From Oncomelania hupensis (Eukaryota > Mollusca > Gastropoda > Littorinimorpha > Pomatiopsidae), in the NCBI GenBank assembly GCA_036898135.1, contig JBAHVR010000308.1, positions 582,001 through 646,000 on the forward strand: a stretch of DNA of 64,000 nt, written 5' to 3'. Shown piece by piece: positions 1 through 64,000 of this stretch (the first letter of the stretch is position 1; every line of letters begins with the position of its first letter). The notes below the pieces were generated by a model. It was not told the origin of the DNA. It worked only from the letters and a program-made list of their open reading frames with translations, and made no database searches. Position numbers and translations under genes: made by a program.

Positions 1-35
1 TGTCAGACACAAGAGTAAGACAAGTAAAAATTAAA

Positions 36-300
36 TAAAACAATACAATACAATACAATACAATATAACTTTATTGTCTGATGTTCATCACATACAGAAA
101 TTTCCTTTTGGCTCGTCGTCCGCAAGAAGCATGCAATTTATCCATTTTATATACACAACCAGAAAAAAAATACATTCATTTCTAATGGCACAGCAGCAAC
201 CTTAAATTCCAATCAAATGCAGACATTCACAATCCAAACTCCACATCAATAATGACTAGTAGTTTAACATTCATGAAAAAACAAACACGCACGCACACAC
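36..300 (-). repeat. LINE 3' end with pentanucleotide tail
   Basis: A (CAATA)n run at about 41-64 is followed by an ACTTTATTGT segment and a CAGAAATTTCC stretch. The layout matches the 3' end of the minus-strand LINE at 36221-39271, where a (TAAGA)n run is followed by ACTTTATTAT and AAATTACATT. I read this as the 3' UTR of a related non-LTR element in minus orientation, 5'-truncated at an unclear point. No coding part is visible. Similarity was judged by eye. Confidence 0.4.
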
Positions 301-1440
301 ACACTGTAATATCAGAAATGTTGACGACAAAGATGGTGTAACTCAGCTAAGCGATAAACAGATAGTATTGAACAAAACTTGACGTTAATTTACCAGCTCT
401 CTAAAGGAATGTTGGCAGTTATTAAATTAACCTCCTTGAGACGTTCACTCCTGATACCATCAAGCAGAACTCGCTAGGAAGAATGTAAGTTAACCCACTC
501 GGACATCTGACCGTATAACGAAAGGGGTTTTATCAAGAATTTCGTGTATGCGTGCGTGGTTAAATTTGCGTGCCCTCCCGTCTTACTCCGTTCTAACTCT
601 CAAGAAAAACTTCTGTTGTCACACCCCCTTCTATTACTAGAAACAACAAAAAACAAATGACGCGTCACCCGAGCAGGTTCCGCGACGTTCAGCTCAAAAT
701 AACGAGTGAAGGAATAGAAACTCAAACAAAAAACTAACACAAAATGCCAGATGAACAATCACACTCTTTTATTCAACAATAACACACACGCTCACGGGAT
801 AATGGGATACTAAACCACCCTCAAGCCTTATCAAGACCCCCAACCCAGTACTACAGAACAATTACCTCCCTTGTCTAACTGAAAACCCCAGAATTATTCA
901 CGAACAGAATACCCACAACGATATGCAACAATAGTGACAATCAGCTAAATTCCAAATAAACACAATTCAAAGTTAAATTCACAATCAGAAAAGAATCTTG
1001 AAATTCAATCGTATATACTTAGCTAGCTTATAGTTCAAAGTCAACGTTCGAGACCTAACTATTGATTAAACGAGCTCGGAGTAATACTGCAATTAATTAC
1101 TCAAGTAAGGAAAGTAATTTACACTAGATATGTTTTTAGGTGTGTGAATGCGAATCTGTATGTGTGTGGATGCGATGTAGCTGGGGCCCAGTAGCTGATG
1201 GGCAGCCTCGTCCTAAGCAATGGCAGGTCCAGTGGTGACGGAGGGTCACTCCCAGCGATGACGCCGACAACAAAAGGGGACGCAACGGTGGTGGCGGTGA
1301 ACCCGGCAACGTCCACACCTCCAGCTGACGACACCCTTCACAGTGACACGCAGGAGTCGCAGAGTTATGCCAGTAGTAGGAGCATAACAGTAGTGGCAGC
1401 AGTAGATGCACAGAAGATAATAGTGCTGGCAAAGGTGGGA
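301..1440. other. No recognisable gene
   Basis: AT-rich sequence with short CA runs near 290-302. I see no protein similarity, splice-flanked exon or terminal repeat that I can defend. The short reading frames after 1119 on both strands overlap one another and have no recognisable motif. Confidence 0.6.
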
Positions 1441-1457
1441 AAACGAAGTGGAAAATT

Positions 1458-1482
1458 GAATCGAATCGAATCGAATCGAATC
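1458..1482. repeat. (GAATC)n pentanucleotide microsatellite
   Basis: Five consecutive GAATC units. Pentanucleotide runs also form the 3' tails of several retroelements in this window, so this could be a decayed tail, but no element body is seen next to it. Confidence 0.8.
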
Positions 1483-2585
1483 AAAGCCCAGATCTCTGTG
1501 GACAAATAATAATGTCTCAATAGTTCGTCCACAACACGTAAACATTACATAATAGATACATTACATAATAGATACGCCTTCCGCCGTCCGCCATCTTGAC
1601 CTCTTTATACATGCATTTCAATAATACAATGCAGTTTTTAATTTTATAATTTATCTCTTCCATGAAACAGTTGTTTATACAAATATACACAATTATTATG
1701 ATTACACTACCAGTCACACAATCCTGATTCATTCCATTTTCATCTCCATCCTCATCACCCCTCTCAAATGTTACAAAACATTATCTCCCTTCATCTACAA
1801 TTATTTCTATCACACTATAATACAAACACGCTCCCCTCATATTCATCACCTTCATCACCCCTCTCCAACACAGTACAATTGTCTCCCTTCCTTCACATTC
1901 ATCACCCCTCTCTCTCTCTCTCTTTAACATGCACACCAAAGACCTTGATATATAAAGACATGCCATGAGGCCTACTTCAACAGAGTTTACATGTAAAACA
2001 GCGATCCTAGCGGTAGTCCTGTTTCTATGTCAAGGGAGGTAATACGCGTTCAATAAACTGTGTCGGCAAGTTCTACAGTCGATTCAAAAGCTCTTTTATT
2101 TCACTGTTTTCTTTGTTTTGCGTAATTTAAAAAAAAAAATACAAAAAATAAATAAAAGTAGTTTTTTAACAGTCAAGCTGATCTCATGCTGATAAACAAA
2201 AGAAGTAAGTTTGCATTCTACTTTCCTACTTTGATAAGTTCAGCATGCCCCTGCTATAATATTATTTTATCTGGTATATTATCTTTACTTGCTATAAATG
2301 TTTAAATAAGCCTGTAGAAATTCTAGAGTTTTAACTCTTTGGGTACTATATTTGATAACAAACTGAAATGTAATGTAAACACAGAATGTCCTGTAAAACG
2401 TGGACAGAGAGAGTGCATCTTCTCCGCCATCTCAATAGTTTTTCTGTTAGCTCAGATATACTTGGTCGATTTTATCAGTCATTTATATGTCTCTGTCTCT
2501 GTTTCTCTCACACACTACACTTCTCCTTGACCTTGTTTTCTCTCCTTTCTCTCTTCTCCGTTCACTTCTCCACCTCCACTCTTCT
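1483..2585. other. No recognisable gene
   Basis: Mostly AT-rich single-copy-looking sequence, with a short TC run at about 1908-1923 and an A-run near 2129. Nothing coding is supported. Confidence 0.5.
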
Positions 2586-2590
2586 CCGGC

Positions 2591-2708
2591 TACTGCTGTT
2601 GCTGCTGCTGCTGCTGTTGTGGCTGCCGCTGTTGCTGCTGTTGTGGCTGCCGCTGTTGCTGCTGTTGTGGCTGCCGCTGTTGCTGCTGCCGCTGTTGCTG
2701 CTGCCGTT
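2591..2708. repeat. 24-bp minisatellite, CTG/CCG-rich
   Basis: A CTG-type triplet run passes into about three near-exact 24-bp units (TTGTGGCTGCCGCTGTTGCT plus GCTG), then shorter GCTGCCGCTGTT variants. Long reading frames on both strands here (poly-Leu, poly-Ser, poly-Ala) come from the repeat itself and are not treated as genes. Confidence 0.85.
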
Positions 2709-2985
2709 TCTTCGACTTCTTCTTCTTCTTCCTTCTCCCTCTCCTTTCTCCTTCCACCTTCTTTCTTCTTCTTCTTCGTCTTTCTCTTCTTCTCCTTCGG
2801 CTCCTCTCCTTTCTTCTTCCACCTTCTTCCTTCTTCTTCCTTCTTCTTCTTCGTCTTCCTCTTTATTCTCTTTAGTCTCCTTCTTCAGCTTCCTCTTCTT
2901 TCTTCTTCGTCTTCCTCTTTATTCTCTGTATTCTCCGTCTTCAGCTTCCTCTTCTTTCTCCTTTGTCTTCCTCTTTATTCTCCCA
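2709..2985. repeat. Polypyrimidine tract
   Basis: Nearly pure C/T on the plus strand, rich in TTCTTC and CTCCTT, for about 280 bp. A shorter continuation at 3765-3842 lies on the other side of the hAT-like insertion, so the tract was probably one block before that insertion. Such tracts can adopt triplex structure; that is general knowledge, not shown here. Confidence 0.85.
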
Positions 2986-3751
2986 GAGTTGCCAACCCCC
3001 AAAAAGGTTTTCAGTAGTCAAATTTCTGAATTTCAGTAGTTTTATGACATTTTCCGTAGCCATACGTCCTCGCATTTTTTTAAACGAAGACATGCATACA
3101 CAGTCTGCAACGAAGGTCGTAAGAGTGTTTCCGCACGAATTAATGAGAGTTCCATATCGGGCTTGAAGAAGGTGGCTACCGACTGAACAGGGACTAACTT
3201 TTCTAGATCAGGGCAACGACTTTTGTGAAGGTTGCCATTCACGTGTCGCGTCACATCGTGTGATCTCGATGACGCAGTGATGCACGGAAATTTTTCAGAA
3301 TACTCTTTCCTGTACTCTTGATTTGCTGTCCTCTTCTTTTTTTCTGGGCTTTCATCGCTAGTTTTCTTTCTTTTTGGCATCATGGATTGAAAATACGCCG
3401 CACACAAACTTTTCTTCTCGCGCTGTAGAACGTGACCCGGAAACAAAAGTGTCACAGAAAGGTCGAGGTTTTGTGCACCGATTGGCCGTTTGCAAATCCA
3501 CTTCACGGTGATTGGTCGTATTTCCTAACATGCACTGGGAGCGTGATCTATTACACCGTGCACGTAAACCGAATGACCGTGACCTTGAGGTGCTACGGGA
3601 GGCACAGGCGCTCAATAAAACTCATTAAAACTGTAATACATGTACTATCGTCGAAAATTGACTTTCCGTAGTAAATTTTCGATTTGCGTAGCTCCGTAGC
3701 CGCGTATTCATTTCCGGAGTAAACTACGGAAATTCCGTAGTGGTTGGCAAC
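2986..3751. mobile_element. hAT-like non-autonomous DNA transposon
   Basis: The left end reads AGAGTTGCCAACCCC and the right end, reverse-complemented, reads TTGGTTGCCAACCACTACGG, so the two share a GTTGCCAACC terminal inverted repeat typical of hAT ends. Flanks ATTCTCCC and AATCTCCG could be a decayed 8-bp target duplication, the hAT length. Subterminal CCGTAG motifs recur near both ends, densest at 3640-3740. Both flanks are the same pyrimidine-rich DNA. The element carries a short zinc-finger ORF fragment on the minus strand. Assignment to hAT is inference from ends and the ORF. Confidence 0.55.
3042..3380 (-). CDS. Truncated hAT-associated zinc-finger protein fragment
   Basis: About 113 residues from an internal Met. 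It starts with a lysine-rich, nuclear-signal-like stretch (PKRKK, then EKKKR), followed by an EYRKEYSEKFP segment and a DVTRHVNGNLHKS segment, which matches the His-x5-His half of the degenerate zinc finger at the N terminus of many hAT/DUF4371-type transposase proteins. The usual Cys pair ahead of it is not visible. An ATFFKP segment and a LSLIRAETL segment follow, again as in that family. The catalytic RNase H-like region and dimerisation domain are absent, so it cannot be a transposase. It could be a leftover of the autonomous parent or a captured DNA-binding head. Confidence 0.5.
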   Translation of the reverse strand: MPKRKKTSDESPEKKKRTANQEYRKEYSEKFPCITASSRSHDVTRHVNGNLHKSRCPDLEKLVPVQSVATFFKPDMELSLIRAETLLRPSLQTVYACLRLKKCEDVWLRKMS

Positions 3752-5780
3752 CAATCTCCGTATTCTCCTTCTGCAGCTTCCTCTGCTTTCTTCTTCTTCT
3801 TCTGCCTTTTCTTCTTTCTTCTTCCTCTTTCTCTTTATTCTTCCACGTTGGGGACCCCAGCCAGAACTTGTGTAAACAAACGAGTTTACCAAACTAAATT
3901 TCTTGATACCAAGACTTTTCTTTGAATTACCACATATATCTCTCTCCTCTCTGTGACGGGACCAGACCAGCAATATAATTCAATTCCCAACGATGTCAAA
4001 TACAGTTCACCCATATGCAAATTGTAAAGCTAATTATAACAACTGATTATTACACCTTGATGCTGATTAATTCCATTCACAAAAATAAATATAATGCTAC
4101 ACATTGCAATTTAAGGTTTCGACTTCAAATCAAATGATAACCCGACTTCAGTTCGTTAATCAAAAATATACAACGATACACCATCTTCATCACCTCCCTA
4201 TTCCATCCGTCATGCTAATATCAAAATTATTTATTATCAATTCTATTCCACACCAGTAGAATATAATCACGGTAACATACTATTATATGTATAATACAAT
4301 ATTTCAATAATAAACCATGTATACCTGCAGACACAGCTGCCAGAAGTTCAAATCAACCTCTAAGTGGTACATTCAAGAAAAGAGTGAATATATTTTTGAA
4401 TGTACATTCGTGAGCCGTCATGTGATCAGCCCAACCAATCAGAATTTAGCTAACGATGAAAAATATTATAATTAATGTCTTCCCACAGGAAGAGACTACA
4501 ATACACAAAGTCATCGGACCGAAACACTATAAAACTGGTCCGTTACAGACCGGCGTCACTTGACCGCTAAGTAGCCACGCGAATCATGTCACTCTTAGAT
4601 CTACCCTGCGTTTCTCTTCTGACACTCGAAGTTGAGACGTCACATATAGTGTCCCAGAAGCAGGACAAGGGAACAAAGACGTCCGAGAAAAGATTCACGT
4701 AGTTGCGAGAACGAGATGTTGTGTAGATTCCTTTATATCCCCTGTGCACCCAGCAGTAACCGGGTAGTCACACGCGAAGCATAGAACCACGTGGTTAAAA
4801 CAAGGAGCGAACTGAAGTGAACAAAAATCATCACCAATAGAGTGATAGACTACAGACGGTTTCACAATTCTCAGAGACTAGAAGTAAGTTAACATTAGCA
4901 GTTTTCTAGTACTTTTATGTTTATATATTATACTGATTGGCATGTATTAGTATGTTCGTGTTATATGTATTTATAGAAACGGATTATTGTTTCTGACATG
5001 TTGTGCATATTGCTCGATATACATAGCCTTAAGATTCAGATATCATAGTCTGCTCATGGGAAACTCGGCAGGTGTCTGATGCTATAGACTCCTTGCAGAG
5101 GGCACCACATCCCAATATATCTGAACAGAATATTGTAGCCAGAGTTCTGGATTTTCCAGCTTAGCTCTGGGACTGTTTGTGGAGTTAATGCCTGACGTTC
5201 GCTCCCGTGGAAAAGAAGGAGATCACCTAGAATCTACCTCACCACGTCCGGTTCCGTAGCTACCAGACTCGCCCGATCATCATGAGAGTGACCAGACTCC
5301 CTCAGTGACCACCTGATTTAAGCACTCTTAGAAACCGAGAGATAAGTCCCTCTCAACTGCAACTGATGTCAAAAATACTCGGAACAATATTAGACGACCA
5401 AACCATAGAAATGTTTAGCACGTTATGAAGAAGAACTGCTAAAGAAATTTCCCAGCACATTGAACAGTTATAGTTATTAATTTACATTTAATTAAAGTCA
5501 TGTTAGAATTTGTGTTGAAGATATAAAAGTTGAAATCACATACATACAACTGGTGTCATTCCATTTGTATTGTTGTGTGTCCACTAGCTATTCTTCTCTG
5601 GAGACCAATTAAACTATTCATTTGACTAGCGAAAATCATTTCTTAAAGTGAGCCACTGATACTTTAAAACCCAAGAACAAATACAATTTTTTATGTGACC
5701 AAGCACCGTGATCCACTCTCTCACAGTACTTGGGAATCTTGGTAAAGAACGACTGATAGAGATAGCTAAACGCCCTATCT
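3752..5780. other. No recognisable gene
   Basis: The pyrimidine tract resumes at 3765-3842, then AT-rich sequence to about 4400. From about 4400 to 5650 the composition resembles the LTRs elsewhere in the window (mixed GC, a TATAAAA at 4530, scattered short repeats), but I found no matching ends or second copy, so no LTR is called. Confidence 0.4.
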
Positions 5781-5869
5781 ATCTACAGATCATAATCCCC
5801 TTGTAAGATTATCTTATCTTCTCCAGGACATCCACACACCCACACAAAATAATCTAATGACCGCACAAG

Positions 5870-7249
5870 TTGTTGACTGGTGACGTGGCCATACCATCGG
5901 AGTTTCAGTTTCTTCAGCACTGCGAGCAGGTCATCGTGTTGTCCAATGGCTTGTGTGATGGTCTGTTGGACTTCGTCCATGGTGATGTGCTGGTTATAGG
6001 AAATGACCAGAAGTCTTATGTAGCACCTCATCTCTATGCTTTTTATTCTTCGTTGTACATCTGCCGTGAGGGTCCATGTTTCTGAAGCGTATAGGGAAAT
6101 GGAGATGACAAGGGAGCGCAGCAGTCATACCTTGGAATGTAGATTAACGGTCCTGTCTTTCCAAATGGGCTTCAACCTTGCCAGGGCAGCAGTTGTTTGT
6201 GCGATCCTGGAGAGGACTTTCTGTCGGGACCCACTGTCTGATACAATGGCTCCTAAATATTTGAAGCTATGCACTGTGTTGAGGGATTGGCCTTGGACTT
6301 TGATGTCCGTGTTGATGCCATTGGTATTGTTGGTCATTATTTTGGTCTTCTCTGCACTCATTTCCATTCCATAGGATCTGGAGGTGGTGTCAAGCCTATG
6401 TACAAACTGTTCAAGTTCTTGTCCCTCTCCAGGCAGCCATCAATGTCATCTGCAAAACGAAAATTGAAGATTGCTTTACCCCCTATCCTGACTGTGCCTT
6501 CGTGATCTGCAAGGGCATCTGACATGATGCGCTCTAGGAAGATGTTGAAGAGTGTTGGAAAGAGTAGTCATCCTTGACGCACACCGATTGTTGTTCTGAA
6601 CCAGTTTCCGATTGCGCTGTAATGGAGGACTGCACTGGTAGCCTTGTCATACAGGATTTTGATGACTTCAATAATTTTAGGGCTGATGTACACTCTCATG
6701 GTGGCCCACGGAGCTGCATACCAGACTCGGTCAAACGCCTTCTTGACGTCTACGAACACATGATATAGATGTTGTCGGTGCTGTAGGTTTTCACCCGCAG
6801 ATTATTCTGAGGTTAAACATATGTTCAGTGGTACTTCGCCCTGCCCTGAATGTTGCTTGTTCTTCAGCTATGATTTGTTCAGCTTGAGGTTTCAACCTGT
6901 TGAGTATTATTTTCAGGAGGACCTTGCTGGGATGGCTGATGAGGCTGATGGTGCGGTAATTTTCACACTCCTGAAGGTTACCTTTCGTTGGAAGTGTGAT
7001 GACAAGCGACTGGGTCCATAGTGTAGGCCACTCACCACTCTGCCAGAAATTTACAGATAATGGTGTGTGCGTCTATCATCGCTTCTTCTACTGCTTGAAG
7101 CAGTTCCGCGGTTATGTTGTCCACTCCCGCTGACTTCCCTTTCTTCCACAATTGCACTGCAGCCCCAACTTCTCGGAGAATTGGGAGGATTTCTTCTTCT
7201 CTCTTCTGGGGACATGCTAGAACTGATGGATCTCCGTTTGGTGTGTGGT
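5870..7249 (-). mobile_element. RTE-clade LINE, fragment A1 (decayed)
   Basis: Minus-strand reverse transcriptase of the same RTE family as 9449-12809. Visible pieces, from high to low coordinate, are the linker before RT (TPNGDPSVLACP, SAGVDN), the palm segment KKAFDRVW near 6730, TTIGVRQG near 6570, and a QTITQAIGQHDDLL segment near 5930. Several frameshifts and stops break it. The 3' part ends at about 5870 without the usual GGATA tail. It directly abuts a second fragment at 7250 that repeats part of the same region. Confidence 0.8.
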
Positions 7250-7697
7250 ATGTCTGATGTTGTATACTCTCATGGTTGCCCACATAGCTGCATGCCAGAC
7301 TCGGTCAAACGCCTTTTTGAAGTCTACGAACACTTGATATAGATGTTGTTGGTGCTGAAGGTATTTCTCGCAGATTAATCTGAGGTTGAAAATCTGTTCA
7401 GTTGTATTTCGCCCTGCCATGAATCCTGCCTGCTCTTCATCTATGATTTGTTCAGCTTGGGGTTTCAACCTGTTGAGTATTATTTTCAGGAAGACCTCGC
7501 TGGGATGGATGATGGGTTGAGGGTGCGGTAATTTTCACATTCCTGAATGCTACCTTTTTTGGGAAGAGTGATGACAAGCGACTGGGTCCATGATGTAGGC
7601 CACTCCCCACTCTGCCAGATCTTGTTACGGATAATGGTGAGTGCGTCAATCATCACTTCTCCTCCTGCTTGAAGCAGTTCTGCGGGTATGTTCTTCT
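7250..7697 (-). mobile_element. RTE-clade LINE, fragment A2 (partial duplication)
   Basis: The piece runs in the same minus orientation and covers the segment from the linker (MIDALTII, IWQSGEWP) through DFKKAFDRVW to the start of the NIS-equivalent region, then switches abruptly at about 7250 to the upstream TPNGDPSV linker of fragment A1. The stretch from MIDALTII to KKAFDRVW is therefore present twice in tandem. At 7697 it meets the Polinton gene at 7700 without any GGATA tail. Confidence 0.75.
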
Positions 7698-7699
7698 AT

Positions 7700-8107
7700 T
7701 AAGTTTTTTTTAATTTCTTCAACAATAACAGGTACAGACCTAGATTTAGATTGGATGTCATGCTTCAACTTTTTATATTCTTCAAAATCTCGCTGGATAA
7801 TTACAAACTCTTGGCCAGTAATCTGGGTGTCTTCTAGAGCTTTCGAAATTATTAAGTTCATGCTAGTAAGTTTAGCTATCGCAGGCTAGAAATGAGGTCA
7901 TGTTTTTCTAGTTTCTTAGATACTTTAGTATTAAATACACCTACTGGAACTGATATCAATGCAGATAATCCGGCAGCAACCCCTAATCCAATACTAATTG
8001 GTATACCTAATCCAGTCACCAATAATCCCACGCTGATAGCAGCTTCCGCTGTATTAATAACATTTAGACCAGTAGACGCGTAATTTATTCCGTTAAAAGC
8101 GCTGGAA
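7700..8107 (-). pseudogene. Polinton small membrane-like protein, C-terminal part
   Basis: Minus-strand reading gives a hydrophobic glycine-rich segment (SVGLLVTGLGIPISIGLG), then a KVSKKLEKHD segment, a break near 7890, then SKALEDTQITGQEF and a charged helix to about 7700. The same protein occurs at 62845-63300, and the family is common next to Polinton/adintovirus-like genes in invertebrate genomes. The N-terminal part lies 6.5 kb away at 14601-14794, because the gene is split by the element at 8108-14594. Function is not known to me; a membrane-associated virion protein is a guess. Confidence 0.65.
8102..8107. repeat. Left 6-bp target duplication, CTGGAA
   Basis: CTGGAA here and again at 14595-14600 flank the long-TIR element. 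Alignment with the unbroken Polinton copy at about 62860-62890 shows that one copy of this hexamer is the ancestral sequence. Confidence 0.9.
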
Positions 8108-8542
8108 TATGAGGCGCCATTTGTAAATTAAATCATTATTGTCATTATATCTATAGAACATACATTTTACCTGTATAAAAGATATTGTATACTTATAAAA
8201 TGAATTCTATGTCTATAAAATACATTCAATAGCAATACAAAACTTTTTATAGCTAAAAACAACATTTTTATAACTACAGACTACATTTTACAATATACAA
8301 GAGAAATCATACGCGATCATCACGCCGTTTGTAAATATTATTCCGAAAAACTATTTTATCTCTAAACACTTCATTTTATCTCTAAACACTACATTTTATA
8401 CATAAACAATTCATTTTATAGGTAAACAATTCATTTTATAAAACAAAGAGCTTTTATATCTATAAAATAAATGTTATAATATATACAATGCATTTTACCT
8501 GTAGAATGCATTCGGAGCATTATTTTACATTCGGCGCATGAC
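8108..8542 (+). repeat. Left terminal inverted repeat
   Basis: It aligns with the reverse complement of 14066-14594 from its first base to the TCGGCGCATGAC block at 8531-8542. The body is an iterated AT-rich unit of the form CATTTTAT-x(3-5)-TATAAAC. An internal CACGCCGTTTGTAAATATT at about 8320-8338 echoes the terminal GCGCCATTTGTAAATT, as if an older end were nested inside. Confidence 0.9.
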
Positions 8543-8581
8543 ATTAATTTTATACTGACTTTCGAATTACTCTGCCGTGAA

Positions 8582-8602
8582 CTGACAAAACCGAGCAAGT
8601 CC
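8582..8602 (-). repeat. Single inverted copy of the subterminal motif
   Basis: CTGACAAAACCGAGCAAGTC is the reverse complement of the motif that opens the palindromic units at 8767, 8842 and 8915. Confidence 0.7.
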
Positions 8603-8766
8603 ACAAAACCTACTTTCGAGAAAATCGACGTTTTGTGTTGCGCTATATTACGCGATCGTTTCTGGAAGTTTAAGGGCATATTATAATGCAATTCCTCGAT
8701 TTAAGAGTGCATACCTTGAATGTTAAAGAAATGTTTGATAGATTTGATGTTTTAAGACTATTTGTG

Positions 8767-8980
8767 GACTTGCTTTGTTTTGTCAGATTATTCTTGAGAT
8801 AGGTCTTTGTTGAGAACATGACAAAACCAAGCAAGTCACCCACTTGGTTTTGTCAGTTTATTATTGAATTAAATCCTTGTTAAAAAAATTCACAAAAACA
8901 AGTAAGTCAAATCCGCTTGGTTTTGTCAGCTTATTATTAAGTAAATCCTTGTTTTCAAAATTCACTAAACCAAGTAAGTC
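8767..8980. repeat. Array of three palindromic subterminal units
   Basis: Units at 8767-8837, 8842-8908 and 8915-8980 are each about 66-71 bp. Each opens with a GACTTGCTTGGTTTTGTCA-like sequence and closes with its complement (TGACAAAACCAAGCAAGTC in unit 1), with a TTATTATTGAATTAAATCC-like middle. Each unit can fold as a hairpin. Related motifs lie at 13040, 13136 and 13382 near the other end of the element. These look like protein-binding or structural repeats. Confidence 0.8.
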
Positions 8981-9152
8981 CCATAGGCCGTTTCTTTGTT
9001 TAAAAAGTCTGACGAGATGAGTCACATAAGTTCGGTTTTGTAAAATGTGGGTGCGGCAGTTAAAGTGTATGTATGTGTGTGCGTGTTTGTTATTGTTTTT
9101 AGCCATTCTTCACTTAATATTCCTCGGTTGGTATGCAGGAGTCATGGTTATG

Positions 9153-9395
9153 GGGTAGCCCGTAGCGCAGTGGGTAGGCGCCGGTGTTCAATGCCGATGG
9201 TCGCGGGTTCGAGCTCCGCACGGGGCAAAACTTTAGGATTCTTATGAGACTTTACGGGTCACCGAGGGTTCTCTCCTGGTACTCCGGTTTCCTCCCTCCC
9301 TTCAAAATAATATTAGATGCAGCCAATTTAATTTTAAAAATACAAAACTATTTTCCTTTCAGTTTCCTATTGTAGCGATCTTCCTGCCTTTACAC
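9153..9395 (+). mobile_element. tRNA-derived SINE
   Basis: A tRNA-like head carries an A box (TAGCGCAGTGGG at 9163-9174) and a B box (GGTTCGAGC at about 9206). It is followed by a conserved-looking core with GGTTCTCTCCTGGTACTCCG and an AT-rich 3' part. The core resembles central domains shared by invertebrate SINEs, but I cannot name it. It sits inside the long-TIR element. Confidence 0.7.
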
Positions 9396-9448
9396 CACGT
9401 GTATGTCTTGTATTTTGTTGCCCTTGTTGTGTGTCTGTAATATATTTG

Positions 9449-12400
9449 TTGCTGTTTGTGGGTTCGAGCACAGAATAGAATAGACCCAACGTTTCCCGGC
9501 GTGTCGAAAGAGGCGACTAACAGGGTAATGTTAACACGGCATCACTGGGCGAAAGTCTTCTACACAGAAGTCACCTGCCAGGGCGAGCGAGGAACCTCAC
9601 GTTACTACAGGTTCAACGACCACGTGCTCAAGGCCAAGGCGAGCCACACTGTATTCGTGGATTTCGGCTGTGGCCAACAGCCTGGAGAGGGATGGGCACC
9701 GTTAAGTCTTTTTTTGCCCAAGACACACTACATGAGGACACTATCCACTAATTCCATACCGGATCGGTCGTCGCCCGGCTCAAGGACCGCGCCTTCCGTT
9801 GGCCACCAATACGGAGGTGTTAAGTATGCTACTGATGGACAATTTAGCAAGATCCGCACGAGAAACAACATCGTCATAGGAACCTGGAATGTCAGGACCC
9901 TAACTGCGGAAGGAAAATTAGAAGAACTGGTCCACGAGTTGGACCACTATAGATGGAACGTTCTAGGCATCAGCGAACTGCGCTGGAAAGGCCTAGGTGA
10001 AACAACGACCGACAAAGGCCACAAGCTCTATTTCAGCGTTAGAAATTAAAGGAACAAACACGGCGTTGGATTCTTGGTCCACAAGAACATTCTAGCCACT
10101 GTCATGGGTTGCCGCCCAGTCTCCAGTAGACTCATTACCATCCCCCTGAGAGCAGCCCCTTTCAACATCACCATCATCCAGGCCTATGCCCCAACATCAG
10201 ACTATGACGACAGCAAAGTGGAGGATTTTATGAAAATCTACAGGCGGTCCTTGACCAAGTGCCGAAGAAAGATAATAGTCATAGTGCAAGGCGACTGGAA
10301 TGCCAAGGTTGGCCAAGATGCGCACCACAACTGGGGAGACACATGTGCACCCCACTGCAACAACGAGACAAATGACAGGGATCTGAGATTCTTGGAGCTT
10401 GCCAGACACAACAATCTGGTACTGGCAAACAAGCTTGGTCTCCACAAAAACTCCATACGATGGACATGGCACATTCCCGGCGGGGAGCATCAAAACCAAA
10501 TAGACTACATCATGGTCAAGAAACGCTTCAGATTAAGCATCAACATTGGCAGGACACGCACCTTTCCAGGAGCAGACATCGGAAGTGACCACGATCTCTT
10601 GATGATGTCTTTCCGGCTCCACTTGAAGAGAGTAAATACAGCAAAGTGCACTAGACTGAAGTTCGACCTGGACAAACTGCAAGACCCGGAGGTGGCAGAA
10701 CTATTTCAGGCCACAATTGGAGGGAAATTTTCACCACTGCTCATTTTGGGGGCTGGTGAAATAGATGTCAACACCATGACCACCACCTTCAACTCAGCCG
10801 TAATAGATGCCGCCGCTGAGATCCTTGGCAAGCACCGACCAAAGAAAAAGCCGTGGATCACACCTGAACTTTTGGATGTGTGTGATAAACGAAGAGAGAT
10901 TAAAAAAAAAAAAAAAAAAAAGAACACCTCACAGTGAGCTGATGTCTACCGAAAAATCAACAATGACACCCGAAAAGGCATGCGCACAGCAAAGGAGAAC
11001 TGGATAGAAGATCAATGCCAGGAAATTGAGAACAGTCTGAACAAAAACAACAGCAAGAAGGCCTACCAGACTGTAAAGCGGCTGACAAATGTCAAACAGC
11101 CCAAAGTCTCCACGATCCAAGGCAAGTCTGGCATATGCCTTACAGAAGAACAAGAAGTCTTGGACAGATGGACAGAGTACTGCTCTGACCTTTACAACCA
11201 TACACCAAATGGAGACCCATCAGTTCTAGCATGTCCCGAGAACAGAGAAGAACAAATCCTCCCAATTCTCCGGGAAGAAGTTGAGGCAGCAGTGCTATCG
11301 CTAAAGAAAAGTAAGTCAGCGGGAGTGGACAACATACCCGCGGAACTGCTACAAGCAGGAGGAGAAGCGATGATTGATGCCCTCACTATTATCTGTAACA
11401 AGATCTGGCAGAGTGGAGAGTAGCCTATACCATGGGCCCAGTCGCTTGTCATCACTCTTCCCAAAAAAAGGTAACCTTCATGAGTGTGAAAATTGCCGCA
11501 CCGTCAGCCTCATCAGCCATCCCAGCAAGGTCCTCCTGAAAATAATACTTAACAGGTTGAAACCCCAAGCTGAACAAATCATAGCTGAAGGACAAGCATG
11601 ATTCAGGGCAGGGCGAAGTACCACTGAACAGATTTTCAACCTCAGAATAATCTGTGAGAAATACCTACAGCACCAACAACATCTATATCATGTGTTCATA
11701 GACTTCAAGAACACGTTTGACTGAGTCTGGCATGTAGCTCTATGGGCAACAATGAAAGTATACAATATTAGCCCTAAAATTATTGAAGCCATCAAACGCC
11801 TGTTTGACAAGGCTACAAGTGCAGTCCTCCACAACAGCGCCATCGGAAACTGGTTCAGAACAACAATCGGTGTGCGTCAAGGATGCCTACTCTCTCCAAC
11901 ACCCTTCAACATCTTCCTAGAGCGCATCATGTCAGATGCTCTTGCAGATCACGAAGGCACAGTCAGCATAGGGGGTAGAGCAATCTCCAATCTTCGTTTT
12001 GCGGATGACATTGATGGATTGGCTGGAGAGGAACAAGAACTTGAACAGCTGGTAGAGAGGCTTGACACCACCTCCAAAGCCTATGGAATGGAAATAAGTG
12101 CACAGAAGACCAAAATGATGACCAACAACACCAATGGCATCAACACGGACATTAAAGTCCAAGGTCAATCCATCAACACAGTGCATAGCTTCAAATATTT
12201 AGGAGCCATTGTATCAGACAATGGATCCCGACAGAAAGTCCTCTCCAGGTTTGCACAAACAACTGCTGCACTGACAAGGTTTAAGCCATTTGGAAAGACA
12301 GGACCATCAGTCTACATTCCAAAGTAAGACTGCTGCGCTCCCTTGTCATCTCCATCTTCCTATATGCTTGCGAAGCATTGACCCTCACAGCAGATCTCCA

Positions 12401-12809
12401 ACTAAGAATACAAAGCATGGAGATGAGGTGATACAGAAGACTTCTGGGCTTTTCCTATACCCAACACATCACCAACGACGAAGTCCGACAGACCATCACA
12501 CAAGCTATTGGACAACACGATGACCTGCTCACAGTGGTGAAGAAACGGAAACTCCGATGGTATGGCCACGTCACCAGATCATCAGACCTTGCAAAGACTA
12601 TTCTGCAAGGCACAGTGCAAGGAGGTAGAAGAAGAGAGAGACCGAAAAAGAGGTGGGAGGACAACATTCGAGAATGGACTGGTTTGACACTGAGCGAAGC
12701 CATCAGGGCTGCTGAGGACAGGGAAAGATGGAGTATGTTGGTTAAACGATCATCTGTGGTGCCCCTACGACCTCAGGGTTACGGGACAGGGTAGGATAGG
12801 ATATGATAG
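9449..12809 (+). mobile_element. RTE-clade LINE, near full-length copy B
   Basis: The 5' end (TGGGTTCGAGCA, then AATAGAATAGACCC) matches the start of the copy at 30023. The 3' end carries the family tail, GGATAGGATATGATAG. In order it holds a 5' region, an apurinic-type endonuclease, a linker, a reverse transcriptase and a C-terminal domain ending in GYGTG. It is inserted in the long-TIR element; clear target duplications were not found. A poly-A run at 10904-10922 lies inside the coding region. Confidence 0.9.
9456..12797 (+). pseudogene. RTE endonuclease-reverse transcriptase, inactivated
   Basis: The endonuclease shows GTWNVRTL near 9880, ELRWKG near 9980, GDWNAKVGQD near 10295 and GSDHDLLMMSF near 10590. 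The RT shows IWQSGE near 11405, DFKNTFD near 11705, GVRQGCLLSP near 11870 and FADDIDGLAG near 12000 (catalytic Asp pair kept). A C-terminal RRIQSMEM / RYGHV-type region ends near 12790. Breaks: stops at about 10047 (TAA), 10935 (TGA), 11421 (TAG), 11599 and 11722, and frameshifts near 11465 and 12290. The product would normally nick target DNA and prime reverse transcription there. Confidence 0.85.
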
Positions 12810-13187
12810 TTTGTTTGTTTCCACACCTCGTGGAAGTTGCCGCATAGGCTGAAGAGCCACAGGATCCTTCATGGTGGGCAGGAAAGTACATGAAGAAAAC
12901 TCTTTTTCAAAAAGCCGAACACGTCATTTGCTGACTGAAATTTCGTCATCTTTTTCACAGGAAAATAATATTGCACAGCAGCAATAACATGGATTCTCAC
13001 TGGTCCACTTCATCGTAAGGCACTTTCTCATTGGTCGGGAGGACTTACTTTTTTTTTTGTCAGTTTATTATAGAAGATGACGTCATCATGCCAACTCGAG
13101 CATCAGCCAGAGGATCGCCGAAACAAAATCGCAGTGGACTTGCTTGGTTTTGTTAGTTTATTCCCCCACTTAAATGTTTTTTAACAA

Positions 13188-13250
13188 TACAATACAATAC
13201 AAGGTTATTGCTTTAGGTCCAGCGGACTCTTCCGAGCCAAATCAGGACCA
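13188..13250 (-). mobile_element. 63-bp hairpin retroposon
   Basis: A 34-nt module (plus-strand 13216-13249) begins and ends with GGTCC/GGACC and is followed, in minus-strand sense, by a (TTGTA)n-type tail. It is flanked by AAATGTTTTTTAACAA at 13172-13187 and the same with one extra T at 13251-13267, a clear target duplication. In RNA sense the module folds as an outer GGUCC/GGACC stem around GGCUC-GGAA-GAGUC, a GNRA-type loop. Sister copies are at 34776-34836 and 35498-35534. Confidence 0.75.
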
Positions 13251-13378
13251 AAATGTTTTTTTAACAAGGACTTACTCTATGATATCTCCAAATCTAAACA
13301 TAGTTCGGATTTGATTTTTACAGGTAAGATGCGTCATTCTCTTGCAAGTTTGAAGGCGCAAAAAACTCATTTTCGACC

Positions 13379-13819
13379 TTAGGTGGACTTACTCGGTTTT
13401 GTCAAATCACGGCAGTACTGATCCCAGGGAAGCAACTCCATCCTCGTGTAGACTACTTGTAAACTTCTAAGCGACTCAACATGGTAAAGACCATTAAAGT
13501 CTACTACAAAAAATGGCAAGGACCATACTAGTGTACTATATAAATTGGAGAGGACCATACTAGTGAAATGCTGATAAAACATCAGCGACATCATTGTCTC
13601 GACTGTTCCAATTATTTTTTGGTCGTCTTGAAAAACTATCGATAAGCACGAAGGCAAACCAGCTTCCATCGTAACTGTTACCTTGGAGATTGTTGACATC
13701 GCGGGAAGTCGATATTTCTCTCTGAATAGGCCTAGCGGGAATTCCCTACACGCGCCGTAGCTATCTAAATTTAACTTATGCAACGTCACTTCCACAGAAA
13801 AGGCGAGAGCCCAGCGCAT
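13379..13819 (-). CDS. Unidentified 146-codon reading frame in the long-TIR element
   Basis: An uninterrupted minus-strand frame in the right part of the long-TIR element, outside the RTE insert. The middle contains a FFVVDFNGLYHVESL segment and an IFVFQDD-like hydrophobic stretch (residues about 60-110). The last residues are translated from the subterminal repeat motif at 13382-13405. I do not recognise a family, and a chance frame of this length is possible. If real, it would be the only protein specific to this element. Confidence 0.25.
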   Translation of the reverse strand: MRWALAFSVEVTLHKLNLDSYGACREFPLGLFREKYRLPAMSTISKVTVTMEAGLPSCLSIVFQDDQKIIGTVETMMSLMFYQHFTSMVLSNLYSTLVWSLPFFVVDFNGLYHVESLRSLQVVYTRMELLPWDQYCRDLTKPSKST

Positions 13820-14065
13820 ACGTGCAGGAGGGGGGAGGGGGGGGGGCCTTTTTTCGTTGAATTGGTTGAATGTACCTATTAACCAATCGTCCCCTATACG
13901 CTTAATGAGTCTGGGGACGTAAATTTTAATTTAAAAAACAAAAACAAACGTCAGCCATCTTTGCGCACTGCATAGCAACTTTGGGTCGCTTAGAACGTTA
14001 CAAAATAAAAATAATCGAAGGGAGAGAAGCAGTTATACAATGAGAAAGTTAGTATAAAATTATTG

Positions 14066-14594
14066 TAAGGCGCCGACTGGAAAATAATTGTCGCGAATGC
14101 ATTCTACAGGTACAATTCATTGTACGTGTTATAAAATGTATTCTATAGATATAAGTGCTCGTTGTTGCTATAAAATGAAGTGTTTACAGATAAAAGGAAG
14201 TTTTATAGATCGTTTTTGCTATAAAATGACTTGTTTATAGATACAATGACTTGTTTATAGGTAAAATGAATTGGTTACTTATAAAATGTTTTGTTTATAG
14301 ATAAAATGAATTGGTTACTTATAAAATGTTTTGTTTATAAATAAAATAGTTTTTTTGTGTTTAATATTTACAAACGGCGTGACGATTCGTGTATGATCTC
14401 TTGTATATCATAAAATGTAGTCTGTAGCTATACAAATGTTGCTTTATAGCTATAAAAAGTGTTGTATTGCTATAGAATGTATTTTATAGGTATATAATTC
14501 ATTTTATAATTATACCATATCTTTTATACAGGTAAAATGTATGTTCTATAGATATAATGACAATAACCATTTAATTTACAAATGGCGCTTCATA
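14066..14594 (-). repeat. Right terminal inverted repeat
   Basis: Reverse complement partner of 8108-8542. It is longer because of additional tandem copies of the TATAAAATG-x-TTGTTTATAG unit at about 14200-14345. It ends at 14594, immediately before the CTGGAA duplication. Confidence 0.9.
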
Positions 14595-14600
14595 CTGGAA
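14595..14600. repeat. Right 6-bp target duplication, CTGGAA
   Basis: Matches 8102-8107. The Polinton coding sequence resumes at 14601. Confidence 0.9.
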
Positions 14601-14800
14601 TACCGTCTTCTGCATCTAGTGTACTTTTGGAGATCTGATTCAATTTCCATCCTCACTTTCCTTATTTCTTCCAACCTGAACGTTCGAACGTTAGTTAAGT
14701 CTAACATTGGAGCACTGGGCTGTAGTGGTTCTTCTTCCACTACTGCAGGATACAATTTTGTCACCATATTTTGTGTGTGAAAAAAAGACTTCATTAATTA
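14601..14800 (-). pseudogene. Polinton small membrane-like protein, N-terminal part
   Basis: Starts at a Met near 14773-14794. A Tyr-Pro and Glu-rich segment (LYPAVVEEEP) is followed by a basic amphipathic helix (RLEEIRKVRMEIESDLQKYT) that runs into the insertion at 14600. The rest of the protein is at 7700-8107. At 62845 the second Polinton has the same QKY-x-RCRRR junction region without the insertion. The order and strand agree with the neighbouring genes upstream on the minus strand. Confidence 0.65.
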
Positions 14801-14810
14801 ACATTAATTA

Positions 14811-15600
14811 ACTTGATTTTAGTTCATTAGCAAAATATTCTATTTGAGTATCAGAAAATATCTGATCGCTGAAATAAAATGCTAACAGATCTACACTGGC
14901 TAGGTTAATTTGCCCTATCCTTCCAATAGGATTTGGAACAGGGGTAAAAGTTATCTTGGGCGAGGGAACAAATACAGAGTACAGATTTTCATTGTCTCTT
15001 TTCTTCATAAATACTGTAATACGTCTTGGCTCCTCGTCTACATCAGCCCAACTTGAGTCATGTGCGGACGTGCGGAATTACATTAACATTTTTCTGCATA
15101 GGTTTCTGAGCAATTATGTCGAGTACTATCACAGCCGCACTACCTAGCTCTAAATGAGGCTGCAGAACAACACCAATGGCATCAACACGGACATCCAAGT
15201 CCCAGGCCAATCCCTCAGCAGGATAGGATAGGATAGGATATGACTAGACTAACTAACATTTGCCCAGCGTTAATGATTTTCTTAAATTTATTGTCTGATC
15301 CTATAAAAGCGTAAGGGCTTTGACACTTGAATTAAATAAGCCAATCTAATTCTGCGTCTACAGGTGTTAAAGACCAGATATTTTCTCGTTTAGTAATAGC
15401 ATACTTTAAATCAAGCCCTACTTTGCCGGCATTAAAGTCCTTTAGCTGGTCGATAGATGGTTTGGTTTCTGACGGTGGTACTGACGGTACTAGTGTTCGT
15501 TTATAATATCCAGTTCGTGTAAATTCCAAACCGTAAATAGACCCAACAATAGCATTCGCATCAAAGTAAATTGTATCTGCTAGGTCTTTCAGTTCCATGG
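14811..15600 (-). pseudogene. Polinton gene of the 'GLEF-GYYKR' family
   Basis: The minus-strand start MELKDLADTIYFDANAIVG lies at 15598, followed by a GLEFTRTGYYKR segment and a SLTPVDAELDWLI segment at 15332-15390. The frame then continues through GSDNKF and IINAGQM, is cut by an RTE fragment at 15168-15243, and resumes as ELGSAAVIVLDIIAQKP near 15120-15080. Further frameshifts follow before the C-terminal LLAFYFSDQIFSDTQIEYFA segment at about 14811-14880. A homologue is at 62334-62800. Probably a structural protein of a Polinton-type virus; I cannot name it. Confidence 0.6.
15168..15243 (+). mobile_element. RTE internal fragment fused to its tail
   Basis: About 50 bp from the RT region (the NNTNGINTDI codons, AACACCAATGGCATCAACAC) is joined directly to GGATAGGATAGGATAGGATA, skipping about 600 bp of the parent. 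It interrupts the Polinton gene at 14811-15600. Internal deletion during or after insertion, or a template jump, are both possible. Confidence 0.75.
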
Positions 15601-15650
15601 TAGAACACGTTACTGGGATTATGGGGCGTTTCGCAATTGTATTTTTTTTA

Positions 15651-16376
15651 ATTTAACTTTTCTTGTTCAATCTCAAGAATAATTGTAAGATCATCAAAGT
15701 CTACAATTTCGTTGTTTTGGTTTGTTATTTGAAAGCAGACACAAGTATAATAGTCCTGACTTAAGTGACATTTTTGAGGCAAAAATGTTAATGAAACTGG
15801 ATCGCAGTAAGATTCTCTCCGAGTTGAAATTATCCTTAGCAATGTACTAGAAGTTCCATTTACTAAGTTTTCCGATGTCTTTAGTTGATGAAAGTACACA
15901 AACAATCTATTATTAATTAACAAATTCATAGGTTTTGATCCAATAAATCTTATATTACTGCCGATGCTGATGCTGCTAGAGTCAAGAAATAATTCATTGC
16001 CATCGAAACCTAATATTTCTGCCAGCTTTGGCACAAGTGTAATGCTGGTAATGTTTTTATGCTGGATTTTATTGAAAATTAAATTTACTTTCAAGTTTTC
16101 AGGGTTCATTTTTGCTTCAATCGAATGAGGTTTAAATAATTCTTCAGTAAGTCTACAGAAGTCATAATAGCTGTCTTGAATACCGAGCCTTTTTTTTTTT
16201 TTTTTTTAATTAATCATTATCCAGTTGTTGTTTAGATCATGACTAATATTTACCCATTTAACTGTGTAGAATATTTTGTGTAGGATTACTTTAAGGTCTC
16301 TGTTTTTGTTGTTGATAGGATGGCAAAGTTCAATGGGTATGCCTGATTTTACAGATTCGAAAGTTGCAAACATACT
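15651..16376 (-). pseudogene. Polinton capsid-associated protein (decayed)
   Basis: The 5' part reads FESVKSGIPIELCHP and LKVILHKIFYTVKWVNISHD at 16376-16230. A T-run at 16191-16209 breaks the frame. SYYDFCRLTEELFKPHSIE then leads into an open 153-codon stretch at 16109-15651 with SKPMNLLINNRLFVYFHQL and FQITNQNNEIVDFDDLTII. The second Polinton carries the same gene at 60570-61480, collinear along its length, so the two parts belong to one gene. The family is frequent in Polinton-like clusters; a minor capsid or vertex role is a guess. Confidence 0.6.
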
Positions 16377-16699
16377 TTTTAATACAGTAATAAAAATGTA
16401 TGCGCCTTATAAATATAACAAAGCTGCAAAGTATTCACACTTTTCTGCTATCCTATGCACCAACGGGAATCCCCTCTATGAAAAATACTTCCGTTTTTTT
16501 TTCTCCGCGTGTTTTAGTGAGTTATTTCCAAATATTCAAGAATAATAACATGTGTCACTGGCCACCAGTATCGTACCCTCACATATTTTTATTTTTTTTG
16601 CTGCAGTTTATTATAACTTTCTATCGCCAGTGGCGCGCCTAAACCCTAGCTACCTAACATTATTTGTGAATTTTTGAAAAATATTCGGAAAAACATAAC

Positions 16700-16806
16700 G
16701 CCCAGATGCTGGCTCGAACCCACACCTGTCAGGCGCCATTGGTTTACTGGGTTGTGGACAAGGCAAGTTAGTCCCGCCTTAGCCCACTTGGCCACAACGC
16801 TCGCCT
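16700..16806 (-). mobile_element. tRNA-derived SINE head
   Basis: On the minus strand an A box (GTGGCCAAGTGGGC at 16781-16796) is followed about 70 bp later by a B box (GGGTTCGAGCC at about 16711-16721). The spacing suits a tRNA with a long variable arm. The acceptor stem does not pair well, so I call a SINE or tRNA pseudogene rather than a working tRNA. Confidence 0.55.
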
Positions 16807-16824
16807 AATATAGTCAGTCACTTC

Positions 16825-17129
16825 GTGTTTTGTGAAGGTTGCGACGGCGAAGCTATGGAAAACTACAAGAGTTTTCAGGTCCTGTTTCACTTTCTGTCGA
16901 TGATCGACGCACCTCCGAAGTCGCCACAAATACAGGCCTCTACGATTGTTTTTTGCATTCTTTCACTGAGCATGTACTTCCTCCACCGTGTTTATACTTA
17001 TCCCACTCGTTTTCTGGCTCTAACAATCGTCGTTTTCGGCAATTTGCCATATTTAAAAGTCACGCATCAAGCTTTGATAAAAGCATAGCAAGCCAAACCG
17101 GAACTTGGTTTCATATAACCTCGTTTTAA
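16825..17129 (+). other. Two overlapping short frames, function unknown
   Basis: Frames of 87 codons (16825-17088) and 96 codons (16839-17129) overlap. The region lies between a SINE and a Polinton gene cluster. Neither translation shows a motif I recognise; the second contains a hydrophobic-poor, Ser-rich sequence. One may be a decayed Polinton gene. Confidence 0.25.
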
Positions 17130-17135
17130 TTTATA

Positions 17136-17324
17136 ATGGCGATACCCACGAGTTTTTATGAGAGGTGCCGGAAAGTTGTGAATACTACCGGGAATTATTA
17201 TTATGAAAAGGCAGTCGACCTAACCAAGCTAACAGTAGCTGTGGCTGCCAACTTTCATTTCAAAACTAGCCCCCATAATATTTTTAATCATTACCTCAAC
17301 CCAGATATTACGAATTACTTTTAA
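17136..17324 (+). CDS. Small Polinton-cluster protein, 62 residues
   Basis: An intact short frame (MAIPTSFYERCRKVVN start) with a GNYYYEKAVDLTKLTVAVA segment, ending six bases before the next start at 17331. Its position in the cluster and codon use like its neighbours suggest a real small gene of the Polinton. No function is recognised. Confidence 0.35.
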   Translation: MAIPTSFYERCRKVVNTTGNYYYEKAVDLTKLTVAVAANFHFKTSPHNIFNHYLNPDITNYF

Positions 17325-17330
17325 ATAACC

Positions 17331-18060
17331 AATGGCTAAACAATGGGGGTATGCAGTTCTTTCAGAATCAAGTTAATTTCGTGCTACAACTGGTTGCGGA
17401 GTTTCTTACATTCATCACCTTAATCACCCAGATCCTATGTTGAAGTCTATTTACCTGTTTCATTTATATTATTAAGTGAGACGAGTGTTGTCTGAACTTC
17501 AGGTTCCGTTACCCACCGACAAAAACTTTAATCCTTTTAACAATGGCTTTGACAAAAAAGCTTTCAAAGGTTGTGCAATGAATTCGGACAAAAAGTAGAC
17601 CTCAATCACGGAATGGGGACTTTATTTAAATACGCTGTAAGTAATTTATACACGGGCCTTACGTACCTGGATTTACATCATTTAACCAAAACAGCCAAGT
17701 TCGATTACTTTATATCAAACAAAAACGAGGCACCGCATACATCACTTTTATTTTGGACACATCAACCGGATTTACACAAAGTGGGGTGGAAAGGCTAAAT
17801 GAATCTATACGTACGTATGCGTGGTGCATTCTGGGGTCGCAAGCAGAAACACGAAGTAATATCATTGGGGAGGGGACAAGTTTCGATGCTCAAAAGCAAT
17901 TTCTAGCCAACATAGAAGATTCTATTAATTCGGCAGTAGATATCAGAACGCTTTAAAGTATGCTAGATCGAAAGTAGATTACGTAATAGGTTTAGGACTG
18001 TATATGTTGCCTTCAGACCTTCAGCTTAGGATACGAACAACAACAACAATATAGTGATTG
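17331..18060 (+). pseudogene. Polinton gene of the 'FNPFNNGF / YTGLTYLD' family
   Basis: From a start at 17331 (MAKQWGYAVLSESS) the reading shifts frame several times. Recognisable segments are YIHHLNHPDPMLKSIY near 17410, LPTDKNFNPFNNGFDKKAF near 17515, HGMGTLFKYAVSNLYTGLTY at 17600-17670, LNESIRTYAWCILGSQ near 17800, QKQFLANIEDSIN near 17890, and GLGLYMLPSDLQLRIRTTT near 17990. Stops in each frame show it is dead. The family accompanies capsid-type genes in invertebrate Polintons; a virion role is inferred. Confidence 0.55.
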
Positions 18061-18219
18061 CCGAACCTCAATTTCATATAGGCTACAATCCTACAGTGAG
18101 TTCAGTGAATACAGTACTTGCTGCTAATAATGAACCTTTAAGTTCACCATTGCCACCATTATCTTCACCACTAGGCCTACCGAGCCTGCCGAATATTGAT
18201 GGTGGGGTTTCGCGTCTCG

Positions 18220-19015
18220 TGTTTACAGGTAGTTTATTGTTTGCAGGGTTAATTGGGATTTATTATTTTCAGTAACCAGAGTAATATTATAAACAACGAC
18301 CACAGATGCCCAAACAACAACTGTAGAAGCAATATTAAATACCCATGAAAATACAGAACCTAATATTCCCGGAAGTGCGTCTACAAGTTTGTCACCTAGG
18401 CGTTTCAATAAGTTAGCTATGTTTTGCAGTGTTTTCCTAATCCAGTCTCTAACCGGTGTTTTACCACCACCGTCAGATCCACCGGTACCACCGCTTCCTC
18501 CAGTTCCTCCGGTAGTGCCTGCGGTTCTAGTTAGAGCCAGGACTAGTGTGCTTATTATAGCTGTAAGAATGCTAAATATTGTAACACCTTGCTCTCTGAA
18601 TAGTGTTTGAATTCCTTCTGCAAGTGTAGTGTCTTCGTTTAAAATTCTATGAACTGTTTCTTTTATTCAAGCAAAATTAATTATTAATTTTTCTGTTTAT
18701 GGATAAGGCTTCTAGCCTCACTGAGCGTTCTGTGTAAAGGGTGGCGAGCCTCTTTTGAATCATGTTTTAACTCAATGCTTAAGTTTGAGTCATCAGCTTC
18801 TGCTATTTTAATTTTTTGTCCAGCTCGCCAAGCTTGGTTAAATTCATCATTGTCTCCCCTTTTACAGATTGTAAAGCTTTATCTAAGCCTTGAAGTTCGC
18901 GTAGTGGCAATAATGATAAGGGTTGGTCATTTATAGTTTCAATAGCCTGATCAACATTTGCATACCTGTCAAGGGGTTTTCGGGTTGTGGTGTAGCAATT
19001 TAACAGAAAAACCAT
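18220..19015 (-). pseudogene. Polinton coiled-coil and membrane protein (decayed)
   Basis: The N-terminal part, 18803-19015, contains PLRELQGLDKALQSVKGETM, a heptad-like helical region. After breaks near 18670-18700, minus-strand reading gives LFREQGVTIFSILTAIISTL, a Gly/Pro/Thr-rich linker at 18480-18530, a KTLQNIANLLKRLGDKL helix and a hydrophobic ALPGILGSVFSWVF stretch near 18330-18390. The pattern (coiled coil, membrane segment, glycine linker, second hydrophobic segment) is typical of a protein family seen with Polinton genes. Its function is not known to me. Confidence 0.55.
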
Positions 19016-19079
19016 AGCAAATGGAGGTTTGGTGTAGCACTAATGTGAATCACGCGATTCGCAACAAAACTGGAAACTT

Positions 19080-19640
19080 CTGCATCCAATATAAACACAC
19101 ACATCCAATGTGTTTATAAATTTATTGTAAAATTTTTGTTAATGCACAACACTTTAGCTATTATCATTATCATTATAAACATTTTCATGTAGATACGTTT
19201 TTCAAAATAAAAGTGAAAATGCAAAAAAAAAAAAAAAAAAAAAAACAAACAACATACAGACAGAAAATAAGCTAGGCAATCATAAAAAAATAACACCCCC
19301 CCCCCCCCCCCCCCAAAAAAAAAAAAAAAAGCAAGGGAGACAATCACTGACACAGAAAAAGCAGATGAACTTTTTTCCCCCAAACAAATTTGCTTATTCA
19401 CAAAACAAGGTTTACAATGCAATGCCTTCCTGGTCGTTTGAGTTTTTTAGGTGGAGGCTTTGCCATTTTCTTTGTTCAACTCCGCCTGTCTTTCCCTCAC
19501 AAAGGCTGATCTTAGACTGAAGTTCTGAACGAACACGTGTTGCGGAAGTGCGGTGCTTTTACTAAGTGTCTTTAAACCGGACTCGACCGGAACAGACTAC
19601 TTTCGCGCGAAAACCCCCTTGGTTTAAAAATATTATCGTC
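19080..19640. repeat. Homopolymer-rich spacer
   Basis: A-run at about 19224-19245, a C-run of about 20 at 19297-19314, and a further A-run at 19315-19330. No gene is seen. The C-run gives a G-run on the minus strand. The homopolymers separate two Polinton genes. Confidence 0.7.
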
Positions 19641-19702
19641 ACTTTTGGAAAAATTGCGTTGCAGCTTTGTGATAGGCCGTAGCAATGGGAAAATGTTTAA
19701 AA

Positions 19703-19718
19703 TGCGTAGCGCTACGCA
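19703..19718. repeat. 16-bp perfect palindrome
   Basis: TGCGTAGCGCTACGCA, followed by ATCCGTAGC. Similar GCGTAG and CCGTAG motifs occur near the ends of the hAT-like element at 2986-3751, so this may be a fragment of a related element. Confidence 0.5.
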
Positions 19719-19805
19719 AAAATCCGTAGCACTTGACAGGTATGCATTTGTGTCCACATTTGTTTCCACATTAGTGTCCAATAAGGTTTTTAAGTTTGTA
19801 TTTAC

Positions 19806-20305
19806 TTATAATGCAGAGTCAGTTAAGCCGTGTAGGCCTATTTCAGAATTTGACAATGATGAGTCTATTCGTTGAAGTGAAGCTACTGCTTGCCTATGCA
19901 ATGTATAGGAAATTCCCAATGATCGCATTACAGTCACTGGGAGTTTAGTTTTCAACGTAGACCACGCATAAAATTTATCTGGATTCTTTGACATAGTTAA
20001 CTGCACCCTTACCCTTTTACCGGATACAGTAGTGTTAATATACAAGGGATTATTTTTGTCTAGGTCAAAGTCACTGGGACAAACATAGTCCAGTAACTCA
20101 CGCCCGATGTAATTGCAAAACTTATTGATTTTTTTTTTTGGGGGGGGAGGGGTTCAGTTACTTGCCTTAATTCTTCTCCAATACTTAGTCTTGTTTGGCT
20201 CCTGTCATCTCCTATCATTGAAAGCATTGTTGTTTCAACATCGAGGTCTACATTAGGTTAATTAGGTTTAAACACTTCATCCAGAGCTTCGCCACCTTCT
20301 GCCAT
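19806..20305 (-). pseudogene. Polinton small protein divergent from the capsid-like gene
   Basis: Minus-strand start MAEGGEALDEVF at 20305. Early stops and a G/T homopolymer break near 20140 follow. The C-terminal half, NTTVSGKRVRVQLTMSKNPD then KFYAWSTLKTKLPVTVM, is open at 20045-19806. Only 28 bp separate this start from the start of the capsid-like gene on the other strand, which suggests a shared divergent promoter in the parent element. Function not recognised. Confidence 0.5.
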
Positions 20306-20333
20306 TTTACATATTTTTTTAATCACATTAAAA

Positions 20334-21266
20334 ATGCTAAGCTATGGAAACTTGTTAGACCCCACACGTCGATTGAGGACGCCTTTAGGCATGAAAGGTG
20401 AAAAAAGCACAATAATTATTACAAACAATCCAAGCAGCATAGAGCCTAATCAGCTACCAACCAGACGATTTCCAAATTTACCTCCTGATGATGTAATAGT
20501 TCCAGGCAGTCCTAAATTGGCTTTTAAAATTAGTCTGAATTCTACCGATGATCCTAACAAAACCGTAGTGAACAATTTAGGCAGAGCTATAATTAAAAGA
20601 ATGGTTATTAAACATGATGGATGAGAAATCCAAAGTATCGATGACGCTGGTGTTTTGTTTTGTTACACAGATCTGTGGCTGAGTAAATATGAAAGGGAAA
20701 ATTTGGCTGGTCAAGGGATTCAAGCCCCCACTGTGGGAAAACTTCGAATCAAAGCTGGCAATGCTAGCAATTCAAATAAGGGTGAACATGCAATAGCTGC
20801 TATATACAAAAACAGGTTTTATTCCCCCCTCGATTTTGAACTTATACACAGTCATCTGCCATTCCATCAAGGTTCGTTTACCGGTAGGCTGTCTTATGAA
20901 ATTATTTTCAATGATTACTCCCAAGTAAAAATTACCTCTGACTATGATGCTAGCTATACAATCTCAGACATGTGCTTGAATATGAAGTGATCACTCACGG
21001 TGAACTCAGTAGGATGATTAGGGGCCAATATGACAAACTAGCAATTTATTATGATAGGATCGTCCGCTACAGACAATTTAATAAGGATTTACTAGACGCA
21101 ATATGGAATCTCAACATAAATTCACCTGCTCTAAGTTTTAAAGGTGTATTGTTGTTATTGGTGAAAGAATCTAATTATAATCGTGACATTGAAACTTTTA
21201 TAAAACACAATATTACAACAGTGTCTGTTGTGATTGAAGGTAAGCCTAATCAATTATATGCCCATC
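20334..21266 (+). pseudogene. Polinton major-capsid-like protein, truncated
   Basis: Starts MLSYGNLLDPTRRL. Segments include NNPSSIEPNQ, RFPNLPPDDVIVPGSPKLAF, NNLGRAIIKRMVIKH, then LWLSKYERENLAGQGIQ, PLDFELIHSHLPFHQGS and LSYEIIFNDYSQV. Breaks: an in-frame TGA near 20622, a frameshift near 20975, and loss of the C terminus at 21266, where sequence switches to a gypsy/RTE junction. The beta-strand-rich pattern and family membership (large conserved proteins beside Polinton-type DNA polymerases) suggest a jelly-roll capsid protein; this is inference and was not tested structurally. Confidence 0.5.
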
Positions 21267-21278
21267 TTCAGCATCTCA

Positions 21279-23410
21279 GCCTTGAAGTTCGACCTGGACA
21301 AACTGCAAGACCCGGAGGTGGAAAAAATATTTCAGGCCACAATTGGAGGGAAATTTGCACCACTGCTTATTTTGGGGGCAGGCGAAGTAGATGTCAACAC
21401 CATGACCAATACCTTCAACTCAGCTGTAACAGATGCCGCCACTGAGATCCTTGGCAAGCACCGACCAAAGAAGAAGCCGTGGATCACACCTGAACTTTTG
21501 GATCTGTGTGATAAACGAAGAGAGTTAAAAAAGAAAAAGAACACCTCACAGGGAGCTGATGTCTACCGAAAAATCAACAATGACATCCGAAAAGGCATGC
21601 GCACAGCAAAGGAGAACTGGATAGAAGATCAATGCCAGGAAATAGAGAACAATCTGAACAAGAACAACAGCAAGAAGGCCTACCAGACTGTGAAGCGGCT
21701 GACAAGTGTTAAACAGCCCAAAGTCTCCACTATCCAAAGCAAGTCTGGCATTTGCCTTACAGAAGAACAAGAAGTCTTGGACAGATGGACAGAGTACTGC
21801 TCTGACCTTTACAACCATACACCAAATGGAGACCCATCAGTTCTAGCATGTCCCGCGAGCAGAGAAGAAGAAGAAATCCTCCCAATTCTCCGGGAAGAAG
21901 TTGAGGCAGCAGTGCAATAGCTGAAGAAAGGGAAGTCAGCGGGAGTGGACAACATACCAGCGGAACTGCTACAAGCAGGAGGAGAAGCGATGATTGATGC
22001 TCTCACCATTATCTGTAACAAGATCTGGCAGAGTGGGGAATGGCCTACACCATGGACCAAGTCGCTTGTCATCACTCTTCCCAAAAAAGGTAGCATTCAG
22101 GAATGTGAAAATTACCGCACCATCAGCCTCATCAGCCATCCCAGCAAGGTCCTCCTGAAAATAATACTCAACAGGTTGAAACCACAAGCTGAACAAATCA
22201 TAGCTGAAGAACAAGCAGGATTCATGGCAGGGCGAAGTACCACTGAACAGATTTTCAACCTCAGAATAATCTGTGAGAAATACCTACAGCACCAACAACA
22301 TCTATATCATGTGTTCATAGACTTCAAGAAGGCATTTGACCGAGTCTGGCATGCAGCTCTATGGGCAACCATGAAAGTGTACAACATCAGCCCTAAAATT
22401 ATAGAAGTCATCAAAAGCCTGTATGACAAGGCTACCAGTGCAGTCCTCCATAACAGCGTCATCGGGAACTGGTTCAGAACAACGGTGTGCGTCAAGGATG
22501 CCTACTCTCTCCAACACTCTTCAACATCTTCCTAGAGCGCATCATGTCAGATGCTCTTGCAGATCACGAAGGCACAGTCAGCATAGGGGGCAGAGCAATC
22601 TCCAATCTTCGTTTTGCGGATGATATTGATGGATTGGCTGGAGAGGAACAAGAACTTGAACATCTGGTACAGAGGCTTGACACCACCTCCAGAGCTTATG
22701 GAATGGAAATAAGTGCAGAGAAGACCAAAATGATGACCAACAACACCAATGGCATCAACACGGACATCAAAGTACAAGGCCAATCCCTCAACACAGTGCA
22801 CAGCTTCAAATATTTAGGAGCCATTGTGTCAGACAATGGGTCTCGACAGGAAGTCCTCTCCAGGATCGCACAAACAACTGCTGCCCTGACAAGGTTGAAG
22901 CCCATTTGGAAAGACAGAACCATCAGTCTACATTCCAAAGTAAGACTGCTGCGCTCTCTGGTCATCTCCATCTTCCTATATGCTTGCGAAGCATGGACCC
23001 TCACAGCAGATCTCCAACGAAGAATACAAAGCATGGAGATGAGGTGCTACAGAAGACTTCTGTGCATTTCCTATACCCAACACATCACCAACGTTGAAGT
23101 CCGACAGACCATCACACAAGCCATTGGACAACACGATGACCTGCTCACAGTGGTGAAGAAACGGAAACTCCGATGGTATGGCCACGTCACCAGATCATCA
23201 GGCCTTGCAAAGACCATTCTGCAAGGCACAGTGCAAGGAGGTAGAAGAAGGGGGAGACCGAAAAAGAGGTGGGAGGACAACATTCGAGAATGGACTGGTT
23301 TGACACTGAGCGAAGCCATGAGGGCTGCTGAGGACAGAGAAAGATGGAGTATGCTGGTTAAGCGATCATCTGTGGTGCCCCTACGACCTTCGGGTTATGG
23401 GACAGGATAG
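21279..23410 (+). pseudogene. RTE reverse transcriptase, nearly intact
   Basis: Linker and RT read in one frame to 22480 except for a TAG at 21918. A small deletion at about 22482 then shifts to a 307-codon open frame to 23410. Seen: IWQSGEWPTPW, DFKKAFDRVWHAALWATM at 22320, RQGCLLSPTLFNIFLE at 22490, FADDIDGLAGEEQ at 22610 (catalytic Asp pair), SFKYLGAIVSDNGSR, RKLRWYGHVTRSSGL and the terminal GYGTG. The endonuclease is missing because of 5' truncation, so this copy cannot move by itself. Confidence 0.85.
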
Positions 23411-23417
23411 GATAGGA
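21279..23417 (+). mobile_element. RTE-clade LINE, 5'-truncated copy D
   Basis: Begins inside the post-endonuclease linker (LKFDLDKLQDPEV) and ends with GGATAGGATAGGAT. TTCAGCATCTCA occurs at 21267-21278 and at 23418-23429, a 12-bp target duplication that fixes both ends. The right duplication is gypsy sequence, so the target was the gypsy at 23418-25546. The left flank beyond the duplication is Polinton, so a Polinton-gypsy junction already existed there. Confidence 0.92.
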
Positions 23418-25546
23418 TTCAGCATCTCATCGATGTCTTTTTTCAAGGATTCACGGGCCTTGAAAGGGATCGGGAAGAGTTTGGATCGAACGGGAATATT
23501 TGAAGTGAGGTGGACTTCATGTTCGACCAAAGTCGTAGAGCCTGGGACATTCCTGAAGTTATGGGGAAACTCGCCCATAAGGTCCTTGAGCTCCATCTTT
23601 TGACCTTCCGTCAAGCTTGGTCCTAGCTTAACACCATCGATGCCTTCTTTGCTGTGGAAGTCTCCAAGTTCCAACAGTTCCTCTCTGTCAAAGCTGTCGT
23701 CGATCTCAGCTGCTGTTGCTGCGTGTACAGTCTCTGATGGCCTTTCCACGTACAGCTTAAGGAGGTTGGCGTGGTATATCTTGGAATGCTGGCCGACCTT
23801 CACCTTGTAATCGTTGATTCCCACCACGGTCTCCACTTCGTACGGGCCTTTCCACTGCATCAGCAACTTATTATGATCGGTAGGTAGCAGCACCAGCACT
23901 TTGTTGCCAGGTTTACACTTTCTGTTCACAGCCCTACGGTCATAGTAGTGCTTTCCACAGTCCTGGGACTTCTTCAGGTTTTCTCTGGCTATCTCGAGAG
24001 TCTGTTCCAGCTTCTCCCGTAGCTCAAACACGTACTGGTAACTGTTCTTCACCTCTGGGGTGTCTACTTCCTTCGTCCACAGTTCTTTCAGGATGTGCAT
24101 CGGCCCTCGGATGGTTCTTCCGTACAGCAGCTCGAACGAAGAAAAGCCGGTGGGCTCCTGCGGTATATCTCTGTAGGCGAAAGGTAAGGCGTTGATGTAG
24201 CGATGGCATTGTCTGGGCTGCTCGCTGCACAGTTTCTTCAGGGTAGACTTCAGCGTAGCATTAAACTTTTCGACAAGCCCGTTGCACATCGGATGGTAAG
24301 GCGTCGTAGTCAAATGCCGGATGCTCAGCAGTCTGTTGACCTCCTTCATGCAGTCAGAGACGAACTGCGTCCCGAAGTCTGTCAGGATTTCTTCAGGCAC
24401 TTCGAGTCTGCTGAACATGTCCACCAGCGCCTCTGCAACAGTCTCAGTGTCAATCTTCTTCAGAGGCACTGTTTCTGGGTACCGAGACGCATAGGCCACT
24501 AAGGTCAGTACCCATCGATGACCTTCTTCACTCGGAGGTCTTATTTCGCCGATTAAGTCTAAGGCCACCCTCTTGAAAGGTCGGTCGATCCTTTGCATAG
24601 GCACTTTAGGGACCCTTCCTCGAGGTATGGTCTTCTGGCAAAGGTCACATGATCGGCAGAAACGGCTGACGTCCGCATTAAATCCTGGCCAGTAGAACAA
24701 CGCCTGGATTCTATCCGACGACTTCTTGATGCCCAGGTGACCTCCCATGATTGAATCATGTGCTATTTCCATCACCTGGCGCCTTAGATGTAACGGTACC
24801 AAGACTTGACGTAGTGGTTTACCGCCGTTGACCCTCGGATGCTGGAAGATTCGGTACAGGATATTGTCCTTCACCTCGAAATATACCGCGCCACTGCCTT
24901 TGGTCACGTGGTCTTGGCGGTTCCTGTACTTGTTTAAAGTGCTATGAGCTTCCTGGAGCTGGATCAGCTTATCTCTGTCCACGATGGCGGCTTTGGAGTT
25001 GCCGGCGACCTTCAGTGGCGTAGACGTCTTGTCTCTCTTGGCCTGGGCCCTGGTAGTAACAGCACCGACGATCTCTGGTCGGCAGGGCTGAGCCGGAGTA
25101 GCCACATTGTCCCGTAGCAGCTCTGAAAGGTCTCCATCGGGAAATGGCAATGGATCCTCCTCCACAACTTCGACGCGTTGGGTTGAGGCAGGACTCCACT
25201 CTGGATCGGGGTCGTCGGGTCGTCTCGCGCCGTCGATGTTCCCGATCATCAAATCGTATAGCGGCTTCTTCAGGCAAACCGCTTCTACTTCGCCTATGTA
25301 GAAAGGGGTGCTGACTGGATTCTTCGCAACTGGCGCTTTCACGCATTTGCTGTCGGCCATGAGTGTCCATTTTGAATCGCCAGTGAACTGTTCTTTAGCG
25401 ATTAGATCTTCTCTGACGATGACCTCACTGCAGCCAGAGTCTCTTAGAACAGTCACTTCATGATTTCCGACGCGTCCATTAAAAACGGGCATGTTCTGGA
25501 CGGTCACAGCTGCGCTGGCGACGACGGGGATGGATTTCTTGGCCAT
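23418..25546 (-). CDS. Gypsy PR-integrase-RT fragment, Gmr1-like order
   Basis: The protease has the active-site DSG in VLRDSGCSEVIV (residues about 33-44). A TRAQAKR linker follows, then the integrase zinc finger (HDSIMGGHLGIKK to CRSCDLCQK), a catalytic core with Asp in ALDLIGEI, Asp in LTDFGTQF and Glu in NGLVEKFNATL, and a GPY-type module (WKGPYEVETV). The frame then enters the leader of RT (LVEHEVHLTSNIPVRSK to KKDIDEML) and is cut at 23418. Integrase therefore lies upstream of RT, unlike standard gypsy elements. Gag is missing: at 25547 the sequence changes to an LTR fragment. The last dozen residues of the frame come from the RTE tail and are not gypsy. Confidence 0.85.
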
Positions 25547-25549
25547 AAT

Positions 25550-25740
25550 TACATGTAAAGGAATCTTTTACCATTTTTTCCCTATCTCTATAACCCTACC
25601 CGCACACAGACCGGGCTAAACATAGAAATGTATTAAGATTAGTCGCAGGGTGATTATACTAGCCGAACCCCGCAGACAAAGACGAGTTGGTAATAGCATT
25701 CCATTGTGCAGAGCCCAGTAACAATAGACCCACCGTCACA
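25550..25740 (+). mobile_element. LTR 3' end fragment, family A
   Basis: About 190 bp matching the last part of the solo LTR at 30057-31603 and of 55560-56960 (TTATTAAGATTAG, TTGTGCAGAGCCCA), ending ACCGTCACA at 25740. It lies in the orientation opposite to the adjacent gypsy coding sequence, so it is probably a separate insertion that removed gag. Confidence 0.7.
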
Positions 25741-26250
25741 GCTTGACATGTAAATAGTCTGTACATTTATGTTAGGGGTGAGGGAAAGGGGGGCGGGAGC
25801 TGTTTTTGTATCTAATTATTTTTACATAATTATTTTGCAATAGTTTAAATATTTTACTAATAATATTTTCTTTCTGCTACAGGGATGAGGCGGGTCTTGT
25901 CTTTTTTTAAAATCTGATCATTGTATTAATTAATTATTGTTAGATGTAACACATTTTTTGTTACATTTTAAAATTTGTATGGTGAATTCTCATATTTTCT
26001 TATGATCTAATATGCCATTTGTATTTTAAAACTAATATCTTTTATTATGCACGTGAAGTGTATTGTATATGATATTGTTACCTTGTGTGCTTTTGCGAGC
26101 ACGGCTGGTGTGAATGCTTGCATACTTTGTTTTTATCGTTCATATGTCTGTTCTGATCGGTGTACTATCTTATCTAATGTTATCTATCCTATGTTAAGAG
26201 CGGTGAGCCCACCCCTGAGCGCTATACAAGCCTACGTTATTATGTATGAA
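25741..26250 (+). mobile_element. L2-like LINE 3' UTR fragment
   Basis: GGCTTGACATGTAAATAGTC and, later, CCTATGTTAAGAGCGGTGAG and GCGCTATACAAGCCTACGTT match the reverse complement of the 3' part of the L2-like element at 41973-44772. Only the 3' UTR is present. Confidence 0.7.
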
Positions 26251-26259
26251 AGATCAAGC

Positions 26260-26740
26260 TATGATCTCTAGCCAAGAAGTTTGGAATTTGTATCTCGCAT
26301 AGTGTATGGTCAAGGTCACTTCAAAGTACCCATAAGAACCAACTATATACACATGATCTTGATTTTAAAGCAAAGTTGACCAAATGTTCATTTTATATGT
26401 GTCTTATTGATATTTATCATGCCTCAAACAATCATTAGTTGAATATCACTAACTTAGATAAAAAGTTCAGTTTTGTGAAAATTTGTTGTTTTTAATTATT
26501 TTATTTTTAAAAACAAATATTTGTTGACCCCGTGATCCGGAAAAGAAGTTATTCATTCAATGATAATTGTCGAGGTCTTATGGATTATGCACCATCCTGC
26601 CTAGTTTGTTTGTGATAGATAAATAGATTCCGAGTACTTAGCCACTGTAAAGTTTTTCACAGACGGACGACTGACAGACGACGGATGCACGGCAGACGGA
26701 CGGACAATTTTTTCTCCTTCAGAAAATGTTATATTTTTGG
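26260..26740 (+). repeat. Unclassified interspersed repeat, GACGGAC-rich end
   Basis: A block at 26560-26670 (TTGTTTGTGATAGATAAA and following) matches 41810-41900 in the same orientation. It ends with GACGGACGACTGACAGACGA-type sequence at 26660-26705. Repeats with such ends and 'CAAGGTCACTTC' motifs are common in molluscs from general experience. No coding region or termini were identified. Confidence 0.5.
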
Positions 26741-28526
26741 ACTATTTAGGACTCATCTAGCACACATTTCCGAAAATCTGGATTAAAAAAAAAAAAGAGA
26801 TGAGTACATAAACTCCCGTTGCTGCACGCATGCGAGTCAAAAAATATAATTTATAAATCTACATTCTACACGCATTTATTATAAACTCTAGCGCATACAT
26901 CCACCAATATAACCATAACCACCACATAAGACTCGTATTTATTTTAGATATTAAAAAAGAGCTTAAAACCTAACTTATACCTCCTGCACTGACCTTGTCA
27001 CGTCCCAGTGGGGGAGCGTGTGTATGTCCCTCCCAACACCCACACTCACTAGCTAACCCACTAACACCACACACTGGAAACAATTATCATTTAAACATTT
27101 ATTAAATATGCTCAATGACAGACAACTCACACACGCTTACATACGACACTCGTTTATACTAATTTACACTCAAACTAATAATCATGGGAATGAGAGAAAG
27201 ATAAACTCAAACGTTCGTTTAGTGGAAAAGGGAAACAATATTTGGTAAATATGTTACAGCACGATATTAATAAACATCCAATAATTCCTCTGCACTGTAT
27301 CAATTTCTTTTAATCATTGCTAATGTTTAGTCATCTTCACAAGGCATTTTCTCAAAGAGTCTTCCAGCTGAAACGTTCTCAGTTCTTGACCATAAGTATG
27401 TATTTAAATTTTTGCTCCAGTCAATAAGGTCCGAATGATTATTGCAAGTATCGGACTCGTTACACTGATCAGTCAAAAATTTGTCTCCTCCAGAATTTTA
27501 ACACGGTATATTTTGCAAGTATCGACTTGAAAGCTCATTTGTTTGCTGAAATTAGCCATACACACAAAAAGGATATAGTAGGCTGGCTCAAGGGAGGTAA
27601 GCGATGACGTGGCAATGGAGAGAGGAAAGCCCCCAGGTCAAACCACTTCCAGACTTCTTCCCTCAGTATGGACAACCCAGCCCAGAAATAATGGCGGAGC
27701 AAGCCAGCGTCTCAGTGATGCAATAGAGTTCTGAAACAACACTAGCCTATCCTCAGCTACCACATATAATTTAAAACTGATGCTCAACGATTTCCCCTTT
27801 TCATTTATTCTTAATACATCTAAATTATTGTACACAAATAATATACGTATTCGTAATGACATTCATACTTGCTGCACAGCCATTCATTCATATATATTTA
27901 TGAAAATGATATCCCCCCCTCCCCCCACTCCCCAGCCAACGTTCGGCCATTGAACAGAGCACCTACCAAAATAAACCAAAGAAACTGAAAATACATTCAC
28001 CCTCAAACGCACAACCAACAGCGTCAAAGAAAGGTCCTCAACCTACCACCCAACTCGTGAGGCCAGAGAGGAAACAACTGCAGCAACAGCTTTTCACGAT
28101 GGAGTCGCAACCCAGCAACCACACACATCGTCATCCAAAGAAAAACAATAGAGTCTTCACTAAGGTCTATGCTCTCCGTCAACACCCTTTGAACGCTAGC
28201 TGGCATCTAACCCCCTTTTCGTTCTAACCTATTATACGAGTATGTTGTAAACTAGAAATCCTTTTGACAATCCAATCAAAAATTAACTTACAAAAATACA
28301 CGCCCAAATATAACGCTCACCGCATATTATATTAGGCCTACTAAATCCGCACTCTAAAAACGCACGTGCAACTCGACAAAACGTGTTCCCTACAGCAGCA
28401 AACACGGTCAAAAAAATGCACACTGCATAGTGAACATACACTGTACTTGCGGATACGAAATTGGCTCGTGACAGACCTTGATCTTTAACCGTTGGAAAAA
28501 AGATGCTACACATGAGTGGCCAATCA
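26741..28526. other. No recognisable gene
   Basis: AT-rich sequence with a C-run at about 27912-27930. Short frames at 27638-27862 and 28024-28206 (minus) show no family or splice context that I can support. Confidence 0.5.
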
Positions 28527-28598
<72 letters not shown>

Positions 28599-28632
28599 AC
28601 ACACACACACCCACACACACACACACACACCC
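28527..28632. repeat. (CA)n microsatellite, about 105 bp
   Basis: Alternating CA with a few CC interruptions near 28594 and 28610. The Cys-Val frame on the minus strand is an artefact of this repeat. Confidence 0.95.
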
Positions 28633-29504
28633 AAGAAGATGTTAAAGACGATAGACTGAGTGCTATCAGGAGCAACAATTTTGTACATTATTAACCGTCA
28701 TCAATGGCCTAGACTTTTTAAACCAGCTCAAAATGAAAACACATAAAAAAATGTTTGCATTCCTCTTATATGTAGGCCTACCTAATAAAAATAGATCTGA
28801 AAAAAAAACAGTTTTTTTGTGCCATACCAATCAACCAACCATGCACGAACGGAAATTTAGCGGTTCTGTTCCTACCTTTAGACTGGAACACAATAAGATC
28901 AACAAACAAAAAAGTCAAGTACAGTTAAACAATAATAGTATGTTATGTTTATTAATTTAAAGTATACAACGCTTTCACATGTCTTCTATCAACAGATATC
29001 GTTTCTAACTTACTACGTTTCAATTGTATTGGATTGTCTTACACTCCCTTCCCATGCTCCTCTCACACCAACACAATTCGCCCCCGAGATTAAAACTATT
29101 TATTCTATTTCCAAAATATTCGATAACGGTTTCTTAAATACCGAGGAAGAGTCACAAACAAGAAACACAGCGGATGCTCTGTAGCCATGTGCTAATTTCA
29201 TTAAAGTGTGAGTCTGATGTCATGATTTAACATTTTTTTACACTAGATAATAATTTTATTCATAAAAGTCATTGTGTTTCAAACCAACTAACAGACACAT
29301 AATTCTTTCCCCTGGCTAATCTACTAAGCCTTGCTGACTTTATGTGTGTGTCCCTGTAGACAAGGGAACTCTGCCAGTACAGCTTATCTTTAGCACATGA
29401 CGTTTAGATTCAAATGTACCAAATATTGGACACAAAAATGTATCGATTTTTCGGCCTGAATTTTATCATTTGTTTCTCAGTTTTGATCTAGACATCAGAC
29501 TCAC

Positions 29505-29744
29505 TTCAAGCAGGTAAACATTACCTGTGTTTCCAGGTAACATGGCAACTTTTAACGCTTCCTCGGTTCGTGATATGGGCAAGTCCTGACAATTCGGATT
29601 GATCCTGTTCTGCTCACGAAAAGACGTCGAGCCCAAATCCACTGTAGACTTCCGCCAGTTTGAGTCACTTTGATACAAAACGATGGCAAACGACTCATTT
29701 TCGTTGGCTGCAAATGCCACCTGAAATGTTGCCGTTTCAGTGAG
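29505..29744 (-). CDS. Candidate host exon, NIDO-like domain
   Basis: On the minus strand a good 3' splice site (ATCTGTTTCAG) precedes 80 codons with no stop, and a consensus donor GTGAGT starts at 29504. The exon is exactly phase 0 at both ends. The translation TATFQVAFAANENESFAIVL, then YQSDSNW, and later MLPGNTGNVYLLE fits the NIDO domain pattern (TFQVVLA-type strand, FALFLY-type strand, closing SNVG-type segment) found in nidogen, alpha-tectorin and mucin-4-like secreted proteins. No neighbouring exons were identified, so it may be one exon of a long gene or a pseudogene remnant. The domain call is by eye. Confidence 0.5.
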
Positions 29745-29959
29745 CTGAAACAGATGTAATATTATCACTAATTTAGCTATGACATATACAGAATCAGCCT
29801 TTGTTTCTTTGTTTCCTGCGTAATTCAGGTTGTTCCAATATAATCAAAATAATATATGTCAACAAAAAAACCATGCGTTATCTGTGTGGTCTCTGAATTC
29901 TAGATCAAAATGCAAACATCTTTAAAAATGTCTTAATCATGCTAACAAATGTTTATTTG

Positions 29960-29961
<2 letters not shown>

Positions 29962-30022
<61 letters not shown>
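29962..30022. repeat. (TC)n microsatellite
   Basis: About 60 bp of pure TC that directly abuts the 5' end of RTE copy E at 30023. Confidence 0.95.
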
Positions 30023-30026
<4 letters not shown>

Positions 30027-30056
30027 ATGGGTTCGGGCATTAAATAGAATAGACCC
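30023..30056 (+). mobile_element. RTE copy E, 5' end before the solo LTR
   Basis: TATGGGTTCGGGCATTAAAT through AATAGAATAGACCC matches the start of copy B at 9449. The same sequence resumes at 31604 after the LTR, with GACCC repeated. Confidence 0.85.
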
Positions 30057-31603
30057 TGTCACGAACTGGCTAGTATTAACTCTGCTCATTGACTATTTAG
30101 CCATGTGTAGTAATGGTAACATTAGAGAGAGTCAGTATAGTACACAGCAGCAATTAAATTACACAGCAGACCACACACAGCGAGCGAGCCACCCACATCG
30201 CAGTGAGTCAGCACTTGAGCTTTGAATCGGACCGTTTTAACCAATCAGAGCAGGCTCAGTGGGTAGAGCAGTTTTGACTGTGTCAAAACCTAGCACAGCT
30301 TGGTCAGTCGTGTGTGAGACGAGGAAGAAGTAACATCTCCTTAGCTAGCAGAGAACTATCTTCACTCATAGACCAGGAAGCAGGACTTAGGAATCTTAGA
30401 ATTCTCTCAAGTCACAACGGGCCTGAACTTGTCAAACAGGTAAATGAACACCCTTCTGTTTCATCGTGATATATTTATATTAATGTTGAAATTATGTTTG
30501 TGGAATTTGCTATGCATAAATGTGAATTGTTAATCCGAATTTGCGGGACCACGTGGAAGAGCCTACCACGAGGCGAAACACGACCGGTTGCGCCGCCATG
30601 TTGTATCCCGTACGGAACCACTGTTGTTTAACTTATATGTATGTTTGCAGACCAGTGGCTGTACCACTGAATGTTTATATTATTATTAATTCTGTATGTG
30701 TATAGTTAGACACGATTGATATTTATGTATGTATAGGAATTTAGAGTGAGATTCCAGTGGAACCCGGAAGTAGCAGAATGTTCGTCGCTTATATATAGAG
30801 ATGTGGAGCTATCACTGAGGGCTACTTTGGCTTTCAGTGAGACGCTCTGCACAAACCGATTATTCAGGGTTGTGCAGAATTTCGTCTCTTATATTACAGA
30901 CGAGCAGGCGAGCTATCCCGAGCTATCACGAGCTATCCCGAGCTATCCCCACTCCACAGAAACGACTAGTTGGTTGAGGATCCTCTACCGCACAAGACGG
31001 AAAGAGCGGCCTTGAAAAACACCCTGTCAGACCCCACAGCGTGGCAAGGGAACCCAACTACACAACGACACAGGTGGACCAGAAGCTACCTCACAGAAGG
31101 ACTTCGAACACCCCACACATGAGTTAAGTGCATAAGGCGAAGGTGCACTTAAACTGATCTAAACAGGACCACAGTAGTCCAACTCTTCAGAAACTGTAAA
31201 ACGGACCACAGTAGTCCAAATCTACATGAAATATTATAGCAAGTGCCCGAGGAAGATATAACAGCTACCTAGACTATCAGCGATCGAACTATTAGCATTG
31301 AAAGAGACTTTTTAAGTTAGATTAGTCCTTAGAGAATCTTGTATAGAGTAGAAGAAATAAATGTGTGATTTTAACTGTTATCAAGTGGCTGGACTACATA
31401 TGATTCATAGCCGTGTGAAAGCTAGTGTGACAGTATTCTTTTACCATTTTTCTATCTATTTCTGTACCCCAACCTTAACACAGAACGAGCTAAACAAATA
31501 AATTTATTAAAGTAGTTCATAGGGTGACTTACTAGCAGTTCCCACCGAATAAACGTCAGGGTCCATAATTCCATTGTGCAGAGCCCATAAACCCCACGTG
31601 ACA
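30057..31603 (+). mobile_element. Solo LTR, family A, 1547 bp
   Basis: Begins TGTCACGAAC and ends CACGTGACA, with GACCC at 30052-30056 and 31604-31608 as a 5-bp target duplication. The flanks together equal the uninterrupted RTE 5' region at 9480-9500, confirming a precise insertion. TATATATAG at about 30790 and AATAAA at about 31358 suit a promoter and poly-A signal in plus orientation. Four tandem 10-bp units CGAGCTATCC lie at 30911-30950. Related LTR pieces are at 25550-25740, 41536-41790 (minus) and 55560-56960. Solo LTRs form by recombination between the two LTRs of a provirus-like element. Confidence 0.93.
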
Positions 31604-31810
31604 GACCCAACGTTTCCCGGCGTGTCGTAAGAGGCGACTAACAGGGGTGATGTTAGCACGGCATCACTGGGCGAAAGTCTTCTACACAGAAGTCACCGGC
31701 CAGGGCGGAGGAACCTCACGTTACTACAGGTTCAACGACCACGTGCTCAGGGCCAAGGCGAACCACAATGTATTCGTGGATTTCGGCTGTAGCCAACAGC
31801 CTGGAGAGGA

Positions 31811-34755
31811 TTGGGCACCGCCAGGTCTTTTTTGACCAAGATACACTACATGATGACACTATCCACTAATTCCATACCGGATCGGTCGTCGCCTGGTTCA
31901 AGGACCGCGCCTTCCGTTGGCCACCAGGACGGAGGTGTTAAGTATGCTACTGATGGACAACTTAGCAAGATCCGCACGAGAAACAACATCATCATAGGTA
32001 CCTGGAATGTCAGGACCCTAACTGCGGAAGGAAAATTAGAAGAACTGGCCCACGAGCTGGACCACTATCGATGGAACGTTCTAGGCATCAGCGAACTGCG
32101 CTGGAAAGGCCTAGGTGAAACAACGACCGACAAATGTCACAAGCTCTATTTCAGCGGTAGAGGTGACAGGCACGAACACGGCGTTGGATTCTTGGTCCAC
32201 AAGAACATTCTAGCCACTGTCATGGGTTGCCGCCCAGTCTCCAGTAGACTGATTACCATCCGCCTGAGAGCAGCCCCTTTCAACATCACCATCATCCAGG
32301 CCTATGACCCAACATCACACTATGACGACAGCGAAGTGGAGGATTTTTATGAAAATCTACAGGCGGTCCTTGACCAAGTGCCGAAGAAGGACATAGTCAT
32401 AGTGCAAGACGACTGGAATGAGAAGGTTGGCCAAGATGCACACCACAACTGGGGAGACACATGTGGACCCCACTGCAACAACGAGACAAATGACAGAGGT
32501 CTGAGACTCTTGGAGTTTGCCAGATACAACAATCTGGTACTGGCAAGCACGCTTGGTCTCCACAAAAACTCCAGACGATGGACATAGCACAGTCCTGGAA
32601 GGGAGCATCACAACCAGATAGACTACATCATGGTCCAGAAACGCTTCAGATCAAGCATCAACATTGGCAGGACACGCACTTTTCCAGGAGCAGACATCGG
32701 AAGTGACCACGATCTCCTGATGATGTCTTTCCGGCTCCACTTGAAGAGAGTAAATACAGCAAATTGCACTAGACTGAAGTTCGACCTGGACAAACTGCAA
32801 GACCCGGAGGTGGCAGAACTATTTCAGGCCACAATTGGAGGGAAATTTTCACCACTGCTCATTCTGGGGGCTGGTGAAATAGATGTCAACACCATGACCA
32901 CCTTCAACTCAGATGTGACAGATGCCGCACTGAGATCCTTGGCAAGCACAGACCAAAGAAGAAGCCGTGGATCACACCTGAACTTTTGGATCTGTGTGAT
33001 AAACGACGAGAGATTTTAAAAAAAAGAAGAAAAAGAACACCTCACAGGGAGCTGATGTCTACCGAAAAATCAACAATGACTGTGAAGCTGCTGACAAGTG
33101 TCAAACAGCCCAAAGTCTCCACGATCCAAACAAGTCTGGCATTTGCCTTACAGAAGAACAAGAAGTCTTGGACAGATGGACAGAGTACTGCTCTGACCTT
33201 TACAACCATACACCAAATAGAGACCCATCAGTTCTAGCATGTCCCGAGAACAGAGAAGAAGAAATCCTCCCAATTCTCCGGGAAGAAGTTGAGGCAGCAG
33301 TGCAATCGTTAAAGAAAGGGAAGTTAGCAGGAGTGGACAACATATCCGTGGAACTGCTACAAGCAGGAGGAGAAGCGATAATTGATGCCCTTACCATTAT
33401 CTGTAACAAGATCTGGCAGAGTGGGGAGTGGCCTATACCATGGACCAAGTCGCTTGTCATCACTCTTCCCAAAAAGGTAACCTTCAGGAGTGTGAAAATT
33501 ACCGCACCATCAGCCTCATCAGCCATCCCAGCAAGGTCCTTCTGAAAATAATACTAAACAGGTTGAAACTCCAAGCTGAACAAATCATAGCTGAAGAACA
33601 AGCAGGATTCAGGGCAGGGCGAAGTACCACTGAACAGATTTTCAACCTCAGAATAATCTGTGAGAAATACCTACAGCACCAACAACATCTATATCATGTG
33701 TTCATAGACTTCAAGAAGGCGTTTGACCGAGTCTGGAGTGCAGCTCTATGGGCAACAATGAACGTGTACCACATCAGCCCTAAAATTATTGAAATCATCA
33801 AAAGCCTGTATGACAAGGCTACCAGTGCAGTCCTCCACAACAGCGCCATCGGGAACAGGTTCAGAACAACAATCGCTGTGCGTCAAGGATGCCTACTCTC
33901 TCCAACACTCTTCAACATCTTCCTAAAGCGCATCATGTCAGATGCTCTTGAAGATCATGAAGGCACAGCCAGGGATAGGGGGTAGATCAATCTCCAATAT
34001 TCGTTTTGCGGATGACATTGATGGGATGGCTGGAGAGGAACAAGAACTTGAACAGCTGGTACAGAGGCTTGACACCACCTCCAGAGCTTATGGAATGGAA
34101 ATAAGTGCAGAGAAGACCAAACAACACCAATGGCATCAACACGGACATCAAAGTCCAAAGCCAATCCCTCAACACAGTGCATAGCTTCAAATATTTAGGA
34201 GCCATTGTATCGGACAATGGGTCCCGACAGAAAGTCCTCTCCAGGATCGCACAAACAACTGCTGCCTTGACAAGGTTGAAGCCCATTTGGAAAGAAAGGA
34301 CCATCAGTCCACATACCAAAGTAAGATTGCTGCGCTCCCTTGTCATCTCCATCTTCCTTTATGCTTGCGAAGCATGGCCCCTCACAACAGATCTCCAACG
34401 AAGAATACAAACCATGGAGATGAGGTGCTACAGAAGACTTCTGGGCATTTCCTATACCCAACACATCACCAACGACGACGTTCGACAGACCATCACACAA
34501 GCCATTGGACAACACGATGACCTGCTCACAGTGGTGAAGAAACGGAAACTCCGATGGTATGGCCACGTCACCAGATCATCAGGCCTTGCAAAGACTATTC
34601 TGCAAAAGCACAGTGCAAGGAGGTAGAAGAGGGAGACCGAAAAAGAGGTGGGAGGACAACATTCGAGAATGGACTGGTTTGACACTGAGCGAAGCCATCA
34701 GGGCTGCTGAGGACAGAGAAAGATGGAGTATGCTGGTTAAACGATAATCTGTGGT
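31811..34755 (+). pseudogene. RTE endonuclease-reverse transcriptase, inactivated
   Basis: A 258-codon open frame at 31811-32587 holds the endonuclease: IIGTWNVRTL, ELRWKG, QDDWNEKVGQD. A TAG near 32586, small deletions in the linker (about 33005 and 33078) and a shift near 33475 follow. RT motifs DFKKAFDRVWSAALWATM near 33705 and RQGCLLSPTLFNIFLK near 33880 are clear; the FADDIDGMAG Asp pair is near 34010 in another frame. A deletion near 34115 and a final shift near 34605 complete the decay. Confidence 0.85.
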
Positions 34756-34775
34756 GCCCCTACGACCTCCGTGTT

Positions 34776-34836
34776 TATTGATTGATTTATTGTTGCTTTA
34801 GGTCCAGCGGACTCTTCCGAGCCAAATCAGGACCGG
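34776..34836 (-). mobile_element. 61-bp hairpin retroposon
   Basis: Same module as 13188-13250, inserted in the RTE 3' end. GACCTCCGTGTT at 34764-34775 and 34837-34848 is a 12-bp target duplication. In minus-strand sense the 34-nt hairpin module is followed by a tail of CAATAAATCAATCAATA type. Confidence 0.85.
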
Positions 34837-34856
34837 GACCTCCGTGTTACGGGACA

Positions 34857-34858
<2 letters not shown>

Positions 34859-34943
<85 letters not shown>
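34859..34943. repeat. (AT)n microsatellite
   Basis: About 85 bp of alternating AT at the position of the RTE tail, probably expanded from GGATATATA. Confidence 0.95.
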
Positions 34944-34944
<1 letters not shown>

Positions 34945-35266
34945 TTTTTTAAAATATATAAATTGGTGTGATATTTGCGAAAATGTCATCTGAACGTCGT
35001 GCCAAAAGTTATATACAGCGTCTGCTATAAACAGACCACGGGAGATAATTATGTGTCAGTGGTCTCAAGTGACGCAAAAGAACGCTCTCTGGGACTTTTA
35101 TTAATTACGCTGTGATGCTCTCTTGGACTGCAATAACTTTTAAAGTTGTTTATGTTTACCAGAGAGATTTCTACTCAATAACGTGGAATCATAAACTCGT
35201 CTATGATCACACAATCTAGTGTAAAGGTTGTCTTTAATTATTGTTTATGGCATAGAAAATACTTAC

Positions 35267-35454
35267 ATTGTCAACACTTCTTTCTCTGCCAGCCGTTTGT
35301 GAACCTCGCAGAACTCTGTCCCACGTCGCAACAAATGCCATGCTCGCATTAAAGTCTTGTGTTCCTTTGAACTTGTTCACGTATTTATTTATAGGGTTGA
35401 AAATCTGTTCTCTTATGGTTGCATTATTTTTTTCATGAAGGTTGTAAAACACAT
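35267..35454 (-). CDS. Candidate host exon, 62 codons, unidentified
   Basis: On the minus strand ATTTATTTTGCAG precedes the exon and a consensus donor GTAAGT follows it at 35266. The exon is 188 bp: two bases of a split codon plus 62 codons ending exactly at the donor. The translation (VFYNLHEKNNATIREQIFNP, then INKYVNKFKGTQDFNASMAF, then a WDRVLRGSQ segment) looks like a helical, globular protein. The charged helix with an IREQI-NPINKY pattern resembles BAR/F-BAR coiled coils, but I would not assign it. It is flanked by repeats on both sides. Confidence 0.4.
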
Positions 35455-35497
35455 CTGCAAAATAAATTAGGTGGTTTATTGAGTTAGTCACTGTTTA

Positions 35498-35534
35498 TAG
35501 GGCCCAGCGGACTGCAAAGAGTCGAATCAGGACC
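35498..35534 (-). mobile_element. Third, older copy of the hairpin retroposon
   Basis: Reverse complement starts GGTCCTGATTCGACTC and ends with GTCCGCTGGGCC. It starts at the same base as the copies at 13249 and 34834. The inner stem is GACT/AGTC here. Tail and target duplication are no longer clear. Confidence 0.6.
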
Positions 35535-35539
35535 ACAAC

Positions 35540-36090
35540 TTGGTTGAAAGAGGGCTCACCCCTGATCCGTATAAAATATCTGCTGAGACAACTCTAATGG
35601 TAGCGAAAGTGTCCATGGACGTTAATCTACACAACTCAACTCAAACTCAACTCTAATGGTAATACCGAAGGCCGGTCAATTTACAAAAGAAAGCATCCCA
35701 TGGAGAGGACGCTGAGGCTGCAAATTAGTGTACATGTGCTACAGTTCAGTTTATATATCTTTTCTGTCACATAAACAAAAAATACAAATTCAAAATACAA
35801 AAATATAAATAAAAGAAATAACGAATGAAAAAAAAAGTGCCGATCCAGAGTGGCTATATGGTGTTATGGCGGGCGAATTTGTGTAATTGTGGTGGCTGTA
35901 CTGCTTGAACGAACTTTTAATGTGTTTTTATACAGCCGGGAACATCTGCTCCATATCAAGACATCATATTGTGAGTACAGGCCGTCATTTCTTTTCAGTT
36001 CAGATGATCTCATTGTGATTGACTCTAATAGCTGCTGGGCCATAGAACCTCACGCCACACGCTACACGCGTCGACGAGTGTGAGGAGAAA
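35540..36090. other. No recognisable gene
   Basis: AT-rich spacer with a short direct repeat (ACTCTAATGGTA at about 35590 and 35652). The gypsy fragment starts near 36090. Confidence 0.5.
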
Positions 36091-36220
36091 TCTGTTCCGC
36101 TATTGGCAGTGGTCCTAGGCTACTATGTCTACTGAGACTTGCTGGAATGGCACGCCGACTACTACTGATGGTCCTAAGGTAACTGGTACGGTTTGATGGC
36201 GCGGTGAATATCGTTGACAT
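36090..36220 (-). pseudogene. Gypsy integrase core start, downstream of the LINE insert
   Basis: Minus-strand reading gives a VPVTLGPSVVVGVPFQ-type segment and VSVDIVG, the start of the integrase core with its first catalytic Asp. It matches 48990-49060 of the complete element. It is the direct continuation of 39282-39493, separated only by the LINE at 36221-39271. The reading is lost at about 36095, so the rest of integrase and all of RT are absent. Confidence 0.7.
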
Positions 36221-36457
36221 TAAGATAAGATAAGATAAGATAAGATAAGACAACTTTATTATCTTTTACAAGAAATTACATTGTGGTGTACAATTACAAT
36301 CAACAAGGAATAAACATCACAATAATAATAACAACAATCATAATGACAATGAGGATAAAAATGCACAGTCACATATGAATAGAATTACACTTATGCATGC
36401 TAACATTAAAAAAAAAAAAAAAAAAAAAAATGTGAAATGAGATTATTTTGGGCAAAC

Positions 36458-36508
<51 letters not shown>

Positions 36509-39271
36509 CATTTATTAAGTAATGAGACAGCCTTTGGAATAAAACTGTTTTTCATTCTGAGAGTTCTGACCCTTGGTGTTTGGTAGCGCCTTCCAGAAGG
36601 CAGGAGCTGGAAGTGGTGCGCAAGCACATGAGTGCTATCCAGAACAAAGCAAATAGCTTTCCGCACAACACGTCTTTCATACAACACCTGCAGACTCTCT
36701 TGTTTCACTCCCACAACCCTCCCACAGACGTTCACTACTCGATCCAGAATACGTTTGTTTTTTACACACAAACTTCCATACCAGCAGATAAAAGAAAAGG
36801 TAAGAACGGACTCAATAAAAGAAGAGTAAAAGGTCTGAAGGATGCGGCTACTGACTTGGAGATTTCGAAGTTTTTGAAGGCAGTAAATTCTAGACTGACA
36901 TTTTTTGTGTATGGCCTGGGTGTTTGCAGTGAAGTTCAGTTTCTCGTCAATGATGGTTCCCAGGTATTTGTATTGGGTGACTCTCTCGACTGTAACACCA
37001 TCAATGACAAGGTCTGGAATGAGAGTGTTGTTTTTACGAAAGTCAATGACCAGTTCCTTAGTTTTCTTGACATTTAAGTCCAGATAGTTTTGTTTGCACC
37101 AGGAGCTGAACCTATCAACTGCAGAGAAATACACAGCATTTGAATTGGACAGGTCCACAAGGGCAGAGTCATCCGAGTACTTTATGACCGGTGAGGCATC
37201 AGTTCCTCTGCAGTCGTTTGTGTAGAGCGTGAAAAGTACCGGAGAAAGAACCGTACCCTGAGGAGCTCCTGTGGACGTTTGTTTGAGAGATGAGACAGCA
37301 GAGTGAAAGCGGACAACCTGAGATCTGGACACAAGGAAGTGAATGATCCACAGGACGAGTCTAGGAGGGACAGTGTAAGACAAAAGCTTCTGAGCCATGA
37401 GGTGTGGCTGTATGGTATTGAAAGCAGAAGAAAAGTCTATAAATAGAATGCGGACAAAGGAACCAGAGGTCTCTAAGTGATCATACGCATTGTGGAGAAG
37501 CGTCAGAGTAGCGTCGTCGGTACTACGATTGGGTTTGTATGCAAATTGAAGAGGATCAGTGAAAGGCTGAGTGTGACAAAGAAGACGAGAGAGAAGAATC
37601 CGTTCGAGACATTTCATAGCTATGGATGTCAGGGCAACAGGGCGATAGTCGTTGAGTTCTTTGGGTTTACTGTTTTTGGGCACGGGACAGATGATAGAGT
37701 GTTTCCATACACTAGGTACAACACAATCCCTGACTGACCACGAGAATAGCTGACTGAATACTAAGCACAACTGTGCAGCGCACCACTTCAAGGTCCTACC
37801 CCCTATACCATCAGGGCCAGTGGCCTTTCTCAGATTCAGTCTTTTAAACATGGACTCAACTGTGGCACCATCGATCTCAAAGTCAGCATCACCATCAACC
37901 ACGTCTTGTTCTAAACGAGAAATAATATCATCAACGTCGTCTTTTGTGTCATCGCGTTCAAAACGGCAGTAGAATGAATTTAGTTCTTCTGACATTTTAA
38001 TTCGGGTTTCAAAAGGAAGGTCACAGTTAGTTGACTTCAGCTTCGCTTGACCGGACAGAGTTTTCAACCCCTTCCATGCATCAGCCAGGTTACCACGCTC
38101 GAACTGTGATTCTACCTTTTCCTTATATTGCCGTTTAGCATCCTGAATTTCCTTTCTTAGTTTTGCTTGAACACGCCTGCGTTCAGCTTTATCATTAGTT
38201 TGAAATGCAATTTTCTTTTCGTTTAGCGTGGTTTTGAGTGACTTTGAGACCCAAGGTTTGTTATTTGGAAATATTTTTATAGTTTTGGTAGGGATGACAG
38301 TATCCTCGCAGAATTTAATATAGTCAGAAATAACATCAGCAGCTTCATTTACACCATCACTAGATTCCAAAAACATGTTCCAGTCAGTACAGTCAAAACA
38401 TCCTTGTAACTGTTCAATGCTTTCAGAAGACCAAACTTTTACTGTTTTCTTTACAATGGGTTGTGATCTGATTTTAGGCAGGTAAGATGGAATGAGATGG
38501 ACACAATCGTGATCAGATTTACCAACAGATGGAAGTACAAAGGATTTATAGGCATCAGGAATGTTGCCATATAGACGATCAATGGTATTGTTTTGACGAG
38601 TGGGGATAGACACATACTGATGAAATGAGGGTAAACAAGTGCACAAGTCACAGCTATTGAAATCTCCTGCAATAAAGTTAGGTGCATCAGGGGAGATCAT
38701 TTGTAGCTCATGGACGACATCGGCGATCTGGGTCGCGGCACGTGCGGGGTTAGCATGGGGAGGTGTGTAGATAACCGTGACAAAGATTTGACCGAACTCA
38801 CGCGGCAGGTAGCGAGGACGCAGTGACACTGCTAGAAGGTCAAGGTCGCGTGTGTTCAACTGTTTTCGCACCGTTACATTTGCACTGTTACACCAGCGTT
38901 GATTGACATACAGGCATACGCCACCCCCCGACTGTTTGCCACTGATCTCAAAATCTCTGTCAGATCTAAACGGTGCACCAAAACCATCAATCGCTACGCT
39001 TTCATCGTCAATCTTATTACAAAACCAGGTTTCAGATATACACAACAGACACGCATCCCTAAATTCAGACATGTAACTAGTATAGGCCTGTAGTTCTTCA
39101 AAATTCAAATTGTTAGATTGAGGCCTAATGGAGCGGGCGTTGGTCACGATCATAGAGGGTAGTGGTGGACAGTGTTTATTTCTTCTAAGTCTTCTTTTCA
39201 CTCCTCCTCGCTTTCCTTTTTTGCTCTTCTTTCTTCGCTTCTTTCGTTCATTGTCGATAGTGTCTTTGATT
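36221..39271 (-). mobile_element. Jockey-superfamily LINE (CR1/L2/Rex1-like), slightly 5'-truncated
   Basis: TCGTTGACATT at 36211-36221 and 39272-39282 is an 11-bp target duplication in the gypsy integrase. The 3' end carries a (TAAGA)n tail at 36221-36250. A 3' UTR contains a poly-A run at 36411-36430 and a (CA)n run at 36461-36505. The coding frame stays open up to the 5' target duplication, so the element lost its 5' UTR and perhaps ORF1. Confidence 0.9.
36508..39201 (-). CDS. LINE ORF2: endonuclease-reverse transcriptase, intact 897 codons
   Basis: The endonuclease shows TNARSIRPQSNNL (residues about 20), ISETWF (about 56), IAGDFNSCDL (about 170) and GKSDHDCVHL (about 230). The RT shows PVPKNSKPKELNDYRPVALT, LFIDFSSAFNTIQPHL, TGAPQGTVLSPVLFTLYTND, and the catalytic box KYSDDSALV, with Ser where Ala is usual. 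A C-terminal region follows to the stop at 36508. No frame break is seen. The frame continues open upstream of the first Met through a Lys/Arg-rich segment to the target duplication, so the true N terminus is missing or lies there. The enzyme would nick DNA and reverse-transcribe its own RNA at the nick. Confidence 0.92.
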
Positions 39272-39281
39272 TCGTTGACAT

Positions 39282-39595
39282 TGATGACAAGATTTCACGT
39301 ACCGCTTGACATCTTCCGTGATTCCTGGCCAAAAGTAGTGTGCGCTGATCTTCTGTACTGTGGCACCAATCCCCATGTTTCTGCTGAGTGGCATGCAGTG
39401 GCCTAATTCTAGTACTTGGGTTCGAAGGGTGGCTGGCAGTACTAGTTGAGTGTGAGCTTCATCTCCTTGCCGATGTAGAACTCCGTCTTCCATGTAGAAG
39501 TCTCCTTTGTGCGGGTGTGTGTGCGCCTTCGGTAGCTTCTGAAAGCACTTGGCTATCGAGGCGTCCGCTTTCTGTCCTGTTTTGATCTCTTCGAG
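39282..39595 (-). pseudogene. Gypsy integrase zinc-binding region
   Basis: LGHCMPLSRNMGIGATVQKI then YFWPGITEDV and YVKSCHQCQR give the His-His-Cys-Cys finger of integrase. It is nearly the same as the complete element at 49080-49190. The LINE insertion follows directly. A frameshift lies between this piece and the gag-protease frame at 39596. Confidence 0.75.
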
Positions 39596-40750
39596 TCATG
39601 GATTCGGGGCTAACTCGGGCTGGAGTGGTTGGGTTTTAGCTTGGGCCCTGGTTTGCACTGCAGCTATCTCTACAGTTGTAGGGGGCGTGCCTAAAAACAC
39701 ATACCTACATCTCAGCACTAGATCATACAGGGGTTTCTGTAAAACTGCTGCTTGGATCCGTCCTGTGAGGTATCTGCTCTCTACTTCTATCCAAGCTATC
39801 GGGCAAGTGGTCGTCGGTTTCGTCAAGTCTGCTCCTTGTAGTTCGACTGTCTTGTCCGTCAAGTCCGCGCGCGATACCAGAGACTCGCAAACTATCGCGG
39901 CGTATGATAGACCTGTGTCATACAGACAGTTCGCTTCTTTACCGTTGACCTTGACCGTGTCTGTCACCGATGGGTGATCTCCGATAGCGTGTGGCCGGCT
40001 TTCGCGATCCTCCCTACGTTGTGCTGCCAACTTGAAACATTCCGCGGTGGAGTGATTATTTCTGTTGCAGAACGAGCAATACCATCTCTGTTCTGCGGGA
40101 CCTCTTTTACCGAATTCCGCGATGGGTCCTCTATTTTGCCCAGGTCTTGGGTGAGTCGGCCGATTCGCAGTGCGCTCGTCCCGGTGAGGGCTTTGTTTTG
40201 GAAACTCTTTTCCGTTAGGCTTTAGTTCTCGCCTGAAGCTCTTGGCTTCTCCGTGTGCGGCCACGTACCTACCTGCGACCTTGACCAGATCATCCAGCCT
40301 TTCCGCGCCCTGCTCTACTGAGAATGTTTTCAGCTCTGGGGACACGGTCTCTCGTTGCTGTTCCCACACTAATAGTGCGGTCAGTCCGTCATACGTCTTC
40401 TCAGGGGCTGACTGGCTAACCCACTTATCCAGCAGTGTGGACAGACGATCTGAGAACTGCGCGTAACTTTCATCTTTAATTCTCTGATTGGTGCGGAATT
40501 TTTGCCGGTAGCATTTTCCTGTGAGTTCGAATCCCGTTAGGAGTGCCTCTTTTACTCTGTCATAGTCAGTCGCTCTGTCAGTCAGTAGCTTACTGTAGGT
40601 GTCATATGCTTTTCCTCTAAGCCCTTGACTAAGCATAAAAGCCCAATGGATATGTTCCAGCTTGTACTCTGCTGCTAGGCGCTCAAACCTAGTTAGATAG
40701 AGATCTAGACCTTCTTCTCTTTCGTTGAATGGCTCAAGTGGAAACGACAT
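39596..40750 (-). CDS. Gypsy gag-protease, 384 codons
   Basis: The capsid-like region starts MSFPLEPFNEREEGLDLYLT and contains GLRGKAYDTYSKL. A zinc knuckle WYCSFCNRNNHSTAECFK (residues about 222-240) follows, then a protease with the active site CLYDTGLSYAAIV (about 276) and the FLG-ATRAQAK linker. It aligns along its length with residues 230-600 of the complete element at 48398-51217. It is preceded by a coiled-coil gag part in another frame at 40753-41163. The element is dead because of frameshifts, the LINE insert and loss of RT. Confidence 0.8.
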   Translation of the reverse strand: MSFPLEPFNEREEGLDLYLTRFERLAAEYKLEHIHWAFMLSQGLRGKAYDTYSKLLTDRATDYDRVKEALLTGFELTGKCYRQKFRTNQRIKDESYAQFSDRLSTLLDKWVSQSAPEKTYDGLTALLVWEQQRETVSPELKTFSVEQGAERLDDLVKVAGRYVAAHGEAKSFRRELKPNGKEFPKQSPHRDERTANRPTHPRPGQNRGPIAEFGKRGPAEQRWYCSFCNRNNHSTAECFKLAAQRREDRESRPHAIGDHPSVTDTVKVNGKEANCLYDTGLSYAAIVCESLVSRADLTDKTVELQGADLTKPTTTCPIAWIEVESRYLTGRIQAAVLQKPLYDLVLRCRYVFLGTPPTTVEIAAVQTRAQAKTQPLQPELAPNP

Positions 40751-40752
40751 AC

Positions 40753-41163
40753 CTAGTACGGGGTTTTGGGGCTACATCTAGTTGATCTGAGTTGGAAGGG
40801 GTTGTGGCAGAACTTGAAGGGGCCTAATCTCCTCAATTCCAACTCATGCTGTCTGTCTCGTTCTTTTTCTGCCCGCTCAAAATCCAATCGCCTAACTTCT
40901 GCTTCTCTCTCTGCTTCTCTCTCTGCTGCTCTCTCTGCTGCTTCTATTTCTAGTTTCTTCTGTTCTCTCTCTGCTTCTATTTCTAGTTTCTTCTGTCCTG
41001 CTTCCATTTTATTCTGTTTTCTCTCTGCTGCTCTCTCTGACTTCGCCTCCTGCTTCTCCCCTTCTGTATTGATATACGCAATTAAATCTGCTCCTGCTAA
41101 GTGTAATGATTCTCCTAATTCCTTGAAGCGCAATCTCAAGGCTACTGGGTCTGACATTGTCAA
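40753..41163 (-). CDS. Gypsy gag N-terminal coiled coil
   Basis: Starts MTMSDPVALRLRFKELGESL. A long Glu/Lys/Arg-rich helix from residue about 40 to 115 (QKKLEIEAEREQKKLEIEAA) corresponds to the repeat-bearing coiled coil of the complete element at 50700-51100. It ends in an altered frame just before the capsid-like region at 40750. Confidence 0.75.
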   Translation of the reverse strand: MTMSDPVALRLRFKELGESLHLAGADLIAYINTEGEKQEAKSERAAERKQNKMEAGQKKLEIEAEREQKKLEIEAAERAAEREAEREAEVRRLDFERAEKERDRQHELELRRLGPFKFCHNPFQLRSTRCSPKTPY

Positions 41164-41535
41164 AAGAGTCTATGGCCAACCTCTGAATCATGCGGAATAC
41201 AAAAACACTAGCAATATGGCAATTCAATAAAAATAATGCAAAGACAACAAAATTCGTAATCAACAATAGAATAAAACAAGAGTCAAATGGCATACAATAG
41301 CTACTTAAGCAAAACCTGAAAAGGAACTATGCAACATACAAGCACAAAAAGAATTGAAGCAAAAAACAGTTTTTAGAAAATATGGTGCACCAACACTGTC
41401 TTCTATACTACACTGACAACTATTCTAAGTTATATTCTAGCACTATTATTTTTATCCTATCCTATTGTACACAGATCCTGTTATACCCAGTTCCTATTAT
41501 GCACAGATCCTGGCAAGGCTTGCCAATTATGATCT

Positions 41536-41790
41536 GACGGTGGGTCTATTGTTGCTGGGCTCTGCACAATGGATTGCTATTACCCACTCGTCGTTCGTCT
41601 GCGGGGATCGGCTAGTAAATCACCCTATGACTAATCTTAATAAATTTATAAGTTTGGCCCGGTCTGTGTTAGGATGGGGTTACAAAGATAGGGAGAAAAG
41701 TGTAAAGATTCACTGTTATATAGTTAAGAGACGAACAGTTTTCTAAGTCCGAGGTCCGATGGAATCTGAATAATAGTTATTTTATTGATT
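41536..41790 (-). mobile_element. LTR piece, family A, of the gypsy at 36090-41163
   Basis: Plus-strand TGACGGTGGGTCTATTGTTG and CTGGGCTCTGCACAATGG are the reverse of the 3' end of family A LTRs. TTCTAAGTCCGAGGTCC at 41742 matches the reverse of 56180-56210. The LTR is internally deleted. Lying upstream of gag in the same orientation, it is probably the remains of the 5' LTR. Confidence 0.6.
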
Positions 41791-41809
41791 ACTGTCTGAT
41801 AGATCTGTT

Positions 41810-41971
41810 GCAAATAATTTACAATTATCTTGCAAGTTTGGTTGTGATAGATAAAACTGGTTCCCAGTAATTAGTCACTTCAAAGTTGGACAGATCCAAC
41901 GTGTTTCACGGCAATGGTCGATTCAGCCCCGATGCTGGAATCTTGTGTAACTTGAATTCATTATCCATGCA

Positions 41972-41972
<1 letters not shown>
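41810..41972 (+). repeat. Second copy of the unclassified repeat
   Basis: Matches 26560-26670 (GGTTGTGATAGATAAA and following). Confidence 0.45.

Positions 41973-42035
<63 letters not shown>
41973..42035. repeat. (TAA)n microsatellite, L2 tail
   Basis: About 63 bp of TAA at the 3' end of the minus-strand L2-like LINE. In the fragment at 26240 the same end reads GTTATTATG, so the run grew from the element's own terminal sequence. Confidence 0.85.
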
Positions 42036-42036
<1 letters not shown>

Positions 42037-43006
42037 GTAGGCTTATATAGCGCGATACCCCAGCTCAGGGCTGGGCTCACCGCTCTTAACATAGGATATA
42101 TCTTTAGAACAAACATAAACAATAAAACAGGGTATGCAAGCATTCACACCAACCGTACTCACAAAGGCATACAAGGGAACAACAACAAATGCAATACACT
42201 ACACATGCATAATAAAACAAACAAAGAAACAAAAAAAATATTAATACAATGGCATATTAAATAATAATAAGATTCACCCTATAGAATTTAAAATATAACA
42301 AAAAAATTGTTACATCTAACAATGGTTAATTAATACAATGATCGGATAAAAAGACAAGACCCGACCCATCACTATTGCAGAAATAAAATAGTATTAATAA
42401 CGTAATGTAGAAACTAATGCAAAAATCATTAAATAAAATTAATTAGATAGATCTAAATATACAGACTATTTACATGTCAAGCCATGGACGTCACCCCACC
42501 GGCATCCGTCATCAGTCGGAGGGTAAGAGTCAATCAGGATAATACAGTTGGAAGAGATGGGTCTTGAGTGCGTTTTTCAAGGCCTGGATGTTCGGTATGT
42601 TGCGGATGTGTGGTGGGAGAGAATTCCATTGCTTGGGAGCGCAGAAAGAGAAAGATCGTTCACCGTATGTCTTAGTGCGTGTCTTGGGAACAGAAAGAAT
42701 GCGCGCATCTGCAGAGGAGCGAAGCTGTCGAGAGGGTGAGTAGACAGTTAGAAGATCAGTAAGATAGGAATGGCAGGAGTCAGAGAAGAAGTTGTGGCAG
42801 AGAGTGGACAGTTTGTAGTCGATGCGGGCTTGAACAGGGAGCCAGTGAAGAGAGTGGAGAAGTGGAGTGATGTGATCGCGCTTTTTTGCCTTAAGAACTA
42901 ACCTAGCAGCAGTTTTGGACCCTTTGCAGTTTATCGATAAAGTGTTTATGTGAACCTGACAAAAGAGATTTGCAATAGTCTAGGCGAGAGAGAACGATGG
43001 CACAGA

Positions 43007-44423
43007 CTAATGTTTTTGTAGCACTAACAGTGAGGTAATGGCGGATGGAGCTGATCTGACGAATGGCGTGTAAGCAGTGCGACAGATGTGAGAGATGTGA
43101 TTGTTGAGGGACATGTCATCGGAGAGAATGTAGCCAAGATTCCTAGCAGAGGGAAAGAACTGTATGTCAGAGCAGCCTACATGAAGAGGAGTGGGGAGAG
43201 ACGCGGCAAAGGATGATTTGTGATTGTGGATAGGGAGAGCTTCTGTCTTGTCGTCATTCAACCTCAGCCTACTGAGGGCCATCCATGACTTGACCTCACC
43301 AATGCATTCCCGCATGGACTGGACAGCGAAGTTTACAAGAGAAGGATAGGTGGGTTTGTACAGCTGCGTGTCATCTGCAAACGACTGGCTCTCAACAGCA
43401 TGCTTTTCGAGCAAGATGAGCAGTGGCTTGGTGTACATTATGAACAAAACAGGGCCTAAAACGGACCCCTGTGGAACCCCGCACACCAAGTCAGCTCTGC
43501 TGGAGAAACAGCCATCCACAGCGACCGCCTGAGTTCTATCGGAAAGGTAAGATCGAAACCAAGCCAAAACTGATCCAGAGATTCCAAAGTAATCCTGAAG
43601 GGTCTTGAATAGGGTGTGATGGTCGACGGTGTCAAAGGTCGCACTAAGATCTAAGAGGGTTAGGATGGAGACGTTACCGCTGTCCAGAGCGAGCAAGAGG
43701 TCATTGGTGACTTTCAGGAGAGCTGTCTCTGTGCTGTGAAAAGGTCTATAAGCTGACTGGTTTAGACTAAGAAGGGAGTTATTATTCAGGTAAGCAAAAT
43801 GTTGTTTTAAGACTAGCTTTTTAATGACTTTAGACAAAAATGACAGATTAGATACAGGCCTATAGTTTTTTTTAGGTCATTCTTATAGTGACTGGGCTTC
43901 TTAAGCAAGGGTTTGATGATAGCTGACTTACATGAAAAAGGAAATGCGCCAGAAGACAAGCTCTCATTGACTATGTGGGTTATGGTTGAGAGCAACTGAT
44001 CTAACGACTCAACTAACAGTGGAGTGGGAATGGGATCCAGAGAACATGACGTTGGTTTAGATTTAAGAATAACACCTTTGACTTTTTGTTCTGATACAGG
44101 GTTAAAAACATCAAAGCGTGAACTAACACCAGAAGGAGGAGACAAATCATGGGATGGATGCCATGACGGTCAAGATCAGCGCGAATGTCAACAATTTTGC
44201 TTGTAAAGAAGTTACAGAAAACACCAGGTTGCTGAGACAACGGATACAATGAGGGAAGAACAGTTGCTTTGCCACTACCTTTGAAATGGTTACAGACCTC
44301 AAACAACTGCTTGCTAGTTTCACTACTACTGATCTTATTGCTAAAATACAAAGATTTAGCACGGTGCACAATCTGAGACACACGCTTCTTGGCAGCGGAG
44401 TAAATCTGCTTTAAGAAAAACAA
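43007..44423 (-). pseudogene. L2-like reverse transcriptase
   Basis: The N-terminal part at 44423-43813 has SKPTSCSLDPIPTPLL and IIKPLLKKP, in two frames. The main frame 43837-43007 has NQSAYRPFHSTETALLKV, LLDLSATFDTVDHHTL, CGVPQGSVLGPVLFIMY, the catalytic FADDTQLY and WMALSRLRLNDDKTE, as in L2/CR1 elements. Frameshifts at about 43830 and 44150, and a missing C terminus, show it is inactive. Confidence 0.85.
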
Positions 44424-44575
44424 GGCCTGACCTCAACCACTTCTTTTCCGCAATACGCCGGTGTTTCTTGGCATCACGGAGCTCTTTTCTAACAGGAGCG
44501 TACCAGGGAGATGACCGAGCTAACCCAACCGTGCTAAATCTTTGTATTTTAGCAATAAGATCAGTAGTAGTGAAA
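44318..44575. repeat. Perfect 48-bp inverted repeat inside the L2
   Basis: 44318-44365 (TTTCACTACTACTGATCTTA onward) is the exact reverse complement of 44528-44575, with 162 bp between. The first copy encodes LINE protein (HRAKSLYFSNKISSSE); the second replaces coding sequence with its antisense. Confidence 0.92.
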
Positions 44576-44772
44576 GCACAGCACGCAATGCACTGTCAAG
44601 CATAAACACAGTGGGGCAGAGGGCAAGGGACACTTCAACGCTAAGGTCATGCTTAAAGGCATCTCTATCTATAGCACGCAGGCTGCGGACCTCCTTGAAC
44701 TCAGGGGGGGGGAGGGGTGGGCGCAAACGTTAAGGTCACAAACAACGCAGAAGTGGTCCAAGGATAGCTCTT

Positions 44773-46383
44773 TGTCACGAAGAGAGGGGTTGGGGGATGG
44801 GGGTTAAGCTATTAATCTCTAGCGCGTTATTACCTCCTTTGAATAGGTTAATGGTGCGGCGACATTCAGGAGATTAATGCTGGGCCAACTTAATAATCAG
44901 ACAGGGAAAAAGACGAGAACGAAAATAAAGTCACAATAGTCAAGAAATTCACATTCAAAGGCCAATCCGGGTAATTGCGGTTTCTATAACTATCTACTTT
45001 ATTTAATTTAAATTGGAGAGTCTGGGTCAGATGCTTCTAGCGTGAGTCATAGGCGTAGCGTCTTTTAGTAAGGAGTAGTCTGGAGGTTTTCTGGATAGTC
45101 AATATTTGGGATACTAGAGCTATCGTTGACTGATCTCATCACCGGGCGAGAGTGTATCTGTATGGTTTCAAAAGTCACTCTGGTAATCTGGCGAGGGGGG
45201 ATTCTCGTAGGCTTAGGCACTTAGCTATGTACTGTAGTGCGGAGATTTGTCCAGGATACTCTGGATGGCTTGTTGGCGTTAGTAGCGGGGTGTGGGCGAA
45301 AGATGCAGGTCAGTGGTCACGCGATGATGACTCATGGACCACGAGTGCTCGTCTTGTTGTTGTGGCACAGGTATCGAATTCGGCTTACGTGGCTAGCCGG
45401 CTGGAAAATGGTGAAGTCCCAAGTCTCGCTTCTCATTGACCTCCTGCGTTGACAGGGGCCTGCGGCGGGTCAGTGACTGGGAGTTGATACAAAGCCGGGG
45501 TGATATGCCCGGTACAGGAACCCGTCTGCAATGTATACAGACGCTGTATCAGCTGGGGATAGGGATAGTGCGGATTCAGGGCCTGTGGTTATGATAGCCC
45601 GTCTCAGAATTCAAATTGGCTTGACCGGTCATGGGGTGAGCCAGTGCAAATACCAACAGTCAAACAATGCATCTAGCTTTACTGGGCCAAAGTGGAGTTT
45701 ATTGGCAGCCGCTAGTAAGAGATACATTCGGCGCATAGGATGGGGTTGACAACATGGCAAATACTTATACATTGGGGCAAGCGGAAAGCAAATGGAGGGT
45801 ACAGGGCAAATGGGGTGTAGGTCTGGGCTGTACTGTGGACTTTAATCTATATGGAGGGACAGTATGGCATGGGATATTTACACAGGGGCCAAGCGGAGCA
45901 TACAAGCATAAATCCAAACATGTCATGGGTCATATACAAGGTAGAAAGTATGTGCAAGGGAGAAATACAAGTCATAGCGACGCATCAAGGCGAAATTATA
46001 AACATGAACATACATATTGACAGGACGCATGAACATGATGGGCGAACGACGGGTGATGGGTCTGCTATATGACAAAGAGTAAGTTCCCTCTCTTACCTTA
46101 ACTTAGACGGGTGGAAGCACAAGGGTACTGTCGAAACTCAGAGGTCACTCGGTGATGTTGACGTGTTTTCGGACAGCTGGTACTTCAAGGCAGGAAGGCT
46201 GGGGTCTGACGCTATGTCAGGGCTTGTGCCAGGCTTTAAGGAAGTGTCCCGGGGGGCGGGGCTTAAAGACTGGGCGAGCGAGCCGGCTAAAGATGGCTGG
46301 GTAGGGAGAGATGATGGCTGGCTGAGCGCGGTGCTGGACGGCTCGCGGCCGGGCTCAGAGTTGCGATTGCACGCCTCGTCACA
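44773..46383 (-). repeat. 3' LTR of the complete gypsy
   Basis: Plus-strand ends are TGTCACGAAGAG and CTCGTCACA. It matches 51643-53253 at an offset of 6870. It contains no conserved protein; the short plus-strand frames inside both LTRs are duplicated simply because the LTRs are. Confidence 0.95.
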
Positions 46384-46400
46384 GAGGCCCCCCCAAGGAA
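46384..46400 (-). other. Polypurine tract
   Basis: Minus-strand CCTTGGGGGGGCCTC lies directly upstream of the 3' LTR. This is the expected place for plus-strand priming; the two C interruptions make it an imperfect tract. Confidence 0.5.
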
Positions 46401-46574
46401 AAAGGCGAGGACGTAGGACTCGACGAAGACGCGGCCAATCAGCTCTGAGGTCGGCTGCCGGGTGAGACGATGGTTGGCGATGATCCGGGTGATGCGGGGC
46501 GATGCGGGGTTCCGGGTAGTCAATGGCGGATGCCCAAGGCTGGGGTCCGCGGAGCTGCCGGGTTTCGGCTACGG

Positions 46575-48440
46575 TTAGAGGGCGGCGGCGGGAATGAAGG
46601 CTGGGGCGTCGGCCCTCAGGGGCGACTCGCTGGAGTCGGTTGCGGGGTGACGGCTGAGGAAGTCTGCGCCGTGGTTGTCTTTTCCTGGGATGTGCTCCAG
46701 CTGGAAAGAGTACGCTTGGAGCAGCAGAGCCCATCTCATCAGCCGGGCGTTGAGCGATTTGGATGTCGCCAAGAAGGAAAGCGGCTGATGATCCACTTGG
46801 ACGGTAAAGTGCGAACCGTAGAGATACAGTTGGAACTTCTGGACTGCCCAGACGAGGGCGAGACACTCCTTCTCCGACGTGGCGTAATTCTGTTCGGCCG
46901 GCTTGAGTTTCCGGCTGGCGTACGCGACGGGGAAGAGCGTCGGGGCGTCCGCGGAGTCCCGTTGAAGTAGAACGGCTCCGAGGCCTACGTCGCTGGCGTC
47001 TGTGCGCAGGACGAAGGGCTGTCCGTGGTTGGGGAGTCGCAGGACCGGCTGGGACGTCAGCTTGTCCTTGAGCTCCTGGAAGGCAGCTTCACATTGCGGG
47101 GTCCAGAGGACTCGGTCCGGTGCGGTTTTCCGGGTTAGACTGGATAGTGGCGCGGCGATCCCGTTGTAGCCGGGTACAAATTTCTGATAGAAGCCACTCA
47201 GTCCCAGGAAGGACTGAACATCTTTCTTGGTCTTGGGGCGTGGCGCGTCTCGAAGGCGCTGGACGGTCTTTTCCAGGGGCCGGAGCTGTCCACGGCTGAT
47301 GGTGTGGCCAAGAAATTCCAGCTCCTGATAGCCGAACTGGCATTTGGTCGGCCGGGCAGTGAGGCCAGCTTCTTTGAGGCGGCGTAAGAGTTGGCGCACC
47401 ACTCGCAGGTGCTCCTCCCATGTCTCCGTTGCGACGAGTATGTCGTCCATAAATGAGTGTATGAACGGACAGTGGAGGGGGTCCAACAGCTTCCGCATCA
47501 TCGTGCTGAAAATACTGGGGGCATTGTGCAGACCAAACGGCAGAACGTTGAATTCATAGTGGCCGTCCATCGTGCTGAAGGCTAGGTACTGGCGGGATGA
47601 AGGGTGCACGGGAATCTGATAAAAGCCTTTGCTCAGATCCACTCGGGAGAAGTATCGGGCGGATTGTAGCTTTGCAAACAAGTCGGTGGGGTCGGATAGG
47701 GGTCCGGGCACGAACTGGGTTACAAGGTTCAACTGCCGGAAGTCGATACAGAGGCGATGTTCTCCGCTGGGCTTCCGTGATAGAACTATTCCTGCGCTGT
47801 AGGGGGAACGGGAGGGAGCGATGACTCCGGCTTGTAGCAGAGCCTCTACTTCCGTTCTGACTACTTGCTGCTGGGAAAGTGGGACGGGGTACGGTTTCTG
47901 GCGGACGGGAGTGGGGTCCGTCAGGGTCAGTCGAACTTCTTCCAGGTCCGTCCTCCCAGGAATGTCGGTGAGGACTTCCCAGTATTCCGCTACGATGGCG
48001 CGTAGTTGGCGTTGCTGGCCGGCGGGGAGTGAGGGGTCCAGAGAGACGTCCCGGAAGGATTCCTTCCCTTTTAGCGGAAATTCGGCGACGCCGGTCTCTG
48101 TGCCATCCACTTCGACGGCCAGCGCGACCGTGAGTAGCGAGTGGGAGTCTGGGGCGGGTGCAGGTTGCTCCAGGTACCGCTTGAGCAGATTGATGTGGTG
48201 GGTCCTGGGCTTTCCGCCTACCTCGATGCGATAGGTGGTACGTGAGAGCTTCCCAAGCACCGGGTAGGGTCCTTGCCAAGCTATGTCTAGCTTGTTTGTG
48301 CCGCTGGGGAGGAGCAGTAGGACTTGGTCTCCTACCTGTAGCTCTCGGTCCCGGGCGCGGCGGTTGTGATAGCGGGCTTTTCTTTCTCTCGCCTTCTTCA
48401 GGTTGGCGGAGGCGGCTTCCAGGTGGCCTTGAGGGTTTCT
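46575..48440 (-). CDS. Gypsy ORF2: integrase C terminus, RT and RNase H
   Basis: The frame is open from before 48430, reading ANLKKARERKARYHNRRA, then DQVLLLLPSG and AWQGPYPVLGKL (GPY module), with the first Met at 48260. RT follows with RLCIDFRQLNLVT, YFSRVDLSKGFYQIPV, LPFGLHNAPSIF and a FMDDILVAT catalytic box, Phe-Met where Tyr-x is common. RNase H has VLRTDASDVGLGAVLL, EKECLALVWAV and the terminal HIPGKDNHGADFLSRHP. It overlaps the end of ORF1 (stop at 48398) in the -1 frame, so the GPY module of integrase is encoded across the shift. No RT-RNase H tether precedes integrase: integrase is already in ORF1. Confidence 0.93.
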   Translation of the reverse strand, partial: RNPQGHLEAASANLKKARERKARYHNRRARDRELQVGDQVLLLLPSGTNKLDIAWQGPYPVLGKLSRTTYRIEVGGKPRTHHINLLKRYLEQPAPAPDSHSLLTVALAVEVDGTETGVAEFPLKGKESFRDVSLDPSLPAGQQRQLRAIVAEYWEVLTDIPGRTDLEEVRLTLTDPTPVRQKPYPVPLSQQQVVRTEVEALLQAGVIAPSRSPYSAGIVLSRKPSGEHRLCIDFRQLNLVTQFVPGPLSDPTDLFAKLQSARYFSRVDLSKGFYQIPVHPSSRQYLAFSTMDGHYEFNVLPFGLHNAPSIFSTMMRKLLDPLHCPFIHSFMDDILVATETWEEHLRVVRQLLRRLKEAGLTARPTKCQFGYQELEFLGHTISRGQLRPLEKTVQRLRDAPRPKTKKDVQSFLGLSGFYQKFVPGYNGIAAPLSSLTRKTAPDRVLWTPQCEAAFQELKDKLTSQPVLRLPNHGQPFVLRTDASDVGLGAVLLQRDSADAPTLFPVAYASRKLKPAEQNYATSEKECLALVWAVQKFQLYLYGSHFTVQVDHQPLSFLATSKSLNARLMRWALLLQAYSFQLEHIPGKDNHGADFLSRHPATDSSESPLRADAPAFIPAAAL

Positions 48441-51217
48441 TGGAGCTTCGTGACGTATTTCGTTGCGTCGACCGGTGCCTCGTCCAGTTTGGCGTCGGTC
48501 CAGCTACGTCGCAAGGCGGCTAGAGGTCCGGAAAGGGGTCTTCCAAAAAGCAGCGTGGAAGGCGTATATCCGGTGGAGGTGTGCGGGGTTTCTCGATACG
48601 CGAAGAGCGCTGACGCGACGTATGTGTCCCACGCTTCCGGCTGTTCGTCGGCGATCTTGCGGATTATCGAGATAAGAGTCCCGTTTAGGCGCTCGACCTG
48701 TCCGTTGCTAGCGGGGTGGTAGGGTGGAGTCCGGATATGGCGGATGCGGAGTAGTTGGAACACCTCTTGCATGAGTTTCCCGGTGAACTGGGACCCGTTG
48801 TCGGTCAAGATGTTGTCCGGGAATCCGACTCGAGTGAATATGGTGACGAGCGCGTCGGCGACTCGGGCGGCGTCGATCTTTGGTAGAGGAACGGCTTCAC
48901 ACCACATCGAGCAGGCGTCGACCAGGGTTAGTAGGTACTGGTTCCGCTTCTTGGTCCGCGGGAGGGGTCCTACGATGTCGACTGCCACTCGTTGGAAGGG
49001 TGTTCCGACAACGACTGTGGGGCTGATAGTGACCGGGACGGTGTGATGGCGGGGCGAGTATCGTTGGCACTGGCTACAGGACTTGACGTAGCGCTTCACG
49101 TCTTCGGTCATCCCGGGCCAGTGGTACTGAGCGCTGATGCGTAGTGTGGTCGCTCCTATACCCATATGTCCGCTGAGGGGCATGCTATGGCCAAGTTCCA
49201 GGACTTGGGGGCGAAGTGTCGCAGGCACGACGAGTTGAGAATGGTCGTCCTTCTGACGGAAGAGGAGTCCGTCTTCGACGAAAAAGTCCCCGGACTTGGG
49301 TGGAGTGCGTGCGGCGGGAAGTTTTCCGTAGCACTTGCGGAGGGTGACGTCGCTTTCTTGGGCCTTCCGGATCTGTTCCGGCATCTGGTTGGGTATCGGG
49401 GGTGGTGTCGCGGCTGTTTTCGCCTGGTCGCGCGTCTGGACGGCGGCCATCGACTCCACAGGCTGGGGCGGCATCCCCAAGAACACGTATCGGCATCCTA
49501 AAATCAGGTCGTACAGGGGCTGGTCCATCACGGCAGCTTGAATGGTCCCCGTTACGTATCGGCTGGTGACTTGGATCCGGGCTATAGGGAGCGTGGTGCT
49601 GGGTTGGGACGCGTCGGCCAACTTCAGGGTGATAGTCTCGCCGGTCAGGTCTTGTTCCCTGATGAACGAGCGGCGGACGACGGCGTCGAAGGTGAGACCA
49701 GTGTCGTATAGACAGTGGGCTGGGCGATTGTTGACGGTCACTTGCTCAGTGACGGCCGGTCGATCGGCGGGAGTGACGACGGGGGTTACCGGTTTCCCGT
49801 CGGGGGTAACTTGGCGTAGGGCTAGTACGGTACCTTGTTTGCGACGCTGGTCGCTGATGCGTCGAAAACATTTCTCCCTGGTGTGTCCGCGGCGCTGGCA
49901 GTAGCCGCAGTAGAGCTCTGTGCTCCGCTTCCCTGGCTCTGCTCCGGGGGTTGGGCGTCCTTTGGGCGGTTGTGGACGGTGGTTCGCTGGCGGGATTGGC
50001 CGGCGAGGCTGGTGGCGGGTATCTGGCGACGAGGGTGCGGGGGGATCACGGCGAGGCTGTCTGTCGTCGGGATGGGCGGTGAGATAGCGGTCCGCGACGA
50101 TGATCAGATCTTCAAGGCGAGCGGCGCCCTGTTCGGCGGCGAAGGTCCGAAGTTCCGCTGGCATGGTCCCTCGGAGTTGTTCGGCGAGCATCAACTCTAG
50201 CAATCCATCGTATGTCCTGGGTTCGTCAGTTTGCTCAATCCATTTGTCCCGTAGCGTAGCTAGACGGTCGGCAAACTGCGTGAACTTCTCCCCTTTCTCT
50301 CTCCGGGAGTTCCGGAAATTCTTGCGGTAGTGCTCACCTGAGAGCTCAAAACCATGCAGTAGGGCTCTCTTGAGGGCGGGATAGTCTCCCTCCTCGGAAG
50401 TCGGTGTCTTGGCCAGAATCTCATAGGCCTTCCCCTTAAGGCCATGACTGAGCTTGCGATACCAGAACTGGGGGTCAAGACCGTTTTCTCTCGCGACTCG
50501 TTCGAATCGGCCGAGATAGACTTCAATCGATTCGTCCCGTTCGACGAATGGGTCCAGGGGGAAGTTCATCCCCGGAATCGGCGGGGGGGGGGGTGCGGGT
50601 ATCCCGGTGCTGGTGGCGAAGCTGGGGGCGAGTAGCGAGTAGTCTTCGCTAGCGGGCGATGCGATACCCAAATCGCGGCGGTCGCGCTCAAGTTGGAGGA
50701 GTGCTTGGCGCCGTTCGAGCTCCTTATCCTTCCTTTTCTCTTCCAGTGCCGCTACCCTCTCGTCCTCCTCCTTCCTCCTTGCGGCGGCTCTCTCCTCCTC
50801 CGCTATCCTCTCTTTCGCCTCCTCTCTTCTCCGCTCGGCGGCTCTCTCCTCCTCTGCAAGCTTCTCCTTCGCCTCCTCTCTCCTCCGCTCGGCGGCTTTC
50901 TCCTCCTCTGCAAGCTTCTCCTTCGCCTCCTCTCTCCTCCGCTCGGCGGCTTTCTCCTCCTCTGCAAGCTTCCGGGCGGCGGCTTTCTCCTCCTCTGCAA
51001 GCTTCCGGGCGGCGGCCCGTTCCTCCGCGGCGATGCGCCCTTTCTCCTCCTCTTTCTTCGCCTCTCGCTCTTTGGCCCTCTCCTCTCTCTTCAACTTTTC
51101 CTCTGCCACGTCAGCATCTACGTTAGCCAAGACGTAGTCTTTGAGTTCGGTGCCGGCGAGCCCTAAGCTCTCGCCAATACTCTTGTACTTAAGCGCAAGC
51201 TCTCCCCGGTCGGCCAT
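48398..51217 (-). CDS. Gypsy ORF1: gag-protease-integrase, 939 codons
   Basis: Starts MADRGELALKYKSIGESLGL. Residues about 55-170 form a Lys/Glu/Arg coiled coil of repeated KLAEEEKAAERRREEAKE units. The capsid-like region MNFPLDPFVERDESIEVYLG starts near 225. A zinc knuckle CGYCQRRGHTREKCF lies near 440, and a protease with CLYDTGLTFDAVV near 510. The integrase finger is LGHSMPLSGHMGIGA to CSQCQR near 680-720, and the core shows VDIVGPLP, LTDNGSQF and NGQVERLNG (Asp, Asp, Glu). The frame ends at 48398 in a Pro-rich out-of-frame tail just after the core. Confidence 0.95.
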   Translation of the reverse strand: MADRGELALKYKSIGESLGLAGTELKDYVLANVDADVAEEKLKREERAKEREAKKEEEKGRIAAEERAAARKLAEEEKAAARKLAEEEKAAERRREEAKEKLAEEEKAAERRREEAKEKLAEEERAAERRREEAKERIAEEERAAARRKEEDERVAALEEKRKDKELERRQALLQLERDRRDLGIASPASEDYSLLAPSFATSTGIPAPPPPPIPGMNFPLDPFVERDESIEVYLGRFERVARENGLDPQFWYRKLSHGLKGKAYEILAKTPTSEEGDYPALKRALLHGFELSGEHYRKNFRNSRREKGEKFTQFADRLATLRDKWIEQTDEPRTYDGLLELMLAEQLRGTMPAELRTFAAEQGAARLEDLIIVADRYLTAHPDDRQPRRDPPAPSSPDTRHQPRRPIPPANHRPQPPKGRPTPGAEPGKRSTELYCGYCQRRGHTREKCFRRISDQRRKQGTVLALRQVTPDGKPVTPVVTPADRPAVTEQVTVNNRPAHCLYDTGLTFDAVVRRSFIREQDLTGETITLKLADASQPSTTLPIARIQVTSRYVTGTIQAAVMDQPLYDLILGCRYVFLGMPPQPVESMAAVQTRDQAKTAATPPPIPNQMPEQIRKAQESDVTLRKCYGKLPAARTPPKSGDFFVEDGLLFRQKDDHSQLVVPATLRPQVLELGHSMPLSGHMGIGATTLRISAQYHWPGMTEDVKRYVKSCSQCQRYSPRHHTVPVTISPTVVVGTPFQRVAVDIVGPLPRTKKRNQYLLTLVDACSMWCEAVPLPKIDAARVADALVTIFTRVGFPDNILTDNGSQFTGKLMQEVFQLLRIRHIRTPPYHPASNGQVERLNGTLISIIRKIADEQPEAWDTYVASALFAYRETPHTSTGYTPSTLLFGRPLSGPLAALRRSWTDAKLDEAPVDATKYVTKLQETLKATWKPPPPT

Positions 51218-51529
51218 GGTAAGGGAGGTAACTTACCCTGTAAAAGGTCCTAACCGGAATGAGGGGCGCACACAAGGGGTACACTGACGGAAAACAAGGG
51301 GGTGGGCTGGATGAGCTACAATGAATCTGCAAAGGGGCGAATACAACACAACCACAAAGACAAAATGCAATCAATCAAAAATACAAAAATGAATGCAAGA
51401 AAAAAGCCTTTTGAGAAATCGCCACTCGGGAAAACCAGTAAGGGAACTAAGGGGCTATGCTATCTACTACTAGGCTTAGAGGGCTGGGGTGGAAATTACG
51501 CTAAGTCCTAAGTCTAGTCAAGTTGGGAT

Positions 51530-51642
51530 GGGAACCTAAGTCTTCTGTCTCGTTGGGTTGGGGAGGAAACCTAAGTCTTTAGTCTCGTCGGGTTGGGAGA
51601 GGAAACCTAAGTCTTTAGTCTCGTCGGGGTCGCCAAAGTTAA
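51530..51642 (-). repeat. Three 36-bp direct repeats next to the primer site
   Basis: CCTAAGTCTT-x(3)-GTCTCGT-x-GGG recurs at about 51534, 51570 and 51606. The last copy runs into the primer binding site region, so part of the primer-complementary sequence (CTCGTCGGG) is present in three versions. Confidence 0.8.
51620..51640 (-). other. Primer binding site, tRNA-Trp-like
   Basis: Minus-strand TGGCGACCCCGACGAGAC starts five bases after the 5' LTR end. It begins with TGG, complementary to a tRNA CCA end, and is close to the known tRNA-Trp site (TGGTGACCCCGACG). The tRNA of this species is not known to me. Confidence 0.6.
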
Positions 51643-53253
51643 TGTCACGAAGAGAGGGGTTGGGGGATGGGGGTTAAGCTATTAATCTCTAGCGCGTTAT
51701 TACCTCCTTTGAATAGGTTAATGGTGCGGCGACATTCAGGAGATTAATGCTGGGCCAACTTAATAATCAGACAGGGAAAAAGACGAGAACGAAAATAAAG
51801 TCACAATAGTCAAGAAATTCACATTCAAAGGCCAATCCGGGTAATTGCGGTTTCTATAACTATCTACTTTATTTAATTTAAATTGGAGAGTCTGGGTCAG
51901 ATGCTTCTAGCGTGAGTCATAGGCGTAGCGTCTTTTAGTAAGGAGTAGTCTGGAGGTTTTCTGGATAGTCAATATTTGGGATACTAGAGCTATCGTTGAC
52001 TGATCTCATCACCGGGCGAGAGTGTATCTGTATGGTTTCAAAAGTCACTCTGGTAATCTGGCGAGGGGGGATTCTCGTAGGCTTAGGCACTTAGCTATGT
52101 ACTGTAGTGCGGAGATTTGTCCAGGATACTCTGGATGGCTTGTTGGCGTTAGTAGCGGGGTGTGGGCGAAAGATGCAGGTCAGTGGTCACGCGATGATGA
52201 CTCATGGACCACGAGTGCTCGTCTTGTTGTTGTGGCACAGGTATCGAATTCGGCTTACGTGGCTAGCCGGCTGGAAAATGGTGAAGTCCCAAGTCTCGCT
52301 TCTCATTGACCTCCTGCGTTGACAGGGGCCTGCGGCGGGTCAGTGACTGGGAGTTGATACAAAGCCGGGGTGATATGCCCGGTACAGGAACCCGTCTGCA
52401 ATGTATACAGACGCTGTATCAGCTGGGGATAGGGATAGTGCGGATTCAGGGCCTGTGGTTATGATAGCCCGTCTCAGAATTCAAATTGGCTTGACCGGTC
52501 ATGGGGTGAGCCAGTGCAAATACCAACAGTCAAACAATGCATCTAGCTTTACTGGGCCAAAGTGGAGTTTATTGGCAGCCGCTAGTAAGAGATACATTGG
52601 GCGCATAGGATGGGGTTGACAACATGGCAAATACTTATACATTGGGGCAAGCGGAAAGCAAATGGAGGGTACAGGGCAAATGGGGTGTAGGTCTGGGCTG
52701 TACTGTGGACTTTAATCTATATGGAGGGACAGTATGGCATGGGATATTTACACAGGGGCCAAGCGGAGCATACAAGCATAAATCCAAACATGTCATGGGT
52801 CATATACAAGGTAGAAAGTATGTGCAAGGGAGAAATACAAGTCATAGCGACGCATCAAGGCGAAATTATAAACATGAACATACATATTGACAGGACGCAT
52901 GAACATGATGGGCGAACGACGGGTGATGGGTCTGCTATATGACAAAGAGTAAGTTCCCTCTCTTACCTTAACTTAGACGGGTGGAAGCACAAGGGTACTG
53001 TCGAAACTCAGAGGTCACTCGGTGATGTTGACGTGTTTTCGGACAGCTGGTACTTCAAGGCAGGAAGGCTGGGGTCTGACGCTATGTCAGGGCTTGTGCC
53101 AGGCTTTAAGGAAGTGTCCCGGGGGGCGGGGCTTAAAGACTGGGCGAGCGAGCCGGCTAAAGATGGCTGGGTAGGGAGAGATGATGGCTGGCTGAGCGCG
53201 GTGCTGGACGGCTCGCGGCCGGGCTCAGAGTTGCGATTGCACGCCTCGTCACA
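51643..53253 (-). repeat. 5' LTR of the complete gypsy
   Basis: Partner of 44773-46383. On the minus strand it runs from TGTGACGAGGCGTGC at 53253 to CTTCGTGACA at 51643. Confidence 0.95.
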
Positions 53254-53258
53254 CTCTT

Positions 53259-54204
53259 AACAGTAACAAGGCAGGAGTCATCGTTATTAAGATTTTCCAA
53301 CTTTATTCACTAAACAGCATCAACTGCATGCAAATCTCCTCCCACCCCCCACCCCCACCTCCTCCCTCCAAAAAAAAAAAGAAAAGAAAAAGAAAAAGAA
53401 ATGACAAAAGTCATGCAGACGCTCAGACCTCGCTGATACTTACAAATAGTCTATCGTCGAAGTAAAAGAATACAGAACGTTCCAGAATGACGCAATCAAT
53501 AACCAATCCAAAAAAAAAATTCGTCAATGGAGTTACACGCTGTTTTACGTCATTAAACATTCGATAATCTAATTATCTGTTACTAAATAGCTCTTTAATC
53601 TTTAATCAATAAACATTATGAAAGACCTCTTCAACAACAATTTAGATCAAAGGAACTAAATGCTATGATTGCAGGTATTGTGGCTATACATAGCATTGTA
53701 ATTATAGTGTACGTCTCAATCGTAACATACACATTTATTTTTATTATTAAAAAAAAACTATTTTCAACTCCCCTGGTAATGGTATAAAACATTTTTTACT
53801 TTGCGGTGATTACAGTACATAGACGCACATTCCTGCACACATGTGAGTCATAAATCAGTATGATAAATAAATTACGTACTTGCGTCTGCAGTATTGTCGA
53901 TGTTGATGCATGCGCAATACGCACAAACGGACTCAAATGGTCGTTTGAGACATGGTGGTTGCATCCAGGTACTTCCTTTCACTACTGGGTCATTCTGAAT
54001 TGTGGAAAAGCTGGCTCTGCCATCCTGGTGAACCTACATTATAAAAAGGATTATAATCATGTTATGCAGTGGTCTTGAGAGCTAAAGCCTCTCACTCCTT
54101 AGAATCTAGTATACAGATGCTGGAACACAAATCCACAACAAAACAAAGCCAGAGGTCTTGCTCTTCTGGCTTGTAATCACAGTCGCTCGATAGTTGAGCA
54201 TACT
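53259..54204. other. No firm gene; L2 continuation then unknown
   Basis: The first 40-50 bases probably continue the L2 interrupted at 44773. Further on there are a C-run at 53341-53356 and an A-rich run at 53370-53400, then AT-rich DNA. A frame at 53860-54078 contains a possible 77-bp exon with splice-like flanks, too weak to call. Confidence 0.4.
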
Positions 54205-54212
54205 GTCGAGGT

Positions 54213-54692
54213 AAGGCTGCTGTGCTCCCTTGTGTTCCATCTTATTATACCATTGCGAAACATGGACCTCACAGCAGATCTAAAACGAAGAATACAAAGC
54301 ATGGAGATGAATTGCTACAGAAGACCTCTTGGCATGTCCTATACCCAGCAAATCACCAACAACGAAGTCCGACAGACCATCACACAAGCCATTGGACAAC
54401 ATGATGACATGCTCACAGTGGTGAAGAAACGGAAACTCCGATGGTATGGCCAGGTCACCAGAGCATCAGGCCTTGCAAAAACCATCCTACAAGGCACGGT
54501 GCAAGGAGGCAAAAGAAGAGGGAGAGAAAAAGAGATGGGAGGACAACATTCGAGAATAGACTGGTTTGACACTGAACAAAGCCATGAGGGTTGCTGAGGA
54601 CAGAGAAAGATGGAATATGCTGGTTACACAATCATCTGTGGTGCCCTTACCACCTTCGAGTTACGGGATATGACAGAATAGGATATGATAGG
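54213..54692 (+). mobile_element. RTE-clade LINE, 480-bp copy F
   Basis: Covers only the C-terminal RT region (RRIQSMEM, VRQTITQAIGQHDDMLTVVK, KRKLRWYGQVTRASGLAKTI) and a decayed GGATATGATAGG tail. GTCGAGGT at 54205-54212 and 54692-54699 is an 8-bp target duplication. It contains several frameshifts. Confidence 0.88.
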
Positions 54693-54699
54693 TCGAGGT

Positions 54700-55550
54700 G
54701 CAAACTGATTACCGGTGGTCGCTCATCAGAGAATCAAGTCTATTATTGAAGGAACCCACACTTGGAGCATACAAGATAGCTTGTGGAAAACTATTCCAGC
54801 TGTTAACAACCCTCAGCCCCAAAAAGTGTTTTCTGATGTCCAATCTTGATGAATGCTTGTGAAGATTGAACGTGTGTCACCTAGATCTGTCGCTATCGCA
54901 AGGTGGCAAAAGTTGCTTAGACTGGATTTTGTACACTTACAATGTCTTTGAAATCTTCAGCAGTCGTTCCTCATATTCAAGTTTCTTGATCCCTGGCACC
55001 ATGCAAATAGCCCCTTCTCTTGACATTTTCTATCAAATGGATTTCTTTCTTGTTGAGCGGAACCCAGACAGTGTTGCAATACACAAGGTGATGTTGCACT
55101 AATCATCTGAACCAATGGGCTGACAATACTAGCATCTAGGTAATCGAATGATCTTCTAATGAGACAAAGGACACTATTTGCTTTGCTCACTACCTGTGAG
55201 CTCCAATTTTCATGGTGTGTTCATGACTTTCATTCCCCCATCCCAAGTGCATCACTTCGGTGCGTTCTGGACCCTTCGTGCAAAGGCATCCGGGTCTTTC
55301 TGTAGACGTAGTCTTTCCTCAGGCGTGTTGGACCGGTTGAAGATTTTGGTGGCATCTGCCAACACGCATGAAATTTTGGTGTCGTTTAAACAGCGTTTAT
55401 ACAGCGCGTGTATAAAAACGGACCCCAAATACTGCCTTGTAGGATGCCGCTCAGGTCCACTGTCCAACCAGACGTTGTGCCTCTATCAACTACCTGCTTT
55501 TTCTGCCGCACAGTGTCGCGATAGGCAAGTTCAACCCAGCACTAAAACTT
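54700..55550 (-). pseudogene. CR1-like LINE, RT C-terminal half
   Basis: Minus-strand reading gives SGILQGSIWGPFLYTRCINA near 55470-55410 (PQGSVLGP-type motif) and ADATKIFNRSNTPEERLRLQ near 55380-55310 (the DDTK-type catalytic box, with the Asp pair damaged). It continues through a C-terminal region to about 54720. Many frame breaks are present. It continues upstream at 56961, beyond the LTR insert. Confidence 0.7.
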
Positions 55551-55559
55551 TATGTCTAC

Positions 55560-56960
55560 ACGTTCAGTCTGCTTTGACCTGTGTACAATTAATTCGCTGA
55601 TTAGCAGACAACAGAAGAAGGTTGTGTTATGCATACGTAGGCTACAGCTTCATAAGATAAGCCGTGACGTCACCCAGCTGACCAATCACCCGCCATCGCT
55701 GCAGTGGCGCTACTAGTCCTGAGATCTCGTGCGCTTGGGCTGACCACAGCCTGACAATAGTTAGTCTTTGTCCGAACATCATCGTAGCAAGACGCACGTT
55801 GATAGATCTCTCTAGCTGAAGACTAAGCAGGTGACGGATGAAAATCATTCATCTACAGTATAGCCAGAGCCTGACATTGTCGAGAAGGTAAATGATCAAT
55901 CGTTTGTTTCATTGCAATTATTTGTTAGGATTATTGGATGATGTTTGTGAAGTTTTGACATGTTTTAGAATTGTGACTGTTCGTGAAACTTTGTTTGACC
56001 ACGTGGCGAACCCGACCGGTTTCGCAACGATGAGGTAGACCCACAGACCAAGGGTGGTTTTTCCTATTTGTATTATTGCAGACCAGTGGCTGTACCGGAG
56101 AATGTGTATATTATTAATTACTTCTCCCTGTGTTTATTTTAGCCATGATATATGTATATATGTATAGGAATTATGTTGGAGATTCCAGTGGACCTCGGAC
56201 TTAGAAAACTGTTCATCTCTTAACTATATAAGTGGAGATGATCTCACTGAGGGCTATTTCTGCCAACAGTGAGACGCTCTGCACAAATTTGTAAACAATG
56301 CGTTGCAGAAAATCGTCTCATATTTTGCAGACGAGCAGGCATCTTGGTCCACGGCTGGGAACAAACTCCACAGAGAGACAACCCTGACACGTGGCCTGCA
56401 ACCTTGAGCAGTGAGATCAATGTGCTCCACTGACTCACTGGTCTACTACCCAGAAGACAAGACCACAACACTGCTCAACAACGAGACAGTTAAGTCACTA
56501 GAAACCATGCACCAAAACTGCTCTAAAAGGACTGTGTGATAGTTCACTCTTCCCAAACAAAACGAACAATAGGTCAGAAAGCACTATTAGCCCAATGATA
56601 AGACAGTAGCTGCATAGACCTATCGAGGAGCGAACTACTCGAAGTGAAATTTGAACATTTAAGTTAGTATAGTGATTAGAAGATTTTGTATAGAGTATAG
56701 GAAATAGAGGTGTGATATTTACTGTTAACAAGTGGGTGGACTACCTATGTTTCATAGTCCTGTGAGAGCTAGTGTGTCAGTGAATCTTTACACTTTTCTC
56801 GCTATCTCTGTAACCCCATCCTAACACAGACCGGGCCAAACTTATAAATTTATTAAGATTAGTATTAGGGTGATTTACTAACCGATTCCCGCAGGCGAAC
56901 GACGAGTGGGTAATAGCAATCCTTTGTGCAGAGCCCAGCAACAATAGACCCACCGTCACA
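55560..56960 (+). mobile_element. LTR, family A, second long copy
   Basis: The 3' two-thirds aligns with the solo LTR at 30057-31603: GAGATTCCAGTGGACC at 56184, ACAGTGAGACGCTCTGCACA at 56268, and the TTGTGCAGAGCCCA / ACCGTCACA end at 56960. The left end is less certain and was placed from where the interrupted LINE resumes. The target duplication was not found. Confidence 0.7.
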
Positions 56961-58260
56961 TACAGGAAGTTTGATACCCATCCTTGGATGCTAACTCAAA
57001 ATCCGTAGCCATAAATTTTCATGAGCAGTCTCTGAAGGGGAACGTTTTCAAAACCCTTAGCAAAATCGAGGAAGACCACGTCTACCAGGGTACCCTCATC
57101 CAAAACCCGCGTTGACGGTTCCAAAAATCTACGTCGTGCAAGACTTCCCCTCTACGAACCCATGCTGACAGTCCGTAAAGGAATCTTTCCTGTGTTTAAT
57201 AAGGGCATCTCTAACGATGTCCTCAAGCATCTTGCAGACACTCGATGTCAGGATCACTGGTCTGTTGTTTCCTGTGTTTGCTTTATTGCCTTTCTTGAAT
57301 ATGGGGGTAATCTATCCCATTTTTTCAGTCTTCTGATAGTTTGCTTTCAGCAACTGGTCTCTTGACAAGAACGGTGAACTCTGCTTTGGCTTTACTTATT
57401 ATTCTTGCGTGAAGACCATCCAGTCCTGGAGACTTTTGAAATCTTTAACTGATCAATCAAACTGGCAACTAACTGTTCAATTACCTCAATACTTTCTGGC
57501 ATGCTTGACAAAAGATGGGACCTCACTTGTTTGCTCTTTAGTGAAGACGTTTGTAAAGAAGTAATTCAAAACTTTTTTTTAAAACTCAGATTCTGCCGTT
57601 GTTCCATCTGGCTTCCGTAGGTCAAATATTTCAACCCTTGTTTGAAGTTTGGCATTTACGTATGCATTGAAGGCCTTGGGATTAGTATCTCATTGCTGCT
57701 CTACTCTTTTCTCGAAGCATCTCTTTGCTTTTCTCACCTCCAACTTTGCCTGATTTCTGAACTTGGTTAAGTCCTGATAATCCCTACTCTCCTTCGTTTC
57801 CAGATATGGCTTGAAGGCTTGGCCTTTCTTCCTCTTTTGTTTGCTGTCCTCTCAGACCAACCTTTTACTTGGAACAGGCTTTTGAACCGCAGCAATATCC
57901 AAGGCGCTGTTGGTCACATCCCATGTGTCTTTAATATCTAATTTCTTTAATTTTTTCTTCAAAAATCTCCACTAACATTGTATCTGTGCTGAGTGCTTGG
58001 CAGCGCTCTGTGGTAACACTCAAATTGGAATCTTAGGCAAGCATGGTGATTCTTTCCAAACGATGCTTCCCATCGACCTCTCCTGCCAAATCTGACTTGG
58101 TTAAATTTAAATCTAAAATGTTTGCTCGCTGTTCGCCAATAAAATCAGTTGGTTGCATGTTATGCTGGCAAAGGAAGAAATTCCGTACACACTCGAGGAA
58201 CTTGGCATCGAGGAGAGAGGGAGGAAAAGACAACTCTGCGCCAACCCATCACCACTTATA
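56961..58260 (-). pseudogene. CR1-like LINE, endonuclease end to RT palm
   Basis: High to low: end of the endonuclease (FLECVRNFFLCQHNMQPT, LDLNLTKSDL near 58200-58100), a linker, FKKGNKANTGNNRPVILTSS near 57300, and VDVVFLDFAK-type and PLQRLLMKIYGYG segments near 57090-57000. The sequence continues at 55550 after the LTR. It is 5'-truncated near 58260 and heavily frameshifted. Confidence 0.7.
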
Positions 58261-58715
58261 ATATTTTATCATTAAAAGTGCCTTTTTAGAGCACCCTCTT
58301 AATAATGAAAATAGAAGAACAGAATGGTGGATTTTAACTTTTATATATATTATCTTTAATAATCAACCCTTTCCTTCCCTGACACCTTCTGAAACCTTCA
58401 ATATGTTAGAAAATTAGTCATTCACTCATACACATACATTACCCTACACTATATCTTTTAAAATATATGTTATAGACATGTTGGCGTCTTAAATCCTGTT
58501 TTGAATCAAGCTCTCTTTGTTATAATACATGTATTTGTACCAATTACTTTCTCACCCCCGCAATCTTTCCTGAAATAAAAAGCATTTCAATACTTAAGTG
58601 TTCTATTATCGCCTATGTAAACACAATGTCGTTTTTAAACACATAGCTTGCCAAGAGTCCAGTCATTGGTATTGTATCACCCGCTTATTCTGCACATTTA
58701 TGCACCACTTTTAAA
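58261..58715. other. No recognisable gene
   Basis: AT-rich spacer between the CR1-like LINE and a SINE. Confidence 0.5.
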
Positions 58716-58880
58716 GGGGATAGTGAGCACAGTTGGCAGAGCAGCTTACTAGTAAAGGTTCCTGGTTCGAATCGCGGATTGATCAAATTTTTCCCCTTGC
58801 CATGAACTGGTTCACAGGTGTCAGAATAATGTGACCAATATGCTCCGGTGTGGTGTGAATATAATCTACAATTATTAAGA
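58716..58880 (+). mobile_element. tRNA-derived SINE, family S2, copy 1
   Basis: A-box-like TAGTGAGCACAGTTGG at 58721 and B box GGTTCGAATCG at 58764. The body TTCCCCTTGCCATGAACTGG, with GTGTCAG and a TGTGAATATAATCTAC end, matches the SINE at 60703-60898. Confidence 0.75.
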
Positions 58881-58885
58881 TACAT

Positions 58886-58975
58886 CTCACCACCACTACC
58901 ACCCACTACCACCACCCACCACCACCCTCCCTTACCCCACCACCATTACAATCCACCCTCCTCCACCTCCCATCA
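58886..58975. repeat. (CCA)n-like low-complexity run
   Basis: CCACCACTACCACCCACTAC-type sequence, almost lacking G. Confidence 0.8.
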
Positions 58976-59768
58976 CCTCAATAAGAAGTAGGTTAATAGG
59001 TTATTATGTCAAGCTCCGAAAACGGGGCACATTCCCCAAAATGAAACACATTCTCCAAAATGGCACACTCACAAAAACAAGGCACAATGACATGATTTTT
59101 TTTTACTTGGTCAACATGGCAGCTGCGACAATCCTGCAACTAGATCGCCACTTCTGGGCGCTGGCTGTGTGCATACAAGGTTGAGGGTAACTAGGACTGC
59201 ATGCTTTAAGTTGGGAGGATCTTTATTGGCAATAAGCAGCACCGCCACGTCAATATACACTTTTGTGTCCGGGAACGAAAATCTATTCAACGCTGATGTA
59301 GTCCTTCACCTTAACACTTAAACCTTTTATATTTAGTACATCATTATGTAGACATTTATTTACATACATTATGTTTATATATTAGAGATGTGAACATTTT
59401 AAAGTCTTGAGTAAGTAGCATAGAGTAAAGGTTCAGTATTTTTAATTTTTAATTTATATCTAAGATGTAATTATGAAAGTTAAACAGATAATGAAGTAAA
59501 TGTAACCCCAAATCCTGTTTAATATTTTCCACATATAGACTGCAATCAATAAGTCTAAGCATACAAGGCCAAACCTTTTGTGATATCACATTGTCTTTCT
59601 AGTGTTTTGGCTGGCTAAGCTATTCCACTCTCTCTCTCAGTGCATTGCAAACAAAACAACAACAAAAAAACAACAGCATACTTAGTTTTTGAGAAACTGA
59701 ATGTGAAAATTGATCAACACTTTGATACTGAACTTACAGTGTAGGGTTGGTGGGAGTTAGTGTTGGGA

Positions 59769-59771
<3 letters not shown>
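58976..59771. other. No recognisable gene
   Basis: A short near-repeat with CCCCAAAATG and CTCCAAAATG lies at 59034-59066. A possible start exon near 59116 (ATGGCAGCTGCGAC) has no second exon to support it. Confidence 0.4.

Positions 59772-59852
<81 letters not shown>
59772..59852. repeat. (AG)n microsatellite
   Basis: About 80 bp of pure AG. Confidence 0.95.
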
Positions 59853-59854
<2 letters not shown>

Positions 59855-60560
59855 TGTGCATTCTGCCAGACTGCACTGATTCAACTTTGGTTCTGAATAG
59901 AAATTCGTCATGCAGCTAGCCAATCAACAACGTCACAAACTTTGTTAAGCCCTATAATTATTTGTTGTGTGAGTCATAAGGGCTTAAGCTTATAATGACA
60001 CCCTGACCCTCTCACACCACCACACTCTTGCTCCCATCATGTTGCGGGGCTACAAACAAGGAAGCGAGACTAAAAGGCCTCTTACAAAATGATAACATAT
60101 TTGACAAAGTGAAGTAGGTGGCAAGAATGATCAGATGAATAGTAATTACTACAACTGATAAACACCCTATTTATTATCTAACAATTTAAGGCTGAGGACT
60201 GGCCATTCATGTGTAAATATTTCTCTCTTTCTCTCTCTATATGTGTAGACAGTCCCCTTCACATTGAGTGATCCTGTTAACAAATTCAGTCTGTGTCATA
60301 TATAGACGCTCTCTCTCTCTTTCTCTCTGTACCAGACAAACTGATGATCTCTAGAAGAGAGATAGGGTCTTATAATGTGACACAACCGTTGCATGATGGT
60401 AATGACCACAATATGTATTCATGTCCTCAGGAATGTTCTGATGTTTAACAAGATAAAGTAAATTAGATAAATAAGTTGGATAACTTATTTATAAGATGAC
60501 TTTTTAACTTACAGTTGACTTATAATGACTTAATTGACTAACTAAGTAACTGTCCTACTT
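59853..60560. other. No recognisable gene
   Basis: AT-rich spacer with short TC runs near 60225 and 60310. Homology to the first Polinton begins by about 60570. Confidence 0.4.
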
Positions 60561-60569
60561 ACAGTAAAA

Positions 60570-61480
60570 TCAGGTGTACCTATTGTGTTATGCCATCCTA
60601 TTGACAATACAAACAGGGGTCTTAAAGCAATCCTATACGAACTATTCTACACGGTAAAATGGGTTAATATAAGTCGAGATCTAAACAACAACTGGATACA
60701 GAGAGGGGCCGTGTAGCTCAGTTGGTAAGAGCGTCTTGCTAGTCACCGAAAGGTCGCTGGTTCGAATCCCGGATTGGTCAACGTGTGATCATATTATTTT
60801 CCCCTTTACCAACAACTGGCCCGCTGGTGTCAGTATAAATCGGTCCAGTAGTCACCTATATGCGAAAGTGTCGTGTGACTATAATCTACATACAAACAAA
60901 CAACTGGATACAGATTAATAAAAAACCAACATCGTACACAAAACGGCTATTATGACTTCTGCAGACTAACTGAAGAACTATTTAAACCTCATTAGATCGA
61001 AGCAAAAATGAACTCTGCTAACTTGAGAGTAACTTAGTTTCAATAAAGCCCAGCATAAAGAGACTATTAGTTTTACTCTCACGCCAAAGCTGGCAAAAAT
61101 ACTAAGTTTAACTGCTAATGAATTAATTCTCACTTTCAACTCTAGTGGCAGTAATTTAAAATGTATTGAAACAAAGCCTATTAACTTGTTAATTAATAAT
61201 AGATTAATAATAGATTGATTGTGTACCTCCATCAACTAAAGACATAGGAAAACTTCGTAGACGGAACTCCTAGTACATTGTTAAGAATAATTTCAACTCA
61301 ATTAAAGAGAATCTTACTGCGATCCAGTTTCAATAAAAGTTTTGACTAAAAAATGTTATCATGACTATCATACAATGCTTCAAAATAACAAACCAAAACA
61401 ACCAAATTGTAGACTTTGAGGATCTTACAATTATTCTAGAGATAACAAAATAAAAATATAATTAAAAATACAATGTCGAA
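60570..61480 (+). pseudogene. Polinton capsid-associated protein, second copy
   Basis: Collinear with 16376-15651. TGCCATCCTATTGACAA near 60590 and FYTVKWVNISRDLNNNW near 60645-60695 match the first copy. A SINE then interrupts at 60703. The gene resumes at 60915 and shows the MNSANL start at about 61011, ETKPINLLINNRL near 61170, and CFKITNQNNQIVDFEDLTII near 61378-61440. Many stops and shifts are present. An intergenic stretch before the next gene is conserved between copies. Confidence 0.65.
60703..60898 (+). mobile_element. tRNA-derived SINE, family S2, copy 2 (196 bp)
   Basis: The head has A box TAGCTCAGTTGG at about 60714 and B box GGTTCGAATCC at 60759-60769. AACAACTGGATACAGA at 60687-60702 and 60899-60914 is a 16-bp target duplication. 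The first Polinton, at 16220-16250, has a single uninterrupted copy of this sequence, which confirms the insertion. Confidence 0.92.
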
Positions 61481-61511
61481 CGGCCCTTAAATTTCAGTAA
61501 ACTGTCCTACC

Positions 61512-62324
61512 TATCCTATCCTATCCTATCCTATCCTATTCCGTAACTCGGAGGTCGTAGGGGCACCACAGATGATCGTTTAACCAGCGTACTCCATCTT
61601 TCCCTGTCCTCAGCAACTCTGTTTTGCTCAGTATCAAACCGCCCATTCTCGAATGTTGTCCTCCCACCTCTTTTTCGGTCTCCCTCTTCTTCTACCTCCT
61701 TGCACTGTGCCTTGCAGGATGGTCTTTGCAAGACCCGATGATCTGGTGACGTGGCCATACCGTCGAAGTTTCCGTTTTTTTCACCACTGTGAGCAGGTCA
61801 TCGTGTTGTCCAATGGCTTGTGTTATGGTCTGTCGGACTTCGTCGTTGGTGATGTGCTGGGTATAGGAAATGCCCAGAAGTTTTCTGTAGCACCTCATCG
61901 CCATGCTTTGTATTCTTCGTTGGAGATCTGCTGTGAGGGTCCATGTTTCACAAGCATATAGGAAAATGGAGATGACAAGGGAGCGCAGCAGCCTTACCTT
62001 GGAATGTAGACTGCTGGTCCTGTCTTTCCAAATTGGCTTCCAACTTCGCCAGGGCAGAAGTTGTTTGTGCGATCCTGGAGAGGACTTCCTGTCGGGACCC
62101 ATTGTCTGATACAATGGCTCCTAAATATTTGAAGCTATGAACTGTATTGAGGGATTGGCCTTGGACTTTGATGTCCGTGTTGATGCCATTGCCATTGGTG
62201 TTGTTGGTCATCGTTTTGGTCTTCTCTGCACTTATTTCCATTCCATAGGCTCTGGATGTGGTGTCAAGCCTCTGTTCAAGTACTTTTTCCTCTCCAGCCA
62301 ATCCATCAATGTCATCCGCAAAAA
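61512..62324 (-). mobile_element. RTE-clade LINE, 813-bp copy G
   Basis: Plus-strand (CTATC)n at 61512-61540 is the reversed tail. Minus-strand RT C-terminal region at 62301-61692 includes NTDIKVQGQSLNTVHSFKYL and QTITQAIGQHDDLLTVVKK. TGTCCTACC at 61503-61511 and 62325-62333 is a 9-bp target duplication. Alignment with 15599-15640 shows that the target is the few bases immediately before a Polinton start codon. Confidence 0.93.
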
Positions 62325-62333
62325 TGTCCTACC

Positions 62334-62800
62334 ATTGAACTCAAATGATCTAGATTGACTTTGACGCGCATGCAAATGTTGGGAATGTTTTACGGTCTCG
62401 AATTTACACCATCTGGTTATTATAAACGAGCTTTAATACCGGCAGGTCCGACACAAGAAATTAAACCTTCTATAGGCGAGCTAAAGGATTTTAATGCTGG
62501 CATACTTGATCCTTACTTAAACTATGCAATTACCAAACTAGAAAATATCTTGTCTTTAACGCGAAAATAGATTGGCTTATTAAATTTAAATGTCGAAGCC
62601 CTTACACTGTCATAGGACCAGACGATAGATTATAAACGCTGGACCTCTTTTGTTAGTTTAGTGCCAGATGTAAATAATCGAGAAAACATCGAAATAAAAG
62701 CCTACACAAAAGCAATGTATGTTTTGCATAGCGTGATACTGCATGGAAAAACTTAAGAGTTGTTCTGCAGCATCCTTTTCATCTAAGTAGTACAGCTATA
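62334..62800 (+). pseudogene. Polinton 'GLEF-GYYKR' gene, second copy
   Basis: The start codon of the first copy is changed to ATT at 62334. GLEFTPSGYYKRALIPAGPT at 62385-62450 and KPSIGELKDFNAG near 62465 match 15598-15332. Later segments, RWTSFVSLVPDVNNRENIEI near 62640-62700 and LLDIIAHKP near 62810, supply parts that the RTE fragment removed from the first copy. Frameshifts at 62570 and beyond. Confidence 0.65.
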
Positions 62801-62844
62801 ATTATATTACTCGACATAATTGCTCACAAGCCCACGCAAAGAAA

Positions 62845-63400
62845 TATCCAAAAGTACTTTAGATGCAGAAGACGGTAGTCCAACGTGTTTAAAGGAATTA
62901 ATGATGTATACTGGTCTACATGTTATTAATACAGTGAAAGCTGCTTCTAGTGTGGGATTATTAGTGACCGGAATGGGTATACCAATTAGTATCGGATTAG
63001 GTGTTGCTGATGGAATATCTGCAGTACTACTAGGTGTGATTAATAGAAAAACATGGTGGCATTTCTTGCCTGGCGATAGCTAAACTTACAAGCATTAACT
63101 TAATAATTTCAAAAGCTCTCGAAGACTCACAGATAGAGTGTGTAATTATCTAGCCCGATTTTGAGAATACAAAAAGTTGAAGCATGATTTGCAATCTAAA
63201 TCAAGGTCTTTACCTAGTAACGTTGAAGAAATTGAAAAACATTGGAAGAAGGGTGACTATTAGGACGGAAAGAACAACTAGTTGTCATGAAGAAAAAGCT
63301 CGGTGTTTCAGAATAAATACATTTAACATTTACTTTGTTCCTATTGGTCCTCCCCCGCCCCCTTCCTCACCATATTCACAGTCTCTAATTTAAAGTGGCA
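62845..63400 (+). pseudogene. Polinton small membrane-like protein, second copy, unsplit
   Basis: The QKYFRCRRR junction, then HVINTVKAASSVGLLVTGMG at about 62920 and ISIGLGVADG, then SKALEDSQIE near 63115, match 14601-14794 plus 7700-8107 without the 6.5-kb insert. It has one in-frame stop near the junction and frameshifts after 63050. The N-terminal part is missing: sequence goes from the previous gene into the basic helix at about 62845, so a deletion lies there. Confidence 0.6.
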
Positions 63401-63539
63401 TAGGGCAAACTCTTTAGTGACCCTTATTCGTTTCGTGTCATTGGCGCATGTTCTTTTTTGTTTGTCACTGCTGGTCTGACTATGTGATTTTGTAGACTGT
63501 GTAGTTGTGTTAGGGTAGGGTTTAATTTATTTTCCGTTT

Positions 63540-64000
63540 AATTAATGCTGCTATCTTTGTTTTTTATTGCAGCTTTTTGAATACCTTTTTGCTCTTGAAC
63601 TTTCAACTGATTCGTGTTTAATACTGTACTGCTTGAATCGCAATCATACATAATTTATTCTTCTATTAATTTCCCGTTCATTTCGTCTTTCAACAAACCT
63701 AATTTCTTTTGGTTTCCTTTGCTGTACCAAGGGTAAATATTAGGATAGTCACTAGTGTCAAATGTTCTAATTCTGTTTCTAGTTCTTTATAAATGTCTTC
63801 AGTATGGATGTCTAATATTAAAGAGTCTGTGTCTGAGTATACAACTCTAGCTTCTGGGTACTTAGGTTTAAAGTAATCGTAATAAAATTTGAACATTAGT
63901 AGTTTAGAAAGTTTTAAGATGGTCGTCCCCATAAACACTGGTTTGTCTAGATTAACTTTGGTGGTTTTCATGGTAACAGCATACAGTGAGACATGAAACT
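63540..64000 (-). pseudogene. Protein-primed DNA polymerase B, C-terminal part (partial)
   Basis: Runs off the right edge. The minus-strand frame 64000-63760 contains the family-B motif C, ARVVYSDTDSLI (catalytic Asp-Thr-Asp), preceded by an LSKLLMFKFYYDYFKP helix, as in Polinton and adintovirus polymerases. A frameshift near 63760 moves the continuation (SDYPNIYPWYSKGNQ, then a Lys-rich thumb-like segment near 63590) to another frame. It faces the small membrane-like gene tail to tail. This copy replicates nothing if the frameshift is real. The polymerase identifies the whole cluster as Polinton-type. Confidence 0.8.

Follow-up and report, generated by a model that had tools for sequence, protein, structure and literature searches.

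A recently active family of non-autonomous DNA transposons with TATGARGCGCC ends in Oncomelania hupensis, probably of the IS3EU/GingerRoot superfamily

Results

The window, a stretch of 64,000 nucleotides of Oncomelania hupensis DNA, contains at positions 8108 to 14594 (forward strand, nested insertions included) one member of a dispersed family of inverted-repeat DNA elements with TATGARGCGCC ends. Its left terminal inverted repeat (8108 to 8568, forward) starts exactly with TATGAGGCGCC, and its right one (14039 to 14594, reverse) finishes with GGCGCTTCATA. The outer 152 bp of the arms (8108 to 8259 and 14443 to 14594) form an inverted match of 93%, further inverted-repeat blocks extend to 8568 and 14039, and a single local alignment of arm against arm gave 359/361 bp. 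CTGGAA flanks the element as a 6-bp target duplication, at 8102 to 8107 on the left and at 14595 to 14600 on the right. The long inverted repeats with exact ends that had been described from the sequence only are thus real. The arms contain internal repeats of ~20 bp; periodicity was computed on another copy, L004, in whose arms the match at a period of 20 bp was 0.457 and 0.465; 200 shuffles of each arm reached at most 0.401 and 0.378. An Rfam scan of the window at gathering thresholds gave no matches.

The window copy is 6.5 kb long because a nested second inverted-repeat element sits in it at 8572 to 13415. This insertion of 4844 bp, with the ends CTGCCGTGA...TCACGGCAG and inverted repeats of its own (33 bp, 91%), is flanked by duplicated TACT (8568 to 8571 and 13416 to 13419); L004, the copy compared, has no counterpart of it and contains TGCT once at this place. 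Therefore, the native element is ~1.63 kb long, and its interior, which in other copies is continuous with the left arm, is found at 13420 to 14038 (forward). Of the single 6.5-kb element proposed by the sequence-only reading, the outer element was confirmed, but 4844 bp of it are foreign to the native element. All three frames of at least 150 codons within 8108 to 14594 belong to a broken LINE that the nested element carries at approximately 9456 to 12810 (forward) and that has relatives at other places in the window. The frame at 11752 to 12327 is a reverse transcriptase fragment (Pfam match, E = 3e-16), the frame at 10074 to 10937 matches an endonuclease-reverse transcriptase family with E = 3.1e-5, below its cut-off, and the frame at 9456 to 10049 is without any Pfam match. 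Indeed, no transposase is visible in the window copy, as had been noted before. Inside the nested-element ends there are repeated TGACAAAACC-AAGTCC-like units, and a tRNA-like SINE head was recognized by eye within the nested element at 9158 to 9230.

The window copy interrupts a host gene on the reverse strand, one half of which lies at 7691 to 8106 (open in two frames) and the other at 14597 to 14797. When the flanks of the window copy were aligned separately, each matched one part of the unbroken stretch 62844 to 63251, in which the 6-bp target is present once; an uninterrupted relative of the host gene (62820 to 63080, forward) shows the empty site. The sequence-only reading had called the split gene a Polinton gene. 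The split and the empty site were borne out, and the Polinton identity is weakly supported: of eight pieces, one, the frame at 63702 to 63998, ~0.5 kb past the intact relative, matches DNA polymerase B below the Pfam cut-off (E = 0.0028), and the remaining seven are without a Pfam match. A protein search with a neighbouring host frame gave two relatives. The weak polymerase match is part of the remains of a Polinton-like element at 62340 to 64000.

The element model of the sequence-only reading depended on the existence of other copies with the same ends and the same duplication length, and it withstood both tests in the host genome assembly (1.45 Gb). Allowing at most 2 mismatches, a search with a 26-bp end pattern gave 474 forward and 456 reverse matches, whereas its backward control gave 0 in either direction; halving the 930 matches puts the family at roughly 465 copies. 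A search with the left arm gave at least 41 matches, with 40 of the 1182 first-look candidates scored. Copies were selected for reading as the best matches to one arm or for exact ends, and the sample is thus biased to young copies.

Both ends lay within the stretch read in 38 of the 40 copies from the left-arm search (window copy included), and 28 of these 38 complete copies had perfect 6-bp duplications. They represent 27 independent sites, since L018 and L019, ~23 kb apart on C6 and probably a duplicated segment, have flanks and duplication in common and were counted as one. In a mismatched-pairing control, 2 of 1406 pairings agreed over 6 bp, both of them L018 against L019. Among the 10 copies without a perfect duplication, L043 keeps 5 of 6 bases, L006 and L034 possibly have a shifted duplication or a changed end, and the remaining seven have no clear duplication. 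Ten additional copies from the end matches (1.65 to 9.9 kb), including all five listed pairs with two G-type ends (see below), all had 6-bp duplications, so that 38 of 48 copies carry a perfect one, and wherever the duplication was clear its length was 6 bp. With these duplications and 930 end matches against none in the control, an origin of the inverted repeats by chance or by faulty assembly is refuted. TA..TA termini were present in 47 of the 48 copies, which had been collected by likeness to that end. The target sites may tend to a weak GTTAAC, as judged from a symmetrised count. We also considered an 8-bp duplication (CTGGAATA), which fits the window copy alone. It was rejected because the adjoining bases contradict it: the first base of the element recurs directly after the right 6-mer in just 8 of 28 copies, and its last base directly precedes the left 6-mer in 5 of 28.

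Among the first 100 exact end matches listed, 78 formed 39 inward-facing pairs and 22 were unpaired. The spacing was 1.4 to 1.85 kb in 27 of the 39 pairs. One G-type and one A-type end were combined in 34 of them, 20 of which span 1.61 to 1.68 kb; the other five have two G-type ends (four of 1762 to 1771 bp, one of 3886 bp), and none of the 39 listed pairs has two A-type ends. The copies with two G-type ends are a second, sister subfamily of ~1.77 kb. The native length is usually ~1.63 kb, with 1446 to 1673 bp in the 16 complete copies aligned first. These 16, which as best matches lean young, have a mean pairwise identity of 97.7% (minimum, 96.0%), and therefore the family has been active recently. 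At L026 (G000:C2:28446700-28454000), a partial copy of ~1.1 kb in the opposite orientation comes immediately after a complete one.

The longest stop-to-stop frame in L004 has 107 codons, and no transposase was found in the family copies read, in agreement with the earlier view of a non-autonomous element. An element with TATGARGCGCC ends plus a transposase was not found among the copies and loci read. The longer copies that were looked at contain LINE-like or other additional sequence; the two left-arm copies for which the sequence read showed no right end have long reverse-transcriptase-like frames behind the left arm (judged by eye), and 601 bp read from the middle of the 3886-bp copy contain no long frame. 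The pairs of 7.7 to 9.9 kb were read at their ends, and one of them also over a stretch in L027.

The host genome contains 25 matches to Pfam rva_4 (PF24764), an integrase-like DDE core that we take to be the IS3EU transposase core; a limited literature search on PF24764 gave no confirmation of this identity. Two of three rva_4 frames aligned from the genome keep all three presumed catalytic residues (D, D, E), and the third begins downstream of the first D. Relatives among the best 120 of 155 proteins include those of ribbon worm, crinoid, snail, coral and fishes, and no confirmed relative was found in viral and prokaryote collections. We tested these genes as the autonomous partner by reading seven rva_4 places, two of which are one 99.4% duplication. 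At six places, no clear arm match was found in the stretch read (at C119, the region upstream of the gene excluded). At C12, the seventh place, the sequence ~2 kb downstream includes a 186-bp piece that is 85% like the right arm. This piece may be there by chance, since the 7.3 kb upstream showed no left arm, the C119 copy of this gene region (96% identical) is without it, and its next best genome matches (86 to 87%) are apparently ordinary copies. With no arm pair in the stretches read at the seven places and a lone piece that is missing from C119, the C12 piece was set aside and an rva_4 partner is therefore not claimed. The boundaries of sequence shared between the rva_4 places also gave no clear element ends.

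Discussion

The copies are best explained as a high-copy, recently active, non-autonomous family of cut-and-paste DNA transposons, and we consider it probable that they belong to the IS3EU/GingerRoot superfamily. Because no partner with these ends was found, we infer the superfamily from the termini and the target duplication alone. In IS3EU, all complete families end in TA..TA and the duplications are usually of 6 bp, whereas GingerRoot has 6-bp duplications and mostly TA..TA termini; in 2022, 17 of the 45 IS3EU families in Repbase were autonomous, and the remainder were therefore non-autonomous (PMC10045372). IS3EU elements of rust fungi have the ends TAYGG..CCRTA and 6-bp duplications (PMC12730594). 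The present family shares with IS3EU/GingerRoot the TA..TA termini, the 6-bp target duplications and the inverted repeats but differs in that no autonomous partner was found and perhaps in its repeat-structured arms of ~0.36 to 0.55 kb. From Ginger1 and Ginger2, which have TGTNR ends and 4- or 5-bp duplications (PMC2836005), it differs by its TATGA ends and 6-bp duplications; if the assignment to IS3EU is right, it would resemble them as an integrase-related, DDE-type cut-and-paste transposon with inverted repeats. The TATGARGCGCC family is thus probably a new member of an already known type of transposon.

If the family is mobilised in trans, a DDE transposase from another element would bind the long inverted repeats, in which the repeat units of ~20 bp are predicted as possible binding sites. 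The transposase would free the element and join its termini to the two strands of a target with a 6-base stagger, and repair of the staggered joints would leave the 6-bp duplication.

It is possible, though doubtful, that the copies are non-autonomous members of another superfamily with 6-bp duplications, for example hAT6 or Dada, or of one still undescribed. The missing partner and an assignment made from ends and duplication leave room for this, and the duplication length agrees with hAT6; the ends of hAT elements, however, are unlike TA..TA. hAT families with 6-bp duplications do exist (PMC12730594), whereas TA..TA together with 6 bp agrees with the published rule for IS3EU/GingerRoot (PMC10045372). 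Rather improbable in our judgement is an undescribed superfamily, or a deep branch of IS3EU, whose transposase would recognize very long arms made of ~20-bp repeats and whose autonomous partner would be lost or rare in the assembly, while several hundred passengers spread recently.

The sequence-only reading had proposed a non-autonomous element moved by a Polinton-type or unknown integrase and inserted into a Polinton in the manner of a satellite. We regard a Polinton/Maverick satellite as very unlikely, and for the integrase left unnamed there the IS3EU/GingerRoot type fits best. The 6-bp target duplications and long inverted repeats are common to both, and the window copy does lie within a Polinton-like gene, itself weakly identified. 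However, vertebrate Mavericks/Polintons have AG-type end motifs, (AG)3 or (AGT)2 (PMC8097293), whereas the present family, from a snail, has TATGA ends; the difference from the usual AG start, already remarked on in that reading, is seen in the copies read. Unlike Polintons themselves, the native element of ~1.6 kb, without a long frame, has no polymerase, integrase or capsid genes. The flanks also argue against it. We searched up to 1.5 kb on each side of the 39 other copies (some shorter; 70 kb of flank in all) at the nucleotide level, with the window's own Polinton-like stretches as the only queries, and no match was found around 38 of them; just L004 has Polinton-like sequence close by, ~1 kb from the insertion. 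On end motif and flanks, Polinton-type mobilisation was set aside, and the split of the host gene is an ordinary transposon insertion in which the signs of a Polinton satellite are absent.

Returning to the IS3EU/GingerRoot assignment, the family is young and numerous and is thus suited to testing how an IS3EU-type transposase recognizes long, repeat-structured ends. Its copies may be polymorphic in the species. Should the partner indeed be missing, the family would be a case of passengers outliving their enzyme.

Some rva_4 genes of the host are in pieces, namely at L047 (C115) and in its kin on C11, C182 and C5, with one piece on C12. The gap between the two scored pieces is ~1.7 to 2.9 kb, and the scores are near-identical at several places. 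No arms were seen at the one place of this type that was read, and these split genes may represent either a family of host genes or a different transposon.
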